Made by a program: the position numbers and the translations under genes. Below, piece by piece: positions 1 to 64,000 of a stretch of DNA of 64,000 nucleotides; position 1 is the first letter of the stretch; every line of letters starts with the position of its first letter. The notes under the pieces were generated by a model. The model did not search any database. It was not told the DNA's origin and worked only from the letters and a program-made list of their open reading frames with translations. The stretch comes from Candidatus Bathyarchaeia archaeon (lineage in GTDB: Archaea > Thermoproteota > Bathyarchaeia > Bathyarchaeales > Bathyarchaeaceae). Where the stretch lies: assembly GCA_035283685.1 (NCBI GenBank), contig DATETJ010000002.1, positions 186,001 to 250,000 on the forward strand. The letters run 5' to 3'.

Positions 1-163
1 TAGCCTTGAAATCCGTTATAGTTATGCCCACAACCTCGTTGTCCGCCAGCCTATACACTACTCCATCCTCAACCTCAACGCTGTCCTTGGCTTCCCTCGG
101 CTTCCCAAAACTAATATAGAGCACATCCGCTTCCTCATCATAATCAAAATCAACCTTCTCCAA
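1..163 (-). CDS. DUF2283 protein, 3' end beyond the window
   Basis: This is the N-terminal part of a small DUF2283 protein; the gene runs off the left edge. The translation has the family core DEEADVLYISFGKPREA, followed by a GITITDF block. No ATG is available, and a TTG at 163 lies 2 nt after the stop of the DUF4258 gene, so the pair is translationally linked. DUF2283 proteins commonly sit next to DUF4258 proteins and the pair is suspected to act as toxin-antitoxin; DUF2283 would be the antitoxin. That role is inferred. It is closely similar to the DUF2283 protein at 1752-1967. Confidence 0.75.
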   Translation of the reverse strand, partial: MEKVDFDYDEEADVLYISFGKPREAKDSVEVEDGVVYRLADNEVVGITITDFKA

Positions 164-165
164 GC

Positions 166-456
166 TTATCGCAACTTTCTCCAAACCACTTCGCCCTTAA
201 CCCTAGCTACGTTAGAAGTGAAGTAGGCGGTAATAATAACCTTTTCATCATCAAACTCACGGTAAACAACAACAAGATACTTCGACCCAATGCTCAGTGC
301 TGAATAAAATCTTAAAGCCTTAAGCTCGCCTTTCAACCCCTTAACAACCAAATCAGGACCTCGAACAGCCTCAACGATTTCACGTGCATAAGCCCTAACC
401 TCCGGATGCCTCGCAACAATATGATCAAGAACCTTAGTAGAAAGCCTAACTTTCAT
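166..456 (-). CDS. DUF4258-type putative toxin
   Basis: About 96 residues. The start is ATG 456, because the open frame further upstream has low-complexity, non-conserved sequence. It opens with a stretch containing ILDH-like and RHPEV residues, then has a PDLVVKG segment, a YLVVVYRE strand and an ITAYFTS strand, ending in VVWRKLR. This is the DUF4258 pattern, related to RelE-like barnase/colicin-type folds. It is followed after 2 nt by the DUF2283 gene. Toxin function is inferred from family and pairing; no catalytic residues can be assigned. Confidence 0.75.
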   Translation of the reverse strand: MKVRLSTKVLDHIVARHPEVRAYAREIVEAVRGPDLVVKGLKGELKALRFYSALSIGSKYLVVVYREFDDEKVIITAYFTSNVARVKGEVVWRKLR

Positions 457-668
457 ATCCAACCAGTGCAACTTCAACAGTAAAAAACCTTTTTGGAAAA
501 CAAAAAAAGACACCTCGCTTGAACTCCTGGCATCTACATTCAAACTAGGCATGCATATAGAAAACTCATGGCTCACACAAATACGACTACGCCTGCCGAG
601 ACCACGCCTACAAAAACAACGGATCCCCACGTCATCTTTCGTCCACTGCTACCAAAGCAGCAAACAAT

Positions 669-728
669 GGAAATCGAAGAACAAAGACACAACGAAACCT
701 GCGGAAATGCTAAGCAACAGAATCACAT
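669..728. repeat. 60-bp island repeat, copy 1
   Basis: First of three copies of a ~60-bp sequence with a conserved right half (GGAAATGCTAAGCAACAGAA). It lies in the gene-free stretch 457-765 between two toxin-antitoxin pairs. On the plus strand it could encode MEIEEQRH..., but the frame is not preserved in copy 2, so DNA-level conservation is more likely. The rest of 457-765 shows no supportable gene. Confidence 0.7.
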
Positions 729-765
729 AGAAGATAGGCAATCTGTTGGATCTGTGCCGACAGAA

Positions 766-1020
766 TCAAGAGTGCCCGCGATTTGATTTCCTATGAAGCA
801 AGGCTTCCACAACTTCCCGTTTCTCATTAGCCAAGTCTTTGAGCGTTTTCAACAAGCCTCGCTTCGACGCGTCCCACACCTCTAAGGCAACCAGTTCGCC
901 TTTCTTGTCAAAACCCAGAAGAACATCGCTATCCAGAAGCTTCTCATCCTGAATAGCACCCTCCCTAAGCTTCATAGTTAAGATATCCGCTTTAGGATCA
1001 TACTTTAAGACTATATCCAT
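766..1020 (-). CDS. DUF2283 putative antitoxin
   Basis: An 84-residue protein beginning MDIVLKYDPKADILTMKLRE, the standard DUF2283 N-terminal pattern of a short beta-meander. The C-terminal 30 residues are charged and helical (DLANEKREVVEALL). The start overlaps the end of the upstream DUF4258 gene by 10 nt, so the two are translationally coupled with the putative toxin first. Function as antitoxin is inferred from the pairing. It is more diverged from the other two DUF2283 proteins in the island. Confidence 0.75.
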   Translation of the reverse strand: MDIVLKYDPKADILTMKLREGAIQDEKLLDSDVLLGFDKKGELVALEVWDASKRGLLKTLKDLANEKREVVEALLHRKSNRGHS

Positions 1021-1283
1021 CTTCCAGTCCTTTTCCTTCTGTCCACGATGTCTTTAAGCTGCGTGCTATATATTACCGTTATGACAACAAAGTCAGTATT
1101 CACTTTTTCATGAATCACCGCCAGGCTACGCCTCCAGCTCACAGCCACAAACCTGTTCACAAAAGCGTCAAAAAGCATCTCATCAGGCTTGCTAACAACC
1201 TGCTTCACCACTCGTTCGGTGATGCCAAACTTCCTCATCTCCTTCTGTAGCTTATCCCTAGCGTGATCAGTGAATAAAATCAT
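1011..1283 (-). CDS. DUF4258 putative toxin
   Basis: 90 residues beginning MILFTDHARDKLQKEMRKFGI, the typical DUF4258 opening in which an early His and helix are followed by a 'V.....P.E' segment (KQVVSKPDEML). Two C-terminal strands (SLAVIHE and FVVITVIYS) complete the small alpha/beta fold. It overlaps the downstream DUF2283 gene by 10 nt. The 60-bp repeat copy 2 begins 58 bp upstream of its start, the same offset seen for the HepT/MntA module. Toxin role is inferred. Confidence 0.75.
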   Translation of the reverse strand: MILFTDHARDKLQKEMRKFGITERVVKQVVSKPDEMLFDAFVNRFVAVSWRRSLAVIHEKVNTDFVVITVIYSTQLKDIVDRRKRTGRWI

Positions 1284-1340
1284 CAGAATTCACTTGCAAA
1301 AATACTATCAACGCTATCCAAATTTATGTTTGATGACGCT

Positions 1341-1398
1341 GAATCGAAGAACAAAGATACGACGAAGTCACTGGAAATGCTAAGCAACAGAATCACTT
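1341..1398. repeat. 60-bp island repeat, copy 2
   Basis: Second copy, 58 bp upstream of the start of the 1011-1283 gene. It shares the block AATCGAAGAACAAAGA and the block GGAAATGCTAAGCAACAGAA with copy 1, and AGTCACTGGAAAT with copy 3. Confidence 0.7.
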
Positions 1399-1447
1399 AA
1401 CTATCCAGCAATTCGTAACGTTTGGAAAGACATCGAGAGGGTAACTA

Positions 1448-1770
1448 ATGTCCACAGTGTTCGAGGTTAGGGCTTATGATAAACGAACGATCAGATTCAC
1501 CCAAGTTCAATGGTTGCACACGGTCTTCTTCCATCCCGAGGTCGAAGGCGAAAATGCAAAATAAGAAAAACCCTAGAAAATCCTGAAATCGTAGTTGAGG
1601 GCGCCACAAAAGACACTAAAATATGTTACCGGTTTTTCAAGTCCACTTCAGTCACATCAAAATACCTGGCAGCTGTGGTTAAAATCTTGAATCAAGAAGG
1701 TTTTATAATAACGGCATACTTTACAGAGAGAGTAAGAAGGGGCAAGGTTCTTTGGAAAAAGACAAAATAG
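1448..1770 (+). pseudogene. Frameshifted DUF4258 gene
   Basis: The ATG at 1448 opens a frame encoding an N-terminal part ending in HPEVEGENAK before a TAA near 1561. The adjacent frame continues without loss as KIRKTLENPEIVVEG and through the YLAAVVK and ITAYFTE strands to 1770. Joined, the two give a normal DUF4258 protein very similar to the gene at 166-456. The change is a single-base-type shift in an A-rich stretch around 1550-1575. It may be a true pseudogene, an assembly error, or (less likely) programmed slippage. The downstream DUF2283 frame is intact. Confidence 0.65.
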
Positions 1771-1967
1771 TGATGAGCTACGACCGAGAAGCAGACACAG
1801 TCTACATCAGCTTCGGCAAGCCAAGGAAAGCAGTCTCTGAAGAAATCGACCCCTACATAGTGGTGAGACGCGACCCCAAAACACGAGAAATGATCGGCAT
1901 AACCATAACAAACTTCAGCAAATACTTCGAAACCAAGAAAAAACTCAGTGTAGAAATACCCGCGTGA
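1752..1967 (+). CDS. DUF2283 putative antitoxin
   Basis: 71 residues from TTG 1752, or 64 from ATG 1773. The core YDREADTVYISFGKPRKA is nearly the same as in the partial gene at 1-163, and a GITITNFSKYF segment follows. The TTG start overlaps the disrupted DUF4258 frame by 19 nt; the ATG would follow its stop directly. It is the intact half of a pair whose partner is frameshifted, which fits an antitoxin that outlives its toxin. Function is inferred. Confidence 0.75.
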   Translation: MEKDKIVMSYDREADTVYISFGKPRKAVSEEIDPYIVVRRDPKTREMIGITITNFSKYFETKKKLSVEIPA

Positions 1968-2018
1968 ACTGCGCGGGAGAAAACCTGCGCAGCTCCTTGA
2001 CCCTTCCAGCCCGGATTT

Positions 2019-2363
2019 TCATTTTTCAAAATCCTTTCTAATCTTTTCAAACATTGGCTTCAATTCGGGAATGTCTTTTGCGACAGTGTTCCAAACCCGC
2101 CTCAAGTCAACTCCAAAATACTCATGGATCAGCTTGTCTCTCATTCCCGCCATCCTCTTCCAAGGTATCCGCGGATACCGCTTCCTGACTGAACCTGGAA
2201 TCTTCTTCACCGCCTCTCCAATGATTTCCACAGCCCTCGTAACTGCATAAGCAGTCTTCTTATCCTTCACAAAATCCTTGTATTCCAAGCCTTCAATAAA
2301 CCTCACAGCATCACCCATCGCCTCAACAATATCATCCACATAATCCAAAAACTCCTCCTTCAT
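2019..2363 (-). CDS. hepT: HEPN-domain toxin HepT
   Basis: A 114-residue all-alpha HEPN (DUF86) protein. The RNase-type motif R-x4-H-x-Y is present as R75, H80 and Y82 (RDKLIHEY), preceded by AVEIIGEAVKKI and the W/P-rich linker usual in HepT. In characterised MntA/HepT systems HepT is a toxin controlled by AMPylation of the Tyr next to the motif by the nucleotidyltransferase partner. It overlaps mntA by 4 nt in one transcript, with the antitoxin gene first. Length and motif are intact, so the module is probably active. Confidence 0.88.
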   Translation of the reverse strand: MKEEFLDYVDDIVEAMGDAVRFIEGLEYKDFVKDKKTAYAVTRAVEIIGEAVKKIPGSVRKRYPRIPWKRMAGMRDKLIHEYFGVDLRRVWNTVAKDIPELKPMFEKIRKDFEK

Positions 2364-2683
2364 ACGTTCACAACTTCCTCCAGAACACGCTTCCCAATCC
2401 TGGGCTTAAGCGCACTTCTTTCAACCAAATCCACCTTGACACCTAAAGCATCACTCAAGTAATTTTCCAGCCCAACAAAATCCAGAAGACTCAGACCCGC
2501 CGACTCATCAAACTCAACCAGAACATCAAGGTCGCTGCCCCTCTTCGCTTCACCCCTCAAGTAAGAACCGAAAACACCAATCGTCCGCACCTTGAACTCC
2601 TCCTTCAACATGGGCTTCAATTCAACTAGCTTCATCTTAATCTCCTCAATACCCTTCATCAAGGTCCTCACCGCCAGTAACAC
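2360..2683 (-). CDS. mntA: Minimal nucleotidyltransferase antitoxin MntA
   Basis: 107 residues from 2683; an internal Met at 2659 is an equally good start and gives the usual ~100 residues. The nucleotidyltransferase signature is clear: GS at 39-40 and the catalytic pair D51/D53 (SDLDVLVEF). The C-terminal part carries the LENYLSDALGVKVDLV segment of MNT proteins. In the family it AMPylates HepT and neutralises it. It precedes hepT and overlaps it by 4 nt. Repeat copy 3 lies 58 bp upstream. Confidence 0.88.
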   Translation of the reverse strand: MLLAVRTLMKGIEEIKMKLVELKPMLKEEFKVRTIGVFGSYLRGEAKRGSDLDVLVEFDESAGLSLLDFVGLENYLSDALGVKVDLVERSALKPRIGKRVLEEVVNV

Positions 2684-2740
2684 CTTATAAATTCCTTAAC
2701 TCAAATCTTTTGCCCAAAACCTTCATGCTCAAGAGAATCA

Positions 2741-2800
2741 TGGAAATCGAAGAGCAACGCCACCAGCGAAGTCACTGGAAATCTAAGCAACAGAATCACA
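2741..2800. repeat. 60-bp island repeat, copy 3
   Basis: Third copy, 58 bp upstream of the mntA open frame and 22 bp beyond the 3' end of vapC. It shares GGAAATCGAAGA with copy 1 and AGTCACTGGAAAT with copy 2, and has lost two bases (GC) within the conserved right half. Confidence 0.7.
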
Positions 2801-2822
2801 TAAACTCAGACAACGTCCAAGT

Positions 2823-3245
2823 CTATTTAGGCAGCCTAGTTATCCCCTCCACGTGATCAAAATCTTCGTCAAACGTGAACACTTCCGTCACATTGCTCTG
2901 CCTCATGACATCGACGGCTAGGGCATCGTTAGCTTCAAGCCTCAAATCATCCCCCAACTCAACTGCCGCGAAATAGGCTTCACGACTCACACCATGAACG
3001 GTCACATTGTCAAGCATGAACAAGCCGCGAACAAGGTTAGTCAAGCGTTCCAGAGGCATGCCATGTTTGAGTATGTTAACCGCTTCAGACAAGTGCACCA
3101 CAGTCACAATCACCTGTTCTCTTCCCTGAGACACGTCAGCGACAATTTTCTTCGCCTGTTCCTTCATCTGCCTCTCCTTCTGCGTCAACTGCTTCTTCGG
3201 CTTGTAATAGGCATAAACGAACACGTTAGCGTCCAAAAACCTCAT
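2823..3245 (-). CDS. vapC: PIN-domain toxin VapC
   Basis: A 140-residue PIN-domain ribonuclease. The expected acidic residues are visible: D5 (FLDANVFVY), E54 (LSEAVNIL), D107 (ANDALAV) and D126 (TFDEDFD). These bind Mg2+/Mn2+ in VapC toxins, which cleave tRNA or rRNA. The gene overlaps its AbrB-type antitoxin by 20 nt, giving an antitoxin-toxin operon. All catalytic positions are present, so the toxin appears functional. The RNA target cannot be read from the sequence. Confidence 0.9.
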   Translation of the reverse strand: MRFLDANVFVYAYYKPKKQLTQKERQMKEQAKKIVADVSQGREQVIVTVVHLSEAVNILKHGMPLERLTNLVRGLFMLDNVTVHGVSREAYFAAVELGDDLRLEANDALAVDVMRQSNVTEVFTFDEDFDHVEGITRLPK

Positions 3246-3489
3246 GAACGTCCCTCAAAAAAAACCTCTTCTGAAACTCCTTCCAGTCCCCAATAGACTC
3301 CACCCCAAGATCAACCCTGTCAAAATCCTCAGTCAAATCAACACGACGCTTAGGAACTAACTTCAAATACCCCTTCCTCTTGATGACAAAAAGCTCCCGA
3401 CTCTCATCAATCTCAGCCTCACGCCAATCTGCAGGCAGGATAACACGACCCTGAGAATCCACCTTCTTAACTTCCACCCCAGATTTCAA
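3226..3489 (-). CDS. AbrB/MazE-type antitoxin of VapC
   Basis: 87 residues. The N-terminal swapped-hairpin AbrB motif is seen as VDSQGRVILPADWRE (residues ~10-24), followed by ELFVIKRKGYLKLVP. The C-terminal half is acidic and then basic (DFDRVDLG...FQKRFF), the part that typically wraps the VapC active site. It is first in the operon and probably autorepresses it. The 230 bp upstream (3490-3718) hold no gene, only the divergent promoters. Confidence 0.85.
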   Translation of the reverse strand: MKSGVEVKKVDSQGRVILPADWREAEIDESRELFVIKRKGYLKLVPKRRVDLTEDFDRVDLGVESIGDWKEFQKRFFLRDVHEVFGR

Positions 3490-3718
3490 CCATTTTCACC
3501 ACAAAACACATCATTCAACCATAATATAAGTCTTCTTCCCAGCAGCAAACGTAAACAATCAACCAGCCGCATAGGTCATCAAAACTCAACAGAAAAAAGG
3601 CACGTGCACCCAAGGGCTGCAAGTGTATCTGCGTCGAACACCAAAACAGTCTTATTTATTACGCGTCAACACTCAATACTAAAATGAACCCAACCCACAG
3701 AACAGAGGAAAAAACCAT

Positions 3719-4177
3719 ATGCCCATAGACAAAACCGAATTCCAAACCGGCAAACCCCACACCCAAATCGAAAACGACATAACCCAATTCCTCAACGAAC
3801 GCAAAGAAAACGCATTCACATCCAAAGAAATAATGGCCGGCGTCCACTTCGACACCGACTTCAGCACACTCGAAACCTCCAAAATCTCAACCTTCGCCGT
3901 AGCCGACTTCACCACCATACTCTCAGAAATGGTCCGCAACGGAAAAGTCAAAGTCAAAATCGTCGAAGGACAAATGTACTTCGCAGGCACAGCCACAGCA
4001 AACGGAAACAGCGCCAAATGCCCAAAATGCAAGACAAAAGTCGCTGAACCCGAAAAAACATGGAAAATGACCGGACGCCCAGACAAAAAAGGCCAAAGAC
4101 TACAACTGCAGATAGGCTTATTCAAATGCCCCCAGCACGGAGCCTTCAGAACCGTCCTGGACAAACAAAAAATCTAG
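3719..4177 (+). CDS. Winged-helix-like protein with C-terminal zinc ribbon
   Basis: 152 residues, ATG 3719 behind a GAGG ribosome binding site. Residues ~10-85 (ITQFLNER, FTSKEIMAG, ILSEMVRNGKVKVK, MYFAG) look like a winged helix-turn-helix. The C-terminus (~100-150) has CPKC, a conserved W-x-M-x-GRPDK segment, and a CPQHG pair that would complete a four-ligand zinc site. This zinc-ribbon type is known to me from uncharacterised archaeal proteins. A TATA-like stretch (CTTATTTATT) lies at about 3651-3660. A nucleic-acid-binding or regulatory role is inferred; no partner is suggested by context. Confidence 0.7.
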   Translation: MPIDKTEFQTGKPHTQIENDITQFLNERKENAFTSKEIMAGVHFDTDFSTLETSKISTFAVADFTTILSEMVRNGKVKVKIVEGQMYFAGTATANGNSAKCPKCKTKVAEPEKTWKMTGRPDKKGQRLQLQIGLFKCPQHGAFRTVLDKQKI

Positions 4178-4410
4178 CCGCACTTCAAACACGAAGACAG
4201 ACGAACGCGATGCGCATTAAACCGTTTAGAAAAAGCTTTCACAAATCTTAAATGAGGACACTCCTTCCTATAATAGGAAGAGAAAAAGGGTTTCACTGCT
4301 TCTCTGCTGCATTGGCACCACTCATCAAAGGACTGCTGACCTCTCTCTTCCAAGCGCCGAGCGTGGGGCGCAATGAAAAAAAGTACCCAAACCTGGAGGA
4401 AGTGAAAAAA

Positions 4411-4902
4411 ATGAAGAAAGCAGTTCTAATCCTTCTCGTTGCTTTAGCGTTACTCTTCACAGCAGTTCCAATGGCAGCGGCACCAGCCACAAAAACACCG
4501 TTCACCGCCCAAGCTACCCTAATCCCGACAAGCCCGGGCAAAATTTGGATCACCTCCGACGGCGTTCAACAGGTCAAAGGAGCAATAGCAGAAGGAACAG
4601 TAACTGGAGACCTCACAGGCTCATTAGCAATCATACAAGGTGCAACCCTCGACTTGAACACTGGAGAAGGCTTCATGCACGGAAAATTCACGATAACTAC
4701 AGCTGAAGGAACCTTTCAAGGCTCATTCACGGGCGTAATCACCGGCTACTTCTACACATCAGGACAAGCTGTGGGACACGGCACAGGCGCCTACGAGGCA
4801 CAAAAAATAATGGGTGCATTCAACGGATACCAAACAATGATAGATGATGTCCCCACCACAATACTAGCCTTAGAGGGCTTGATACTGTCTCCCCACGGCT
4901 AA
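4411..4902 (+). CDS. Small secreted protein of unknown function
   Basis: 163 residues from ATG 4411, which lies 10 nt after GGAGGA (4395-4400); the longer open frame upstream is not needed. It begins MKKAVLILLVALALLFTAVP, a clear Sec signal peptide with an Ala-rich cleavage region. The mature part is Gly/Thr-rich with repeated beta patterns (GTVTGDLTGSLAI, GKFTITTAEGTFQGSFTG), consistent with a small beta-barrel or beta-sandwich exported to the surface. I do not recognise a family. It stands alone between the zinc-ribbon gene and a convergent nucleotidyltransferase. Confidence 0.65.
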   Translation: MKKAVLILLVALALLFTAVPMAAAPATKTPFTAQATLIPTSPGKIWITSDGVQQVKGAIAEGTVTGDLTGSLAIIQGATLDLNTGEGFMHGKFTITTAEGTFQGSFTGVITGYFYTSGQAVGHGTGAYEAQKIMGAFNGYQTMIDDVPTTILALEGLILSPHG

Positions 4903-4925
4903 ACCCAGCGCATGCGCTTCGACAC

Positions 4926-5474
4926 TCAACTTGAGCCTCTTACCAACTCAAATATCGACAGTGTACTGTCTCTTCGTGCCTTCTTTTTGACAGCCTCTAT
5001 ATCCACTTTGGTAAACTTCAAAGTCGCCCGCACGTCTTCCTCATCCTTCAAAGCTCTCGCTCTGGGCACAGTAGCTTTAATCATGCGAAGCTTGGCTAAA
5101 ATCAAATCTTCAGGCACTTGGAGAAAAGCGGACAAACCCGCAACCGTGCCCACCCGTTTCTTTAACCGTTCACGCGAGAAAATAACATCAACATCATATG
5201 CCGACTTGCTGTCCTTGAACGTGGCTATTCGGTAACCAGACTGGAGCGCTTTATCAACAGTCCGCGCATCAACTTTTAACCCAGCTTGCCTCAAGGCAGA
5301 GATAAGCTTAGCCCGCTGGCTTGCCCCAGAAACATAGACCATAATGTCGACGTCAACTGTTGTGCGGGCAACACCATAGTAACTAGCCGCTAGGGCACCA
5401 GTAAACACATAGTCTAAACTGGCCTCGTTGAAGCCTTTGACGACCCTTCTAATCAAATTATAGAAAGCCTCCAA
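4926..5474 (-). CDS. Nucleotidyltransferase of a two-gene module
   Basis: 182 residues. The DNA-polymerase-beta-like core is seen as FTGALAASYYGVARTTVDVDIMV (residues ~25-46), with D41 and D43 as metal ligands and a third acidic strand at DVDVIFS (~97). The C-terminus has EDLILAKLRMI and a DEEDVRATLK stretch, common in DUF6036/AbiEii-like nucleotidyltransferases. It follows a 73-residue acidic protein after 5 nt. This architecture resembles two-gene toxin-antitoxin modules where the nucleotidyltransferase is the effector; that role is inferred. Confidence 0.7.
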   Translation of the reverse strand: MEAFYNLIRRVVKGFNEASLDYVFTGALAASYYGVARTTVDVDIMVYVSGASQRAKLISALRQAGLKVDARTVDKALQSGYRIATFKDSKSAYDVDVIFSRERLKKRVGTVAGLSAFLQVPEDLILAKLRMIKATVPRARALKDEEDVRATLKFTKVDIEAVKKKARRDSTLSIFELVRGSS

Positions 5475-5479
5475 CAGCC

Positions 5480-5701
5480 CTAGACCCCGCGTTCACGTTT
5501 TTGCCAACGTTTCATCCAAGCGAATCTTTCTCGCAGCTGCTCAATAAGCTCCTCTTCAGTAATGTCTGGGTGCTGAGCCTTTATCCCGTCGGCACAGATG
5601 CGCACTGCAGCATCAGTCATGTCAATCGCCATGTTCACCTTGACTTCAGGCTTCAACCTGCCTAGCCGCAGCCAATCCTTATCCTTGTTCAAGACAAGCA
5701 C
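5480..5701 (-). CDS. Small partner protein of the nucleotidyltransferase
   Basis: 73 residues, mixed charge, predicted mostly helical after residue 25 (AIDMTDAAVRICADGIKAQHPDITEEELIEQLRERF split over two helices). Similar short proteins with a 'DMTDAAVRICADGI...P.I...EL' pattern precede nucleotidyltransferases in archaea and bacteria. Its position first in the operon and 5-nt spacing suggest the antitoxin or regulatory half. No DNA-binding motif is obvious. Function unproven. Confidence 0.65.
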   Translation of the reverse strand: MLVLNKDKDWLRLGRLKPEVKVNMAIDMTDAAVRICADGIKAQHPDITEEELIEQLRERFAWMKRWQKRERGV

Positions 5702-5814
5702 GCATCTAGACTACAAAATGCGGCGCCTACCCTTAAGAAACATTCTCCAACAAGGCATGGACAATCTTAAAAGACAACCTACAGTATTCAGAAAACGGGA
5801 GCGTATTACCGAGG

Positions 5815-6159
5815 ATGGGCTTCAAATGCGTTCATCATTCAAAGGTGAAGCTTGAAACCATGCAGGAAAGGGGAGCTGAGGGAATAAAGGTGCGCTGGCT
5901 AATCGGAAAAGACGAGGGCGCCCCAAATTTTGCCATGCGCCTCTTCGAAATCGCGCCCAAAGGCTATTCTCCACTGCACAGTCACGATTGGGAACACGAA
6001 GTCTACATTCTGGAAGGCACATGCCAAGTCACATGTGCAGCCAAGAAAAAGAGGGCAACTGCTGGCTATGTGGTTTTCATACCGCCCAACGCTGAACACC
6101 AATTCAAGAATGCAGGCAAGACTGTGCTCAAGTTTCTGTGTTTGGTTCCTCACCACTAA
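5815..6159 (+). CDS. Single-domain cupin
   Basis: 114 residues. Cupin motif 1 is present with metal ligands H55, H57 and E62 (LHSHDWEHEVYILEG), and motif 2 as GYVVFIPPNAEHQFKN with H95. Small stand-alone cupins of this kind include isomerases, dioxygenases and sugar- or metal-binding proteins; substrate cannot be assigned. ATG 5815 is preceded by purine-rich sequence, and a TATA-like ATCTTAAAAG lies at about 5764-5773. It appears monocistronic. Confidence 0.8.
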   Translation: MGFKCVHHSKVKLETMQERGAEGIKVRWLIGKDEGAPNFAMRLFEIAPKGYSPLHSHDWEHEVYILEGTCQVTCAAKKKRATAGYVVFIPPNAEHQFKNAGKTVLKFLCLVPHH

Positions 6160-6323
6160 TAGAACACCCGCTGCAATGTTCTATGTGTCTGGCAGAAGCG
6201 GAATAGTCTAGAGCAAGTTGTCGCTGCCAACGTGCCTTTCAAGTCTGTTCCTTAAATAACGATTCAACATTCAGAAGCATTAAACCGTTATTTGAGCAGA
6301 AGGGATGCAACAGCTTTCCCAAA

Positions 6324-7151
6324 GTGAAACCCATGAAGAACGACGGCGACCATATGTCAACCGGGAGCGTTGATTCCAAACTGAAAATGCTCTATTGGCT
6401 GGCTTTCTTTTTCATTTTGGGTTTAGCTCTGATCTATGTTTTCGCGGGGCATTCTGATTCCTTAACCGCTTTCTCCAATCTCCTGCGTCCAGTTGTAGCA
6501 GGCATTGCTCTCGTGGCTTCTGGCTTAGCCCTGCGGCATTATTGGGAAAACCTTGATAGCACTCTGTCTAGAATTTGGCTCTGCTTCGCCATAGGCATGA
6601 CGTTCTGGTTCCTGAGCGAACTCTCTTGGGCTATTCAAACGCTCGTCTTGAGCATGTCTAATCCGTATCCTTCAATCGCGAACGTGTACAGACTCGTGGG
6701 TTACTGCGCCCTGTTCCTGTCAGTTTTCGTCTACCTCGGGTTATTTCACAACGTAATATCGGGTAAAATCGTGGCCATTTCTGCAGCCGTTACCTTGCCC
6801 ACAAGTGCAGGCATAATACCCTCCATCCTATTGCTCGCACGCGGCAGAATACCCACAATGAATCTATCAACAGTGTTCGTGACCGTGGCGTACCCCATAT
6901 TCGACTTGCTACTGTTTGCGCAAGCGATGCTGGGACTTCTCGTGTTCACTATGACTGGGCTTAAAGGAAGGCTTAAAGGCGCTTGGCTTTTGCTCAACGC
7001 GGGCATTTTGATGAACGTGTTCGGCGACCTGATACTCAGTTACACTAATCTCTCGGGAACCTACTACGCCGGGCATCCGCTAGAACTGTTCTTCCAGATG
7101 GGCTACATTTTCTTCGCACTTGCATTCCACACCCACACAAAAGAACTCTGA
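6324..7151 (+). CDS. Polytopic membrane protein of unknown function
   Basis: 275 residues from GTG 6324; ATG 6333 or 6354 are alternatives. Hydrophobic stretches suggest about eight membrane spans, beginning at LYWLAFFFILGLALIYVFA, with short loops. Tryptophan and tyrosine are enriched at the span ends. No transport or enzyme motif is visible, and I do not recognise a family. The layout resembles archaeal multi-span sensor-input domains without an attached kinase. It is flanked by short intergenic gaps without recognised signals. Confidence 0.55.
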   Translation: MKPMKNDGDHMSTGSVDSKLKMLYWLAFFFILGLALIYVFAGHSDSLTAFSNLLRPVVAGIALVASGLALRHYWENLDSTLSRIWLCFAIGMTFWFLSELSWAIQTLVLSMSNPYPSIANVYRLVGYCALFLSVFVYLGLFHNVISGKIVAISAAVTLPTSAGIIPSILLLARGRIPTMNLSTVFVTVAYPIFDLLLFAQAMLGLLVFTMTGLKGRLKGAWLLLNAGILMNVFGDLILSYTNLSGTYYAGHPLELFFQMGYIFFALAFHTHTKEL

Positions 7152-7260
7152 AGCATGACGCTGCATCTAAAACACACTTAAAAATGCTTTATTCCATGCA
7201 GTGAAGACGTTGATAAAACCTAATCTTCCTGAAACGCCAGCAAACACGGTCTACAACAAA

Positions 7261-7268
7261 TTTTAAAT
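7261..7268 (+). promoter_or_regulatory. Possible TATA box (TTTTAAAT)
   Basis: TTTTAAATAC at 7261-7270 is a good archaeal TATA element, 35-40 bp before the 17-residue lysine-rich ORF. With usual spacing, transcription would start near 7292. Confidence 0.45.
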
Positions 7269-7302
7269 ACAAAATGAACTTAAACAGTTAGTTTGAACTG
7301 AA

Positions 7303-7356
7303 ATGATGGCTAAGAAAGCTAAAGGGAAGACTAAGAAGGGCGGAAAGAAAAAATAG
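7303..7356 (+). CDS. 17-residue lysine-rich micro-ORF
   Basis: Two consecutive ATGs (7303 and 7306) open MMAKKAKGKTKKGGKKK followed by TAG. Eleven or so basic residues in 17 suggest a nucleic-acid-binding microprotein. The ORF has a TATA-like element at the right distance upstream and nothing else nearby to explain that promoter. A spurious A/G-rich run is the alternative. I know of short Lys-rich archaeal ORFs but cannot assign a family. Confidence 0.4.
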   Translation: MMAKKAKGKTKKGGKKK

Positions 7357-7588
7357 GCGAATTTGCTCTTTATGGTTCAAGATGTGGCTGAAAGCGCCCT
7401 TGTTCCCCTTTTTTGGTGCAACTTTGTCCTACGATTTGAAGGCTTTCTCCCATTCTGATCGCATCATTATTTCTCTTGTATTCTTCATTCGGTTAGTGTC
7501 ATGGTCCAAAGGAGGCATCAAAACAGGACTTCTTGTCAGATGGCTTAATCCTTATGCTCGAAAGGAAGCAAACCAAGAGAACAATGCG

Positions 7589-8020
7589 TCATGGGGCTGC
7601 TTCAGGCGCTTTTGCGGCTTCAAGCTCTGGATTTTCCGTGGCACGTTGAACTGGCAACTCCGGGATCGCGCTCTGACTCTTCATCCGGCTTCTCAGTTTT
7701 TCCTCTTCGAACTTGTATGCGTCCTTCAAGGCGTTTGTGTACCACAGTCTTTGTGCGCCGTAGTGAACTCCAAGAATTACCCCGGCGAGAAGAAGCATCA
7801 CGCCGATAAGCGTGAACCCTAAGCCCAAGAAATCCAAGGGAGAAGATCCGATTTGATACGGAAATATAAGGAACCACTGCGGCCTCTGCACCGTCACAAG
7901 CGTTTGGATTATTCCGCCAGTCAGAAACACCGACCCCATAATGGCTATGCAGTAGGCTACGGACTCGCTATGACGTGATTCCTCAGCCTTCTCGTGCAAG
8001 TAGTAAGAGAAGCTCAGCAT
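7589..8020 (-). CDS. Small membrane protein with charged C-terminal tail
   Basis: 143 residues. Two membrane spans are visible, IAIMGSVFLTGGIIQTLV (~26-43) and FTLIGVMLLLAGVILGVHY (~68-87). A basic and acidic helical stretch follows (LKDAYKFEEEKLRSRMKS), ending in an Ala/Pro/Glu tail. This two-span plus coiled tail plan suggests a small membrane-anchored cytoplasmic scaffold. I do not recognise a family. Opposite-strand frames over the same bases are less convincing because this frame has clear membrane periodicity. Confidence 0.6.
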   Translation of the reverse strand: MLSFSYYLHEKAEESRHSESVAYCIAIMGSVFLTGGIIQTLVTVQRPQWFLIFPYQIGSSPLDFLGLGFTLIGVMLLLAGVILGVHYGAQRLWYTNALKDAYKFEEEKLRSRMKSQSAIPELPVQRATENPELEAAKAPEAAP

Positions 8021-8500
8021 GGGCGAAAGCCACTTCTTCGATGACTCTGGGCGAACCTACACAACTAAGTTTTATGACCTACAACTATGTAGGCTGGATT
8101 CATATGTGCGTGCCAACTGACCAGATGGTTCGTTCTTTATCCACAAACTGTGAATTTGGCAAAAGCCAGCAATTTGGGAAACATCTTCTTAGTAGAGCGC
8201 ATGCAGAAGATTCTTGCATCACGTTATTATTCCTCTAGCTTCAGAGCTGCTTCTTGGTGCGGGAAACCGTCATAGGCAAACAGTCTCCCTCCCTACAACA
8301 ACGCGATCACCGCACCGCCTGAAGAGAGAGAAAGGAGAGAAAAACGTGGTCTCTCCCTTCTTTCACGTCATCCTTCTGCAAAGAGCTGAACAAAAGACCT
8401 TGGTTTCTGCACTTTTTGAAGGGTCGATTAATCGCGCTGTGAATAACAAGGTTCAAAAAGGCTTTCAGAAACACATGGTTGAAGGTTAAAGGTGTCCCAC
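8021..8500. other. Gene-free stretch
   Basis: About 480 bp without a supportable gene. Short frames on both strands lack coding character. A hairpin with arms GGAGAG and CTCTCC lies at about 8331-8357 (loop near 8345); it could be a terminator or a processed transcript end. Nothing else stands out. Confidence 0.5.
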
Positions 8501-8812
8501 ATGATAGAGTTTGTTCCCGACGTAGTGGCAATTTTGTTTCCAGTGTTAGTGGGTTTAGTTACAGCTTTTCTCTTCAAGCGAAACCGGAAATCCGGATTTG
8601 CCTTGATAAGCGCTGCCTTCATTATAAGTGCCATCCCAGCTATTGTGACTCTGGCTTTGGGGGGTCCTTACTTCATTGTGCGACTAAGGACGCAGGGATA
8701 TACTTTGGAGCAAATCGGAGTTGTCTCCGCATACCTTTTCATAGTGAGGAGTGCGTTTCAAGCAGCATTCGTGATCTTGGTCATCCTCGGCCTGATCAAA
8801 CTCTCCAAATAG
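8501..8812 (+). CDS. Small three-span membrane protein
   Basis: 103 residues from ATG 8501, chosen over GTG 8492 because GGTG (8491-8494) sits 6 nt before it as a ribosome binding site. Three hydrophobic segments are visible (VVAILFPVLVGLVTAFLF, LISAAFIISAIPAIVTLAL, and AFQAAFVILVILGLI). No functional motif is seen and no family is recognised. It lies alone, upstream of a secreted DUF362 gene. Confidence 0.6.
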   Translation: MIEFVPDVVAILFPVLVGLVTAFLFKRNRKSGFALISAAFIISAIPAIVTLALGGPYFIVRLRTQGYTLEQIGVVSAYLFIVRSAFQAAFVILVILGLIKLSK

Positions 8813-8934
8813 ACTGCCTCTGTCAACGAAGCTTTGGCGCAAACCGCCCAGTTTTCCGTTGATATCGAGTCAGCAAGAAAGTATAAAGCCCAGCCTACAT
8901 TCTGTTCACAAAGAGGAGAAGAGGCACAGTCTCT

Positions 8935-10605
8935 ATGAACAAGCATCTTAATGATGGCAGATCAGCGAAGATCATGAACAGCTTGTTGCTTGTAGGCTTA
9001 GCCAGCCTCATGTGGTTCATTTTCCGCACAGGTACAAAGCCATCGCGGATAACGTATCCCTGCCAAAAGGCAGCTTTAGCAAACAGCTTACCCATTTTCG
9101 GCGCTTTCTTGCCAGTTTCAGTAGCCTGTTCCCTTGTGAACACAAAGAAATGGTTGTCCAAGAGAAGCGCCGCCGTAGCGTTGCTGAGCATTTTGGCAAC
9201 AGCTTTCTTGGTAGGCGAACCTTTCTTGGGATTTCTGCAACCCGCGCAGGCAGTGAATCCAAGCCAGGAGATAAAACTCGCACTTGCATCGAGGAATGCC
9301 ACTGCTTTTCCGGCTTCAGACATTTACACAGTTAGCGGGCGGGCAAACGCTCACATCAATCAACTTCTCAATCTAATGGGGTCACGCGGACTGCTCTTCT
9401 ACAAATCAAGCACAACTGGAACCAACAGGGGTCTCAACGGCTTAGTCGCTCACAACGACGTCGTCCTAATCAAGATCAACATGCAGTGGGGGCAAAGGGG
9501 CGGAACCAACACCGACATGCAGAAAGAACTCATACAAGCCATAATCGATCATCCAGACGGCTTCACCGGCGAGGTTGTAATCTCTGACAACGGACAAGGT
9601 CGCGGAAACATGAACTGGGATGCGAACAACGCTGAAGACTCCACGCAATCCACTCAAGACGTGGTTAATATGTTTTCAGCCACGCATAATGTATCAACAT
9701 ACTCTTGGGAACCTATTCGAGGCACAAGAGTAAGCGAGTACGCGCAAGGAGACTTGAACGACGGCTACATACTCTATGACACGCCAGACCCGGAGACAGG
9801 AATCTATGTTACATATCCGAAGTTTCGGACCCTGTTTGGAACTTACCTTAGCTTCAAGCATGGCATCTGGAACGGAACAGGCTACGAAAAACGATTGAAA
9901 GTAATCAACATGCCAGTTCTGAAAACTAACAACTGGCTCGGAGTCACAGTAGCCGTGAAGCATTACATGGGCGTCAATTCAGAGGGCGCCTTTGCACAGG
10001 GAGGTTTGGGCAACGGGCACGTTTCGGTTTCGACAGGCGGAATGGGCACTCTCATGATTGAAACCGGATTGCCAACATTGAACATTGTTGACGCCATATG
10101 GGTAAACGCAAACGCGCCTCCATCCACCATGGGAGGACCGCAAACTCCTTATGAGTACGCAACTAGAGTCAACACTTTGGTAGCCAGTACAGATCCCGTG
10201 GCCGTTGATTACTGGGCCACCAAACACGTGCTTGTGCAAACTTCACAGTTAATCGGATACAATGACACCCATACGCTGAATCCAGACAGCACAAACGCGA
10301 CAGGTCTGAACGAAGACACGGCATTTGGTACTTGGCTTAACCTGACCAAGAATGAAATCCTCTCCGCAGGGTACAATGTCACAATCGACGAAAACCACAT
10401 GAACGTGTATGCGTGCTCAGAAATACCTGCTGGCGACGTGGATCGCAATGGGAAGGTAAACGTTTTGGACATTTATCTATTAGGCAAAGCCTATGGCTCC
10501 AGTCCATCTCAGCCAAACTGGAATGCATACTGCAACTTCAACAGCGACGATTTAGTTGACGAGTGGGACTTGGTGGCTGTGAGAGAAAACTACGGCAAAA
10601 CCTAG
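8935..10605 (+). CDS. Secreted DUF362 protein with dockerin-like tail
   Basis: 556 residues. The N-terminus has two hydrophobic segments (~15-31 and ~78-98, ending in an AQA cleavage-like site), so the protein is exported or membrane-anchored. Residues ~110-470 resemble DUF362: a GRANAHINQLLNLMG segment, VLIKINMQWG, a GEVVISDNGQG strand and the late block VASTDPVAVDYWATK. Residues ~495-556 hold two EF-hand-like dockerin repeats (GDVDRNGKVNVLDIYLLGKAYGS and FNSDDLVDEWDLVAVRENYG). Dockerin repeats bind Ca2+ and, in cellulosomes, cohesins; archaeal versions occur on surface proteins. ATG 8974 is an alternative start. Its enzymatic role is unknown. Confidence 0.75.
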   Translation: MNKHLNDGRSAKIMNSLLLVGLASLMWFIFRTGTKPSRITYPCQKAALANSLPIFGAFLPVSVACSLVNTKKWLSKRSAAVALLSILATAFLVGEPFLGFLQPAQAVNPSQEIKLALASRNATAFPASDIYTVSGRANAHINQLLNLMGSRGLLFYKSSTTGTNRGLNGLVAHNDVVLIKINMQWGQRGGTNTDMQKELIQAIIDHPDGFTGEVVISDNGQGRGNMNWDANNAEDSTQSTQDVVNMFSATHNVSTYSWEPIRGTRVSEYAQGDLNDGYILYDTPDPETGIYVTYPKFRTLFGTYLSFKHGIWNGTGYEKRLKVINMPVLKTNNWLGVTVAVKHYMGVNSEGAFAQGGLGNGHVSVSTGGMGTLMIETGLPTLNIVDAIWVNANAPPSTMGGPQTPYEYATRVNTLVASTDPVAVDYWATKHVLVQTSQLIGYNDTHTLNPDSTNATGLNEDTAFGTWLNLTKNEILSAGYNVTIDENHMNVYACSEIPAGDVDRNGKVNVLDIYLLGKAYGSSPSQPNWNAYCNFNSDDLVDEWDLVAVRENYGKT

Positions 10606-10729
10606 CCTTAAAGTAAAAGAAAAGAGGTGCCCCTTGGCGTGCATGCGCGCTCCTTTTGGGCTCGGCGTAGAATTGGTTAACTTTGCAGTTGTGTAAGCTT
10701 CGAGACAACAAAGGAGAGTGGTGGCTTGA

Positions 10730-11059
10730 GTGAGGTTCTGTGACAACTGCGGTTCATACATGAAGGAGACAGCTGAGGGATCTCGCTGCCCAAGATGTGG
10801 CAAAGTAGTTTCATCAGAGCCTCGCAGTGCGCCGAGGCAACAAAGCATTCTGGACAAGAAGCTAAGCGATATTTACGTTGTTGACAGGCCGCGTGAACAT
10901 CGAAGCCGCGTTGTTCAACTGTGCCCTAAGTGTGGGAACCAGGAGGCGTTTCGCTGGGTTTCAAGCCTTTCTGGAGAACATGCTGGGGTAAGACGCGAAA
11001 GGACTGTGGAGCATTTTCAATGCGTGAAGTGTTTCCACACTTGGGCTAAAAGCGTCTAG
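10730..11059 (+). CDS. TFS/RpoM-like two-zinc-ribbon protein
   Basis: 109 residues from GTG 10730, 13 nt after AAGGAG. The N-terminal zinc ribbon has C4, C7, C20 and C23; the C-terminal ribbon has C65, C68, C98 and C101, in the layout of transcription factor S and RNA polymerase subunit M. In TFS the tip of the C-terminal ribbon carries an acidic Asp-Glu pair that triggers RNA cleavage. Here the tip reads VRRERTVEHF and lacks it. So this is a TFS paralogue that may bind polymerase without cleavage stimulation, or a different zinc-ribbon protein. No neighbouring polymerase genes. Confidence 0.72.
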   Translation: MRFCDNCGSYMKETAEGSRCPRCGKVVSSEPRSAPRQQSILDKKLSDIYVVDRPREHRSRVVQLCPKCGNQEAFRWVSSLSGEHAGVRRERTVEHFQCVKCFHTWAKSV

Positions 11060-11138
11060 GCATGATGGGCAGTTACAAGCGTTTAGGTTATATGCGCAGT
11101 CCACTAGTGAAAGATGATTTGAAAAAGGGTGAAATCAT

Positions 11139-11507
11139 TTGCCAAGAGTTGTGCACTTCGAAATTGACGCAAAGAAACCTGAGCGTGCCATAAAATTCTA
11201 TGAGAAGACATTTGGATGGAAAATTGAGAAGTGGCAAGGTCCAGTGGAATACTGGCTGATTACGACTGGCAATAAGAAGGAGCCGGGAATTGACGGCGGT
11301 CTTTCCAAGAGAACTGAGCCTGAACCAGCCACAGTCAACACCATTGATGTTCCTTCAATTGACGACTTCATAAAGAAGGTCAGAGCCAACGGCGGAAAAA
11401 TCACGGTTAAGAAAAGGGCTGTGCCCGGCGTCGGCTGGATGGCCTACTTCAAAGATCCTGAAGGAAACCATTGGGGCATGATGCAGGCAGACGAGTCAGC
11501 AAAATAA
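11139..11507 (+). CDS. Glyoxalase/VOC-family protein
   Basis: 122 residues from TTG 11139, fixed by GGTGA at 11128-11132, 6 nt upstream. It shows the paired beta-alpha-beta-beta-beta modules of vicinal oxygen chelate proteins: VVHFEIDAKKPERAIKFYEKTFGW at the start (~4-27) and FKDPEGNHWGMMQ at the end. Such proteins bind a divalent metal and act as glyoxalases, dioxygenases or resistance proteins; this short 'VOC with AKKPERA' type is usually uncharacterised. Monocistronic by context. Confidence 0.82.
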   Translation: MPRVVHFEIDAKKPERAIKFYEKTFGWKIEKWQGPVEYWLITTGNKKEPGIDGGLSKRTEPEPATVNTIDVPSIDDFIKKVRANGGKITVKKRAVPGVGWMAYFKDPEGNHWGMMQADESAK

Positions 11508-11638
11508 GCATCAAAGCAAATCATCAAAACTCTTTTTTTTCTTTCTAGAGCTTCGTGCGTTGTCGATTTGCAGCGCTTTGTTGTCGCTGACAAGTTTGTG
11601 AGAATGCTTTAAGGGATACCAACAGGGAACTAGACGGC

Positions 11639-13006
11639 ATGGTTCAAATATCCATCATCGGCGCTGGCAGTGCTGTATTCTCAAGTGACTTTGTGCGTGA
11701 TCTGTGCGGTACCAAGAGCCTATGGGACAGCACGGTTGTGCTCATGGATGTCAAAAAAGACCGCTTGGACATGGCACATGCATTTGCCACGAGATACAGG
11801 AAAGAGACAAAAGCCGACCTATCGTTCACGAAAACCACCGATAGAAGAAAAGCGTTACAAGGCGCTGACTTTGTGCTCTGCACGGTGAAAGTAGGCGGTT
11901 ACGAGCCGATGGAAGCCGAACGCGAAATAGCTGAACGCCACGGCTTCTACAGGGGCATAGGCGACAGAGTAAACGATTACTACGGCGGAATCGGAGCTTA
12001 CCACCAACTCAAATTCTTCCTGGACCTAGCAAGAGACATGGAGGAAGTCTGTCCCGAATCTTGGCTTATAGAAACAGCAAACCCAGTTTTCGAGGGAACT
12101 ACTCTCGTAGCTACAGAGACCAAGATCAAGGTGGTCGGAGTCTGCCATGGACACTTCGCATACAAAGACATTGTGAATGCCCTAGGACTTGACCGTGAAA
12201 GCGTTACAGTTCAGATGGCTGGCTTCAACCACTGCATCTGGCTGACCAAGTTTCTGCACAATGGGCAAGATGCCTACCCGCTGATAGACGAATGGATAAA
12301 GAACAAAGCTGAAAGATACTGGAAAAGCAGAGAGTATCTGCAAGGTTCACCATGGTCTGTTGAGCAGCTGTCACCTGCAGCGGTAGATATGTACAGAATG
12401 TCCGGTCTTTTTCCAATTGGAGACACTTTAAGATCCGCGTCGCCTTGGTGGTATCACTCGGATCTGGAGGCTAAGAAGAGGTATTTCGGTCCAACTGGCG
12501 GTTTTGACTCTGAGATCGGATGGAAAACGTACCTGAAGCTGCTTGAAAACTCGCTCAAGAAGATGAAGAGGTTGATGAGCAACCCAGCAGCTTCTTTGAT
12601 GAAGGCGTATGGCTCAGCGGCAAGTGGAGAGCAGCATATACCTCTTATCGACGCCATCGCGAACGACAAAAAAGCGGTTCTGTACCTCAACGTCCCGAAC
12701 AAAGGCGCAATCAGTAACATATCTGACGACGTGGCTGTCGAAATCCCAACAAATGTAAGCGCAAAAGGCATTAGGGGAACAAGAATTGGCAAGCTGCCTG
12801 AACGGCTTGTTCTGCATGTTATGATGCCAAGAATGCAAATGATGGAAAGAACTTTGCAGGCGTTTCTGAACGGAGACCGGAGAAGCCTACTGCTCACGAT
12901 TCTGGACGATCCTCGAGCACGATCATTTGAAACCTGTAAAGCGTTGCTGGACGAACTTTTGGCGCAGCCTTGGAACTCTGAAGCAGCCGCCCACTACAGA
13001 TGGTAG
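11639..13006 (+). CDS. GH4 family glycosidase (alpha-galactosidase/alpha-glucosidase type)
   Basis: 455 residues, normal for GH4. The Rossmann motif GAGSAVF lies at residues 8-14. The GH4 block ETANPV (N148) is followed by the metal-binding Cys-His motif VCHGHF (C169, H170) and AGFNHCIWL with H198. GH4 enzymes use NAD+ and Mn2+ and act by an oxidation-elimination mechanism. The CHGHF variant resembles alpha-galactosidase/alpha-glucosidase or glucuronidase members rather than phospho-beta-glucosidases, but substrate is not certain. It is the last host-like gene before the viral operon, which converges on it. Confidence 0.85.
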   Translation: MVQISIIGAGSAVFSSDFVRDLCGTKSLWDSTVVLMDVKKDRLDMAHAFATRYRKETKADLSFTKTTDRRKALQGADFVLCTVKVGGYEPMEAEREIAERHGFYRGIGDRVNDYYGGIGAYHQLKFFLDLARDMEEVCPESWLIETANPVFEGTTLVATETKIKVVGVCHGHFAYKDIVNALGLDRESVTVQMAGFNHCIWLTKFLHNGQDAYPLIDEWIKNKAERYWKSREYLQGSPWSVEQLSPAAVDMYRMSGLFPIGDTLRSASPWWYHSDLEAKKRYFGPTGGFDSEIGWKTYLKLLENSLKKMKRLMSNPAASLMKAYGSAASGEQHIPLIDAIANDKKAVLYLNVPNKGAISNISDDVAVEIPTNVSAKGIRGTRIGKLPERLVLHVMMPRMQMMERTLQAFLNGDRRSLLLTILDDPRARSFETCKALLDELLAQPWNSEAAAHYRW

Positions 13007-13025
13007 AAAGTCAAGAGCACGTGCC

Positions 13026-13199
13026 TCACAGTTGTAGCTTTCTCATTAAAGCCTTGATTTTTTCTTGGTCTTTCAGGTATTCTTCTATGATGGCGTTTGT
13101 CAATTCGTATATGCGCAGGTCGTTTAGCAAAGCTAGTTTTCGGATTTCTCGGTGCAAGTCGTCTCGAACTTCAACCACCGTTCTCCTGCTCTTGTCCAA
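13026..13199 (-). CDS. RHH-type small protein at the end of the viral operon
   Basis: 57 residues from TTG 13199, 4 nt after the hub gene stop. An N-terminal strand (RTVVEVRDDLHREIRKLALL) and following helices (IYELTNAIIEEYL) match the ribbon-helix-helix plan; a charged helix (KDQEKIKALMRKLQL) ends it. Probably a DNA-binding regulator, or alternatively a small tail accessory protein given its place as last gene of the tail cluster. The only alternative frame over this stretch, on the plus strand, looks like its shadow. Confidence 0.6.
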   Translation of the reverse strand: MDKSRRTVVEVRDDLHREIRKLALLNDLRIYELTNAIIEEYLKDQEKIKALMRKLQL

Positions 13200-13203
13200 G
13201 GCT

Positions 13204-14793
13204 CTATAGCCTTCCGATTTTGTATCGTGAGAGGCTTCCAGCCTTGCTCCTCAGAGCGTACAGGTAGTCAGCCAGCAAAAGTGGCTCCTTGCCCAGCTCC
13301 AGTGTAGTTTCCAGCGTCTGGGTGTCAGCGAGCAAACGGTATTCAACGCTTGTAACGCGGTAGTAGCCGTCAACGTTCTCGTTGGGCAGAGTCACCCAGA
13401 TCTTGTCGCCTGCCAGAATGGGCGTGGTGCCGTAATCTATCACGTCGCTGGCAACTCGAATGTACTCACTTGGGCTGCTCAGCTGCTCATGCAACGCTTT
13501 GGCTCGCAGTAGGCATTCGTTGTCGCTGTGCAACTCCTCATCAGTTTCCGATAATTCACGCATGCCTAAACCGTAAGTGGCGCTCCATCGAGCCCTGTTA
13601 AAGAAAAGATTGTCAACCCAAAAGCTGCCAGTGCCAGTTCCGCTGAAGTGCATGTCCCACCAAACTTCGCTGATGACTTCCCAGTTGAAGGTTAAAACAT
13701 CGCCCCACCATTCGTCCGCGTATTTCTTGCCAACATTGCATTTCTGCGGATACCACTTGTCAGGTTGAATTTGAAACTCTCGGGAAACGAGCTTCGCACT
13801 ATTGTCTTCGAGAGTAATCGTTGCTTGGCCGCTGAAGGCTGATTCAAACCTAATTAGAAGCTGCAACGACGGATACTTGTTCAGATTGGGCTCCCAGCCG
13901 GAGGGGATGATGAGGCGTAGTCGTCCGTAATAGTCGGGTGTACTCGTAGTATGCTTCACGCTGTACGCGCCTACAGCCTTGTTTGCGCTGTCCAGCGATA
14001 CGTTGCCCGTGCCTGTGCCGCTGACCCAATCGTTTATCGCATCGCTGTTGAAGTCAAGCGTTTCAGTCCAAGAGTCGCCGTCGCTTGGATACTTTTTCTC
14101 AGCGGCTCCGAAAACCATGATTTTGTCGCGTTTTCTGAAGACGCTTTTACGGTATTCGCTGACTTCCAATCGGTCGGCGAGGCTTACCTGCGATGTCTTG
14201 CCGTTTCTTGGAAAAAACTCGAATTTGCCATCAGGCGCTATTCGAAAGTCGTAGCCAATTGCGCCCGTTTTGTCAGCTGTGTTGGCAATGTACTTCAATA
14301 TGTCGAAGGCAGGCGCATTTTCATAATCAAGCTTGGTGTAAGTCGTATCCGTGCCCTCGACAAGTTCCATAGAGTTTCTGACGTGTGAAAGCCCGATGAA
14401 AGTGTCAACCAAGTCTTTAACGATGGCTTCGCCTTTCTGATTCTCATACGTCTTGGTTACAACGCGGCGGAAGAGCCGTTCACCCCAGCATCTGCCTAAG
14501 ACGCGCAGGTAATTTTCACCCAGAGAGCTTGACTGCGCCTTGATTTCTTCAACCGTTATCGTTGCGACTGGGGGACAGTTGACGCCTCTGCCTATGCTGA
14601 TGCTGCCGTCCACGCCAACATCAATCGGATAAGAACCGCCTAGGCTGTACTTCTTATCGAAATTCTGCAGAAGGCATTCGAAGCTTGAGACTTCATCCGT
14701 GCAGCCCAAGTGCACCCTCAGCTCAGCCACGTCGCCTTGAGGAGGCGTAACGGAGCCAAACACAACCGCGCAGACAGGCAAGGCTAGGCTCAT
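13204..14793 (-). CDS. Tail hub/baseplate protein with inserted beta-sandwich domain
   Basis: 529 residues. Residues 1-240 and 405-529 look like a phage tail hub (gp27/gpD-like): AELRVHLGCTDEVSSFEC near the start, NAPAFDILKYIANTADKTGA, DKIMVFGA, and late GDKIWVTLPNENVDGYYRVTSVEY. Residues ~241-404 are different: DFNSDAINDWVS, a YSVKHTT strand, PSLQLLIRFES, and a WWDMHFSGTGTGSFWVDNLFF ending, the pattern of a carbohydrate-binding-module-like jelly roll. So a glycan-binding domain appears inserted between hub halves. It follows the tape measure gene by 1 nt. Confidence 0.75.
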   Translation of the reverse strand: MSLALPVCAVVFGSVTPPQGDVAELRVHLGCTDEVSSFECLLQNFDKKYSLGGSYPIDVGVDGSISIGRGVNCPPVATITVEEIKAQSSSLGENYLRVLGRCWGERLFRRVVTKTYENQKGEAIVKDLVDTFIGLSHVRNSMELVEGTDTTYTKLDYENAPAFDILKYIANTADKTGAIGYDFRIAPDGKFEFFPRNGKTSQVSLADRLEVSEYRKSVFRKRDKIMVFGAAEKKYPSDGDSWTETLDFNSDAINDWVSGTGTGNVSLDSANKAVGAYSVKHTTSTPDYYGRLRLIIPSGWEPNLNKYPSLQLLIRFESAFSGQATITLEDNSAKLVSREFQIQPDKWYPQKCNVGKKYADEWWGDVLTFNWEVISEVWWDMHFSGTGTGSFWVDNLFFNRARWSATYGLGMRELSETDEELHSDNECLLRAKALHEQLSSPSEYIRVASDVIDYGTTPILAGDKIWVTLPNENVDGYYRVTSVEYRLLADTQTLETTLELGKEPLLLADYLYALRSKAGSLSRYKIGRL

Positions 14794-14794
14794 T

Positions 14795-15265
14795 CTAGTA
14801 TTCGACTCCTCGTCGGTAGTACTCGTCTTCGCCTGCTCGCCGAATCAGCCGCGATGAAGGCGCTCTAGCCAATTCCGTATTGTACTCTCGCTGAGCGCTA
14901 GCCGCGTCGCGTGTGGAGCTTGCCAACCAACTCATGTAAGCAGCAGTTGCCACAATCAAGCCTGCGCCCAGCGTTAACAAAGCAATTTTCATAGCTAAAG
15001 CCGAGTTCAAAAGCCAAGTAGCCGCTGACGCAGCGTTAGTTGCCACAGTCTGCGCCACCTGAGCCACAGTTGACGTGCCAAGAACAGCTCTCAAAGAAGT
15101 GAACAAGTGAACAGCAGTCATAATGCCCGTTAACATGCGTCCTGTTTGCGAATCCAAAGCGCCAAAACTGTAGGCTAAATGTACCGCATCCATAGCAATC
15201 GCGCGGAACGCGTAGCTGGCACGGTTCTCAGCGCGTACAGCCACGCTTATCTCATGGAAACTCAT
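14795..15265 (-). CDS. Very short tape measure protein
   Basis: 156 residues. The sequence has the helical, Ala/Ser/Thr-rich and hydrophobic character of a tape measure central region: AVHLFTSLRAVLG, ATNAASAATWLLNSALAMKIALLTLGAGLIVATAAYMSWL (one or two membrane-like spans) and a charged, Arg-rich tail. Its place between gp10-like/chaperone genes and the hub is the classic tape measure position. Tape measure length sets tail length, and the usual size is 500-2000 residues, so this would give an exceptionally short tail, or the gene is a deletion relic. It overlaps the preceding gene by 4 nt and the reading frame is clean. Confidence 0.65.
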   Translation of the reverse strand: MSFHEISVAVRAENRASYAFRAIAMDAVHLAYSFGALDSQTGRMLTGIMTAVHLFTSLRAVLGTSTVAQVAQTVATNAASAATWLLNSALAMKIALLTLGAGLIVATAAYMSWLASSTRDAASAQREYNTELARAPSSRLIRRAGEDEYYRRGVEY

Positions 15266-15636
15266 GTGGCAGCCGCCTCCGCAACGGCTTCTGCTACGGC
15301 TTGATTGACCCTTTGCACCAAACTTGGCATACCCAACTCCAAAGCTCGGCTCAAAAAGCGCCTAGCCCGCAGAAAACGCGTTCCAAACTCCACAAAACGT
15401 GCATACCCGGCTCTAGCGCCTAACTTGAAGGTCCACTCGCCTATTCTCTCAGCATAGACGGTGCTCGCCAAGTAGCCGCTGCGTCTAGGCGCCAAGCTTT
15501 GAGCCAGGGTCTGCATGCTGCGAACCTCTGACCCAAGCGCGTCATCAACATGGATACGCAGGTTCTCGTCTAACCGTTCAAGTTTACGTTGCAGTTCAGG
15601 AAGCCCTTGCACATTGACTGCCATTTCAACCGACAT
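15262..15636 (-). CDS. HK97 gp10-like neck protein
   Basis: 124 residues from ATG 15636 (ATG 15624 also possible). Typical gp10-like features: QGLPELQRKLERLDENL helix, SLAPRRSGYLASTVYAER, and GARAGYARFVEFGTR in the middle, with helical end. In HK97-type phages this protein lies between head closure and tail terminator; here it is moved to after the tail chaperone and before the tape measure. It overlaps the frameshifted chaperone product by 11 nt and the tape measure by 4 nt. Confidence 0.75.
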   Translation of the reverse strand: MSVEMAVNVQGLPELQRKLERLDENLRIHVDDALGSEVRSMQTLAQSLAPRRSGYLASTVYAERIGEWTFKLGARAGYARFVEFGTRFLRARRFLSRALELGMPSLVQRVNQAVAEAVAEAAAT

Positions 15637-16161
15637 GAAAACGCGCCTCTCTCTTAGCTTTGGCCACCTCGCCTTCGGTCTGCCGGTCAACTTCGCTTAG
15701 GATCACGATGAACTCCTCGACGGTTTTAGCTGACTGCTCTGCGAGTTGGACAGGTGTCCACCCGAATTCTTTGCACAGGCGGAACATTGTGAGTGTTGGG
15801 TGCGGTTTGCCTCGTCGGATTGCGCTGATAAAAAACGTTCCTCATCCCGAGTTATGCCACAGAGCCTATTTGCCACTTTGCAGAACAGTTCGCCTAACTC
15901 AACTGGTATGCCGTCTTCGTCGCCGAGTAGCTTCTCGAACGTTACAGGTTTGTGCGCTGGCTGCTCCCTTAAGCTTGCCCAAATAGTTTCAGCTTGGATG
16001 GCAACGAAGTCGCTGCCCACAACCTGCCCGGTTAAAGCATGATATTTGGTGTGTTTCTGGATTATGCGGCTGCGTTTAGCCCACGTGATCTCTTGGAAAA
16101 CGTAGCTGCCAGCGTATTCTTTTCCAAAGCGATCGTCAATCTGGATGGTTTCGCTTCGCAT
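15626..16161 (-). CDS. Tail assembly chaperone with -1 programmed frameshift (G/GT type)
   Basis: The zero frame runs from 16161 to a stop at 15703 (152 residues), but its last ~40 residues are Ser/Gln-rich and non-protein-like. A slip of -1 at the slippery heptamer 15835-15829 after codon 111 opens a frame with a conserved-looking segment (GKPHPTLTMFRLCKEFGW, then QLAEQSAKTVEEFIVIL) ending at 15626, giving 178 residues. Nearly all tailed viruses with long tails make G and GT chaperones from such a signal, which together coat the tape measure. N-terminal part: ITWAKRSRIIQKHTKYHALTG. Gene order (tube, small protein, chaperone, tape measure) fits. Confidence 0.78.
15829..15835 (-). promoter_or_regulatory. 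-1 ribosomal frameshift site T TTT TTA
   Basis: On the minus strand the zero-frame codons read CGT TTT TTA, forming the canonical X XXY YYZ heptamer U UUU UUA. After a -1 slip the codons read TTT TTT ATC AGC. No stimulatory stem-loop could be confirmed by eye. Confidence 0.75.
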
Positions 16162-16357
16162 TTTGAATCATCTCCATGACGGCTACGCGGTTTCTCAGCG
16201 CCGTGTTCACGTCTTCCAACACGATGTCCTGCATCCACTTTGGCATCTTCAAGATACGTTCGCCAAGCTTCGTCCAAATCTTCAACCATTTCCTACGCAG
16301 GGCGGCTTGGCGGCCAAAACGATCTAAGACGCTTACTTCAGCCATTTTCTCGCTCAC
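16136..16357 (-). CDS. Small basic protein between tail tube and chaperone
   Basis: 73 residues, helical and basic with several Trp (RRKWLKIWTKLGERILKMPKWMQDIVLED). It starts 2 nt after the tail tube stop and overlaps the chaperone start by 26 nt, so it is part of the operon. I do not recognise it. By position it could be an extra tail assembly factor or minor tail component. Confidence 0.6.
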   Translation of the reverse strand: MSEKMAEVSVLDRFGRQAALRRKWLKIWTKLGERILKMPKWMQDIVLEDVNTALRNRVAVMEMIQNAKRNHPD

Positions 16358-16359
16358 CT

Positions 16360-17214
16360 TTAGCTGATGACTACGTCTCGGGCAACAAACGGCGCCTTCA
16401 AAGAGACAAGGTCTTCAACTTTTGTCGGTGTGCCCACCCGTTCCCATTTGCAGTACTTGAATAGGGCGCTGCTGGTTCCGCCTAACCCGAATTTGAGGCT
16501 GAAGTCGCTGTCGTTGAGCACGTCGTCGTATTCCTGCTTGCTCTCAAACTCAAACGTTAACTCGCCAGCGAGCACTCTGTGGCGCTCCTGCAGATACTTG
16601 AGCAAATGCCCGCTTGTGCTGCGAATAACGGGCACGCGTTTCAAGTTGTTCTCAACTCGGAATTTCCAGTCAACCACTCGCTCCACCGTAGCTAAGCCTG
16701 AGCCGTCTCCAGCGCCTCGTTGCACATAGCTTTCGTAGAAAGGCACAGCTCCGTTGTAGTCCGCGTATGTAGCGCCAACTATTTTGCTGGTTCCCACAGC
16801 TATGTCTTGACCGATTAATTCGGCTGAGGCTTTAACTAGGTCTTCAACTGAGCATTCAACTGCTACTTTGTCGATTCGGCATCCTTTGTGGAGTAGGTCG
16901 ATGACGCCGCTGGGTTTTTCGTAGAAAACCTCAATGCTCAGCGAATTCAGCGTGGTTACGTGCTGAAGCAAGTTGATGGGCGCATCGCTTGGCAACGCAT
17001 ACGACACTTTCAAATCGACGTGCCTTAAGCCTCGGCGCACAGTTTGAAGGTCTCTTGAGCCCAAGCCTCGTAGTTTAACTAAGCCTGGGTCTAGGGCGGG
17101 TTCAACGTTGTCCGCCGTAGCCACGCCAAGCATGCTTGGGTTCGTGGGCGTCACGCCAAAGGTTGACTCTTGCACGTAGTAGATTCGGGCTTCATGTGCT
17201 CCGTAAACGCTCAT
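16360..17214 (-). CDS. Major tail tube protein
   Basis: 284 residues. It begins MSVYGAHEARIYYVQESTFGVTP, the common opening of long-tailed-phage tube proteins, in which a strand is followed by an 'E.TFG..P' turn. Later segments (RHVDLKVSYALPSD, RIDKVAVECSVEDLVKASAELIGQ, ELTFEFESKQEYDDVL) alternate beta strands with one helix, as in TP901-1/SPP1-type tube subunits. The subunits form hexameric rings around the tape measure. Position between tail terminator and chaperone is as expected. Confidence 0.8.
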   Translation of the reverse strand: MSVYGAHEARIYYVQESTFGVTPTNPSMLGVATADNVEPALDPGLVKLRGLGSRDLQTVRRGLRHVDLKVSYALPSDAPINLLQHVTTLNSLSIEVFYEKPSGVIDLLHKGCRIDKVAVECSVEDLVKASAELIGQDIAVGTSKIVGATYADYNGAVPFYESYVQRGAGDGSGLATVERVVDWKFRVENNLKRVPVIRSTSGHLLKYLQERHRVLAGELTFEFESKQEYDDVLNDSDFSLKFGLGGTSSALFKYCKWERVGTPTKVEDLVSLKAPFVARDVVIS

Positions 17215-17232
17215 GCTCTGGTTTTCCTCCTT

Positions 17233-18237
17233 CTATGTTGCGGGTACATTTTCAAACATCCATCCAATGACTAGAAACTCCGTGTGCAGTAAGAAGGGCT
17301 TGACAGACACGTCGTCAGCATCGTGGAAAGTGCCGAATTTAATGTGGGTCAAGCCTTCCACGGTTAAAGTGTATTTCACATAGTCGCAGTGGAGAACGGC
17401 TGGAATTACGCCGTCGCTCGGGTTAGTCGTTCTGGCTAAGAGATGGATGTAGCCGACGCCTGACGAGTCCATCTCAATGAAATCGGCTAGGTTTGTTGTC
17501 AGTGTGATGGTGATCGTTTCATCGGAGCCGCCTGAGCCAGTTTGCACCTGTTCCCACGCAGACGAGACGTGATTCCAAACTTTGATTGTGACGCCGTTGC
17601 CAGATGGAGCTGTGCCGTAGCCCTCCAAACTCAGAACGATCTTGTTCACGCTGTTTTCATGCGGATCATACTTTGAGGTCTCAAGTTTGATCTTGAAAAG
17701 AGTCATGGCGTATTCAAGGTTCACCGAGGTTGACTTGCTGACTCGGCTGTCGTCGCTGTACCACAGATTCTGATACTGTACCGCTGTGAATTCAACCCAG
17801 CTCGACGAGGAAGGCGTTAGCTCCGCTGTGGAGGCAGCTTGATAAGCATCGTGAGGTCCAGCTAAGCCAAGACCACAGAAATCGCACAATGTTTCATTTG
17901 GGCTGAACCTCTTCTGGCGCACGAGGCGCAAAATCTCTTCGCGTAGCTTCGAACGAGTCCTGTTTCCAGTTTGCTTTCCAGCTTTGTCGACGACCCAGCA
18001 GTCAACTTTGAAGTTTAGAACGCGCTGGGTTAAAGCGTGGCTAAGGCTTACGGGCTTTATTGAGCTTGCTTGCCGCAGTCCAACTGTGACTTGCCCGTCA
18101 TAGTTTTTGAGTAGTTCGCGGTCGTACCATTCGCGGCTTGCGTAAACGTTTGCGATGCTGTTGTCGTCGTTGACTACGCGAATGTTGGTCTTGAACAATC
18201 GCACCAATGTAGTAACTGGGTCTTCAATTTCAGTCAT
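17233..18237 (-). CDS. Tail terminator-like protein with large inserted beta domain
   Basis: 334 residues from ATG 18237, which overlaps the stop of the preceding gene as ATGA. Residues 1-125 (DPVTTLVRLFKTNIRVV, REWYDRELLKNYDGQVTVGL, VLNFKVDCWVVDK, SKLREEILRLVRQKR) match neck/tail-completion proteins, and the final ~35 residues (IKFGTFHDADDVSVKPFLLHTEFLVIGWMF, split) return to that fold. Between them, about 165 residues form Ser/Thr-rich beta strands (VNKIVLSLEGYGTAPSG, VTIKVWNH, YIHLLART), looking like a jelly-roll module. Terminators are usually ~120-140 residues, so the insertion more than doubles the protein. Confidence 0.7.
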   Translation of the reverse strand: MTEIEDPVTTLVRLFKTNIRVVNDDNSIANVYASREWYDRELLKNYDGQVTVGLRQASSIKPVSLSHALTQRVLNFKVDCWVVDKAGKQTGNRTRSKLREEILRLVRQKRFSPNETLCDFCGLGLAGPHDAYQAASTAELTPSSSSWVEFTAVQYQNLWYSDDSRVSKSTSVNLEYAMTLFKIKLETSKYDPHENSVNKIVLSLEGYGTAPSGNGVTIKVWNHVSSAWEQVQTGSGGSDETITITLTTNLADFIEMDSSGVGYIHLLARTTNPSDGVIPAVLHCDYVKYTLTVEGLTHIKFGTFHDADDVSVKPFLLHTEFLVIGWMFENVPAT

Positions 18238-19655
18238 TGCCCAACAAGCCTCCTGCACACGGCTCTGCGGTAAAGCGTGTCGCCTTGAAAATCAAACTCT
18301 TGAAGCTCGGTTACTTGGTAGTCGACGCCTTTGCGACGAATTTTGTCATGGTGTCGAATGGGAGCGAAGACATGAACGATGATGTAGTCGGTTATGATGT
18401 AGCCGGCTTCAGGGGTGACTTCTTCCACTTGGCTGGGCGAAACCATGGCTTTGATGTCGACGCCTTCGCCATACGTAACCGTGTCTAATGCCTCTCGAAC
18501 TGGAAATAGAGTTACGTTTTCGCCTCGTGAACGTAAGATCTGAGTGAAACGGGTTATTGGATCCTCGTAGTAAAGGAACAGCTGCGAAATCCAAGCAACC
18601 GTAGCCACTGCATTCTTGTTTTCCACATAACTGTAGTCGGCGTGTTTGACGCCCCAAAACATGAATTCCTCCTGATGCCCCTCGATGATTTTCATGCTGT
18701 GTTCAAAGCTTGATTTGTCATGGTTCTTGCGAAGCTTCCACAGGATGCCTGCTGTGACAGCGTCGTAATAATCGCAGGCTGGAAAGCGGCTTGCCACATC
18801 TATGTAGCCTGCCCAACAAACCGCTGGGTTGTACGCTGGATACTGACCGCTAGCTCGAATCGAGTTGATGAAATCGTAAACGTTCTCAACGGATGGACTC
18901 CAACCTTCAGAATCGTAGAGCCCGAGCAATGCGTAAGCCAACGGGTCATCGTAGACTTCGTTTTCGCTGGTTCCAACCCTGTGCCATTGTCCGTCGCCGC
19001 TTGGAGGCGGTCGATACTCAAGCCAAAAGCCTTCAAAACCAGAGCGCAGAAATCCACCCAAATCGGCTATCATGCTTTCATACAAAGTCTTGTTCGCTGG
19101 GTCCTCGGTAACCAGCATTTTCAGGGCTATGAGTCCGTAGAGGTTTTCGATGTCCATCTCGGGAAGCCAGGCGTCCGCGTCTGACACGGCGCGGGCAAAG
19201 CCCCCGTAATACTTGTCGTGCACGCTGGGGATGGGCGGGTTCTGCATGTTGAGGAGAAATGTTGCTCCAGCGAGTTTAGCTGCGTTCAGATAGGCTCCAG
19301 TTCCAGTTAGCGTGTAGGCACGGAGAAGAGATGGAATAACTCGGCAGGCGTCTATGCTGTAGTAGTAGGTGCTGGTTTCGGTGCTTTTGAATCCGCCGTA
19401 AGCCTTCTTCTCAGGATCAGCCGCGTACTGCTGAGTCAGTAGCCAGTCTGCCAGTGACACCACTTTAGCGTAGATTTCAGCTTGCTTAGACTCGAATTGT
19501 TTGGCGTTGTAGGCTTCGGTTAGGAAGTCGATTGCGAATGCTGCTGCAAACGCGGCTCTGCCAAACGACAAGTCTGGACCAGATTCGGGCACCACGTAAA
19601 CGTAAGGTGCATAATCCATGATGAACTGGTAATAACTGTCTGGAACCGTGCCCAT
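18234..19655 (-). CDS. Alpha/alpha-toroid domain fused to a head-closure protein
   Basis: 473 residues in one uninterrupted frame. Residues 1-365 look like a helical toroid of the kind seen in glycosidases, lyases and terpenoid-cyclase-like proteins: repeated helix pairs with Tyr/Trp/Gly turns (AYGGFKSTET, YYGGFARAVSD, MDIENLYGLIALKML, YDDPLAYALLGLY, NPAVCWAGYIDVASR). Residues ~366-473 match a phage head-closure protein: TRFTQILRSRGENVTLF, VDIKAMVSPSQ, TDYIIVHVFAPIRHHDKIRRKGVDYQV, LYRRAVCRRLVG. The gene sits where head closure is expected, between adaptor and terminator. The toroid's activity is not assignable, though acidic residues cluster near MDIE (167-170) and YDDP (235-238). Confidence 0.72.
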   Translation of the reverse strand: MGTVPDSYYQFIMDYAPYVYVVPESGPDLSFGRAAFAAAFAIDFLTEAYNAKQFESKQAEIYAKVVSLADWLLTQQYAADPEKKAYGGFKSTETSTYYYSIDACRVIPSLLRAYTLTGTGAYLNAAKLAGATFLLNMQNPPIPSVHDKYYGGFARAVSDADAWLPEMDIENLYGLIALKMLVTEDPANKTLYESMIADLGGFLRSGFEGFWLEYRPPPSGDGQWHRVGTSENEVYDDPLAYALLGLYDSEGWSPSVENVYDFINSIRASGQYPAYNPAVCWAGYIDVASRFPACDYYDAVTAGILWKLRKNHDKSSFEHSMKIIEGHQEEFMFWGVKHADYSYVENKNAVATVAWISQLFLYYEDPITRFTQILRSRGENVTLFPVREALDTVTYGEGVDIKAMVSPSQVEEVTPEAGYIITDYIIVHVFAPIRHHDKIRRKGVDYQVTELQEFDFQGDTLYRRAVCRRLVGQ

Positions 19656-19660
19656 ATCCT

Positions 19661-20014
19661 TCAGGTCCTCTCCACGGTTGGTTCACGCAGTTTGTCCAGC
19701 ATACGAGTTAGCTCAGTCTGCAAAACATCTAACGGCGGCGCCTTGCTGAGCGCACTGACGTTTTGGTCGCCTACAGAGAAGCTTAAGCCCACAGCTGAGC
19801 CGCCTGTAAGGTAGCAGACGGCGTAGATAGCCGAGAGAACTGTTATGAACTCTTTTTCAGCATCGGTGCAGTTGCTGTAGTCAATTTGGCGGTTGACTTC
19901 CAGCTCCAGCGCCACTTCAGCTCGTTTAATCATCTTCAAAACCCTGCTGTCCGAAACTTCAGCCGACGAAATGTTGATCACATCGCGCACGTCATCGACA
20001 GAAACGCTAGCCAA
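19661..20014 (-). CDS. Head-tail adaptor (gp6-like)
   Basis: 117 residues from TTG 20014, preceded by GAGTGAG. It is largely helical: VSVDDVRDVINISSAEVSDSRVLKMIKRAEVALELEVNR is the usual adaptor opening, in which a short motif selects a helix pair. A LSAIYAVCYLTGG helix and a C-terminal LQTELTRMLDKLREP helix follow. Adaptors of the HK97 gp6 class form a 12- or 13-mer ring under the portal. Followed after 5 nt by the toroid/head-closure fusion gene. A decayed copy of its first ~20 codons lies just upstream. Confidence 0.75.
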   Translation of the reverse strand: MASVSVDDVRDVINISSAEVSDSRVLKMIKRAEVALELEVNRQIDYSNCTDAEKEFITVLSAIYAVCYLTGGSAVGLSFSVGDQNVSALSKAPPLDVLQTELTRMLDKLREPTVERT

Positions 20015-20179
20015 AGCAACTCACTCTAAGCTTCAATACGGGGAAGAAGCGACTGTTAAGCCTAATCGGACAAAATAGACAAAATATACAACCTATATTA
20101 AAATCGGAACCCGCATGATCTCAGAGAGGACTCACTCTCGTATAGAATTGTTCTCCACAAATTTCTTTTAGCATCTTAA

Positions 20180-20333
20180 GCCTCAGCAGGGCTAACATTT
20201 ATCACGTCACGCATATCATCAACGGACACGCTTGCCAAAGAGCCACGCTCTAAGACGGATTATGGAAAAGAAGCGTTATTTGAACCGAGTCGGATGAAAT
20301 CGGATAAAATGGAGAATATAGACAAAATATATG
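20180..20333 (-). pseudogene. Decayed duplicate of the adaptor gene's 5' end
   Basis: This stretch matches 19960-20095 imperfectly, covering the adaptor leader and first ~20 codons (SLASVSVDDMRDVINVSPAEA then stop). Leader blocks such as GAAGAAGCG/GAAAAGAAGCG and TAGACAAAATATA are shared. It occupies most of the gene-free gap 20015-20415 and abuts the plus-strand propeller gene, so it is probably a recombination scar or truncated tandem gene. Confidence 0.65.
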
Positions 20334-20415
20334 CAGAAGCTTAAGTTTTTTGATCTGTTTTGGATAGCTTTAATTGTTTCTTATGATAATATTGATTATT
20401 TGGAGAGAGAGTTCT

Positions 20416-22776
20416 TTGAGAGCGAATAGACGGTATTTGGTTGCAGTGGCTTTGTTAGTTGCTTTAGCTATTGTGTTTGGTTTAGTGGGCACGGTTGCGC
20501 CTCCATTGGCGGAGCCTGTTGCGCCTCAGCAGGAGTCGTCTTCGTCTTCATCGTCGTCTTCGAATTCAACTGGGCATTTCCAGAATCCACCAACATATGA
20601 CAGCGGCTGGGTGGACATAACAACTAAGGCTGGGCAGTATGTTACTTTGAGGCATGGTTTGAACACGAGTGAGGTGGTTGTTGACATAACGGGTAAACAG
20701 AGTCTCGACCCGAATGGCGGCTCCTTAGCATGGAGCAAAACATACGGAGGAACAAGCAATGATTATGCCCTTTCTGTGGTCCAGACCAGCGACGGAGGAT
20801 ACGCAATGGCTGGCAATACCAACTCTTATGGTGCTGGCGGCGGTGATTTCTGGTTGGTTAAAACCGACTCGGCTGGAAACCATCAGTGGAACAAAACATA
20901 CGGAGGAACAAACGCTGACAATGCTCTTTCTCTGGTTCGGACGAGCGATGAAGGGTACGCGTTGGTCGGATACACCGACTCTTTTGGTGCTGGCAACCGC
21001 GATTTTTGGCTGGTTAAAACTGACTCGTCTGGAAACATGCAGTGGAACAGAACATACGGAGGAACAAGCAATGACCGTGCCTATTCTTTGGTTCAGACTG
21101 GTGACGGAGGATACGCCTTAGCGGGCAGCCTAAGTGGCGATTTTTGGCTGGTTAAAACTGACTTGTCTGGGAACGCACAATGGAACAGAACATATGGAGG
21201 AACAGGCGGTGACTTCGCTCAGTCTTTGGTTCAGACTGTTGATGGAGGATACGCAATAGCAGGCTACACTAACTCTTACGGTGCTGGCGGCTATGACTTC
21301 TGGCTGGTTAAGGTGAACGCTGAGATGAATTTGGAACATCAGAGAAACCTGGGCATCGATTCTTACATAGACGTATGGAGCCGAACATACGGAGGAACAG
21401 CCAGTGATATTGCCTATTCCGTGGTCCAGACCAGCGACGGAGGATACGCAATAGCAGGTGATGGTTTCGCGAACTTGGTCAAGACTGATTCGGTTGGAAA
21501 CGTACAGTGGAGCAGAACATACGGAGGAACAGCCAGGTCTGTGGTACAGACGATTGATGGAGGATACGCAATAGCAGGTTCTCTCAGTGGTTTCCAGCTT
21601 GCTAAAACTGACTCGGCTGGGAACATGCTATGGACCAAAACATATGGATCAGGCACTGTCTATTCTATGGTTCAGACCAGCGATGGAGGATACGCCTTAG
21701 CAGGCGCCATCAGTCCCTATGGTGAATACGAAGATTTCTGGTTGGTTAAGACTGATTCGGCTGGTGCCATGCTGTCGAACAAAACATACAGAGGAACAGA
21801 CTCTACAGGAGGAACATACTATTCCAGGGAAGATGCCTATTCTGTGGTTCAGACGAGCGACGGAGGATACGCCTTAGCAGGCGCCATTGGGTGGGGGTCC
21901 CGGGATGTCTGGTTGGTTAAAACCGACGCTACTGGAAACCATCAGTGGAACAAAACATACGGAGGAACAAACTGGGATGAAGCCCGTTCGTTGGTTCAGA
22001 CGGGCGACGGAGGATATGCATTGGCTGGCTACACCAACTCCTATGGTTATGCTACTCCAACGTACCCTAATTTCTGGTTAGTTAAAACCGACTCGTCTGG
22101 CAATGCGCTGTGGAACAAAACATACGGAGGACAATACCATGACTATGGCTATTCTGTGGTTCAGACGAGCGACGGAGGATATGCATTGGCTGGCTATACC
22201 CAATCTTATGGTGTTGGCACCCCGACTTACCCTAATTTCTGGCTGGTTAAGACTGATTCAGCTGGAACCATGCTGTGGAGCCAAACATACGGAGGAACTT
22301 ACGAAGACGATGCCTATTCTGTGGTTCAGACAAACGATGGAGGATACGCGTTGGCTGGTCGTACAATATCTTCTGGTGCCGGCAACTATGATTTCTGGTT
22401 GGTTAAGACTGAGGGTAAGAAAGAAATGGGTTTGGAGATGACAAGCTTAACAAACAACGCAATAGTCCTCTATCGTGGCAAAACCGACCTCGACTGGAAT
22501 TACATGCGCGTGCGCATATGGCTTATCAAGGAGCCTTCTTGGATTTACGGCGACATCAACATGGACGGATTAGTCGACGCCAAAGACCTATACATACTCA
22601 GCAGGAACTACGGTAAAACCTTCAGCCTACTCAGCCTAAGCGGCATCATAGCAATAACAAGCATACACACAATCAAAACACGAAAACAACGGAAACCTCT
22701 CAACAGGAAACCTTCACCAACCGAAACGTTAGAAGCACTATGGCAAGCCTTCCAAAAGAAAAAAGCCAAAAAATAA
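20416..22776 (+). CDS. Secreted 11-repeat propeller-like surface protein with dockerin motif
   Basis: 786 residues from TTG 20416, chosen because GGAGAGA lies 7 nt upstream; a longer frame begins at 20374. A signal or anchor segment (YLVAVALLVALAIVFGLVG) and a Ser-rich linker lead to GWVDITTKAGQYVTLRHGLN. Eleven ~45-55-residue repeats follow, with consensus YSVVQTSDGGYALAG...DFWLVKTDSAGN..W.KTYGGT, likely blades of a beta-propeller. After them come MGLEMTSLTNNAIVLYRG and NYMRVRIWLIK, a dockerin-like EF-hand (GDINMDGLVDAKDLYIL), a hydrophobic span and a basic tail. It is on the strand opposite to the viral operon it interrupts. Surface adhesion is inferred. Confidence 0.78.
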   Translation: MRANRRYLVAVALLVALAIVFGLVGTVAPPLAEPVAPQQESSSSSSSSSNSTGHFQNPPTYDSGWVDITTKAGQYVTLRHGLNTSEVVVDITGKQSLDPNGGSLAWSKTYGGTSNDYALSVVQTSDGGYAMAGNTNSYGAGGGDFWLVKTDSAGNHQWNKTYGGTNADNALSLVRTSDEGYALVGYTDSFGAGNRDFWLVKTDSSGNMQWNRTYGGTSNDRAYSLVQTGDGGYALAGSLSGDFWLVKTDLSGNAQWNRTYGGTGGDFAQSLVQTVDGGYAIAGYTNSYGAGGYDFWLVKVNAEMNLEHQRNLGIDSYIDVWSRTYGGTASDIAYSVVQTSDGGYAIAGDGFANLVKTDSVGNVQWSRTYGGTARSVVQTIDGGYAIAGSLSGFQLAKTDSAGNMLWTKTYGSGTVYSMVQTSDGGYALAGAISPYGEYEDFWLVKTDSAGAMLSNKTYRGTDSTGGTYYSREDAYSVVQTSDGGYALAGAIGWGSRDVWLVKTDATGNHQWNKTYGGTNWDEARSLVQTGDGGYALAGYTNSYGYATPTYPNFWLVKTDSSGNALWNKTYGGQYHDYGYSVVQTSDGGYALAGYTQSYGVGTPTYPNFWLVKTDSAGTMLWSQTYGGTYEDDAYSVVQTNDGGYALAGRTISSGAGNYDFWLVKTEGKKEMGLEMTSLTNNAIVLYRGKTDLDWNYMRVRIWLIKEPSWIYGDINMDGLVDAKDLYILSRNYGKTFSLLSLSGIIAITSIHTIKTRKQRKPLNRKPSPTETLEALWQAFQKKKAKK

Positions 22777-22835
22777 ACCCGCGGGTCCAAAACCCTCTTT
22801 CTTTTTCTTTTGCTCTTACAAGCGAAGCTGCATCC

Positions 22836-23060
22836 CTATTTCCTCTGTGCTTTGTACGCTTTGATGCCTTTCCGCAAGAGCATCTCCAGCACATTGCTGA
22901 CGTTGGGTTCAACGCGGTCTGCTTCCCTCGCCTTGTCCAGTTCTAGCTGCATGATTTCTTTGAAGTCGTCAAACACCCTCTTGTCTATAGTGCCCTCAAC
23001 CTTGATCTTCGTGTTAAGCTGGCTCTTCTCCTCATCAGGCAACATCGATGAAACACTCAT
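22836..23060 (-). CDS. RHH-like protein in the viral operon
   Basis: 74 residues from ATG 23060, whose ATGA overlaps the stop of the preceding gene. Central sequence TKIKVEGTIDKRVFDDFKEIMQLEL and VSNVLEMLLRKGIKAYKAQRK fits a ribbon-helix-helix fold (strand, helix, helix ending in a basic tail). Longer in-frame starts exist up to 23111 but lose the overlap. It likely regulates the operon, or the plus-strand gene that follows. Confidence 0.65.
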   Translation of the reverse strand: MSVSSMLPDEEKSQLNTKIKVEGTIDKRVFDDFKEIMQLELDKAREADRVEPNVSNVLEMLLRKGIKAYKAQRK

Positions 23061-23662
23061 CCCGACGCTACTTGAACCCATGAATACGTGCCAGACGCCG
23101 ACTTCATACACACATACAGCCTATCCGCCACGCCAGAGCCACCTTCAACCCTCACCATCACCCCACGGTACGTAGCTGAAGCAGACGGCAACGAATCAAC
23201 AGCGCCCGAGAAAAAATAGCGACTCAAACCAAAATCCCGCCATCTGGAACCTCCGCCTAGTGGATCAGCCAAATCGAGGTCAATATCCCCAGGCCAGAAG
23301 TGAGAATACACCATGAAGGCGTTTGCTGATAAATCAAAGCGCATGATGTCCTTGATTGTTTGCTCGTCTGCGCTTATCGCTGTCCAAAACAGGATGCCGT
23401 TCAAATTCCACAAAACATAGCGCGGCTGCCGAATGCCAATGGGGTTTTCAGCGTAGAAATCCACAAAGGGCACACCTGAACCTGCCAAAACAGGAAACCC
23501 GTCAGGCACTTTGCCGCCCACAGTCAACCGACCCAAATTATCATCAGTGACATTCCTACCCTGCAAAACTGCTTGCAGCCAGCTTTTGTCCACAGAGCCC
23601 ACACTGTACGTCTCTGTAAACCCTGGCAACAGGTCGCTCACAAACTTTGGGCAACCGAGCAT
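23057..23662 (-). CDS. Virion-associated protein of unknown function
   Basis: 201 residues, ATG 23662 directly after the stop of the 41-residue gene. It has mixed alpha/beta sequence: LLPGFTETYSVGSVDKSWLQAVLQGRNVTDDNL split by turns, VLWNLNGILFWTAIS, and a Gly/Ser-rich C-terminus ending ASGTYSWVQVASG, the last part resembling the end of tail-fibre/virion beta modules ('GTYSWV.V'). No family recognised. Its place right after the capsid gene suggests a head decoration or fibre protein. Confidence 0.55.
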   Translation of the reverse strand: MLGCPKFVSDLLPGFTETYSVGSVDKSWLQAVLQGRNVTDDNLGRLTVGGKVPDGFPVLAGSGVPFVDFYAENPIGIRQPRYVLWNLNGILFWTAISADEQTIKDIMRFDLSANAFMVYSHFWPGDIDLDLADPLGGGSRWRDFGLSRYFFSGAVDSLPSASATYRGVMVRVEGGSGVADRLYVCMKSASGTYSWVQVASG

Positions 23663-23788
23663 TCACACGGTTTTGACCCGTAGAGCATCCTGCGCCAAGC
23701 TGTCCAGAGCTCTTGTTAGGGCGTCGAGTTTCTCCCATATCGCCTTATCGGCGTCTGCTCGACGATCAAACACTACAGGCTGAGACAT
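23663..23788 (-). CDS. 41-residue helical operon protein
   Basis: Starts at ATG 23788 and ends with TGA directly followed by ATG of the next gene, so it is translationally coupled. It reads MSQPVVFDRRADADKAIWEK and then a heptad-like helix (LDALTRALDSLAQDALRV), probably coiled coil. Similar mini-ORFs follow capsid genes in long-tailed viruses. Function unknown. Confidence 0.6.
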   Translation of the reverse strand: MSQPVVFDRRADADKAIWEKLDALTRALDSLAQDALRVKTV

Positions 23789-23878
23789 CTTGTTTCCCGA
23801 CTCACAAAAAAAGCGGGGTGTGAGTTTCGCTCCGAATTTCACGGAAGCTCTTCAACAGGGAACTATAGTCTACTTAGG

Positions 23879-24868
23879 TTACCATGCGTGGGGCAAGTTG
23901 TTCATCACGGCGACGCCCTTGCTGCGCAAAACGCCAAGCCCGATGCGCTCGCTGGCAACAATGCCGAAGACTCCGTTTTTCGGGTCCTCATAGGTCTCAG
24001 TGGTTAGGTCTCTGCGAACCAGCATTATTGCAGCAACCGACTTGTCAACAGCAAACACTTGGTTATAGCCTGTCTGCCCAGTGTCCTGCGGCACAAGACT
24101 CGACTTGAACAACCGCATCGTAAGCGCCTGCCCGATCAGACCACGAGTCAACTCGACTTCCGACGATGGCAAGTACTGGCTATTAATGAACTCAGTGGCA
24201 GTGAAAAGCTCGCTTACCTGAAGCGGACGCATAAACATCGTATCAGGATGAAAATCCTCGCCCTCAATCGCATTCCAAACTTGGACTAGCTTGTTCCAGC
24301 TGAAGTCAGTGCTCAGGCCAGCTTGCTTTGCGCCACCCGCAAGATCCCCAACTGCTATAGCATTGTAAAGGTTCAGGACCTTCTCAGTTTCTTTCTCCGC
24401 GATGCTTCTGCCCAACTCCTCAAGCTGTCGATTGAACACGTTCCACTTGGCGTCTTCAGCAAACTCACGAGTCCATTCAATGCCATCTTTGATGATGATG
24501 TTTGTTTGAATGTCAACAGTGTCATAGCGTTCCCCATGAATGCGCACGGTGCCACTCTCAGACGCCACATAAGCCACAGATTTCTTCGCTCTTGGAAAAC
24601 GCTCCAGCACCTCACTCGTGGTTCTCACATCGGTTATCTGCCTACTGATCAAATTCGGCTTCGCAGCCTCAACCACCGTGTCATGGATACTTCCCAAAGC
24701 TCCAGCCATGTCGCTCAAAATGCCCTCTTTCATCCCCGTCTTCAGATACGCCATGCAAAACGGATTCTTGAAAGCCGTTTTCACCTGCACGTCCACATGC
24801 TGCTTGTACCACTCCTCATTCACAAGCGCTTCGTGAAGCCTTGGCAAAACCAACTCAGGCAAACCCAT
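23879..24868 (-). CDS. Major capsid protein, HK97 fold
   Basis: About 329 residues. The N-terminal arm (to ~residue 70) leads to SESGTVRIHGERYDTVDIQTNIIIKDGIEWTREFAED (the E-loop/spine region, given in parts), a long helix EELGRSIAEKETEKVLNLYN, and FHPDTMFMRPLQVSELFTA typical of the P-domain. The A-domain end is GYNQVFAVDKSVAAIMLVRRDLTTETYEDP, then FGIVASERIGLGVLRSKGVAVM, the usual capsid C-terminus. Subunits form the icosahedral head. It overlaps the stop of the 32-residue gene, and the gap to the next gene (90 bp) fits a separate highly expressed capsid cistron. Confidence 0.85.
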   Translation of the reverse strand: MGLPELVLPRLHEALVNEEWYKQHVDVQVKTAFKNPFCMAYLKTGMKEGILSDMAGALGSIHDTVVEAAKPNLISRQITDVRTTSEVLERFPRAKKSVAYVASESGTVRIHGERYDTVDIQTNIIIKDGIEWTREFAEDAKWNVFNRQLEELGRSIAEKETEKVLNLYNAIAVGDLAGGAKQAGLSTDFSWNKLVQVWNAIEGEDFHPDTMFMRPLQVSELFTATEFINSQYLPSSEVELTRGLIGQALTMRLFKSSLVPQDTGQTGYNQVFAVDKSVAAIMLVRRDLTTETYEDPKNGVFGIVASERIGLGVLRSKGVAVMNNLPHAW

Positions 24869-24966
24869 CATTCCTCCAATCGCTTGACTCTGGCTTCAAG
24901 CTCCCTGACTTTCGCTGTAAGCACTGCATTGTCCCAAACTTCATCCTGCGTCTCTGTGTCACTCAT
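24868..24966 (-). CDS. 32-residue coiled-coil protein
   Basis: ATG 24966 to TGA 24868; the stop overlaps the ATG of the capsid gene and the start lies 6 nt after the cement protein stop. It reads MSDTETQDEVWDN then a heptad helix AVLTAKVRELEARVKRLEE. Too short to assign; tight coupling on both sides supports it as a real gene. Confidence 0.6.
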   Translation of the reverse strand: MSDTETQDEVWDNAVLTAKVRELEARVKRLEE

Positions 24967-24972
24967 AGCCGA

Positions 24973-25401
24973 TCACTTCGCCACGAAAATGCTGATCAAA
25001 TCGTCAGCCGCTGTTGCCGACTGCTCCGCCACACCAAGCTTCAAAGTCCAACTGACCGTCGCTGTCCCACCCTCGTTAATGTCCGCCAAAGCAACGACCC
25101 GTCTGCTTGAATCTGCGCCCTTAACCGCCTTGCCTCGAGTAATCGAGCCGCCGGCTTTCACTTTCACTCTGCCTCGCACACAAACAGGACACATGACGCC
25201 AACAGCCGCATCCTTCACGGCGATCCCAATGCAATTCTGATCTGAAGTGGCAGGGCTTACCTTTCCATCACTGCTCAGGTAAACCGGATCTCCCCTAGTC
25301 ACCGCAGCTGCAGCCTCGTAATCAGCCACGAAAGCGCCTGAAACAGGCTCCAACAAATCGCCAATCGAAAGATTAGGCAACCCAGTTAAATCAGCCATCA
25401 C
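24973..25401 (-). CDS. Capsid cement protein (DUF2190-like)
   Basis: 142 residues (ATG 25401 or 25398). The pattern VADYEAAAAVTRGDPVYLSSDGKVSPATSD...CIGIAVKDAAVG...VRGRVKVKAGGSITRGKAVKGADS is that of DUF2190/phage decoration proteins, small beta-tulip trimers that stabilise HK97-type heads. It lies between the protease/scaffold gene and the capsid gene as usual. Intact. Confidence 0.8.
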   Translation of the reverse strand: MMADLTGLPNLSIGDLLEPVSGAFVADYEAAAAVTRGDPVYLSSDGKVSPATSDQNCIGIAVKDAAVGVMCPVCVRGRVKVKAGGSITRGKAVKGADSSRRVVALADINEGGTATVSWTLKLGVAEQSATAADDLISIFVAK

Positions 25402-25474
25402 TAATCTCTCCTCGTTCCATTTTTGGTTTCAACGGTTTTTGTTCCGCCTACTCCCAGCCACAATAAACCTGTGA

Positions 25475-26530
25475 CTATGAAGGAGCAAACTCACGCAGCA
25501 CAGCCTTAACTCTCTCAGCGAACAGTTTAGGTCCACTGCCAAGCCACCGCAGCTCCGTTGCTCTGTCAGGAAGCGCGCCGCCCAAAGCCTCATGAAAACG
25601 CTTCAACCTCTCCCTTTCACTCTTAGCCTGCTTCCCAGCGTCCACAAGCCTAGCCTCCACCTGCACGAGTTGCCTACGCAAAGCAACCAAATCCTCAGCC
25701 ACGGGCGAAGACTGTTCGCCTCCAGTCGACTCGGTCAGTCCAGGTTTTGCTGCCAGCCCAGCCACCGTGCCCTCTAACTTCGCAAACCTCTCGCTAACCC
25801 AGCTGCTAAACGACTCGAATCTCTGCATAAGCTGAGCAACTTTGTCATCCAACGTTTGGGCTGGTGAAACAACCAACTGCTCCACAACCGCGTTCCAAAA
25901 CCGTATGAACGCATCTTTGTCTCCCGGGGGAAACTTTCTGAGCAGATGAACGCTGGTTAACTCAAAGTTGCGCGGCGCCACGCCATTCATGTATTCGACT
26001 TTGCCGCCGCTACGAAGCCAATTCAACTCAATGCTGACGCCTTTGAACTCCTTGTTGCGAATCCGCTCAGCTACTTCATCGTCGACTACGCCCTCGTATG
26101 CCACGCCATCTTCAACAGGATCGTACCATGACTTGGTGATCATGTTGGGTGGCGGCAGCACGAACAGGTGATCAATGCCGAACGGTTTGCCCTCAAGCGT
26201 GGGCGCAGCCTTCTCTAGCTCCTCCTTCAAATAGACGTGCTCTAAGCCTTCTTCAGGATGAAAGATTCGCTTTGGATGAATGCAGACGCCAGAAACTCTG
26301 CGCCCCTCGAGCTTCATGGACTCGCTGAACAAATGCAACTTCTGATTCTCGCTTTCACCCACATAGATGGGCTTTCCAGCCTTCTGAAAGGCTGTTGTGC
26401 AAATCGCGAAGGCGCTCCCTTTCTCATGCCCCTGCTTCATCACCCGTTGAACACAGTCTTCAAACTCAGACGTGCGCTGTTTCTCCACACTCTGTTCTGT
26501 TTCTTTTTCCTCTGGCAACTTGATTTTCAA
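25475..26530 (-). CDS. Prohead protease/scaffold-type protein
   Basis: 351 residues from a TTG whose TTGA overlaps the portal stop. Residues ~20-50 carry FEDCVQRVMKQGHEKGSAFAICTTAF, a motif common to phage proteins processed with the capsid. Residues ~65-215 look like a DUF2213/DUF2184-like prohead serine protease (KLEGRRVSGVCIHPKRIFHPEE, GKPFGIDHLFVLPPPN, FKGVSIELNW, FELTSVHLL). Residues ~230-351 are helical and charged (QRFESFSSWVSERFAKLEGTV, LRRQLVQVEARL), a scaffold-like tail. It would guide capsid assembly and be cleaved away. The catalytic residues are probably the early His and the GVSIE Ser, by analogy. Confidence 0.7.
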   Translation of the reverse strand: MKIKLPEEKETEQSVEKQRTSEFEDCVQRVMKQGHEKGSAFAICTTAFQKAGKPIYVGESENQKLHLFSESMKLEGRRVSGVCIHPKRIFHPEEGLEHVYLKEELEKAAPTLEGKPFGIDHLFVLPPPNMITKSWYDPVEDGVAYEGVVDDEVAERIRNKEFKGVSIELNWLRSGGKVEYMNGVAPRNFELTSVHLLRKFPPGDKDAFIRFWNAVVEQLVVSPAQTLDDKVAQLMQRFESFSSWVSERFAKLEGTVAGLAAKPGLTESTGGEQSSPVAEDLVALRRQLVQVEARLVDAGKQAKSERERLKRFHEALGGALPDRATELRWLGSGPKLFAERVKAVLREFAPS

Positions 26531-27792
26531 CCTCCAACTTTCGATTGAACTATTACCTCTTGCTCGTCAAGCGGTAACTTTGCAACATCGCGGAGAATCT
26601 TCCGCAACTCCTGAACCGTGATGACGTCACCGCCAACTTTCTCAATTATGCTGACCAAATGGCCCAGAAGCTGCACGAGTTTTTCATAGTCTAGGCTTTC
26701 AGGCATGCCCCAGTTGAGGCGAACCCGCGCCTGCGCCGGGTCCAGACCCGCCTGCGCCACCACCGTGTCAAAAAGATAACGTTCCACCCCACGCTTCAAA
26801 AAGCGTTGAACAGCTTGAACTCGCCTCTCAGCAATCGCTAGAGCTGCCTTTGCGCTGGCTTCAGTGAAACCCGTCTTGGTGACAAGCTTCGCCAACGGCG
26901 TCTGCAAACCCAAGATGAATTCATCTTGCAGTGTTTCCACGTAGAAGTCAAGTCCACGCATGCGCTCGGCCACAATCGGCTGAACCTTAGCTTCAGACCC
27001 AGCTGGCGGGTTGAAAACAAATCTCGACCCGCGTTGAGGAATGCTCTTGATCTGTGCAAAAAACTCTTGAAGCCGCTCCTTGCTCAACCCGGGAAAACTC
27101 CACAACTCGTTGGGCGCGCCAAACATGTAAATCGTGTCGGCCATGCCGCTGTGAATCTTCGCCTTAATCTGATAGAAAGCTTCGCGCGTCTCGCCATTTC
27201 CAATATCTAGTGGCGTGCACAGCGACTGTAGAACGCCTATGCCCAACGGTTTAGCAGTCAAAACATTGTAAGCTAAGTGAATGACTTCATCGCCCTGAAT
27301 CTCGCTCGGTTGGCGCTTCCAATCCAACTCGATTCTGTCAAGATGGCCATCTGCATCAAACTTCACGCCGTTGTCCTTAACGATTTCCAAGGGCAGCAAC
27401 CTGACAAACTCGATTCGCTTGGCGTTGCCAGTCCACCAGAAAACGTTTCCCCAGCCTACCAAATAGCGAGCAGACTCCTGCAACACTTCGTCTATTCCCT
27501 GCTCGGCGCAAAACTCGTCCACCAACTCCTTGCCTGTTCTGCCATCACTTTTCTCAACGTATCCTGTGTTCATCGTGGTGTAGAAGCCTGCACCCGCAAT
27601 TTGATCGGCGAGAAAATCAACACTGGCTCGAGCAGCCAAATCGCCCAAGTAAACCTTACTCATGGTCTTGAAGCTGATGTCAGGCGAGACACCCATAACC
27701 TTCTCAGTCGTGGTCAAAAACAAAGCCGTGCGATGCGTAAGAGCCTCACCAAAACGGCTGAGGACACGCTTCAAAGGATTGAGCATCGCCAT
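26527..27792 (-). CDS. Portal protein
   Basis: About 421 residues from ATG 27792 (ATG 27786 and 27840 possible). Portal hallmarks: YLGDLAARASVDFLADQIAGAGFYT near the start, IDEVLQESARYLVGWGNVFWW, QGDEVIHLAYN...LGIGVLQSL, and the late LGLQTPLAKLVTKTGFTEASAKAALAIAERRV helix, then FDTVVAQAGLDPAQARVRLNW. Portals form the 12-mer DNA gateway of tailed virus heads. It is the first recognisable gene of the operon. The region upstream (27793-28058) holds no terminase. Confidence 0.82.
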   Translation of the reverse strand: MAMLNPLKRVLSRFGEALTHRTALFLTTTEKVMGVSPDISFKTMSKVYLGDLAARASVDFLADQIAGAGFYTTMNTGYVEKSDGRTGKELVDEFCAEQGIDEVLQESARYLVGWGNVFWWTGNAKRIEFVRLLPLEIVKDNGVKFDADGHLDRIELDWKRQPSEIQGDEVIHLAYNVLTAKPLGIGVLQSLCTPLDIGNGETREAFYQIKAKIHSGMADTIYMFGAPNELWSFPGLSKERLQEFFAQIKSIPQRGSRFVFNPPAGSEAKVQPIVAERMRGLDFYVETLQDEFILGLQTPLAKLVTKTGFTEASAKAALAIAERRVQAVQRFLKRGVERYLFDTVVAQAGLDPAQARVRLNWGMPESLDYEKLVQLLGHLVSIIEKVGGDVITVQELRKILRDVAKLPLDEQEVIVQSKVGG

Positions 27793-28070
27793 AGTCAGCT
27801 TCCAACTCCATGTTGTTCTTGGCTTGCCCGAGAAAACCAAAGAATGAAGCCGTGCAGCCCTCTATCTTGAGCCTCTTGCGAGCGTCTCCAACCGTGCGCT
27901 TCACTCGTTGGCTCTCGGGCTGCCAACCTAAGGAATACGCGTTTTCAAAAGATAAGTAGTGTTGTGCGCTTTGCACACCTCAGTTTCGTTTTTCTCTCTC
28001 TGCACTCTCTTCAATTCTAGTTCACAACAATTGGTTTAACCATCATGACCTAAACTCGATGTTTTGCTTG

Positions 28071-28232
28071 GTGAAAAAGACGTTGAGCAAACGACGCTTC
28101 AGCCTGCACATACCTGAAGACCTAGCAGAATGGCTGGAGAGAGAAGCTGCACGTCAAAGTCGCACGCGAAACAACCTAATCAGCAGGATCTTGCAGCAAT
28201 ACCGCAAGAAGCCCAAAACCGCTACTGAGTAA
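28071..28232 (+). CDS. RHH (CopG-like) DNA-binding protein
   Basis: 53 residues from GTG 28071 (in-frame ATG 28059 also available). It shows a strand KRRFSLHIPEDLAEWLEREA and a helix NNLISRILQQYRKK in the ribbon-helix-helix arrangement with a basic N-terminus. It is divergent from the viral operon and just upstream of its first gene, a good place for a repressor of the operon; that role is inferred. Confidence 0.6.
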   Translation: MKKTLSKRRFSLHIPEDLAEWLEREAARQSRTRNNLISRILQQYRKKPKTATE

Positions 28233-28247
28233 AAAGAAGCTCGACGG

Positions 28248-28667
28248 TCAGCGTCCTTTCCTGAAGAACTCTGTGACCTCTACTGCTTTTTCAATGTTCT
28301 TCCTAAGCTCTCGCATGTCTGGCGAAGCGTTTCTATAGTACTCGATTGCACCTCTATCCTTCGATCTAACTACGATCAGGTTTGTTGGATAGAAGTAGTG
28401 GCGAAGCAAGTCTTTGCTGCGCAGCGACTCGTCCTGCGACTCTGGACTGTAGTTGACGTGTATTCTCGTGAACACGACTCGACTTCCATGTTTCTCCACC
28501 AAAGCTTTTGCCAACTTATCGAGCTTCGGCTTTTGTCTCTTACACGCTGGACATCCGTCACGGGTAACGGCGACAACGTAAGCTACACCGAGTCTGGGCG
28601 CCAAAGAATCCAGCGGAGACCTGCCAGTCTTTTCAAGCGTTGTGAACTCGATGACTTTGCCTGTCAC
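28248..28667 (-). CDS. Thioredoxin-like protein with CPAC motif
   Basis: 139 residues. A thioredoxin-fold core is visible: AYVVAVTRDGCPACKRQKPKLDKLAKAL with the redox motif CPAC at 39-42, then VVFTRIHVNYSPES and LLRHYFYPTNLIVVRSKDRGAIEYYRN, where the proline before the strand is the usual cis-Pro neighbour. It may be a thiol-disulfide exchange protein. No signal peptide, so cytoplasmic. Monocistronic, converging on the plus-strand RHH gene. Confidence 0.75.
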   Translation of the reverse strand: MTGKVIEFTTLEKTGRSPLDSLAPRLGVAYVVAVTRDGCPACKRQKPKLDKLAKALVEKHGSRVVFTRIHVNYSPESQDESLRSKDLLRHYFYPTNLIVVRSKDRGAIEYYRNASPDMRELRKNIEKAVEVTEFFRKGR

Positions 28668-28807
28668 AGCCTCTCATGAAGAAAACATCGTATTTAAGCC
28701 TGCTTAGTTTCAGCTAACTCTGAGCTTCTTTGGCTTCTTTTGCTGAGCTACGGTTAAGAACTCGCCTAGGCTTCTCAAAAATGCTTCATCTCGGAGGCTT
28801 ACCCGAA

Positions 28808-28963
28808 ATGGTTCATCAATGTTTAGGTCATCCGTGCGGTGAATGCGAGGAAACCATCAACGGCTTGGGCTACACCTGCCCAGAATGCGGCGTGCACTAC
28901 TGCTACACATGCTCCTACTACGCCCGATGGAAATGCCCAAAATGCGGCAACCAACTAACCTAG
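28808..28963 (+). CDS. Small double zinc-ribbon protein
   Basis: 51 residues from ATG 28808, which lies 10 nt after GGAGG (28793-28797); a longer frame begins upstream but is not needed. Four Cys pairs are arranged as CLGHPCGEC, CPECGVHYCYTC and CPKCG, giving two or more zinc sites of a RING-like or rubredoxin-like kind. Similar small Cys-rich proteins are frequent in archaea and probably mediate protein or nucleic-acid contacts. Not assignable further. Confidence 0.65.
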   Translation: MVHQCLGHPCGECEETINGLGYTCPECGVHYCYTCSYYARWKCPKCGNQLT

Positions 28964-29031
28964 TCACATCCATGATTTCCGCAAATCTTATGAAGAAAAC
29001 ACCATAAAAATGCTGATTTAGTGACTAAAAA

Positions 29032-29418
29032 ATGTCGAAAGACGAAAAAATGCTAGAAGAACTGAGGCGAATACGAGAACTACTCGAACCCAAACCAGCG
29101 CCGCCACCTCCGCCGCCAAAAGGAATGCGCGCCGAATTCATGGACTTCCTCTCAAAATACAAGGTCATGGGACTCGCCGTGGCTTTCATCCTCGGCTTAT
29201 ACTTAGGCGCACTGGTGCAGGCAATGGTAACAGACCTAATCATGCCCATAATAGGCTTAGCCTTGCCCGGCATGGCCGACCTAGCCACACTGGAAGCAGC
29301 CGTCTTAAACCAAATATTCAAAGTAGGACACTTCATAGCAGCATTGATAACCTTCATCATAGTAGCCTTCGTCATCTTCATCATAGTTAAAATAACCAAA
29401 CGAATGGGCGTCGAATAG
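29032..29418 (+). CDS. mscL: Large-conductance mechanosensitive channel MscL
   Basis: 128 residues. A charged N-terminal helix (EKMLEELRRIRELLEP) and a proline run (30s) precede the channel: MRAEFMDFLSKYKVMGLAVAFILGLYLGALVQAMVTDLIMPIIG (pore helix TM1, given in part) and a second span FIAALITFIIVAFVIFIIVKI, then a basic end. It is a pentameric channel that releases solutes on hypo-osmotic shock. The proline-rich N-terminal extension is unusual compared with bacterial MscL. ATG 29032 follows an A-rich leader. Confidence 0.88.
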   Translation: MSKDEKMLEELRRIRELLEPKPAPPPPPPKGMRAEFMDFLSKYKVMGLAVAFILGLYLGALVQAMVTDLIMPIIGLALPGMADLATLEAAVLNQIFKVGHFIAALITFIIVAFVIFIIVKITKRMGVE

Positions 29419-29467
29419 CCTCAAACACTCCATATTTATTTCTACTGCCAACGCTCAATAGCAGTTG

Positions 29468-29746
29468 TTAGCCTAGAACTTGCTCCAAGGGCTGCCAAAA
29501 AGCACACGCCTTGTCAATGAGATGCATCCAAGCGTTTGATTCCTTGAAGCATTTATACTTTCGACGGCTCAGCGCCTCCGCCTCCTGAATCAACGCGTTC
29601 AAAGTAGCAGCGCTCACCTGATCAGGGTTCTGGCTTATTCTGGAACAGGCTTGGATAAGCTTGAGGCTGAGACAAACAGGTGTCTTCTTGTAGATGCAGG
29701 TTCCACAGATCTTAAGTTTGCTGACATGCTGCGAAGCATCTGACAC
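29468..29746 (-). CDS. Cys-containing small protein downstream of an RHH gene
   Basis: 92 residues from GTG 29746, which overlaps the stop of the RHH gene as TAGTG. Cys residues at ~14, 17 and 25 (CGTCIYKKTPVC) and ~34, plus a late CFKE...KACAFW, suggest a zinc or Fe-S site. The middle is helical (NALIQEAEALSRRKYK). No family recognised. Coupling to an RHH regulator suggests a sensor or toxin-like partner, but this is speculative. Confidence 0.55.
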   Translation of the reverse strand: MSDASQHVSKLKICGTCIYKKTPVCLSLKLIQACSRISQNPDQVSAATLNALIQEAEALSRRKYKCFKESNAWMHLIDKACAFWQPLEQVLG

Positions 29747-29886
29747 TAGGCGTCAGCCTCCCTGTAAGCCTTAAGCCCTAACCTGATGAGATGTTCAATG
29801 AACGTGCTTCGCTTTTCTCTGCCTCTGAGCGCCTCTATTTCGCTGAGGAGTTTGCTGTCAATGGTGAAACCGACATGCTGCTTCAA
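29746..29886 (-). CDS. RHH DNA-binding protein
   Basis: 46 residues from TTG 29886 (the frame is open to 30033 but runs into the divergent promoter). It reads KQHVGFTIDSKLLSEIEALRG then STFIEHLIRLGLKAYREADA: strand, helix A and helix B of an RHH dimer protein. The near-palindrome 29912-29937 lies just upstream and could be its operator. It forms a coupled pair with the next gene. Confidence 0.65.
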   Translation of the reverse strand: MKQHVGFTIDSKLLSEIEALRGREKRSTFIEHLIRLGLKAYREADA

Positions 29887-29911
29887 GGCAGAACACCATC
29901 GCTGTATATTC

Positions 29912-29937
29912 AGTGTAACAAGTATACAGAAAACACT
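29912..29937. promoter_or_regulatory. Near-palindromic operator candidate
   Basis: Half-sites AGTGT (29912-29916) and ACACT (29933-29937) surround a central GTATAC palindrome (29922-29927). It lies between the divergent RHH genes starting at 29886 and 29998, where an RHH repressor would bind. Confidence 0.5.
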
Positions 29938-29997
29938 TATTAGGCTTACTGAACAACTTACACTCATCCCACTGTCATGAAAGCTGGTTGCAGAAAC

Positions 29998-30441
29998 ATG
30001 AAAACGCTCAGAATAACCGACGACGTGCACCACAAGCTTACAGCTCTCCTAGGCGAGTTAACCGCCCAAACCAGCAGAATGCAAACCTACACAGACGCGG
30101 TTGAAGCCCTACTCAGGCAATCTGTTGTTCTTCCACCTGAACTCCTAACCCAGATCAAGAGCTTCATCGAAAGCCACAAGCACCTCGGCTACATGACCCG
30201 TGAAGAATTCATACGAGACGCAACACGCTGGAGACTAAGATTCCTAAAAGGCGCATATGAATACGTGGAAGTGCAAAAGGAGAAGTACGAGAAAGCCGAC
30301 TCGGCCGTAAAAGAAATGAACCTGCCGTATCTTGGCGTTGCCGACTTCCTCGACAAACAACTCGAAACCCTGCTCGAAAAACACGCCGAATGGCAGGAGC
30401 GGAAAGAAGAGCAAGAGAAAAGAGAACGAAAGAGAAACTGA
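29998..30441 (+). CDS. RHH-type regulator with basic coiled-coil tail
   Basis: 147 residues from ATG 29998 (ATG 29977 is upstream in frame). The N-terminus MKTLRITDDVHHKLTALLGELT and TYTDAVEALLRQS forms an RHH unit; a second helical segment (YMTREEFIRDATRWRLRFLKG) resembles another RHH half. The C-terminal third is highly charged coiled coil (EKHAEWQERKEEQEKRERKR). Divergent from an RHH gene across a shared operator-like palindrome. Likely DNA-binding; target unknown. Confidence 0.6.
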   Translation: MKTLRITDDVHHKLTALLGELTAQTSRMQTYTDAVEALLRQSVVLPPELLTQIKSFIESHKHLGYMTREEFIRDATRWRLRFLKGAYEYVEVQKEKYEKADSAVKEMNLPYLGVADFLDKQLETLLEKHAEWQERKEEQEKRERKRN

Positions 30442-30593
30442 AGATCTCTGCAACACTTGGCACTTGGATCAACCGTTAGAGAAGGCCAAGGACGTAGGTG
30501 ACAACATGGTGCTTTTGCGCAGAAAGACTTAAGTATCTGCATTACAACTTACATGATACACGTTACACCACATGAAAAGGAAGGATGGAAACA

Positions 30594-30956
30594 ATGGACA
30601 AGAAAGTAGAAGAACACGAGCAGGACGAGCAAAATGAAGAAGGCACCGATGTATGCTGCTGTCACGGAGAAGAATCAGAACTCCTGAAAGGAGCCAAGAA
30701 GAAAATCATGATAAGATTAGCCGGAGACCTAGAAGGCAGAGAAAACGTCGTCATGACCAGGCTAAACGACGACGACCTCAAACAAATAGACGCCCTAGTC
30801 GAGGTTGAAGTCTTCAAAAGCAGGTCAGAGGCTGTAGCCTTCTTCATAAAAGAAGGCATCCAAGCCCGAAAAGACCTTTTTCAAAAAGTAATGCCCACCG
30901 TAGACAAAATCAGAGAACTAAAGGAGCAAGCAAAAAAATCAATGAGTAAAGAATAA
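30594..30956 (+). CDS. RHH/CopG-like regulator with acidic Cys-rich N-terminus
   Basis: 120 residues from ATG 30594, about 9 nt after AAGGAAGG (ATG 30585 is adjacent and also in frame). An acidic stretch (EEHEQDEQNEEG) and DVCCCHGEE precede the conserved part VVMTRLNDDDLKQIDALVEVEVFKSRSEAVAFFIKEGI, an RHH domain with the family's 'SRSEAV..FI.EGI' helix. A C-terminal amphipathic helix follows. The triple Cys plus His could bind metal, suggesting metal-responsive regulation; this is inferred. Confidence 0.65.
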   Translation: MDKKVEEHEQDEQNEEGTDVCCCHGEESELLKGAKKKIMIRLAGDLEGRENVVMTRLNDDDLKQIDALVEVEVFKSRSEAVAFFIKEGIQARKDLFQKVMPTVDKIRELKEQAKKSMSKE

Positions 30957-31121
30957 CCAATCGAACCCCCAGGACTTGCTCGTTCCCTTCTTCTGTAATA
31001 ATTTCTATTTTCGTCGATCCTTGAATCTAGGCAGAAAACAAAGAAACAATTATGGAAAAAAGCTCTAACAGCCAAGTAAGCGAATCTTCCGAGTCTTTTC
31101 ATCAAACGACATTGCAGAATG

Positions 31122-31249
31122 TGGCGGGCCCGCGGGGATTTGAACCCCGGTTCTCCGGCTCTCTCTCAACAATGTGCCCGGAGGCTTACGCACAATTCGC
31201 AATGCTGCGTGAATGTTCGGCGCCTTAATCCGGACTGGGCAACGGGCCC
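31122..31249 (-). tRNA. tRNA gene with probable intron(s), anticodon unresolved
   Basis: On the minus strand the acceptor stem GGGCCCG (from 31249) pairs with CGGGCCC, a D-arm GCC...GGC with class-II-like mismatch follows, and the T-arm CGGGG-TTCAAAT-CCCCG is intact. The discriminator is G and CCA is encoded (31124-31122). The body is 125 nt, about 40-50 nt longer than a normal tRNA, so one or more introns are likely. A hairpin with arms ACGCA/TGCGT and another with CTCCGG/CCGGAG lie in the excess region. The D-arm and discriminator G are most like tRNA-Ser, but I could not derive a paired anticodon stem. Confidence 0.72.
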
Positions 31250-31328
31250 CTAGGGCAAACTGAGTGTTACTAAAGTTTATTAAAGGTTTGAGCAGAGGGT
31301 CGCATTCTCAGAAAATAGAAGTCTGTAG

Positions 31329-31571
31329 CTAGGCGCCAACGAGTGTGCTTGTCTGCAATATTTCTTCTATCTTTCTCATTTCTGTGATTGACGCATCTAG
31401 TTGACCTAGACTCTGGGTTTCAATTCTTACAATAATGTCATAAAGACCATAAGTGACAACAACTTCGGTGACTCCACTTAGCTTACGGAGCTTCGCGGCG
31501 ACTTCGTGCTCAGTTCCTTTCTTCACGATTGCCATAAAATATGCTTTAACAGACTGGTCTTGACTCTTCAT
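31329..31571 (-). CDS. Stand-alone Lrp/AsnC ligand-binding domain
   Basis: About 80 residues from ATG 31571. It matches the RAM domain of Lrp/AsnC regulators without the helix-turn-helix: KAYFMAIVKKGTEHEVAAKLRKLSGVTEVVVTYGLYDIIVRIETQ, then EEILQTSTLVGA. The pattern of strand, helix, 'GV.E...V.G.YD..' strand is typical. Stand-alone RAM proteins bind amino acids or nucleobases and oligomerise; some modulate DNA-binding Lrp partners. It lies between the tRNA gene and a regulator gene. Confidence 0.8.
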   Translation of the reverse strand: MKSQDQSVKAYFMAIVKKGTEHEVAAKLRKLSGVTEVVVTYGLYDIIVRIETQSLGQLDASITEMRKIEEILQTSTLVGA

Positions 31572-31627
31572 ATGCTCACACATCCTTCTGCATTATTAAT
31601 TCACCTTGCCTTAAAACAATTGCCTAT

Positions 31628-32128
31628 TTAAGCTTCGACAATTTCCTTGATGAGCCACCATGCCTTTTTCTTTCCCTGGCGCTCTGCTGCAGAGTATTCA
31701 ACTAACGACTTGCCTAACTGTGTTTTCGACCTCTTCTGCAGTCTTCGAAGTCGGTTTAGGATGTGCCAACGGTTGGTCTTCAGATAATCTGCCAGCTCAG
31801 GAGTGGTTGCTCCCTTGTAATGAAGCAAGTAGTCGACTATCTTGTGATCAGTGTCGTCTACGCAGAACGAATGCAGATTAACCTTGTCTTTATCAAACGT
31901 GAGAACTTCAAGATCCATGAGAGACCGTTTTATCTCGCCTAAACTCATCTCCAGATTTCTGACCCGTTGCTCCAGCTGCAGAACCCGGTCAGGGCGAGGT
32001 ACACTCTGCAGCTTTTCTCTTATGGCCTCTCTTATGAAGTCACTTCTTTCGCCTTCAGGAATTCGCAGGGCAAGTTCGTTATATACTTCATCAGGAATCT
32101 TAGCCGAGATAACTGCGTACTTGTCCAT
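31628..32128 (-). CDS. RHH + winged-helix regulator
   Basis: 166 residues. Residues 1-45 fit an RHH unit (YAVISAKIPDEVYNELALRI, RSDFIREAIREKLQSV). A coiled coil follows (VLQLEQRVRNLEMSLGEIKRSLM) and residues ~95-150 form a winged helix (HKIVDYLLHYKGATTPELADYLKTNRWHILNRLRRLQKR). Two DNA-binding folds in one chain suggest a dimeric regulator. It is divergent from the FBP aldolase/phosphatase gene, so it may control it; the shared 138-bp gap holds the TATA element. Confidence 0.7.
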   Translation of the reverse strand: MDKYAVISAKIPDEVYNELALRIPEGERSDFIREAIREKLQSVPRPDRVLQLEQRVRNLEMSLGEIKRSLMDLEVLTFDKDKVNLHSFCVDDTDHKIVDYLLHYKGATTPELADYLKTNRWHILNRLRRLQKRSKTQLGKSLVEYSAAERQGKKKAWWLIKEIVEA

Positions 32129-32204
32129 GACGGTCTCCTATTCCTAATACATCTAAAGCACTAAAAGAATTTTATCAAGCTGCAAGCCGACGCGATTGAA
32201 AACC

Positions 32205-32211
32205 TTTAAAA
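32205..32211 (+). promoter_or_regulatory. TATA box of the FBP aldolase/phosphatase gene
   Basis: CCTTTAAAACTC centred at 32208 resembles an archaeal TATA element. With ~25 bp to the start site, transcription would begin near 32235, giving a ~30-nt leader with GGTGAG at 32255-32260 before the start codon. Confidence 0.5.
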
Positions 32212-32266
32212 CTCGCAAACAATGTAGTAAGACCCTCAGACGAGACGTAAGTTTGGTGAGAAACTA

Positions 32267-33388
32267 TTGGTGAAAAAGACCACAGTCTCGATAATAAAAT
32301 GTGATGTTGGTTCATTAACTGGACACCACGTGACGCCTCAACCATTACTTGACTTGGCTGAAAAACAACTGAGCAATGCTCAAAAGAAGGGGCTTATCAA
32401 CAGCCACTACGTGTTTCACGCAGGAGATGACCTCGAGCTTCTGATGGTCCACCAGAAGGGTGAAGAGCATTCCCAAATTCATAAACTGGCTTGGGACACG
32501 TTTTCTGAAGCAAGTGAAAAGGCCAAGAGACTCAAGCTGTACGGTGCTGGACAGGATCTCTTGAAAACAGCGTTTGCAGGCAACATACGAGGCATGGGGC
32601 CAGGGTGCGCTGAGATCGAGTTTGAGGAAAGAGCTTCAGATCCAGTTGTGGTGCTGGCTGCTGACAAGGCTTCAAGCAGCGCCTTTAATTATCCCCTCTA
32701 CCGTATTTTTGCAGATCCGTCGAACACAGCGGGACTAGTAATCGACCCTCACATGGCAGGTGGCTTCAAATTCGAAGTCTTGGACGTAAAGAAAAGCATG
32801 AAAGCGGTTTTGAAAACACCTGAAGAGTTGCATGAGCTAGTTGCGTTGATTGGAAGCACTCAACGTTACACAGTTTCACGTGTATGGAGAGCTCGCGATG
32901 ACTTGATATGCGCCGCTACGAGCACGACCAAGCTGTCCCTGATTGCTGGAAAATATGTGGGCAAAGACGACCCGGTTTCAATTGTGAGAGCGCAATACGG
33001 CCTACCTGCAGTTGGTGAGATATTAGCGCCTTTTATGCATAGCTACTTCGTCGAAGGCTGGATGCGAGGCAGCCATTGGGGGCCAATCATGCCCGTCGGC
33101 CTAAAGGACAGTCAATGCACAGTGTTTGACGGACCACCCAGACTTGTCGGAATAGGCTTTCAAATCTGCAATGGCGGCATAGCCTGCGACGACAACGGCA
33201 AACCTATGATAAGCGACTTGTTCAATGATCCAGCGTTTGACATGGCAAGAAGAGAGACAATGGAATATGCCGCGGCATTGCGCCGCATGGGGGAATTCGA
33301 GCCAGCAAGGCTTCCTGAAGAAACGTTAGAGTACACAACACTGCCTCAAGTGCTGGAAAAACTGAAGGGACGGTTCAAGAAAGCATAG
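32267..33388 (+). CDS. fbp: Fructose-1,6-bisphosphate aldolase/phosphatase
   Basis: 373 residues from TTG 32267 (GTG 32270 also possible), with GGTGAG 6-9 nt upstream. It is the archaeal bifunctional enzyme: KCDVGSLTGHH near the start, AGDDLELLMVHQKG, GPGCAEIEFEERASDPVV, MAGGFKFEVLDV, and the late PVGLKDSQCTVFDGPPRLVGIGFQI block. It makes fructose-6-phosphate directly from triose phosphates, the anabolic gate of gluconeogenesis, and uses Mg2+. Here it heads the alpha-glucan island and converges with a minus-strand gene (14-bp overlap). Length is normal and the frame is intact. Confidence 0.93.
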   Translation: MVKKTTVSIIKCDVGSLTGHHVTPQPLLDLAEKQLSNAQKKGLINSHYVFHAGDDLELLMVHQKGEEHSQIHKLAWDTFSEASEKAKRLKLYGAGQDLLKTAFAGNIRGMGPGCAEIEFEERASDPVVVLAADKASSSAFNYPLYRIFADPSNTAGLVIDPHMAGGFKFEVLDVKKSMKAVLKTPEELHELVALIGSTQRYTVSRVWRARDDLICAATSTTKLSLIAGKYVGKDDPVSIVRAQYGLPAVGEILAPFMHSYFVEGWMRGSHWGPIMPVGLKDSQCTVFDGPPRLVGIGFQICNGGIACDDNGKPMISDLFNDPAFDMARRETMEYAAALRRMGEFEPARLPEETLEYTTLPQVLEKLKGRFKKA

Positions 33389-34730
33389 AGTGGAGTTCTT
33401 CCACAGTTGTAGTGTGTTTACTTTCTCTGCCTTTAGACTTCCTGCTCTCCTCGAACAGCTCGTCCTCATATTGAAAGATGTCATGCTCTGTGCTTTCCAA
33501 GTCCATTGCCCCGGGCAGAGAAATACGTTCCTCTGGGAGGTATTTGGAAAGCATGTTTAACCAGCCTCTTGGTGTAATTATATCCAACAACTTGGCACCT
33601 GGATAACTCCAATAGTATCCCATTATGGCTTTCTTAGGTACATCAGGAAACTCCATTAGAAGCATTTGAAGTTGCTGCTCGGAAATTTTCAATGAAGCAC
33701 TGTCAGTGAAGGAAAACCAGCAGCCAAGCAATCGCGAACGAAGCATCAAAGTTGGGCATAAGCCCCAGAAGATGTTTATGGAGTAGCCACCGCACCTTCC
33801 ACCGTCGGCCGTGTGTCTTCTATGCAGTGCTCGAGAAGCGAGTAGGTTGTAACTCGTCGGGTGGTCTTCTTCTATGGGCAGAAACTCGTAACCGTTCTCG
33901 AAGCAAAACAGTTGTGCAGCCTTTTTCAACTCTGGCTCAGTGCTCCATTCGGATTCTGGGCGCTGGAGCAAATCATAATTTGCCAACCTCCAGCCGTCGA
34001 CATGCTGAGATTCTTGCGCCTTCAAGAACTGGTTGATCCGTTCTGAGCCAGTCAGATACTCATCTGGTGAGATTGCGCCCAAGCCTCCAACCTGAAGGGT
34101 GACTCGATCTCTTAGGCGATGACTAAGCCAAGGATACGTAGTGTTAACAAACACAATCGTGCCGTTTGGCTCCAAATGGTCGGTTATGAAATGCCTAAAG
34201 GCTGATGGAATATCAATAAATTTCATTCTGACATGGGCATATTCACCCAGATCCATGCGGTCATGAATTGGGTCCACCAAACAGCTGACAGATCCCCACG
34301 GGTATGCTCTTGTCCAGTGCTCTCCTACATAGTCTGCAGCTCCTGCGTAAGGTTCTAGGTCGTCTTTGTCTGACTTACCTTCTGGTTCACTTTCAAGCAG
34401 TATGGGTATGCGGAATTGAGAGCATAAGTATGGAACACCCATCGCGATGGCCAGATTTACGATGCCGCCATTGGGAGCGCCAAGGATTATGGCTGGAAAC
34501 TTCCTGTTTTGAACAAAGGGGTCATAAATGCGAAGAATGTCTCTGCAGTGAGTCTCCAGATCCAGACTTGCAGCTTCTTCCAGCGTGTATTTCTTGAAAT
34601 CAACGTTTTTTGGGGGTGGTGCGGGACGGTAGGGATACGCCTTCTTACCCATGAAAGCCGCCGCTGTATTTGCCATGTATACATATGAACCGCCAAGTGT
34701 AAGGGGGACAATCGCATTGGTAAAATTCAT
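33375..34730 (-). CDS. Uncharacterised protein of the glucan operon
   Basis: 451 residues, starting 5 nt after the GH57 glucanotransferase gene, so co-transcribed. Segments include PAIILGAPNGGIVNLAIAMGVPYLCSQFRIPILLE (possible nucleotide- or cofactor-binding loop), a central VRMKFIDIPSAFRHFITDH and NGTIVFVNTTYPWLSHRL with Rossmann-like hydrophobic strands, and a Cys/Gly-rich region RCGGYSINIFWGLCP. The C-terminus is charged. I do not recognise the family. Context suggests a role in glucan or sugar metabolism, perhaps as a sugar-modifying enzyme. Its 3' end overlaps the end of fbp on the other strand. Confidence 0.65.
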   Translation of the reverse strand: MNFTNAIVPLTLGGSYVYMANTAAAFMGKKAYPYRPAPPPKNVDFKKYTLEEAASLDLETHCRDILRIYDPFVQNRKFPAIILGAPNGGIVNLAIAMGVPYLCSQFRIPILLESEPEGKSDKDDLEPYAGAADYVGEHWTRAYPWGSVSCLVDPIHDRMDLGEYAHVRMKFIDIPSAFRHFITDHLEPNGTIVFVNTTYPWLSHRLRDRVTLQVGGLGAISPDEYLTGSERINQFLKAQESQHVDGWRLANYDLLQRPESEWSTEPELKKAAQLFCFENGYEFLPIEEDHPTSYNLLASRALHRRHTADGGRCGGYSINIFWGLCPTLMLRSRLLGCWFSFTDSASLKISEQQLQMLLMEFPDVPKKAIMGYYWSYPGAKLLDIITPRGWLNMLSKYLPEERISLPGAMDLESTEHDIFQYEDELFEESRKSKGRESKHTTTVEELHSMLS

Positions 34731-34735
34731 GTGGC

Positions 34736-36757
34736 TCAGCCGTTGGTTTCAGTTATTTTGAACTCCAAGTTTATGGTTTGAGTTTGGTCTGGCGTTAGGT
34801 TCAGGTTGAAGATTGGCATGAGTGATGTGCCTTCATAGATTTCCATGGGTTTTTTTTCGGTTCGCGCCATGGCTTTGAGTGGTAGCACCCAGCAATCAGC
34901 TACGCGGCTCCAACTGACTTCCACTTGCAGATTATTGCCTACGTCTGAAAGAATGACCCTTTCTGCAGCGCCTACGGCAACTGCTTCGAGAAGGTTGATG
35001 TTAAGCTTTGACGATTTGCCGCTTACATTAATCGGGTAGTTCTGCAGCTCCTCAGTCGATGGTGTGTATTCAAACGTCACTGGCGGGATTAGTGTGGATT
35101 CAGGAGCGAAGCGTAGAATCAATGGTTTGTTACTTAAATTCTTGAGTTCATACAATGATGTTAACGTGGCGGTGTCTAATGGGACAATGAGGCTTTTGCT
35201 GATTTGAAGCTTGGCCTCTGAGCCGTTGGACCAATCGTGTCCTATTCGCAATAGCTTGATTGTTGCTTGACTTGGGCTCTGCTCTATCGAGTATTCGAAT
35301 CTTTCTATCGTGAAGTCGCCTTGATCAAACATGGGCTCCATGCCTATGAGGCTGTTAAGGGTGCTATCTTTGCGCAGGATATGGTCTCGTAGCAACGTTC
35401 TGCGGTACCAGTCGGTTAAGGGGGGATGCTCCCAACTTTCATGGTATTTTTCACGTCTACGAGTCAATGTACTAGCGAAATTGTGGAAAACCGAATTTCC
35501 CTTGTAGTCCAACTCAAAAAGGTTGCCGCCATCGCTAGGTTTTATATAAGCGTTAAGCCGTTTACCTTCTACCAGCAACTCCAGTTGTCCGTCGTAGTCG
35601 ATGTCTCTTTGGATCACTTTGACCGTACGTGGCTCGCCTGTTTTTTCTTCAACCGCCTGTTCAACCAAGGCTTCAGCTCTGATTAGATGGCTGAACAAGG
35701 CTTGGCGCAAATTGGGCAGGTAGACACCACCAAACAGGCCGTGCCAGTAAGCATCGTTGCATTGTGCAGCAAACAAGTGTCTTTTCGCGTCAGCTAGAAC
35801 TTTTGCAGACACGCCAACTCCTGAGGCTTCGGTAAGCTTGTCTCTTACAAGGAGCATTCTCTTATGCATGTTATTTGACTCTGCGTACCGTGCAAGGAAG
35901 TTACGAAAGTGGCCGTCAGCCCATTCAACCATTTTATCATAGGCAGCGCATGGAATGTAAATGAGACCTTTAGGCGCATGCTTCTGCAAATACTCAGCAA
36001 GATGTACTGAGACAAGCCATGATTTCTCTTCAACCAAGTCGAAATACCGGTGAAGCCACTGCTCTGCATACGCAGGGTCGCTCCATTCCCCGTACTTTTC
36101 AGCATCAGTTATGTAAACTACAACACGATCTCCCTCAGATGTTCTGGCTTGGCGTAAGTATTCGATGGATCTTTCCTGAGGCTCCCACAACATCAGATAT
36201 CGTAAGCGTTCGTTGATTGGAAATAACACCAAGCTGCGATTTTGCTCTTCCGTATAGTAGGTGTAGTAGGTCTGCTGTTCGGAATACCCAGAAGCTCGCA
36301 TGTGATAGTCATCGATGAGTACGTATTGCATGTTCATCTCAGCCAGAACTTTGGGCAGTGTGGGCTCCCACACGCGTTCAGCCAACCATAAGCCCGCAGG
36401 TTTCACGCTCAACATGGTAGCTAAATATTCGGTGAGCAGCTGAATCTGCGCTTTCTTATCGGCGTCTGGTATCATAGGTAGAATTGGCTCGTAGTAACCT
36501 CCTCCGACGAATTCAAGTTGCCTTTTTTTGGTTAAGGTTTCGAGCTTCGCTATGTAGTCGGGGTGATTCTTCGCCAACCATTCAAGTAGGCATCCGCTGA
36601 AGTGGAGACTAAACTGGATGGCTGGGTGCTTCTCAAAGACTCTCAGCCAAGGCTTGTAACTATGCTCATACACTCGATCTAGAACACGGTCTAGCTGCCC
36701 TACCGGCTGGTGAAAATGAACCACAAAAGGACAGTTAACTGAACCAGCATCACTCAA
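34736..36757 (-). CDS. GH57 4-alpha-glucanotransferase/alpha-amylase
   Basis: 673 residues, the length of archaeal GH57 glucanotransferases with DUF1925/DUF1926 C-terminal domains. GH57 region 1 is VVHFHQP (residues 12-18), GGGYYEPILPMIPD follows, the nucleophile is E127 in WLAERVWEP, and the acid/base is D218 in YITDAEKYGEW. These enzymes transfer or hydrolyse alpha-1,4-glucan segments, remodelling maltodextrins. No signal peptide: cytoplasmic. It lies 18 nt after the kinase gene and before the unknown 451-residue gene. Confidence 0.9.
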   Translation of the reverse strand: MSDAGSVNCPFVVHFHQPVGQLDRVLDRVYEHSYKPWLRVFEKHPAIQFSLHFSGCLLEWLAKNHPDYIAKLETLTKKRQLEFVGGGYYEPILPMIPDADKKAQIQLLTEYLATMLSVKPAGLWLAERVWEPTLPKVLAEMNMQYVLIDDYHMRASGYSEQQTYYTYYTEEQNRSLVLFPINERLRYLMLWEPQERSIEYLRQARTSEGDRVVVYITDAEKYGEWSDPAYAEQWLHRYFDLVEEKSWLVSVHLAEYLQKHAPKGLIYIPCAAYDKMVEWADGHFRNFLARYAESNNMHKRMLLVRDKLTEASGVGVSAKVLADAKRHLFAAQCNDAYWHGLFGGVYLPNLRQALFSHLIRAEALVEQAVEEKTGEPRTVKVIQRDIDYDGQLELLVEGKRLNAYIKPSDGGNLFELDYKGNSVFHNFASTLTRRREKYHESWEHPPLTDWYRRTLLRDHILRKDSTLNSLIGMEPMFDQGDFTIERFEYSIEQSPSQATIKLLRIGHDWSNGSEAKLQISKSLIVPLDTATLTSLYELKNLSNKPLILRFAPESTLIPPVTFEYTPSTEELQNYPINVSGKSSKLNINLLEAVAVGAAERVILSDVGNNLQVEVSWSRVADCWVLPLKAMARTEKKPMEIYEGTSLMPIFNLNLTPDQTQTINLEFKITETNG

Positions 36758-36775
36758 CCCGTTTACCTCTGTGAC

Positions 36776-38281
36776 CTAAGTCTCAAGAAGCTCCTCCACA
36801 AGTTTTTCACTCTTCTCCAGCCAGTTAAGTGAGAAGTCAACATACCTTTTGTAGTTTATCTTCTCCCTTGCTGTTTCTGCTTGACGCCACACAGGGGCAT
36901 AATACGCAGCATCATGCAGGTGCCTGTAGGCTAAATAAACTTTGAGGGCGTCCTCTAGGTTCGCTGCCCACGCGGCATTCATTTCTTCTGCGTTTTTCAT
37001 ATACGATTTCAGAATAAGCGTATTCAGGTCTTCAGCAATGCTTCGTACATATTCATGCTGCACTGGCCTCAAGTCCTCCGCGATAAAACGATTAGCAGCA
37101 CACAAATCAGCTAGGTCTTTGGCCGCATGTCCTTTCATGTGTTCATCCAGATCTAAGATGACGAGCCGATCCTTCGCTTTGAGGATTTGGCGCCACATGA
37201 GATCGTGGTGAATCTCAGTAACTACGATTCTGCCCAGAATCTGTGTCCAAGCAGTTTTGAATAGTTTGGAAAGCGTCTTTGCCCTCTTTAAGGTCAGCAC
37301 TTTGGCTAATCTTAGTGACTTCAAGTTTTGTTCGAGCTCAAGACGATACCACTTGTGGTATTCGTCGTCCTGTCTTATTGTGAATCCGGGCGAATGCCAT
37401 TTTTCAAAACAGCCTTTATGAAACGGAAACACCACTCTGTCTATTGCTTCCTTAACTATGATAGTTAAACGTTCTAACTCTGATTCTGTGCCCTTGCATA
37501 GGCTTCTTTTTCGCGAAATCGCATTCATCAAGTCCCAGATCTGTTTGCCGATCTCAACAGCGCCTTCTAGGAAATCTGAGAATAGAACAAGCACTTGGCT
37601 CTCGCCATTTACTTGAAGCTGCCGATTGACTAAAGCGCCATGGACGTTGGGCACTATGCCGCTCGGCAAAGCCCTGAGAATGGCATACTCATTGTTTCCA
37701 CGGTTAAATGGTATTCGTGGCAGAAACCGCTTTGCAACAATATCAAAATCCAACTTCCTAGAGGAGAACTCAACCGAGCCTTTGCAACGATACAGGTAGT
37801 TTGTTGTCGCCTCTTGCCCACGCTTGTTTAGAGGTTCCAGTTTTGTGATTTTAACATGAGCCTCTCCAACAACATCTACGAATTGACCCACAAAACCTAA
37901 TGACCCAAGCTTCTTCTTGCGGCACCATGCTTCCAACAAATCTTGGACGTACTTCGAATTTGTGTAGCCATCAACGAAGCGGAATCGAAACCTTCCTAGC
38001 TTCAACGTTCCATAAATCATTTCAGTCTCGTGAGCCGACTCTTCCGCAACCAGCCCGTTGTAAAACTGAAGAGTTTGACCGTTTGCCAATGTAGCAGAGA
38101 TGAGGAAGTCATACCGTGGCGGTGAAAAGTTGAGAAAACCAATGCTGACTTTCTTAATATCTTTAAGATCAACACGCCAATGACGAGGTTCATAAAGCCA
38201 TGCTCCTAGATTTTCTTGGAACAATTTTCCGACAAACTTCCTATCTCGCAAGGGTGCCGGAAGAACAGCCATTTGCTTCAC
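36776..38281 (-). CDS. Maltokinase-like phosphotransferase
   Basis: 501 residues. The C-terminal half has an aminoglycoside-phosphotransferase-like kinase core: EIHHDLMWRQILKAKDRLVILDLDEHMKGHAAKDLADL, where H-x-D and D-x-D-E mirror the HGDLH and DFE motifs of maltokinases. The N-terminal ~120 residues (GKLFQENLGAWLYEPRHWRVD) resemble the N-cap of bacterial Pep2-type maltokinases. It would phosphorylate maltose (or trehalose/glucose) to maltose-1-phosphate, feeding glucan synthesis. Substrate is inferred. It is first in the operon with the GH57 enzyme. Confidence 0.7.
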   Translation of the reverse strand: MKQMAVLPAPLRDRKFVGKLFQENLGAWLYEPRHWRVDLKDIKKVSIGFLNFSPPRYDFLISATLANGQTLQFYNGLVAEESAHETEMIYGTLKLGRFRFRFVDGYTNSKYVQDLLEAWCRKKKLGSLGFVGQFVDVVGEAHVKITKLEPLNKRGQEATTNYLYRCKGSVEFSSRKLDFDIVAKRFLPRIPFNRGNNEYAILRALPSGIVPNVHGALVNRQLQVNGESQVLVLFSDFLEGAVEIGKQIWDLMNAISRKRSLCKGTESELERLTIIVKEAIDRVVFPFHKGCFEKWHSPGFTIRQDDEYHKWYRLELEQNLKSLRLAKVLTLKRAKTLSKLFKTAWTQILGRIVVTEIHHDLMWRQILKAKDRLVILDLDEHMKGHAAKDLADLCAANRFIAEDLRPVQHEYVRSIAEDLNTLILKSYMKNAEEMNAAWAANLEDALKVYLAYRHLHDAAYYAPVWRQAETAREKINYKRYVDFSLNWLEKSEKLVEELLET

Positions 38282-38404
38282 TTCAGAGGTTGTACTTAGT
38301 CAAGTCAAGCGGCTTAAACTTTAAGGAGCCAAAATCCAGCGGACTGACAGCCCATATACGACATCATGCGATCCACATAAATCCAAATTGAACAAAAATT
38401 GCCA

Positions 38405-40177
38405 TCACTCCAGAATGCTTGCACCGTAAGGCTTCATATGCAGCAGAATCTCTCCGTTGGCTACTTCGTATTTTCCTTCACTCAATAGATCCACAAACGT
38501 GTCTTCCTTCAATCCCATCTTCTGGGCTTTTAGAGCGATGGTGTGTGGTTGGGGCGAGTTGTTCAGGGCAACCACTATGCGTTCCCGCTCGTGTCGTCTC
38601 AGATAGGCGTAGACATTGATGTCGGATTTAGCCTGTAGCGTGGTGAAGTCGCCACAGGTTAAGGCGCGATGCGTTTTTCTTATAGCGATCAGTTTTCTGT
38701 AAAAGGCCAAAAGCTCACCATTCTGTCGAGCTTCTTCCCACACCATCGGTCGGCGGCTGTCTTCCCATTCGTCTTTTCTCCCCGACATCCCGATTTCGTC
38801 GCCATAAAAGACAGCTGGCATGCCCACGTATGTCATTTGGAAAACCAAAGCGCACATCAGTTTTTCCACTCTATCATCACACAGAGCCAGAAATCTAGCA
38901 GTATCGTGGCTTCCAAGCAGGTTGTAAAGAACCTCATTTGCCTGACGCTGATAACGCATACGCAGTTGAGTTAAGCGAGCGTCGAACTCCTCAGCTTGGA
39001 TGCTGCCTTTTGCAAAGAATTCAATCACAATATCTCGAAAAGGGTAATTCATAACAGAGTCCAGCTGGTCGCCTTCGAGCCAAGGCGATGCGTCATGTGG
39101 TACTTCGCCAATGATTATGGCTTCAGGTTTAGCTTGTTTCACAGCCTTGCGAAAGTCTCGCCAGAACCCATGGTCGATTTCGGTGGCTGTGTCGAGTCGC
39201 CAGCCGTCAATGTCTGCCTCCTTTATCCAATATGCAGCCAAGTCGATAAGGTATTTTTTGACTTCAGGATTCGATGTCCTAAGCCTTGGTAAACGCCATA
39301 TGTTTCTTCCCCATGTTTCATATGTTGGTAGTGGATGGGTTTTGATTGGAAAGCTGAAGATTCGGAACCAGTCTTTGTACTTTGACCGAGCGCCATTTTT
39401 GACCACATCTTGGAACGCCCAGAACTCGTACCCACAGTGGTCGAATACGCCGTCTAGAATAACCCTTATGCCGGTTTCACGGCATTTCTGTACTAGTTTC
39501 TTGAAGGTGGCTACATCGCTGAAGTTTGGGTCGATTTTGTAGTAGTCTGTTGTGTCATACTTGTGCGTGGTGGGCGAGGCAAAAATTGGCGTTAAGTAAA
39601 TGGCATTTACGCCAAGCTTGTTAAGGTATTCAAGTTTATCCAATATGCCCTGAAGGTCGCCTCCATAAAAAGTCTCATGTGTTTGAGGCGGCTTCCCCCA
39701 CTTCACAGTGTTCGACGGATCATTTGTCCTGTCGCCGTTGCAGAACCTATCAGGAAATATCTGATAGAATACGGCGTTGCGTGCCCATTCTGGGGTAGTG
39801 AAAACGTCGTTTTCGCGGATGTAAAGAAACTCGAAGAAGGGTAAGCCTAGCTCTTTAGGTGTGGGTTGTGTGGTGCTAAAGCCTGCCTCTGTAAGCCACA
39901 GTGGCGTATGACCGTCATCTAAATAGAAGGTGTAACGAAACCTTCTGGATGTTGGCACTTTAATGATGGCTTGAAAGTAATCGTACAGATCGTCGGCTGC
40001 GACGTGGGGCATTTCAATTTTTTCTAGCGGCTTTTCTGGTTCCCATGGGTCGCCGTGGAAGAGTTGGCAACTCTTTAGGTCGCCCTTCCTTGCCTTTAGT
40101 GTGACGCTTAAGGTGTCCGCATCGAGTAGGTAAGCATAAGGACTCCATGGCTTATGGAATATCGCCTCGCGCAACAT
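38405..40177 (-). CDS. GH13 neopullulanase/cyclomaltodextrinase-type amylase
   Basis: 590 residues. The N-terminal ~120 residues form a CBM34-like domain (FRYTFYLDDGHTPLWL). The GH13 barrel begins at VFYQIFPDRFCNGD; region II gives the nucleophile D329 (GWRLDTA), region III the acid E358 (IIGEVPHD), and region IV D425 (LLGSHDTARF). Neopullulanase-type enzymes (GH13_20) open cyclodextrins and cut pullulan and maltodextrins. No signal peptide, so it works on imported sugar inside the cell. It is 27 nt downstream of the ABC ATPase gene, the usual partner. Confidence 0.9.
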   Translation of the reverse strand: MLREAIFHKPWSPYAYLLDADTLSVTLKARKGDLKSCQLFHGDPWEPEKPLEKIEMPHVAADDLYDYFQAIIKVPTSRRFRYTFYLDDGHTPLWLTEAGFSTTQPTPKELGLPFFEFLYIRENDVFTTPEWARNAVFYQIFPDRFCNGDRTNDPSNTVKWGKPPQTHETFYGGDLQGILDKLEYLNKLGVNAIYLTPIFASPTTHKYDTTDYYKIDPNFSDVATFKKLVQKCRETGIRVILDGVFDHCGYEFWAFQDVVKNGARSKYKDWFRIFSFPIKTHPLPTYETWGRNIWRLPRLRTSNPEVKKYLIDLAAYWIKEADIDGWRLDTATEIDHGFWRDFRKAVKQAKPEAIIIGEVPHDASPWLEGDQLDSVMNYPFRDIVIEFFAKGSIQAEEFDARLTQLRMRYQRQANEVLYNLLGSHDTARFLALCDDRVEKLMCALVFQMTYVGMPAVFYGDEIGMSGRKDEWEDSRRPMVWEEARQNGELLAFYRKLIAIRKTHRALTCGDFTTLQAKSDINVYAYLRRHERERIVVALNNSPQPHTIALKAQKMGLKEDTFVDLLSEGKYEVANGEILLHMKPYGASILE

Positions 40178-40204
40178 CGACAGTCCCCAAAGTCATTTTG
40201 GTTT

Positions 40205-41317
40205 CTAAGATACAGATGTCGTCAGAGTCTGGCCTGTTTCTCGGTCGAAAATTTGAGCTCTGCTACTTGCAAGGTTCACCCAGACTCTTTCGCCCATTTG
40301 ATAGAGCTTGGTTGCGGGAGCGATGGCAACGATTCTGGTTTTGTCAATCACAATGTGAACAACGTTTTGGGAACCCAGGAGTTCAACGCCGTAAACCTCA
40401 CCCTGTATCCATTCTGTCGGTTCGCCCTTGTCGCCGAGGACAACGTCTTCGGGTCTGATGCCATACGCTGCATCGACGGGAAGTGCTCTAATGTTCGTAA
40501 GTCGTTCATTGGCTTTGGGATCAAGTACAACCCTGAACTCTTCAGATTCGAACATCCTCAATTCGCCCCAAGGCTTTAGCTTTCCTTCGATAAAATTCAT
40601 CGGCGGCGTTCCCACGAACCCAGCAACGAACCTGTTGGCAGGATGCGCGAAAATCTCCATTGGTGGAGCGTATTGTTGGAGCACGCCATTATATTGAATT
40701 GCCACCCGGTCGGCTAATGTCATTGCCTCTACTTGGTCATGAGTCACATAGACTGTTGTCACCCCGATTCTTCGCTGAAGTTTCTTTAGCTCAATCCTCA
40801 TCAACACTCGTAGTTTGGCGTCGAGGTTGCTTAGGGGCTCATCCATCAGGAAAACTCTGGGATTTCTAACAATGGCACGCGCCAAGGCTACTCTCTGTCG
40901 TTGTCCACCGCTAAGCTGTTTGGGTCGCCGCGTCAGGAGTTGTTTGATTTCTAACAGCTCGGCTGTCTTTTCTACACGTTCCTTGATTTCTTTTTTGGGC
41001 ACTTTGTGCATTTTCAGTGGGAATGCAATATTGTCGAAAACTGTCATGTGAGGATAAAGAGCATAGCTCTGGAAAACCATGGCTACATCTCTAGCCCAAG
41101 GCTCCACATTGTTCACGGGTTCGCCCCCAATGTAGATTGTCCCGCGAGTTGGCGTTTCCAAGCCTGCAATCAGGCGCAAGGTCGTTGTCTTACCACAGCC
41201 ACTTGGACCCAGCAAGACCACGAACTCTTTGTCCTTTATTTCGAGATAAAGATCTTTGACTGCCAATACGCCGCCTTCAAACTCCTTTGTTACACTCTCG
41301 AGTAAAACATCAGCCAT
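40205..41317 (-). CDS. malK: Sugar ABC transporter ATP-binding protein (MalK/UgpC type)
   Basis: 370 residues. Walker A GPSGCGKTT at ~37-45, the Q-loop QSYALYPHMTV, signature LSGGQRQR at ~135, and Walker B FLMDEPLSNLDAKLR with the H-loop THDQVEA. Residues ~240-370 form the TOBE regulatory domain (PPMNFIEGKL, GIRPEDVVL). It energises carbohydrate import by the MalE-MalF-MalG components encoded just upstream. Separated from malG by 87 bp. Confidence 0.93.
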   Translation of the reverse strand: MADVLLESVTKEFEGGVLAVKDLYLEIKDKEFVVLLGPSGCGKTTTLRLIAGLETPTRGTIYIGGEPVNNVEPWARDVAMVFQSYALYPHMTVFDNIAFPLKMHKVPKKEIKERVEKTAELLEIKQLLTRRPKQLSGGQRQRVALARAIVRNPRVFLMDEPLSNLDAKLRVLMRIELKKLQRRIGVTTVYVTHDQVEAMTLADRVAIQYNGVLQQYAPPMEIFAHPANRFVAGFVGTPPMNFIEGKLKPWGELRMFESEEFRVVLDPKANERLTNIRALPVDAAYGIRPEDVVLGDKGEPTEWIQGEVYGVELLGSQNVVHIVIDKTRIVAIAPATKLYQMGERVWVNLASSRAQIFDRETGQTLTTSVS

Positions 41318-41404
41318 GGTTATTCGCTCTGTGCACGGATCTGTTAACGTTTCTGTGGTTCAGGAGTGTCATATGCGTTTCCCTAGGATTTTTTGGGACT
41401 CACC

Positions 41405-42256
41405 TTAACCCTTAACGGCTCCTATCGCCAGTCCAGCGCGCAAATAGCGCTGAATGAATATGAACATTATGATCAACGGTATTGAACCTAGAACCGAAAG
41501 GGCTGCAAAGCGAGGCCAGTTTGTCTGGAAGGTAACCTGACTTAGTCCATACAGGCCCAATGGCAAAGTGTAGTTCTCCTCGCTTCCGAGAACGAGGCTT
41601 GCAATGATGAACTCGTTCCACCCTGAAAGAAAACTGAAGAATGCGGTCACAGCTAAACCGGGCAGAGACACGGGAAATACAACGTTAAACATAACGTCGA
41701 GGTACGACGCACCATCAATAAGAGCCGCCTCATCTATGTCCTTGGGAATAGTGTCAAAGAAGGCTTTGAGGTTCCATATGTTGAATGGTAGAAGCAAGGC
41801 GGCATAGATCAGTACAAGCCCAAAAAGGTTGTCATAAAGCCCAAACAACAGTAGAAGATAGAAGAAAGCTATGAACATTAGAAGCCCGGGTACGAATTGT
41901 ATAAAGACGAGTCCATACAGGATAGGCTTTTTTCCAAGGAAATTGAATCGAGACATAACGTAGGCTGCGGGGCTGGCGATGAGGATTACTAGCCCAGTTG
42001 TGAATAAACACACGAAGAGGCTGTTGCGTAACCATGTCCAAAACGGTGATTCGAAGAAGACCCAGCTATAGGCTTCTATCGTCGGATTAGGTGGAATAAT
42101 CTGAAGTGTGGTGGTGAGCAGAGAACTATAACTTCTGATCGAGGCTGAGAAGATCCAGATTATTGGGAATATTATGGCTAACTCGATGCCGACGGCAAGT
42201 AAGTTCTTAATTACTCTGAACGCCTGATTTCGTGAAGGTTTCTTGAGTAACTGCAC
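41405..42256 (-). CDS. malG: Sugar ABC transporter permease (MalG type)
   Basis: 283 residues with about six membrane spans. The binding-protein-dependent permease motif EAA is seen as IPKDIDEAALIDGASYLDVMFNVVFPVSLPG. It starts directly after malF (1-nt spacing to the malF end). It forms the channel dimer with MalF, driven by MalK. The last residues before the stop (GLAIGAVKG) are typical of MalG. Confidence 0.92.
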   Translation of the reverse strand: MQLLKKPSRNQAFRVIKNLLAVGIELAIIFPIIWIFSASIRSYSSLLTTTLQIIPPNPTIEAYSWVFFESPFWTWLRNSLFVCLFTTGLVILIASPAAYVMSRFNFLGKKPILYGLVFIQFVPGLLMFIAFFYLLLLFGLYDNLFGLVLIYAALLLPFNIWNLKAFFDTIPKDIDEAALIDGASYLDVMFNVVFPVSLPGLAVTAFFSFLSGWNEFIIASLVLGSEENYTLPLGLYGLSQVTFQTNWPRFAALSVLGSIPLIIMFIFIQRYLRAGLAIGAVKG

Positions 42257-43180
42257 CTATTTCTCCTCCTCAGCCAATCTGCTGGCCCTTAGACCAAGGA
42301 AACCTATGATGAGAATCATAATGAGGACGATGTCTAGAAAAGCGGAGGCGAGTCCATAGAAGTTTCCTGTGAAGATCGTCTTGTAGCCGTAAACCATCAC
42401 AATCTCATTAAGCCTTGCAGGTCCGCCATTGTTCAACAGGAATGGAACATTGAATTGCTGAAAAGTCGTGTTTGTGGTGAGCAATGTGGCTAGTAACAGA
42501 GGTCTTCTTATCAATGGAAGTGTTATGTGTCTGAACTTGTGCCACGATCTGGCTCCGTCAATGGTGGCAGACTCGTACAGTTCTGGGGATATTCCTTGGA
42601 GTGCGCCCAAGATAACGGTCATCATGAATGGGTATGCCAGCCAAGTGTTCACGACATTGTAGGCTCCGAAAGCAAGCCACTCTTCATTCAACCAGTTTAA
42701 ACCGGACAATCCGACAGATCGCATAACTTGGTTTATAGCTCCGAAGCCTGTCTGGAACATCCCCATCCAAATCAATGTTGAAATGTATCCGGGAACTGCC
42801 CAAGGAAGGATTATTATCGACAAGTGGACTTTCTTCCCGAAAATGCCCATGGAATTGTAGAAAAGGGCAAAAGCAAGTCCAAATAGGACTTGCAGGCTGA
42901 CGTTAACTGAGGTCCATAGAAAAGTCTTGAACAAAACATAGTAGAACTGGGAACTAAACGAGCCCAGAAGGGTAGCAAAGTTGGTTAATCCTATGAATCC
43001 ATAGCCGCCAGTGATGTTACTAAGGTTCATGTTGGTGAAAGCGATGCCTATGGAGAACACTATTGGATAGAGGTTCAAAAGAAGCAGTAGAACAAGAGAG
43101 GGAAGCATGTAGAGATAGGCAACAGAGTTCCGTCTCCATATGTCCTTGAAAAAATGGGAGGGGTGAGATTTCTTGGTCAT
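42257..43180 (-). CDS. malF: Sugar ABC transporter permease (MalF type)
   Basis: About 307 residues from ATG 43180 (ATG 43210 overlaps malE by 17 nt and is an alternative). Six or more membrane spans, beginning YLYMLPSLVLLLLLNLYPIVFSIGIAF (given in part). The EAA loop reads ISPELYESATIDGARSWHKFRHITLPLI. It is the MalF partner of the permease dimer. No extended periplasmic domain, unlike E. coli MalF, as usual in archaea. Confidence 0.9.
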   Translation of the reverse strand: MTKKSHPSHFFKDIWRRNSVAYLYMLPSLVLLLLLNLYPIVFSIGIAFTNMNLSNITGGYGFIGLTNFATLLGSFSSQFYYVLFKTFLWTSVNVSLQVLFGLAFALFYNSMGIFGKKVHLSIIILPWAVPGYISTLIWMGMFQTGFGAINQVMRSVGLSGLNWLNEEWLAFGAYNVVNTWLAYPFMMTVILGALQGISPELYESATIDGARSWHKFRHITLPLIRRPLLLATLLTTNTTFQQFNVPFLLNNGGPARLNEIVMVYGYKTIFTGNFYGLASAFLDIVLIMILIIGFLGLRASRLAEEEK

Positions 43181-43193
43181 TCTTGACCGTTCG

Positions 43194-44465
43194 CTACGGA
43201 TACTTGCCATACTTGGTCTTTATATTGGTTATCGCTGTGTCTTGAGCTTCTTGGAATGCAACCTGTGGTGACTTGGCTCCAGACAGAACTGCGCCCCAAG
43301 CGTCGCCTCCGGGTCCCCATACCTCACCCATCTGAGGGCTGGCGGGAATTGGTGTTGCGAACTCGATTTGTCTGCCAAATCCAGCTATAGTTGGATCGTC
43401 TCTAATCTCTGGGTCTTCATACGCGGCTTCGGCTACGGGCACCCATCCAAGCACCTTGGCTAAGGCTATCTGGTTGTCGACACCGCACCACCACTTCATG
43501 AATACTGTGACCGCCTCAACGTTTTCAGTTTTCACGTTCTTGGTCCACCACATGACCTTAACTCCAAGGTAAGGTGCAGGGCGAATGCTATTTTTCGGTA
43601 CAAGTTTGGGTATCAGTGCAAGGCCATAGCTGATGTTGGCTTTTTTTACGTCCCCGATGGTCCATGGGCCTCCTATCATCATTGCAGCTTTTTTCTCATA
43701 GAACAGTGCTGTCTGGCTACCGTACCCGAGGTCTGGATTTAACTTGGGCAAGACGTTGTCTTTGAACCATTGGGCAGCTGCAATAGTACCCGATGTGTTT
43801 AGGCCTACTAGCCCAGAAGTGTCATTGTAGTAGAACCCGCCAAAACCTGTGACCCATGGATACATGTGGTATGGGTCATTTTGAGCTACATGCGCAAGAG
43901 CGTACTGGGCGCCGGTTGGTGGATTGTTCAATAGCTGTATTAATTGGTCAGTGTTCTCCGGGGGAGTCTGCACAAATGCCTTATTGTAGATTAGGCTGAT
44001 GGCTTCCGCAGCTATTGGGAGGGCATAGAGTTTTCCCTTGTACATTCCAGCCGATAGTGCAGCTGGGAAGTATAGATCTTTTGTTGCTTGATCGACATAG
44101 TTGTCGATTGGAAGTGTAAGGTTGGCTGCAGCGAATTCGCCAGTCCAGTCGTGAGCCCATGTGAATAGATCAGGACCTTGACCTGCAGGAATCGCTACTT
44201 TCAAGGTTTCTTTGAGATTGGGTTTCCATACAAATCGGACAGTAATATTTGGATATTCCTTGTTGAATGCGGTTATCCTTGTTCTAGCGGCGACTTCCTC
44301 TGACCCTGTAAGTCCGTGCCACACAGTGACTGTCCCAGTGATGGCGCGTACAGGCTTAGGGGCAAAAATGTACCATGCGACGCCGAATGCAGCGACCACA
44401 ACGACTGCGATTAATACAACGGTCACCATTGTTGACATCGCTTTCTTGGACGGTAACAACTTCAA
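43194..44465 (-). CDS. malE: Sugar ABC transporter substrate-binding protein (MalE type)
   Basis: 423 residues from TTG 44465 with GGAGAGG upstream. A membrane anchor lies at residues ~10-31 (VTVVLIAVVVVAAFGVAWYIFA); no lipobox Cys is seen. The mature fold is a family-1 solute-binding protein: TVTVWHGLTGSEEVAARTRITAFNKEYP, GQGPDLFTWAHDW, KLYALPIAAEAISLIYNKAF, MMIGGPWTIGDV. It probably binds malto-oligosaccharides, as the adjacent GH13 and GH57 genes imply; trehalose or maltose are possible. Confidence 0.9.
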   Translation of the reverse strand: MKLLPSKKAMSTMVTVVLIAVVVVAAFGVAWYIFAPKPVRAITGTVTVWHGLTGSEEVAARTRITAFNKEYPNITVRFVWKPNLKETLKVAIPAGQGPDLFTWAHDWTGEFAAANLTLPIDNYVDQATKDLYFPAALSAGMYKGKLYALPIAAEAISLIYNKAFVQTPPENTDQLIQLLNNPPTGAQYALAHVAQNDPYHMYPWVTGFGGFYYNDTSGLVGLNTSGTIAAAQWFKDNVLPKLNPDLGYGSQTALFYEKKAAMMIGGPWTIGDVKKANISYGLALIPKLVPKNSIRPAPYLGVKVMWWTKNVKTENVEAVTVFMKWWCGVDNQIALAKVLGWVPVAEAAYEDPEIRDDPTIAGFGRQIEFATPIPASPQMGEVWGPGGDAWGAVLSGAKSPQVAFQEAQDTAITNIKTKYGKYP

Positions 44466-44504
44466 AAGTCTGTCCTCTCCTTATGTTTCTCTAAGAAGCA
44501 TTTT

Positions 44505-44513
44505 GGATATAAC
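44505..44513 (-). promoter_or_regulatory. Possible TATA box of the maltose-transport operon
   Basis: On the minus strand GTTATATCC reads from 44513, about 45 bp before the malE start. The adjacent TTTCGAAA palindrome (44515-44522) could be a regulator site. Confidence 0.4.
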
Positions 44514-44642
44514 AGTTTCGAAATACTCGCTTAGCTTCTGAAACGCACAGAAACCAAAGACAAACCTTAGTCTTCCCTGTGACTTACGACACGTACTGAC
44601 AATTTGAGCGAATGCGAACGCTATTGATCTTCCTTTCCGAGT

Positions 44643-45188
44643 TTATCTGTGCACGCGTTTGAGTTCTTCTGCGCGATGTTTCACTGTCTCGTATACTCTT
44701 GTTCTCAAGTCCTCTCCATGTACCTGCAGATTTCGGATTAGACCCAGCCGTCTAGCTAATTCCATGTCGCCTAAGCTCTGTGCCCAGTGTTCAAAATCTT
44801 TTCGTGAAACGTGAAACTCAACTGATTTGACTTCGATCTTTTGCAGTTTATCGACAAACTCGGTCAAACTGTGAGCGATTACGTGGGTGTATTGGTGGAG
44901 GCCTGTGTAGAAGTGGAAGGCTTTTTCCGCGGTCATATGACTCAGTATTTTTGCCGCTGACTCTTTATCTATTTTGGTCAAGCCGATGGCTTCTTTTCCT
45001 TGTTCGGTAATTGCATAGTAACCATGCTTTGGGGTATTAACATGCCCGGTCTTTCTTAAGCCGAGCAGATGCATGTTTGTGGCAGCCACTTTTAGCCCTA
45101 GTTTTTGGGCGACATCTTTCATTAATACAGGCTGTGCTTGCTCCCAGAGTAGCTGTAGAATTCGCGTTTTTTCCTCACCCAAACTCAA
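44643..45188 (-). CDS. Winged-helix regulator with DUF5752-like C-terminal module
   Basis: 181 residues. Residues ~5-70 form a winged helix (TRILQLLWEQAQPVLMKDVAQKLGLKVAATNMHLLGLRKTGHV). Residues ~85-181 (KAFHFYTGLHQYTHVIAHSLTEFVDKLQKIEVKSVEFHVSRKDFEHWAQSLGDMELARRL) match a module also found at the C-terminus of the GH57 amylase at 52307-53875, here called DUF5752. It is upstream of malE on the same strand, so it is the likely regulator of the transport operon. The sensed ligand is unknown. Confidence 0.7.
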   Translation of the reverse strand: MSLGEEKTRILQLLWEQAQPVLMKDVAQKLGLKVAATNMHLLGLRKTGHVNTPKHGYYAITEQGKEAIGLTKIDKESAAKILSHMTAEKAFHFYTGLHQYTHVIAHSLTEFVDKLQKIEVKSVEFHVSRKDFEHWAQSLGDMELARRLGLIRNLQVHGEDLRTRVYETVKHRAEELKRVHR

Positions 45189-45252
45189 GTTTCAATTTTC
45201 CCCCGGACTGTGACAGAGATAGAGTAAGCAAAGAGCCTTTTCAGACTTTTGT

Positions 45253-45265
45253 ATCGTTACACGAT
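45253..45265. promoter_or_regulatory. Inverted repeat ATCGT-TAC-ACGAT
   Basis: A perfect 5-bp inverted repeat with 3-bp spacer lies in the divergent region between the winged-helix regulator (minus) and the GT4 gene (plus), about 28 bp before the latter's TATA element. A plausible operator. Confidence 0.4.
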
Positions 45266-45293
45266 TTATGGATGGACGCTGGATGCATACACC

Positions 45294-45301
45294 TTATAAA
45301 A
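45294..45301 (+). promoter_or_regulatory. TATA box (TTATAAAA) of the GT4 gene
   Basis: TTATAAAA at 45294-45301 is a strong archaeal TATA match, 54 bp before the start codon, placing the transcript start near 45325. Confidence 0.55.
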
Positions 45302-45355
45302 TTCAATGTTGTTATAGGAGAAGAACCAAGAGTGATCGGATGAGAGTGATTCACC

Positions 45356-46624
45356 GTGAAGATGGCAGTGCTAGTCTACGAGTACCCGCCTAAAATTGTC
45401 GGTGGCTTAGGCACGTATGCTGCTGAGATTACGAGGAAATTTGTTCTCCTCGATCACGACGTGACTGTTTTCACTATGAACGATGATACTGGAAGCTTGC
45501 CCACTCGAGAGCTGTGGCGTGGCATAGAGATTCATCGTCCTTTGCATATTGATGTTTCTGACTCGTTGCCAGACGTGATCGCTGAGGACGTGCGAAAATG
45601 GGGTAGAGGCATCCACCTGTTCTCGAAGCTTCTGGTGTACAATTACCTCACAGCTTCGAAAATGGTGAACGAACTTGTTCGTAGCGAAGGTTTCCTCTTC
45701 GACATCGCCATAGCACATGATTGGCTTTCAGCGATGGGCGGCATCGCCATTAAGCGTGAGTTGAGTATGCCCTTTGCTTTTCATGTTCATTCAACTGAGA
45801 AGGGGCGCACTATGGGGAATGGTTCAGAGGTAGTGAGCAACATTGAATTGCGAGCGGCGCAGACAGCAGACATTGTCGTAACTGTTTCCAATGCAATGCG
45901 TGACGAACTTGTAGGGCTCGGTTTCCCCCCAGAGAAGATACGAGTAGTCTACAATGGTGTTGACCCGCAGAAGTACAGTCCAAACGAGGTGAGCAAGGAG
46001 AAGACTCGGGAGATACGTGCCCGGTATGGCTTGAAGGAAGACGACTTGATGGTGCTGTTTCTTGGTAGGCTGGTGTCAGTCAAGGGCGTGGATAGGCTCA
46101 TTGCTTCAATGCCTCATGTGTTGCAGAAGATCCCAAACGCCAAGCTTGTGATCGTTGGTCTCGGGGACATGCAGGATTATCTAGTCCGATTGGCACAGAA
46201 TCTGCGAGTCCAAGACAGTGTTAAATTCTGTTTCGAGTTCATTCCTGAAGAAGATCGCATCGCTCATTATGCAGCCTGCGACGTTGCAGTGTTTCCAAGT
46301 GTCTACGAGCCTTTTGGCATCGTGGCTATCGAAGCCATGAGTATGGAAAAACCAGTAGTGGTAGGAGCTAGTGGAGTCAGTGGCATGCGTGAGATAGTCA
46401 TCCCCACAGGCCCGGATCATTGTGGTTTCCATGTGAATCCAAACGATCCAACTGATATTTCGTGGGGTATAGTCAACTCATTGCAGGATCCTGAGAAGAG
46501 GAGCCAATTGGGTTTGAACGGTAGGAAGAGGGTTCTGAAGGAGTTTACTTGGGACGAAATCGCTAAGAAGACCGTCCAGGTTTATAACGAGTTGTTAGAG
46601 TCCCAAAAACCTAAAAAAGGTTAG
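45356..46624 (+). CDS. GT4 glycosyltransferase, glycogen-synthase-like
   Basis: 422 residues from GTG 45356 (ATG 45362 is next). It has the GT-B fold: MAVLVYEYPPKIVGGLGTYAAEITR at the N-terminus, the donor-site stretch VLFLGRLVSVKGVDRLIASMPHV, GLGDMQDYL, and the EX7E motif region PSVYEPFGIVAIEAM. The EYPP...GGLG opening is typical of archaeal glycogen-synthase-like GT4 enzymes. It likely elongates an alpha-glucan from a nucleotide sugar. A second GT4 enzyme with similar motifs is encoded at 48357-49517. Confidence 0.85.
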   Translation: MKMAVLVYEYPPKIVGGLGTYAAEITRKFVLLDHDVTVFTMNDDTGSLPTRELWRGIEIHRPLHIDVSDSLPDVIAEDVRKWGRGIHLFSKLLVYNYLTASKMVNELVRSEGFLFDIAIAHDWLSAMGGIAIKRELSMPFAFHVHSTEKGRTMGNGSEVVSNIELRAAQTADIVVTVSNAMRDELVGLGFPPEKIRVVYNGVDPQKYSPNEVSKEKTREIRARYGLKEDDLMVLFLGRLVSVKGVDRLIASMPHVLQKIPNAKLVIVGLGDMQDYLVRLAQNLRVQDSVKFCFEFIPEEDRIAHYAACDVAVFPSVYEPFGIVAIEAMSMEKPVVVGASGVSGMREIVIPTGPDHCGFHVNPNDPTDISWGIVNSLQDPEKRSQLGLNGRKRVLKEFTWDEIAKKTVQVYNELLESQKPKKG

Positions 46625-46654
46625 TTTCTGCTCACAGTGCTGAAGTGGTAAAGT

Positions 46655-47719
46655 TTGACTACTGACTCTGTAGCGTCCAACGAGATGCGGAAGGACTACT
46701 TGCTAGACCGCTGGACTGTAATCGCCGCGGCGAGGAAGAAACGTCCAACGGACTTTAAGGGGACGCCTAAGGAAAGCAAACAGGTCGGCGTGTGTGCTTT
46801 AGAACCCGGCAACGAGCACATGACCCCGCCAGCCGTTTTGGTGTATCTTAAAGCAGGTGGCGGCATACGAAAGGACCGAGACCTAGATGGGTTGCGCCAT
46901 AAGAACTGGCTTATTCGGTGCGTGTCCAACCTTTATCCTGCTTTTATGCCTCCAAAGGAAGGCGAATGGCACGGACTCGAGAAAGGAGCTCTTGCGCGTG
47001 TTGGTGCCGCGGGGCATCATGAAGTGCTGGTTGAATCGCCTAGGCATGATGAGCATCCAAGTGTGGCTAGTGTTCCGCAGCTGACGCATGTTGTCAATGC
47101 TTACGTGGATCGCTTGAGAGAACTTTGCTCAAAACCGTATGTCGCGTATGTTTCTGTTTTCAGAAATCATGGACTTGAGGCAGGAGCTTCGCTTTCGCAC
47201 GCGCACTCGCAGATCATCGCTACACCCATAGTGCCCAAGACTGTGGAGGAAGAGCTTAAAGCCAGTCGGGAATTCTTTAAGAAGAATGAAGAGTGTGTCT
47301 TTTGTGAGGTTCTGAGGAAGGAGGAGCAGAGTCCTCGTTTCATCTGGAAGAATGAGCATTTTGCTGTTTTCGCGCCGTGGGCTGGCACGCATCCGTTTGA
47401 GTTTTGGGTTTTTCCGAGGAAGCATCAGTGCTGTTTGTTGGATCTGTCACAAGCAGAGGCAGAGGCTCTGGCTAAAACTATGCGTGCGAGCTTCGGTGGC
47501 TTGCGGATTTTGCTGGGTGACCCGCCTTATAATTTTGGATTTCACCAGATTACGGCTGGAGCCTGCGACTGTTATCATTGGCATTTGGAGGTTTATCCAC
47601 GTTTGAGCATCTGGGCTGGGTTTGAGAAGAGCACGGGAATGTTCATCAATGTTGTTTCGCCGGAGGACGCTGCGCAGAGTCTGCGAGAAGCAGTAACAGA
47701 AGAAGCGAAAAAACTGTAG
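46655..47719 (+). CDS. galT: Galactose-1-phosphate uridylyltransferase-like protein
   Basis: 354 residues from TTG 46655; ATG 46685 (MRKDYLLDRWTVIAA) is an equally good start and matches the family opening. The HIT-fold motif SHAHSQ (catalytic His-x-His-x-Gln type) and CVFC zinc pair are present, with WAGTHPFEFWVFP and DCYHWHLEVYPR completing the second domain. GalT exchanges UMP between glucose- and galactose-1-phosphate; archaeal homologues may also act on other hexose-1-phosphates. It follows the GT4 gene by 30 nt, probably co-transcribed. Confidence 0.87.
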   Translation: MTTDSVASNEMRKDYLLDRWTVIAAARKKRPTDFKGTPKESKQVGVCALEPGNEHMTPPAVLVYLKAGGGIRKDRDLDGLRHKNWLIRCVSNLYPAFMPPKEGEWHGLEKGALARVGAAGHHEVLVESPRHDEHPSVASVPQLTHVVNAYVDRLRELCSKPYVAYVSVFRNHGLEAGASLSHAHSQIIATPIVPKTVEEELKASREFFKKNEECVFCEVLRKEEQSPRFIWKNEHFAVFAPWAGTHPFEFWVFPRKHQCCLLDLSQAEAEALAKTMRASFGGLRILLGDPPYNFGFHQITAGACDCYHWHLEVYPRLSIWAGFEKSTGMFINVVSPEDAAQSLREAVTEEAKKL

Positions 47720-48086
47720 GCAGAGGAAGGCTAGGAAAGAAATTCTTTATGATTCGCTGATTGTTGCTCCCTCAGGGCTGTGTGGAAGTAGTAGCCAACT
47801 GGTCATGCTTTTTTTTGGATCGGAGCTGAACTGTGTGCGTTGTGGTGCGCTTCGATGTTGGTTTGGGTGATTTTTGGGTATGTTGGGTACTCTGCGGAAA
47901 AAGTAATTTCAAAAGAAGAAGGAGATAAGCCCCTTATACCTTCTTCTACCGTTGTTGGAGTGTGTTTTGCGGCTGTGCTGTGGCTGTGTGGATGTCGTTG
48001 TAGAGCTTCTCCCTAGTGACGACGACAACTCTATTGGAAAAAATAGTGATTGTTTCCTTGGCGCCGACTACCTCGGATCCGGCTTG
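47720..48086. other. Gene-free stretch with a possible readthrough extension
   Basis: About 367 bp without a separate gene. On the minus strand the frame of the 48087-48347 gene continues for 46 codons past its TGA to a TAG at 47946. The rest shows only G/T-rich low-complexity sequence. Confidence 0.4.
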
Positions 48087-48347
48087 TCAGCTATACAGGG
48101 TTAGAACTTTCATTATGCCGGTTCGTGTAACATGATATTTTTCAATACCGCTTATCTGCACGAATTCTACGTAGCCGCCTTCCCGCAGTTTCTGCACATG
48201 AACCTTGATTGTTCCAGCATCCATTCCAGTCCACTGAGCAAGTTCATCCACTGTAAGGGAGCGTTCCGGCGTAAGAGCCCCTATGTTGTGCATCATCGAC
48301 AAAACACGGAACTCTTCAGGCACTTGCGGCCCAGATGATAGACTCAT
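48087..48347 (-). CDS. Small winged-helix regulator
   Basis: 86 residues. A winged helix fills most of it: LSMMHNIGALTPERSLTVDELAQWTGMDAGTIKVHVQKLREGGYVEFVQIS, then IEKYHVTRTGIMKVL. It follows the GT4 gene by 9 nt and may regulate that operon. The in-frame sequence after the TGA encodes 46 more codons, so truncation or stop-codon readthrough is possible. Confidence 0.65.
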   Translation of the reverse strand: MSLSSGPQVPEEFRVLSMMHNIGALTPERSLTVDELAQWTGMDAGTIKVHVQKLREGGYVEFVQISGIEKYHVTRTGIMKVLTLYS

Positions 48348-48356
48348 GAAATCACT

Positions 48357-49517
48357 TCATCCCACAACTTCTTTGTATGTCTTCGCTGTTCTTTTAGCAA
48401 CAGCATCCCAACTATAAGTCTTGCGCACAATCTCTCGAGCGTTCTTGACCAGCCATTCAGCATGACTATGATTCGATAGAACGTGGTCTATGCCCCATGC
48501 AATCGATTCAGGATTCCGAGGATAAACCAGCACGCCTGTTCGGTCGTGCTCTATGAACTCGGTTAAGCCGCCCACTTGGCTCGCCACAACTGGAACGCCT
48601 GCAGCCATGCCTTCAAGGGCGACTATGCCAAAAGGCTCGTAGACAGACGGGACCACCATGGCATCAGCACTCCTTGTTAGAGCAGCTAGGTCCCAATCTG
48701 AAAGAAAACCAGTGAACGTGATTCGCCACCTTTGACCACTCGTGTTGGCGAGGTATTCTAGGTGATCTCGATACCAGCCGTCGCCTACAATGATGAATTT
48801 GACCTCAGGTCGCCTTCTGGCCATAATTGGGACTGCGTGGATCAAGTACTCGACGCCTTTCTGAGGTACAAGTCGCCCTATGCACAAGACCAATTTTTCA
48901 TGAGGTTGAATGCCCCAACGTGCACGAACAGCTCCTCTGTCCATTGAAGCTTCATATGGAGTGGTGTCGATGGCGTTTGGAATTATGTCCACTTTGCTAT
49001 CGGACACATGGAAATGACCGCAGACTTCGCCTTTCATGGAGCCACTTGTAACAATTATTTTGTTCGCCTCGTATGTTGACCACCACTCAAGTCCATCGAT
49101 GGTGAACGAATCTGGTATGTGCAAACCCGAGCGCCCGTGCTCCGTGCTGTGAGCGGTGAAAACTAACGGTTTCTTGGTAAAGTGTTTGAAGGATATGCCA
49201 ACTGGTGCTGTGAGCCAATCGTGCACATGCAAAACATCGAAGTCCACGAGTTGACTTACGCCCGCCATGCGTTTCTCGATAAAATGGTTGAAAAGCAAGA
49301 CCCATGTCAAGAAGTTTGGGTGCCCCACCTCGCTTCTTGTTCGATAGATTCGGATGCCGCTTTGCTCCTCATAATCGGGCGCACCTGGAAGATCAAGGGT
49401 GAAAATGTGCACTTCGTGTCCCTGCTGAACCAAAGCTTTGGCTAAGCCTTCACAGTGTCGGGCGATGCCGCCGACTATGCGAGGCGGGTACTCCCATGAT
49501 ATCATAGCCACGCGCAT
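48357..49517 (-). CDS. GT4 glycosyltransferase, glycogen/starch-synthase-like
   Basis: 386 residues. N-terminus MRVAMISWEYPPRIVGGIARHCEGLAKALVQQGHEV, then FDVLHVHDWLTAPVG, the donor site LCIGRLVPQKGVEYLI, and PSVYEPFGIVALEGMAAGVPVVASQVGGL. These are the same blocks as in the 45356 gene and indicate a GT-B glucosyltransferase. Together the two may make and extend storage glucan, or one may act on a surface glycan. The gene starts 87 nt after the 49605 gene's end on the same strand. Confidence 0.85.
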   Translation of the reverse strand: MRVAMISWEYPPRIVGGIARHCEGLAKALVQQGHEVHIFTLDLPGAPDYEEQSGIRIYRTRSEVGHPNFLTWVLLFNHFIEKRMAGVSQLVDFDVLHVHDWLTAPVGISFKHFTKKPLVFTAHSTEHGRSGLHIPDSFTIDGLEWWSTYEANKIIVTSGSMKGEVCGHFHVSDSKVDIIPNAIDTTPYEASMDRGAVRARWGIQPHEKLVLCIGRLVPQKGVEYLIHAVPIMARRRPEVKFIIVGDGWYRDHLEYLANTSGQRWRITFTGFLSDWDLAALTRSADAMVVPSVYEPFGIVALEGMAAGVPVVASQVGGLTEFIEHDRTGVLVYPRNPESIAWGIDHVLSNHSHAEWLVKNAREIVRKTYSWDAVAKRTAKTYKEVVG

Positions 49518-49604
49518 TTTGCCACAACACCCGCGTGCAAAGCAAGAGACACCATTAAGACGACGGTTGACTTAAAAAATCATGGGTAGACTTTTGGAAA
49601 CTTG

Positions 49605-52097
49605 CTAAGCCTTAATCAACGCCTTGATTTTTTCTACATACTCGTGAATAGCTTTATCCGCGGCTTCTTTACTTGGAGCTTCCGCATATAGGTTGATCAC
49701 TGGTTCTTCGCTGCTTGGATGCATAAGTATCCACGTGTCATCGTAGAAGACCTTTATGCCATCAATTGTGTCTATTTGGCGGTCGCGAAATTCCTCTATC
49801 AAGCTGCGCATAATGTGTCCACGCAGTTCCATTGGGCTTGCTATCGAGCCTCTTGCCATATACAGACTGGGTAAATCGCTGCACAGTTCGGTTAGGCGCG
49901 TATTCTTGCGAGCTAGTATTTCGGTGATTTTCGCCGATGAGAATATGCCGTCGAATCCTCTCTGAAACTCTGGAAAGACGAAGCCTCCTGTTTCTTCGCC
50001 TCCGAAAACTGCTTCATGCTTTATCATGGCGTCCAGAAGCGATCTTGCACCGATTTTACAGCGGATCACCGTGCCGCCTTCGGGTTCAACAATATGATTT
50101 ATGATTCTCGAAGAGCTAACTGGCACTACGACTTTGCCACCCTTCCGTTCTCTGATTCGTTCTCGGGAAAGTAATGCTAGTGACACGTCGCCTGAGAGGG
50201 CACTGCCTTCTTCGTCCACAAACAACACGCGATCGGCGTCGCTGTCCAGTGCCATTCCTAGATCAGCGCCTATAGCCTTGACCACCCGAGCCAGATTCAG
50301 AATCGAGGAAGGAACCTGCTCAAAAGTGCGCGGACCAACAATCTCATCAAATCGAGAGTTAAGGGTTGTTACATCACATCCAATCTCGCCTAGGATGGCA
50401 GGGGCGACCGCTGAGCCTGCTCCATTCGCACAGTCAATAACAACCTTTAAACCTGCTTTTCGTATGGCGCCAGAGTCTAGGAATTTCATAGCGTCCTTGC
50501 GGTAAAAGTCAACTGTGCGAGCTGGATAGATGAGGTCGCCGACCTCGTCTGGCAGCACCCGTTGAAACGCTTCGCGGAAGAAAACGCTCTCGACTTTCTT
50601 CTCAGACGCGCGGTCTAGTTCCATTCCGTTCGAGTCGAAGAATCGTATGCTAACCATGCGAGGGTCGATTTCCAACATGCTGACCATGATTCCAGCGGTT
50701 GCGCCCAAGCTGCGAATCATATAGCGTGTTACAGGTGCTGGGCAAATCTGCAAGTTGCTAACGTCTACTCCCGCAGCAGTCAATCCAGCCATTATTGCAC
50801 GTTTGACCATGCGTGAGACGCGATGGGTATCTCGTCCAACGACCACGCTGGTTCCTCTTCCCAGAAATGAGCCGAATGCTACACCAAGTTTCGCTGCAAA
50901 TTCAGGTGTGATTTCAATGTTCGCTAAGCCGGTTATGCCATGGTTGCCGAAGAGCGATGTCATCCAACGCATGCCCCACTTGAGATCCATTGTAACCATG
51001 GCGCCTGCCTCAATCATCTTACCGGGCCAAATTCTTATGCCCGATTTGACTGTGGCACCTCGTCCAACAATGCACTCGTCTCCAACCACAGCGCCTTCCA
51101 AAACTATGGCTGCATCTTTTATTGTGCATTTTTCTCCAACAAGGCATCCAGCCAGATCTGCCCGTGGCCCAATGACTGTGTTGTTCCATACAACGGACCG
51201 CTTGATTGTTGCCTTCTCATCGACAGTGACGCCGCTGCCTATGATTGAGAAGGGTCCAATGGATGCTTTGTCGCGAATACGAGTCTTCCTTCCGATCAGA
51301 GCTGGCTCTTTTATTTCAACGTAATCCTCTATCTCGGCGCCTTCGTCGATCCAGACGCCATGCGTCTCTTTTCCAGGAATACTAACCTTTAGTCTTCCTT
51401 GCAAAGCGTCGTGATTGGCTTGAAGATACTGCACCGGATTGCCTATGTCACACCAATAGCCGTCCGAAGCATAGCCGTACAGTGGCTCGCCTAACTCAAG
51501 CAGTGCGGGAAAAAGGTTCTTGCTGAAATCAAATTCCATATCCGTTCTAACGTGCTTCAAAATCTCAGGTTCAAGAATGTAGATTCCAGAGTTTATTGTG
51601 TCGCTGAAAACTTCGCCCCAGCCTGGCTTCTCTAAGAATCTTTTGATTCGACCGTTTTTTTCAGTTATTACGATGCCGTAGTCGGTTGGGTTAGAAACCC
51701 GTGTTAACACTATTGTGGCGATGGCGCCTGATTGCTTGTGAAAACTCAGAGCTTTCGACAAGTTAATGTCTGTAAGCACGTCGCCACTGAAAACAACGAA
51801 TGTTCCATCCAAGTAGCGTTCAGCATTCTTTACGCCTCCAGCAGTCCCTAGAGGCTTTTCCTCAATAAGATAGGTGAGCTTGACGCCGAAGTCGTCGCCG
51901 TCCTGAAAGTAGTCATGAACTGCTTCAGGTAGATAATGAAGCGTTAGAACAACGTCTTTGAAGGCATGTTGCTTCAAGAGGTCAAGTGTGTGCTCCAGCA
52001 TGGGCTTATTAACAACAGGCACCATGGGTTTTGCGCGGTTGGTTGTTAACGGGCGAAGACGAGTACCCTCGCCTCCAGCCATCACGACGGCTTGCAT
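49605..52097 (-). CDS. Sugar-phosphate nucleotidyltransferase fused to phosphomannomutase-like domain
   Basis: 830 residues. Residues 1-235 are a nucleotidyltransferase with GGEGTRLRPLT (8-18) and FSGDVLTD (103-110). Residues ~245-370 form left-handed beta-helix hexapeptide repeats (ALIGRKTRIRDKASIGPFSIIGSGV). Residues ~385-830 resemble phosphomannomutase/phosphoglucomutase: metal site DSDADR (618-623), sugar loop GEETGG (700-705). The catalytic phosphoserine loop (normally TASHNP) reads VSMLEIDP at 472-479, so the Ser is absent. It therefore may make NDP-sugar but not isomerise phosphates. Such GDP-mannose/ADP-glucose-type fusions occur in archaea; donor sugar not assignable. Confidence 0.85.
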   Translation of the reverse strand: MQAVVMAGGEGTRLRPLTTNRAKPMVPVVNKPMLEHTLDLLKQHAFKDVVLTLHYLPEAVHDYFQDGDDFGVKLTYLIEEKPLGTAGGVKNAERYLDGTFVVFSGDVLTDINLSKALSFHKQSGAIATIVLTRVSNPTDYGIVITEKNGRIKRFLEKPGWGEVFSDTINSGIYILEPEILKHVRTDMEFDFSKNLFPALLELGEPLYGYASDGYWCDIGNPVQYLQANHDALQGRLKVSIPGKETHGVWIDEGAEIEDYVEIKEPALIGRKTRIRDKASIGPFSIIGSGVTVDEKATIKRSVVWNNTVIGPRADLAGCLVGEKCTIKDAAIVLEGAVVGDECIVGRGATVKSGIRIWPGKMIEAGAMVTMDLKWGMRWMTSLFGNHGITGLANIEITPEFAAKLGVAFGSFLGRGTSVVVGRDTHRVSRMVKRAIMAGLTAAGVDVSNLQICPAPVTRYMIRSLGATAGIMVSMLEIDPRMVSIRFFDSNGMELDRASEKKVESVFFREAFQRVLPDEVGDLIYPARTVDFYRKDAMKFLDSGAIRKAGLKVVIDCANGAGSAVAPAILGEIGCDVTTLNSRFDEIVGPRTFEQVPSSILNLARVVKAIGADLGMALDSDADRVLFVDEEGSALSGDVSLALLSRERIRERKGGKVVVPVSSSRIINHIVEPEGGTVIRCKIGARSLLDAMIKHEAVFGGEETGGFVFPEFQRGFDGIFSSAKITEILARKNTRLTELCSDLPSLYMARGSIASPMELRGHIMRSLIEEFRDRQIDTIDGIKVFYDDTWILMHPSSEEPVINLYAEAPSKEAADKAIHEYVEKIKALIKA

Positions 52098-52306
52098 AGC
52101 ATAATCACAACTGCCTTGTTTTCATTAGCTGTCTGTCTCATTGGATTATAGCCCTGATAAAATAAATGATTTTGTTACATCGCTTAATGTTAATCCCGCA
52201 TTCGCAATGAGCGCGAAGCTGAGGCCAAGATTCTTCAACTATAGCGGCAGGTAGTGGTGAATGCTTTCGGAGCATTTGGCGAAGCCGAGAAAATGCTGTT
52301 GCGTTT

Positions 52307-53875
52307 CTACTTGGTGCCTTGGGCGATTGCTTTCAGCTCTTTGATTCTGAGTTCAACTGCATTAACAGCTTTTTTTCGCAGGGTTTCGCCACTAAGTTTC
52401 TGAGCGGCTACGTCTCGGAGCCTGTCACTTAGCGTGTTGTCGCCTATCACGTGTCTAGTCCATCGTTCGAAATCGCCGCATTCGGTGTGGAATTCAATCG
52501 ATTTGGCATCAACGGTTTTCAACGCGGAGCTAAACTCTTCAAGACCGTTTACAGTTGTCTGTGTGGGTCTGGCGAACTCGTAGAAGAAGGTAAAGCCTCT
52601 CTCAGCCGGAAAGGCGCGTAGCATTCTGCGTGCTACCCATTCGGGTTTCTGCAGTTCAATCATGATGCGAGCTTCAAAGTCTGAAAGCACGCTGGAATAC
52701 ACTGTGAAGGCCTCGATGGGAGTGCCCAGAGCGTTGAAGTAACTGTGGACATCACCCGGTCCGCCGCCTTTTATGCTCAGGTAGTATAGGTGGTCGCTTG
52801 CCTGCAGATAGCGCCACATTCGAATAAGGTCAGAATCTCCTATGTCCTTAACCAAGGGTTCCATTTGCTTAACATGGTTATAGCAGGTCCACTGCATCGG
52901 GTTTGTAAGCCATGCTGTGATGTCGCGCTCCAAGTCAGCCCAAGAAACTGAGAAGAACTCATGAACGTCTATTTCGTCAACGGGCTGATGCCAATTTACA
53001 ACTTCATTTGGCAGCGCCCAATTCAAATGATGCCATTTTGTAACCTCGCTTGGTAACCAGCGCAGAAAATCGTGTATGCCGCTTTCGGGCCAGTGGTGCT
53101 CACCCAATGTTTCGTAGTCCATGAACAAAGTGATAACTTGGCCCTGCGAAGCCGCGAGCCAACTGGAATATTTCTGGGCGGTTAGTGGCCACTCGTTCCA
53201 CCAGCGTGCCGTGAAGCGGAAACCCACATCGTCTGAAAGGCGGTAATTGCGCAACAGCACGCGCAGATTGGAGTCCTTAGCCTTGTAGATATAGTTAGGG
53301 CTACGCCATCGCAGAAGGCGTTCAACACCTTCCGTGATTGTAGCTTTGTAGCCCAAGCTCTCAAGTGTTTTAGCCACGGCGTTGTTGTAGACGCACTCTG
53401 TGTTGATGCAGGTTTTAGGCTCGTAGTTAAACAAGTCCTTCATGAGCTGCTTGTGCATCTGCACCTGCTCAATGAACTCTGATCTGTCAGGGCCGAATAA
53501 ACTAGCGAGAGAATGGTAGTAGGTTTCATCAAGAAACTCGACGCAGCCAGTTTGAGCCAACTGCTTGAAAGACTCTATCAGGTCTGGACTCCAGCGTTCG
53601 CATTGCTCAATAAGAACGCCCGTGATGCTGTAGGCTGCCTTGAACTTCTTCCACTCGTGCTTGAATCGGTCAATTTGCTCCAAGATGATGCCGTTGGCTG
53701 GGAAATAGCATTTTCGAGCAGCTCTTTCGAACACTTCGCGGTTCAAGGCATGGTCAAAATACATGTCAAACAGGTCGCTTTTCCTAACCTGAGGTCTAGC
53801 TAGTAGATTTGCATGGAAGTTTCTGCTCAAACGGAAGGGCTGGTGAACCTCAAAGATGAGGCAAACGTCCGGCAA
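52307..53875 (-). CDS. GH57 alpha-amylase-like enzyme with DUF5752-like tail
   Basis: 522 residues. GH57 motifs: FEVHQPFRL (8-16), the nucleophile E160 in CINTECVYN, and D253 in FMDYETLGEH. The C-terminal ~95 residues (RGFTFFYEFARPTQTTVNGLEEFSSALKTVDAKSIEFHTECGDFERWTR) match the module seen in the winged-helix regulator at 44643-45188. GH57 enzymes of this length are alpha-amylases or amylopullulanase-like; no signal peptide, so cytoplasmic. It sits between the nucleotidyltransferase fusion and the debranching enzyme. Confidence 0.85.
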   Translation of the reverse strand: MPDVCLIFEVHQPFRLSRNFHANLLARPQVRKSDLFDMYFDHALNREVFERAARKCYFPANGIILEQIDRFKHEWKKFKAAYSITGVLIEQCERWSPDLIESFKQLAQTGCVEFLDETYYHSLASLFGPDRSEFIEQVQMHKQLMKDLFNYEPKTCINTECVYNNAVAKTLESLGYKATITEGVERLLRWRSPNYIYKAKDSNLRVLLRNYRLSDDVGFRFTARWWNEWPLTAQKYSSWLAASQGQVITLFMDYETLGEHHWPESGIHDFLRWLPSEVTKWHHLNWALPNEVVNWHQPVDEIDVHEFFSVSWADLERDITAWLTNPMQWTCYNHVKQMEPLVKDIGDSDLIRMWRYLQASDHLYYLSIKGGGPGDVHSYFNALGTPIEAFTVYSSVLSDFEARIMIELQKPEWVARRMLRAFPAERGFTFFYEFARPTQTTVNGLEEFSSALKTVDAKSIEFHTECGDFERWTRHVIGDNTLSDRLRDVAAQKLSGETLRKKAVNAVELRIKELKAIAQGTK

Positions 53876-53982
53876 GGCTGAAACTCCATCTATGTGCTTA
53901 GTGGCAAAGACAACCTAACATCAAGCGTCAGTATTTATTGTTTGTTAACTAAGCCTCAATAAAGATGTTGGCTCATGACTCT

Positions 53983-56079
53983 CTATACTTTGTTTGACTT
54001 CATGATTTGCTGCTCATACGGCGGTCGTTTTAGCAGGATGTCTTCCATATAAGCTCTTAATGGCTCAGCTACGCTCCAAGCCTGAGCGATGCAGCCTCTG
54101 GGGTCATGTGGCGAGTCCCCATCAAAGACCTCACTAATCGAACCTAACCCTGCGCGCTGCAGCTCAACAGTGAACAAGGGCTTGAGAAAGTTCTCAAAAG
54201 CAATGTTGCGCCAATGAGCGTCGTGACCTCGCAGTCTGAGCAAAGCTGTGACGAAAGGCCCAAGCAGCCATGGCCAAACCGTGCCATTATGATACGCCAT
54301 GTCGCGTTTCCGCCTGTCTCCATGGTATCTTCCAGCATATCGTGGGTCGCTGCTGGACAATGTTCTAAGCCCAAACGGAGTCAATAGCTGTCTCCAGACG
54401 GATTCGACGATCAACTCAGCCTTCACTTTATCGAGCATTGTAAAGTCGAGCGAGGCTGCCAAAACCTGATTTGGTCGCAACGAGTTGTCTTTGCCCGAGG
54501 CGCTAACCACATCGAACAAGTTGCTCATCTGTGGATGCCAGAATTTTTCCAAGAAGCTCTTTTGGGCTTTCTCAGCCATTCTTCCGTATATTTCAACCTT
54601 GTCATCTTGACCGAAACGGTCGGAGAGTATTTGCATGATTCTCAGAGCATTGTACCACAGCGCTTGGACCTCGACGGCTTTGCCGCTACGTGGCGTAACT
54701 GGTCTTCCGTCAGGAGCTGCATCCATCCATGTCAACTGAGCGTCATGTTCCAACAAGCCATCGGTGTCAACATGGATGCCGAATAAAGTGCCTTTCACGT
54801 GATGATCAATTATTGACTCTAGCGTAGGCCAGAATGCTTGCTGAACGAACTGAAAGTCGCTTGTATACTTCAAGTACTGCAAAATAGCGTTGAAATACCA
54901 GAGCGTTGCGTCGACAGTGTTGTAGGCTGGAACACGCTGAGGATCATCAGGAAAGCTATTTGGAATCAAACCTTCCCGACAGTACAGGCTAAAAGTCTGC
55001 AGCACCTGTCTAGCGTCTTCAAACCTTCCTAAAGTGAGCGTTAGTCCTGGCAATGAAATCAACGAGTCGCGACCCCAATCTGCGAACCAGTGGTAGCCAG
55101 CAATCACAGATTTGGTTCTCGTCAACTCTCGTTTGACTATAAAGGCGTCGGCAGCCAAGATTAACCATTTCAACCAGCCCTCTATGTCAAGATCATTGTG
55201 GTACTTCTGGAAGTCGCTAAGTAGGTCTCTTTTCCTTTTCAGCTCTGATTCGTAAACAGCATCAATACTGCCCTCATCCTTGTAGATGGTCCAGAGAGTA
55301 TTCTCAGCGTCGCGCTCGTCCTTGCCTCCAACTGCCAGTACGGATAGTTTCCTAGTTTCATCTGACGCGACATCTAAGCCGAAAGCCCCCGGTCGAAAAT
55401 TGTCGTCGACGCTGCTTTCTCCACGCTCAGCTTCAGCTCTATAGAAGTTTTCAACCCATCCGCTGGGCTCTGCATTGAACTGTCCTTCCGGGGAAAACAA
55501 TAACAGAGTTGAAGCATTCGTTGAAGGCTGTGCCATTAAAAGCTGATTTGAGTTTTCCTGCCTAACATTCCATCTTAACAGACTTCTCGTAGTAACTGAG
55601 TGAAACCCTCTGCAGTTTATCAAAGGCGACAATGAGACTCGCACTGTTTCTCCTGAGGTGTTAGCTACTTCATAAGCGATGATCGAAGCATTCCTTTCGC
55701 GAGGCATGAAAACAGTTTTCTTGAGTCTAAACCGCTTGTCAACACTGAAAGTGCAAGTTGGCAATGGACCAAGGGAAAACTCATCAGGAAAAACGGAGTT
55801 GGCAGGCTGCAATCCCAATGTGGTTTCATTTGCTCCGAAACTGAAGCGATTGTTGCCGAATTGGATTTCCTCATCAAGCTTAGTTAGAAGCACCCATCGA
55901 TCAACAGGTGGATTAAGAGCAGCCACAAGAAGCCCGTGATACTTGCGAGTGTTGACTCCTAGAATGGTAGAAGAGGCGTATCCGCCTAAACCGTTCGTCA
56001 CCAGCCACTCAGTCTTCAATGCTCTGTTCGTGTCTGAAAGAACGTTTGACCCAATCTTCATCGTGGGCAGGGAGCTCAT
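53983..56079 (-). CDS. Glycogen debranching enzyme (amylo-alpha-1,6-glucosidase, GH133)
   Basis: 698 residues from ATG 56079 (ATG 56088 possible). The N-terminal domain starts TEWLVTNGLGGYASSTILGVNTRKYHGLLVAAL, the hallmark of archaeal/bacterial GDE. The (alpha/alpha)6 catalytic domain has GYHWFADWGRDSLISLPGLTL, HDAQLTWMDA and YHNGTVWPWLLGPFVTALL; the conserved Asp residues in ADWGRD and LTWMDA are the likely catalytic pair. It removes alpha-1,6 branches from glycogen. Intact and of normal length; part of the island's breakdown branch. Confidence 0.92.
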   Translation of the reverse strand: MSSLPTMKIGSNVLSDTNRALKTEWLVTNGLGGYASSTILGVNTRKYHGLLVAALNPPVDRWVLLTKLDEEIQFGNNRFSFGANETTLGLQPANSVFPDEFSLGPLPTCTFSVDKRFRLKKTVFMPRERNASIIAYEVANTSGETVRVSLSPLINCRGFHSVTTRSLLRWNVRQENSNQLLMAQPSTNASTLLLFSPEGQFNAEPSGWVENFYRAEAERGESSVDDNFRPGAFGLDVASDETRKLSVLAVGGKDERDAENTLWTIYKDEGSIDAVYESELKRKRDLLSDFQKYHNDLDIEGWLKWLILAADAFIVKRELTRTKSVIAGYHWFADWGRDSLISLPGLTLTLGRFEDARQVLQTFSLYCREGLIPNSFPDDPQRVPAYNTVDATLWYFNAILQYLKYTSDFQFVQQAFWPTLESIIDHHVKGTLFGIHVDTDGLLEHDAQLTWMDAAPDGRPVTPRSGKAVEVQALWYNALRIMQILSDRFGQDDKVEIYGRMAEKAQKSFLEKFWHPQMSNLFDVVSASGKDNSLRPNQVLAASLDFTMLDKVKAELIVESVWRQLLTPFGLRTLSSSDPRYAGRYHGDRRKRDMAYHNGTVWPWLLGPFVTALLRLRGHDAHWRNIAFENFLKPLFTVELQRAGLGSISEVFDGDSPHDPRGCIAQAWSVAEPLRAYMEDILLKRPPYEQQIMKSNKV

Positions 56080-56162
56080 GATAACCAAATTGCCTCATTA
56101 TGAAGCAGGTGACCTTTAAAGGCTTCATGCAACAAATGCAGAATGAAGCAGGTTGAAGGAGC

Positions 56163-56942
56163 TTAAATCTCGAACTTCTTTAGGATTTCTGCCTCTTTCT
56201 CACCCGAAACTTCCGCTATGACGTGGATGTATGCCTTAAGTCCAGAATTCTCGATTCTTGGTTTCAACAACTCATCGATTTGAAAGACTCCCGCTGGATT
56301 TGTCATCAGTATTCTTACAGTTACGGGTTTGTCTTTGCCCTCTTGGATTTCCACTTTCTTAATTGAAAGCGCTGAGACCGAGTGAATATCTATCTTTCCA
56401 GACTGAAATGGAATCCGAGCTCTGCCTTCTTCCATATCCAAGGCGTCCGCAATGCTCACCACGCCCGCCTCCACAGTCAGCGGCTTCCTAGGAGTCTCAT
56501 GTGAAACCACGGCATGCAATGCTTCCGAAGTCACTATTGCCCGCTCTTCCTCGCTGTATATCTGCCGCAGATGCTTCTCAATGAATTCTGCAGCGAACAA
56601 AGCGCTGATCTGTTCATGCTCGTGTCTCGTTACAATCATGCCCAAATCGTGGAAAATCGAACCTAGAACAACCACGACTTCAGCATCCTCATTTTTCATG
56701 CTGTAGTTCTTAACGATGCTTGGCACAACTTTGTTGTTGATCAGAATTCGAAGGATCTTCAGCGCCGAGTTTGCCACTATTTTGACATGAGTTGGACCGT
56801 GATCCGTGTAGCCCATGCGGTCAATAGCCATAACGTTGGCGCATTTCCAGAAGGTCCATAACCGTGTGTCTTTACGCACCTCATTGATTAAGCGCTTCAA
56901 TTTTGCATTGTCTCGAAAGGGGATGTTGAAAACGTATGCCAA
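56163..56942 (-). CDS. HD-domain phosphohydrolase
   Basis: 259 residues. HD motif residues: H in GYTDHGPTHV (~46-52), the HD pair in SIFHDLGMIVTRHEHEQ (~98-102), and a distal D in SIADALDMEEGR (~164). Such enzymes hydrolyse nucleotides or cyclic nucleotides with metal ions. The C-terminal beta part (KVEIQEGKDKPVTVRILM) is a known archaeal extension. Substrate not assignable. It stands alone, separated from the debranching gene by 74 bp. Confidence 0.82.
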   Translation of the reverse strand: MAYVFNIPFRDNAKLKRLINEVRKDTRLWTFWKCANVMAIDRMGYTDHGPTHVKIVANSALKILRILINNKVVPSIVKNYSMKNEDAEVVVVLGSIFHDLGMIVTRHEHEQISALFAAEFIEKHLRQIYSEEERAIVTSEALHAVVSHETPRKPLTVEAGVVSIADALDMEEGRARIPFQSGKIDIHSVSALSIKKVEIQEGKDKPVTVRILMTNPAGVFQIDELLKPRIENSGLKAYIHVIAEVSGEKEAEILKKFEI

Positions 56943-56999
56943 TATGCCAACACTCCTTAGATATAGCTAGTTAATATTGGATTGAGAACTTTAAAGCGT

Positions 57000-57881
57000 T
57001 TAGACAATCAGCTTAGCCACGTTCTTACCTCTAACCGTGCCGAAGAAACGTGCCACAGGTTGACACTTGGTCCGCAACAACAATGCATGAGGCTTCGTCA
57101 GCTTTGTCTCAGTTAGAGTTTCTGCATGTCCCATCCCCTTGGCTACAATCAAGTCAGCCGACTTGTACAAGGAAATGAAGCGCTTCGAACATTCCTTCAA
57201 AACCAGCCCAACTGAGTCAGTTCCAGTGGACATCACGTCGTCAGCTGCCTCCTGCATGCCCACAGCTTTCGCATCCTGCAACGTAGCATCGTTAATTATC
57301 GGTTTACCCTTCACAGCCACAGTAACACGAGGACCCAGCTTCTTGAGTTCAGCCACAAGCAACTTGTCAAAAGCGATCTCGCCCGCGTTGTCAGTGAGAT
57401 ACAAGATGTCTTCCGCGTTCTTTGCGGCATCAATAATCTTAGAGATCTCGTCAACAGCCAAATCTTCTTGAGCCTGCAGCGCGAGCCTTGTAATGTCTTC
57501 AAATCTAAACTCATGCTCCGGAATGTCAAACTCAATTACGTTTCCGACTATAGCGCACAAACAAGCCTTCCTGAATCTTGCCTCACCAGACTTCTCCTGA
57601 GCGATAACTCGTTTAACCTGAGGCAAAACTTCTAAGGCGCGCTGGTTGCTGAGCCACTTCTTCTTTGCGTAAGGATCCGTGTTACCAGTTATGGCTTTCA
57701 CCAAACGGTCGCGTTTCGTCCCAAGGCGAGCTGGAACAGCTACTGGTCCGAACTCCTTGTCAAGTAACCGTGCAAGAGCTGACATTGCTCGAAACTGAAG
57801 AGCCTTGTCGTTTGTGGCTTCACTGATTTCCATGTATCCTCGATGAAGAATGCACGGTGCACATTCTATGTCAACCTTCAA
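57000..57881 (-). CDS. DUF89-type damage-control phosphatase
   Basis: 293 residues. Conserved blocks: DIECAPCILHRGY (5-17), FRKACLCAIVGNVIEF (~104-119), DILYLTDNAGEIAFDKLL (~156-173), MSTGTDSVGLVL, and LIVAKGMGHAETL. The LTDNAGE Asn/Asp and the metal ligands fit the ARMT1/DUF89 subfamily with an archaeal Cys-rich N-terminus. These metal-dependent phosphatases hydrolyse stray sugar phosphates such as fructose-1-phosphate. Next gene tpiA follows upstream by 26 nt on the same strand. Confidence 0.85.
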   Translation of the reverse strand: MKVDIECAPCILHRGYMEISEATNDKALQFRAMSALARLLDKEFGPVAVPARLGTKRDRLVKAITGNTDPYAKKKWLSNQRALEVLPQVKRVIAQEKSGEARFRKACLCAIVGNVIEFDIPEHEFRFEDITRLALQAQEDLAVDEISKIIDAAKNAEDILYLTDNAGEIAFDKLLVAELKKLGPRVTVAVKGKPIINDATLQDAKAVGMQEAADDVMSTGTDSVGLVLKECSKRFISLYKSADLIVAKGMGHAETLTETKLTKPHALLLRTKCQPVARFFGTVRGKNVAKLIV

Positions 57882-57907
57882 CTCTAGGGCTCCTTAGGTC
57901 TCCAAGT

Positions 57908-58615
<708 letters not shown>

Positions 58616-58688
58616 TCACACGCTAAGCATACAGAAACCCGAGTTAAAACAATTTGGTTAATCGCGGACAGGAAATCAGACAAACTGG

Positions 58689-59651
58689 CTAGGCCAGTTT
58701 CTGCAAGGCGCGCAATCGTTTTACGATGTTGGGATGCGTTGAGAACAACTCGGCCAACCGGTCTAAAGCGGTGACGTTTTTTGTTAGAACGCTCTCAACC
58801 AGTTTTTGATCAGTTCGGTAGCTCATTACTCGAGACATCGCAGCTGAGTCAGCCTCAGCCCTATCCGGATCTGAGATGAACAAAGCCTTGAATGACCCCG
58901 CTGTGCCAACGTTTCGGCGGGAATGCTTCAACTTATGAGTATAGTCCACGATTTTTGCTAGGCCTTCAGAGAGTTTACGAGGCCCATCATCAACGATGCT
59001 GGCGCTGTGACGATCCGCGAAATACTCCCGAAGCCGGCTCAAATACAGAATGAACATCGTTAAGACGAAGTACATGAGAATGCTGACGACACCTATTGCT
59101 GCAGCTCCGCCTGAGCCTCTTTCGTTTCTGCTTCGGTACGATGATGACCAGAGCATGGAGAAGCCTATGTAATAGAAGATCGCTGGCAGGATGGAGACAA
59201 ACATCATGACCTGCACGTCACGATGCTTCAAATGCCCCAACTCGTGCCCTATAACTGCTTCAACCTCTTCGTCATCAAGCGTGTTCAACATTTCCGATGT
59301 CACTGCAACTCTGGACCCAGCTATAGGCGAACCATAGGCAAACGCGTTTGGAATTGGCATGTTTGCAACCATGACGCGAGGCTTTTTTAACCCGCTTTTT
59401 GCGCTGAGCCTTTCAACCATTTCGTGCAGTCGCGGTTTTTCTGAAGGCGAGACCTCGCGGACACGGTACATGGCGTCGATGAGGTATGGCGCGATGAGCC
59501 ATTGAAGAAGGTTAAAGGAAATGACGATTATGGGCATCAGAATAAAGTCAACGTTGAACCACCACAAAATAGCTGTGAAGAACAGGGTGGACAAGCCTAT
59601 GATTGCGGCTAACGTTCCCAGCACGGACATTCGAAGCTGCCACAAACTCAT
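58689..59651 (-). CDS. htpX: HtpX-type membrane zinc metalloprotease
   Basis: 320 residues. Four hydrophobic segments, two at the N-terminus (LGTLAAIIGLSTLFFTAILWW, IVISFNLLQWLIAPYLI) and two in the middle. The HExxH site reads VIGHELGHLKHRDVQ (H137, E138, H141 region), with a downstream E in LREYFADRHSA as third zinc ligand. HtpX degrades misfolded membrane proteins. It shows no sign of truncation. Transcribed alone. Confidence 0.92.
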   Translation of the reverse strand: MSLWQLRMSVLGTLAAIIGLSTLFFTAILWWFNVDFILMPIIVISFNLLQWLIAPYLIDAMYRVREVSPSEKPRLHEMVERLSAKSGLKKPRVMVANMPIPNAFAYGSPIAGSRVAVTSEMLNTLDDEEVEAVIGHELGHLKHRDVQVMMFVSILPAIFYYIGFSMLWSSSYRSRNERGSGGAAAIGVVSILMYFVLTMFILYLSRLREYFADRHSASIVDDGPRKLSEGLAKIVDYTHKLKHSRRNVGTAGSFKALFISDPDRAEADSAAMSRVMSYRTDQKLVESVLTKNVTALDRLAELFSTHPNIVKRLRALQKLA

Positions 59652-59737
59652 GATTATTCACTACGTCAGAACACAACCAGCGTAACGGAGACTTAAATCC
59701 TTTACTTCCACGCGAGTCCGCGTGTCAGAGAAGCGCT

Positions 59738-60793
59738 TCACAACTGCAATCCGACGGTTTCAATGCAACAAAGACTCTGGGATCTGGCCACATGGAATTT
59801 CATGCCCAGAATCTGCTCAGTTAACAAGATGTTTGTGTCCAAATGCTCCGTGACAAGGCGGCTTAAGTAAACTGACTTGCCTTTCGCAAGCGCAACATAA
59901 GGCACCAACATATCAGCCAAATGCGAGTCAACAGTAGCCTCGGACTCTATTTCCTTAAGCAGATTCTCAGCGGCTTCTCGCCCTACTGTTTCGCTGGGTT
60001 TGCCCAGCTCGCCTATGGCATCTCCGCCCAATAACGCGCCTTTGTCGGTTTCAGCCCACAAAACCAGAGAACTGCCCTTCTGCAGTGGATTCGACATGTC
60101 ATTACGTATTTCTATTTCTGCCTTCAACCCTGCAGCTTTGAGGCGGTCATTTGCCGCTACTGCTTGACGCTCAGCAACCCTGCGGTCAGCAAGAAAAGTG
60201 CAAACGGATACGCCTTTTACGTCTCGTAGTTTTCCGAAGTCGTCTAGGGTTATGGAATCGAGATTTCGGCAGGGCTCAACGTCAAGCAGGATTTCACCCA
60301 TTCCCTTTGGATAGTAACCATATTTCTGAATGATTAACGAAGCCTTCAAGCCCATACGAGCCAGCATAGGCAGCAGCACATACTTCAGGTAGTTGATTGT
60401 AGGCGCGTTTCTCACATCTGTTCCGCCTTTCTTAACATGCAAGTGCACAGGCTTCTCCGCATAGGCGCATATTGGCAGAACAGTTAACAGAAGCATGGGA
60501 ATGCTGCCCGCAGTTCCTATCTCCGCTTTAACTTCGCCACCGTGTATCTCATTTGGCGTGAACCAAAGCTCACGCGAACCGAGTTTAGCGCCTTTGACTT
60601 CGGCGTTGCACAGCTTGGCTGCGGTGAGCACGGCTTCCAGATGCTGTGGGCGCAGTCCAGGTTGAACGCGTTTCTCGCGTATGCGGATGATGTGCAATGG
60701 CTTTTTCATAATTGCAGCTAATGCAATGGATAAGCGAAGGATGGTGCCACTGCCACTCTTTTGGCTGCCGTCAATTTCTAACAAGCGACGCAA
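59738..60793 (-). CDS. rtcA: RNA 3'-terminal phosphate cyclase
   Basis: 351 residues. Starts LLEIDGSQKSGSGTILRLSIALAAIM, the RtcA ATP-binding opening (GSQ.SGSGT); also RIREKRVQPGLRPQHLEAVLTAAKLC and KGGTDVRNAPTINYLKYVLLPML. The catalytic His that accepts AMP is in VTEHLDTNILLTEQILG near the C-terminus. The enzyme converts RNA 3'-phosphates to 2',3'-cyclic ends. It may serve tRNA splicing or RNA repair here. Divergent from a small plus-strand gene. Confidence 0.93.
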   Translation of the reverse strand: MRRLLEIDGSQKSGSGTILRLSIALAAIMKKPLHIIRIREKRVQPGLRPQHLEAVLTAAKLCNAEVKGAKLGSRELWFTPNEIHGGEVKAEIGTAGSIPMLLLTVLPICAYAEKPVHLHVKKGGTDVRNAPTINYLKYVLLPMLARMGLKASLIIQKYGYYPKGMGEILLDVEPCRNLDSITLDDFGKLRDVKGVSVCTFLADRRVAERQAVAANDRLKAAGLKAEIEIRNDMSNPLQKGSSLVLWAETDKGALLGGDAIGELGKPSETVGREAAENLLKEIESEATVDSHLADMLVPYVALAKGKSVYLSRLVTEHLDTNILLTEQILGMKFHVARSQSLCCIETVGLQL

Positions 60794-60904
60794 CTCTCAC
60801 GTTGAATTCGATGGGGGCGCTCTTTACCTTTTTGACGCATGGCGATTAGGACAAAACAGAAATGGCAGCTCACATATCAAAGGATACTGTAAGCTGGCGA
60901 TTAC

Positions 60905-61291
60905 ATGAGCGACAAGAAACCATCCGCTGAAGAACTGGCACAACGAATAGACCAGCTTCTTATTGTATTGAAGGAAATCTCAGAGGACTTGACTGACATT
61001 TCGAAGCATTTGAAGGCGCCTGAAACTGGGGCACCCGCTCCTGCTCCTGTAGCCCCTGCACCACCTGCTGCTCGAATGCGAAGCGTAGTGGACATAAAAA
61101 CTGGGTTTCCAAAGGAGTTGGAAAGCATGCTCTTCTTTGAGGACTCTGGCAACTACATCGTCATCAAACCGCGTCAATACTTGGGCTCGGAAAACTTCGC
61201 AAAAATAGCGTCCATAGTGCGCGGCGAAGGCGGCGAATACATAAGCGCAGGCAAAGAATCACATTTCCGAGTTCCGAAAGAACAGAGATAG
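60905..61291 (+). CDS. Uncharacterised small protein with Ala/Pro linker
   Basis: 128 residues. An N-terminal coiled coil (SAEELAQRIDQLLIVLKEISEDLTDISKHL), an Ala/Pro-rich linker (GAPAPAPVAPAPPAA) and a C-terminal alpha/beta domain (FPKELESMLFFEDSGNYIVIKPRQYLGSENFAKIASIVRGEGGEYISAG). The C-terminal domain looks like a nucleic-acid-binding fold seen in archaeal hypothetical proteins. Convergent with surE (12-bp gap). Confidence 0.65.
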   Translation: MSDKKPSAEELAQRIDQLLIVLKEISEDLTDISKHLKAPETGAPAPAPVAPAPPAARMRSVVDIKTGFPKELESMLFFEDSGNYIVIKPRQYLGSENFAKIASIVRGEGGEYISAGKESHFRVPKEQR

Positions 61292-61303
61292 CAAGCCCTA
61301 TCT

Positions 61304-62095
61304 TCAGAAAATTTGTTTCACAGCTTTTTCCATTGCCGTCATGTTATGCTGAAATCTGATTCTAACGGGCATGATTGAAATGCATCCTTCACTTTGAACC
61401 ACATGAACATCTGTTTCAGGATCAGAATCGCCGTAGTCGGCTAGTCTCCATTGGGCAATTCTGTAGCCCTTTTCCTCTTTCGTGAACAGGTCGCCGTAGC
61501 CTTCGTAGGACAGCTTCGTTACTTTCAGTCTTGTGCAATCGGCGTTCTCTGGAACATTGACTGAAATGAGGTCTACATTAGGGGGCATGCCTTTTTCTAG
61601 AACGTGTTCAACGATTTTTTGCCCAACGCTTGCTGCTAGCTCCAACTCTGCTAGCGTTATCTTGGATTTGTCTGCTTTTTGATCATCGATTTCACGTTTG
61701 CAGTAAGATATGGCTACGGCGGGTATGTTGTGAATGGCGGCTTCCAAGGCTGCGCCAATAGTCCCGGAGTTCAAGAAGTCATCTATCCCCAAGTTTGGAC
61801 CAAGGTTTATTCCAGCAACTACGACATCAGGTGGGCTCTTAAGGATCTTGTTGACTGCCAGAAGATAGGCATCTGCCGGCGTTCCACCTATGACTCCGTA
61901 GGCTTTGGAGTCGTCGCTCAGCTTAACTTCTTCTATTTGCACGTGTCTTGTGGAAGTGATGGCTTTTCCAATTCCGCTAATCTCTTCTTTCGGAGTAACT
62001 GCAACAATTTTTCCGAGATGTGCGAGCTTCTTTTTGATAGCCAATAAACCTGAAGCATAAATCCCGTCATCATTGATCAGTAAGATTGTCTTCAT
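61304..62095 (-). CDS. surE: 5'/3'-nucleotidase SurE
   Basis: 263 residues. SurE signature: ILLINDDGIYASGLLAI with the metal ligands D8/D9, then HVQIEEV, GTPADAYLLAV, and GINLGPNLGIDDFLNSGTIGAALEA with the Ser/Asn ligands. The late SVNVPENADCTRLKVTKLSYEGY is the typical C-terminal block. SurE dephosphorylates nucleoside 5'- and 3'-monophosphates. Length is normal. Confidence 0.95.
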   Translation of the reverse strand: MKTILLINDDGIYASGLLAIKKKLAHLGKIVAVTPKEEISGIGKAITSTRHVQIEEVKLSDDSKAYGVIGGTPADAYLLAVNKILKSPPDVVVAGINLGPNLGIDDFLNSGTIGAALEAAIHNIPAVAISYCKREIDDQKADKSKITLAELELAASVGQKIVEHVLEKGMPPNVDLISVNVPENADCTRLKVTKLSYEGYGDLFTKEEKGYRIAQWRLADYGDSDPETDVHVVQSEGCISIMPVRIRFQHNMTAMEKAVKQIF

Positions 62096-62099
62096 TCAA

Positions 62100-62346
62100 C
62101 ATACCTCGTTTAAGACTCTGGATAGGCGTCTCACATCAAAAAAGTGTTTGCTTCTGGAAAGAAAGACAGAACCCAGTTCGGTATTATTACGGTTTCTAAG
62201 CGGGAGTTAATAACATCTGAAAAAACCTGCCTTCCCCAACTCATTACAGCAACATAGAAGTAGTAGTCAACGTACACGCGGCGCGGACTACTTCTGAGCA
62301 GAAACCAGCTCGGTGTTATTACGGTTTCTGAACCGCCAGCCGCGAA
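62100..62346. repeat. Hairpin- and direct-repeat-rich intergenic region
   Basis: Two 32-bp near-identical direct repeats lie at 62167-62198 and 62299-62330 (28 of 32 bases). The second has perfect inverted ends CAGAAACC/GGTTTCTG, so it can fold as a hairpin. Between them, 62256-62295 forms another hairpin, arms AGAAGTAGT..C and GACTACTTCT. The arrangement could be an untranslated regulatory RNA, a small mobile remnant, or paired terminators. Confidence 0.6.
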
Positions 62347-62628
62347 CTAGGATTCATAACGTATGCTGAATTTGTGGAACTCCGCTTTGTAATCTTCCCA
62401 GAGAACCTCAGCTTTCATCACACTTGCACCATATGAACCTCGTTTGCAAAATTCCACGAGCCTATCGACGCTCTCCTTTTCGCCTTCGAAAACAGCTTCA
62501 ACTCTTCCGTCAGGCGTGTTTCTCACCCAGCCGGTTACACCGTGTCTTATGGCTTCATCTTGGGTTTCACTTCGGAAAAATACGCCCTGAACCCTGCCAC
62601 TAACATAGACGTGAGCCCTAATCTTCAA
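62347..62628 (-). CDS. acyP: Acylphosphatase
   Basis: 93 residues from TTG 62628, because the longer frame upstream overlaps gltX and has no acylphosphatase sequence. Key motif VYVSGRVQGVFFRSETQDEA carries the catalytic Arg, and GWVRNTPDGRVEAVFEG carries the catalytic Asn. The C-terminal strand EFHKFSIRYES completes the fold. It hydrolyses acyl phosphates. It follows gltX by 26 nt on the same strand. Confidence 0.92.
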   Translation of the reverse strand: MKIRAHVYVSGRVQGVFFRSETQDEAIRHGVTGWVRNTPDGRVEAVFEGEKESVDRLVEFCKRGSYGASVMKAEVLWEDYKAEFHKFSIRYES

Positions 62629-62654
62629 TGATTGACAAACCCTGAAAATCCAAT

Positions 62655-64000
62655 TTATCTGTGGGCATAGTACGCTGTAAGTTTCCATTCGATGCTGTCG
62701 ATTCTGGCGAAGCCGAAGCGTTCGAACTGTACAGTGGTATCTGGTTTGAGTTGTCGACATGTGTCTTCGGCTATGCCTCTTGCCACAGTTGCATCGGGCA
62801 TAACCACTTCGCAAGGAATGCCGGTGCCCACGGGCAGCCAATGGATCAGAGGCGCGCCAAGCTTTCTTGCCTCTTCATGACCTTTGCTGTGAAAACTTGC
62901 CTCGACAACTCCAGCTTCCACATCCTCGATCCGCATGTTGAAAAGACCCATCAACCGCACGATCTGACCGTTCTTCAACAGATTCGCGTCTTGTGTGGCA
63001 ATCCAGAATTCGGCAGCGCCTTTTTGTGGTTCTATTCGGAATTCGCGGAAGCCTCGTTTTGAGTTGTCCGGATGGAGCGGCAAGTGAGCTAGGGTGACTT
63101 CTGGGATCTTCGTAACCTTGAGTTTTCTCGGGTCACGTACAAAGAAATAACGGTCGGTTATTGGATCGAGCAGTTTTCGATTGACAGCGTAGAGGTTCTC
63201 CCAACTCAATGTTACATCCACGGTTTTCGGACCGACTTCAATTATCAGACGTCTTATAGTTTCAGGCAGTATCCCACGTTTTCTTAGAGCGATGAACGTG
63301 GCTAATCGGGGGTCATCCCAACCTGTGAACGCGCCTTTCTTTACGCCTTCAACAATCTTTGACTTGCTCAAGAGTCCACCCACGATTTTCATCCGCCCAT
63401 AGTGGATGGCTTCAGGATAGTGCCAACCAAGATGCTCGTACATGTACTCTTGCCTAGTCTGATTTGCAAGGTGCTCCTTGCCACGTATGATGTGTGTTAC
63501 GCCCATCAAATGATCATCTACGCCAGCAGAGAAGTTGTAAAGAGGCCAAACGCGATACTTGTCGCCGACTCGAGGGTGAGGATATTTCTTTGGGTTGATT
63601 ATGCGTAGTGCAGGCCAGTCACGCACTGCTGGATTGGGATGTTTCAAGTCCGTCTTAATCCGCACAACGGCTTCGCCTTCCTTGTACGTTCCATTTAACA
63701 TGTATTTCCAACGAGCTAGATGCTCACTTGCTGGCAAGTCTCGGCAGGGACACGGCTTCTTTGTTGTGATCAACTTGCGAAACTTTTCGGACGTGCAAGC
63801 GCAGACGTATGCGGCGCCGCTTGCCAGAAGCTTTTCAGCATACTCATAGTAGGCGGGGAGTCGATCGCTCTGAATAACTTCCATATCCCATTTGCAGCCA
63901 AGCCACTTCAAATCCACAGGAATAGCAGCGTAAAAGGGTAAAGCTGACCTTTTCAATCGTGGATCAGTGTCTTCAAGTCGCACTCTAAACGAACCGTTGT
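62655..64000 (-). CDS. gltX: Glutamyl-tRNA synthetase, 5' end beyond the window
   Basis: 448 residues of the archaeal GluRS/GlxRS are visible; the N-terminus (HIGH motif) is off the right edge. Seen: FRVRLEDTDPRLKRS, a Cys-rich insert CACTSEKF...PCPC, GVDDHLMGVTHIIRGKEHLANQTRQEYMYEHLGW, and the KMSKS-type motif as LLSKSKI. The beta-barrel anticodon-binding part (PETIRRLIIEVGPKTVDVTLSWENLYAVNRKLLDPITDRYFFV, given in part) is intact. It charges tRNA-Glu and, in organisms lacking GlnRS, also tRNA-Gln. Confidence 0.95.
   Translation of the reverse strand, partial: NGSFRVRLEDTDPRLKRSALPFYAAIPVDLKWLGCKWDMEVIQSDRLPAYYEYAEKLLASGAAYVCACTSEKFRKLITTKKPCPCRDLPASEHLARWKYMLNGTYKEGEAVVRIKTDLKHPNPAVRDWPALRIINPKKYPHPRVGDKYRVWPLYNFSAGVDDHLMGVTHIIRGKEHLANQTRQEYMYEHLGWHYPEAIHYGRMKIVGGLLSKSKIVEGVKKGAFTGWDDPRLATFIALRKRGILPETIRRLIIEVGPKTVDVTLSWENLYAVNRKLLDPITDRYFFVRDPRKLKVTKIPEVTLAHLPLHPDNSKRGFREFRIEPQKGAAEFWIATQDANLLKNGQIVRLMGLFNMRIEDVEAGVVEASFHSKGHEEARKLGAPLIHWLPVGTGIPCEVVMPDATVARGIAEDTCRQLKPDTTVQFERFGFARIDSIEWKLTAYYAHR

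Follow-up and report, generated by a model that had tools for sequence, protein, structure and literature searches.

The window which we have analysed is a stretch of 64,000 nt from the genome of a Candidatus Bathyarchaeia archaeon (contig DATETJ010000002.1). It carries the capsid, neck and tail genes of a provirus, which run from position 27840 down to 13204 and are listed in Table 1. One of the neck genes codes for a single protein of 473 aa, in which a toroid made of helices is followed by a head-closure protein, or stopper. Its reading frame goes from ATG to TGA with no interruption. It starts 5 nt past the end of the 117-aa gene found upstream, and its stop codon shares an ATGA overlap with the ATG of the following gene. 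The first-pass annotation had described an uninterrupted frame with tight junctions on both sides, and this is what we find. The gene is present as a single copy in its own genome and has the adaptor-position gene on one side and the tail terminator on the other, as expected for a stopper. We are almost certain of the architecture itself, a toroid fused to a head-closure protein.

Table 1. Features of the provirus in the window (positions of the 64,000-nt stretch)
Feature	Position	Strand	Evidence
Fused gene, N-terminal (alpha/alpha)6 toroid and C-terminal head-closure (stopper) protein, 473 aa	18234..19655	-	Intact ORF, AF2 model, >100 loci
Toroid domain, residues 1-365	18561..19655	-	Foldseek PDB matches; Pfam C5-epim_C in 48/56 members
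Head-closure domain, residues 366-473	18237..18560	-	Foldseek BFVD; profile matches; stand-alone homologues L101:6126-6503, L347:1686-2024
Putative head-tail adaptor (first connector)	19661..20014	-	Position, size; synteny in almost every locus; no family match
Putative tail terminator, 341 aa, start probably 18237, beta-sandwich inserted	17233..18258	-	AF2; short forms elsewhere
Lectin/CBM-like beta-sandwich in terminator, model residues about 114-292	17359..17895	-	Foldseek, low TM; absent from short forms
Tail tube protein	16360..17214	-	PF18906 Phage_tube_2 E=1.3e-15; phrog_290
Conserved gene after tube, putative tail assembly protein	15703..16161	-	Synteny; no family match
HK97-gp10-like tail completion protein	15262..15690	-	PF04883 E=5.7e-5; phrog_5 E=1.6e-19
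Putative very short tape-measure protein, 156 aa	14795..15265	-	Position; weak PHROG tail matches only
Putative tail hub/baseplate protein	13204..14793	-	Weak YQBQ / VgrG-related / phrog_400 tail matches; synteny
Major capsid protein	23879..24871	-	PF25209 E=7.5e-7; phrog_267
Capsid cement protein	24973..25401	-	PF09956 E=4.3e-11
Portal protein	26527..27840	-	phrog_12 E=1.4e-8; Phage_portal E=0.0035

Dozens of loci have the same gene order, which runs from the adaptor-position gene through fusion, terminator, tube, two further tail genes and the short putative tape measure to the hub. The size of the tape-measure protein would imply a short tail. Between the capsid gene and the adaptor there is cargo, an 800-aa repeat protein (20374-22776). 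The terminator also has an additional part. Its model (AF2 pLDDT 87, pTM 0.81) contains about 170 extra residues in the middle of the protein, when compared with the forms of about 150 aa found in other loci (L101, L104, L127 and L347; L and G are our labels for loci and genomes). In Foldseek this insert matches lectins, CBM22 and baseplate proteins of phage phi812, with modest or low TM. L104 and L127 have the toroid without the terminator insert, so the two additions are separable.

The same type of provirus has been described as BATPV1 (PMC11705971), a complete provirus whose record, JAAKEZ010000002, contains our locus L112; there the fusion occupies L112:8001-9392. The words "connector", "head closure" and "glycosid" are absent from the main text of that paper. 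In the genome of the window the terminase most similar to that of BATPV1 is found at G000:C2:177163-178479, on the same strand as the structural genes. Beside it there are a small-terminase-like gene and others homologous to those which come after the hub gene in BATPV1. The hub gene and this terminase are about 20 kb apart, with mostly host-type genes between them (G000:C2, about 179600-199200, which corresponds to window positions 1 to about 13200 plus the preceding 6.4 kb). Judging from this gene arrangement, the provirus of the window is therefore probably split and inactive; the frame of the fusion is nonetheless intact.

The fold of the fusion was predicted with AlphaFold2 from an alignment of 56 relatives. 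The two folds are predicted with high confidence: for the whole chain the mean pLDDT is 93.4 and the pTM is 0.92. Both the predicted structure and the extent of the stand-alone head-closure relatives place the domain border where it had been proposed, between residues 365 and 366. The N-terminal part is formed in the model by twelve helices in an (alpha/alpha)6 arrangement, and a structure search finds sugar-active enzymes as its nearest neighbours, which supports the toroid proposed in the first-pass annotation. Its best PDB matches in Foldseek are glucose, cellobiose and N-acylglucosamine 2-epimerases (top entries 8h1n and 4z4l), 3ren, PssZ, the unsaturated glucuronyl hydrolase of GH88, GH8 and GH76. 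The highest TM by target, 0.70-0.72, is given by 3ren. We take the family of 3ren to be GH126, which is GH8-like, and that of PssZ to be GH8.

The fold is thus shared with carbohydrate enzymes such as the AGE 2-epimerases, GH8/GH126, GH88, GH76 and glucuronyl C5-epimerase, but identity with the toroid enzymes is only about 10-14% and the family signals are weak. The window protein alone has no significant match in Pfam or PHROG. Over the 56 members Pfam gives weak signals of C5-epim_C (48 of them), GH88 (seven) and GH76 (two). For C5-epim_C the best E value is 1.6e-5; the window copy scores 13.9 bits, below the cut-off of 23.3, and it reaches no other curated Pfam cut-off. A single scanned member, L090, exceeds a cut-off, with 25.0 bits for C5-epim_C; the matches to GH88 and GH76 stay below theirs. 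The C5-epim_C model also scores on unrelated cellular toroid proteins, so its matches are a signal of fold rather than of activity. A profile built from the viral proteins retrieves cellular (alpha/alpha) toroid proteins too, of the GH76, GH88, GH127 and pectate-lyase type. We could not place the toroid in any single enzyme family; C5-epim_C is a promiscuous signal among toroid proteins.

AGE-type epimerases have a conserved pair of catalytic histidines. The toroid has the (alpha/alpha)6 fold of AGE, but no histidine is invariant in the 56 sequences: H225 is found in only 52 of them. Membership of AGE is contradicted in the alignment by this absence. Enzymes of GH8 and GH126 use a catalytic Glu at the start of an inner helix, with an Asp as partner. 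In the alignment residue 93 is E in 52 of the 56 sequences and D in the other four, and D298 is invariant. The catalytic residue set of no known toroid family could be confirmed. The earlier suggestion of a possible enzyme stands as regards the fold, which is nearest to sugar-active enzymes, while the word enzyme is still an inference. Several relatives (L051, L055, L056, L058, L061 and others) have an insert of about 65-75 residues at toroid residue 24-25, which in Pfam weakly resembles the K1-lyase Rider domain.

The fusion is strongly conserved. In the alignment of 56 sequences 47 columns are invariant; they include W163, W224, W281, W334, W355, D28, D236, D237, D298, Y275, Y284, Y296 and Y297. 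The mean pairwise identity is 61% in the toroid and 54% in the closure half. Toroid enzymes keep their active sites in the loops which lead into the inner helices. In the fusion the invariant residues are not significantly enriched in these cavity-side loops (33/182 against 26/183, p=0.32).

The last 108 residues have the fold, the profile and the adaptor-terminator slot of known stoppers (SPP1 gp16 type, Phage_HCP PF05521, PHROG 161 and 501 "head closure Hc1", Pam3 connector 8hdr). In Foldseek they match head-tail joining or closure proteins among the viral models of BFVD, with TM by target about 0.6-0.7. The profile of the closure family matches 8hdr with E=1.8e-4. The best scores among the members, all obtained with relatives of the window protein, are 2.8e-5 for Phage_HCP, 1.7e-5 for phrog_161 and 7.3e-10 for phrog_501. 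Fold and profile agree with the head-closure assignment of the first-pass annotation. The known stoppers listed have about 100-130 aa, whereas here a toroid of 365 aa stands ahead of the barrel. Fused and stand-alone forms can be aligned together from the first helix through the conserved CRRL end; the fused domains lack about eight residues of an early hairpin (DPETGDLAITW) which is present in the stand-alone forms (columns 27-45 of the alignment). No conserved start codon is found at the domain border in the alignment of relatives. An ATG at codon 350 occurs in 35 of 55 relatives, in a position inside the last helix of the toroid, and we find no support for a separate short closure-only product from an internal start. 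A match to this domain turns up in a different context in genome G009: the topoisomerase VI B subunit at L102:5327-7411, with 694 aa and the gene of the A subunit directly after it, has a C-terminus which can be aligned to the head-closure domain (E about 1e-9 if the single protein is used, 5e-33 for a profile which includes the L102 protein). The alignment suggests a possible capture of the viral domain by a host gene.

A search for the same fusion in other archaeal genomes was positive. In IMG/VR at least 114 stretches encode relatives, of which 80 were kept; both halves are present wherever the full length is available. The relatives show 46-82% identity and lie between the same genes. Dozens of Bathyarchaeia genomes also contain them: the fusion is found in 24 of 101 related genomes, and the toroid half is matched in 44 of 257 genomes of the class. 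Some genomes have several copies, with seven matches in G141 and five in G069. Almost all the genome records of the GTDB collection which have the fusion are labelled Bathyarchaeota. One exception among named records is L128, whose contig has been assigned to Njordarchaeum, perhaps through an error of binning. When 398 genomes of the phylum were sampled, full-length matches occurred only in the order of the window itself, and isolated phages gave no significant relatives of the fusion. Short matches to residues 2-40 in G032, G167, G179 and G181 correspond to truncated proviruses and not to a new architecture. In truncated proviruses (L198:1-276, L199:2134-2355, L200:8476-8634 and L103 from 6387 on) the fusion gene is broken near codon 25-30, or 105. 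In L198 and L103 the broken gene continues into the hub gene: the proviruses have lost the tail module and keep the head-side genes.

We also surveyed the proviruses by their tail tube protein. The fusion is present in all 56 window-like contigs which reach the closure gene; the other 23 end at or near the terminator and the closure gene is not found in them. From 160 fused and 12 stand-alone loci we took 58 rows for an unrooted tail-tube tree, on which a single branch (97/92 support) divides the fused from the stand-alone state. The fusion was therefore gained or lost once. A gain of the toroid is only the more economical reading, because plain closure proteins are the rule elsewhere.

The sister lineage has a stand-alone closure protein of 112-125 aa in the slot of the fusion. 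Such relatives are found in L101 (genome G008, a frame of 125 aa), in the IMG/VR loci L284-L287 and in the lineage of L347 and L354-L360. Another Bathyarchaeia provirus, L203, has a plain head-closure protein of 113 aa at the same place. From the 12 stand-alone loci it follows that closure is possible without a toroid. Other genes of these proviruses deserve mention. In L347:2003-3507, and also in L353-L360, two extra genes are found between the stand-alone closure protein and the terminator; they code for a beta protein of 113 aa and for P0002 (L347:2353-3507), a helical protein of 384 aa. The latter is possibly a toroid encoded separately; homology of P0002 with the toroid was not detected, and it has weak matches to the GH8 glucanase 5czl (E 0.22) and to an oligosaccharide-amylase model (E 0.036). 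In L101:3081-5238, the spot from the capsid gene to the adaptor, we recognize by eye a nucleotide-sugar epimerase and a glycosyltransferase. L101:12682-13683 codes for a tail-region protein with weak matches to GH32/GH43/GH130 beta-propellers, another virion protein of glycan type.

We propose that the fused gene of this Caudoviricetes-type provirus codes for its stopper, which bears an (alpha/alpha)6 toroid at the N-terminus. Once the DNA has been packaged, the beta-barrel of the C-terminal half would dock as a ring below the adaptor and seal the head. The ring would be a hexamer as in other long-tailed phages, since the stoppers of solved phage necks are hexameric (PMC10276861, PMC12886913). 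Six toroids would then be carried outward and form a collar around the neck. We infer this display from the closure half only. With less certainty, the cavity of the toroid would bind, and probably process, an archaeal surface glycan (of the S-layer or of an envelope glycoprotein) when the virus adsorbs, enters or is released. The adjacent terminator would help in this with its lectin/CBM-like insert. Handling of glycans is the most likely job of the toroid because of its fold family, the aromatic and acidic invariant residues, the lectin-like neighbour and a precedent in an archaeal siphovirus, HFTV1, for which a virion-borne glycan-active turret domain has been proposed (PMC12494034). We give the whole mechanism, a stopper with a neck collar of toroids which binds and probably processes a host surface glycan, a probability of about 0.55. 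It is more tentative, and in our opinion rather short of an even chance, that the head-closure ring is itself a carbohydrate enzyme: about six toroids of the glycosidase, lyase or epimerase type would be part of the DNA seal of a virus lineage and act on archaeal surface glycans from the neck and not from the tail tip, together with the lectin domain of the terminator.

The toroid might instead be a non-catalytic collar, a dead enzyme fold which stiffens or pads the neck or which bridges adaptor, stopper and terminator, in the manner of the neck decoration of phage 812. It is attached to the N-terminus of the stopper, and in R4C-like stoppers a long N-terminal extension reaches the adaptor (PMC10276861); in phage 812 separate decoration proteins of the stopper and the terminator appear to reinforce the neck (PMC12886913). 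The spread of invariant residues across the whole toroid, with no concentration in the cavity, also agrees with a structural part. However conservation is higher in the toroid than in the closure domain, many invariant Trp, Tyr and Asp residues of the toroid lie in loops before the inner helices, more than one would expect from packing alone, and the sister lineage manages without it. We consider a purely structural collar unlikely, although it deserves attention. A lectin-like adhesin which binds a host surface glycan for reversible adsorption, with no cleavage, appears still less probable. The carbohydrate-binding neck passage structures of lactococcal phages (PMC10684548) and the lectin/CBM-like insert of the terminator speak in its favour, but a pure binding site should diversify with the host and the toroid keeps its average identity of 61% across 56 divergent viruses.

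One could also think of an artefact of frame, assembly or annotation, or of a passenger domain without function, given that the provirus of the window is probably defective, with its terminase about 20 kb away behind host-type genes. Against this, more than 100 independent contigs conserve the fusion over its full length, their frames are intact and the invariant residues are kept, and the fusion corresponds to one branch of the tail-tube tree. A frame artefact, which the first-pass annotation had already judged unlikely, is ruled out by this conservation, and the passenger alternative is in practice refuted as well; we leave it a negligible probability.

The first-pass annotation knew of no connector with such a domain. 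For the toroid this agrees with our search: in the literature covered, which includes few subscription journals, we have found no description of an enzyme-like toroid on a stopper. It is less true for added domains in general. The stopper gp97 of Staphylococcus phage 812 (PMC12886913) also has an extra domain which faces outward, in a neck decorated with sixfold symmetry; but that domain is an external beta-sandwich, not an enzyme-like toroid, and the decoration proteins of 812 come from separate genes. The NPS of phage TP901-1 (PMC4493119) has a glucoside-hydrolase-like C-terminus, and thus a glycosidase-like domain at the neck as proposed here. In contrast with the fusion, NPS is a separate protein with which the phage can dispense; its gene stands at the end of the structural module, and it is not part of the stopper. 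Cleavage of glycans by virion parts away from the tail tip has been proposed or reported for P22 gp4 and for the turret hub protein of HFTV1, whose host is an archaeon (PMC12494034). According to the same paper the former, a peptidoglycan/murein hydrolase, is inserted in the head structure and the latter belongs to a capsid turret with a deacetylase-like domain, both unlike a toroid on a stopper. Neck glycosidases and accessory domains of stoppers are known separately; the combination of toroid and stopper was found nowhere in the literature covered.

Few parts of tailed virions are as small and as conserved as the stopper; here a whole lineage keeps fused to it a domain more than three times its size. 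It illustrates clearly the accretion of a domain by a core virion protein, whose unfused state survives in a sister lineage. The particles of these viruses probably have a collar of domains which bind or cut sugars, and the fusion suggests that the neck is where these viruses deal with the glycan coat of the host. The Bathyarchaeia are archaea of sediments, and for those which are uncultured the fusion offers an expressible single-chain target from which their surface sugars may be learned.
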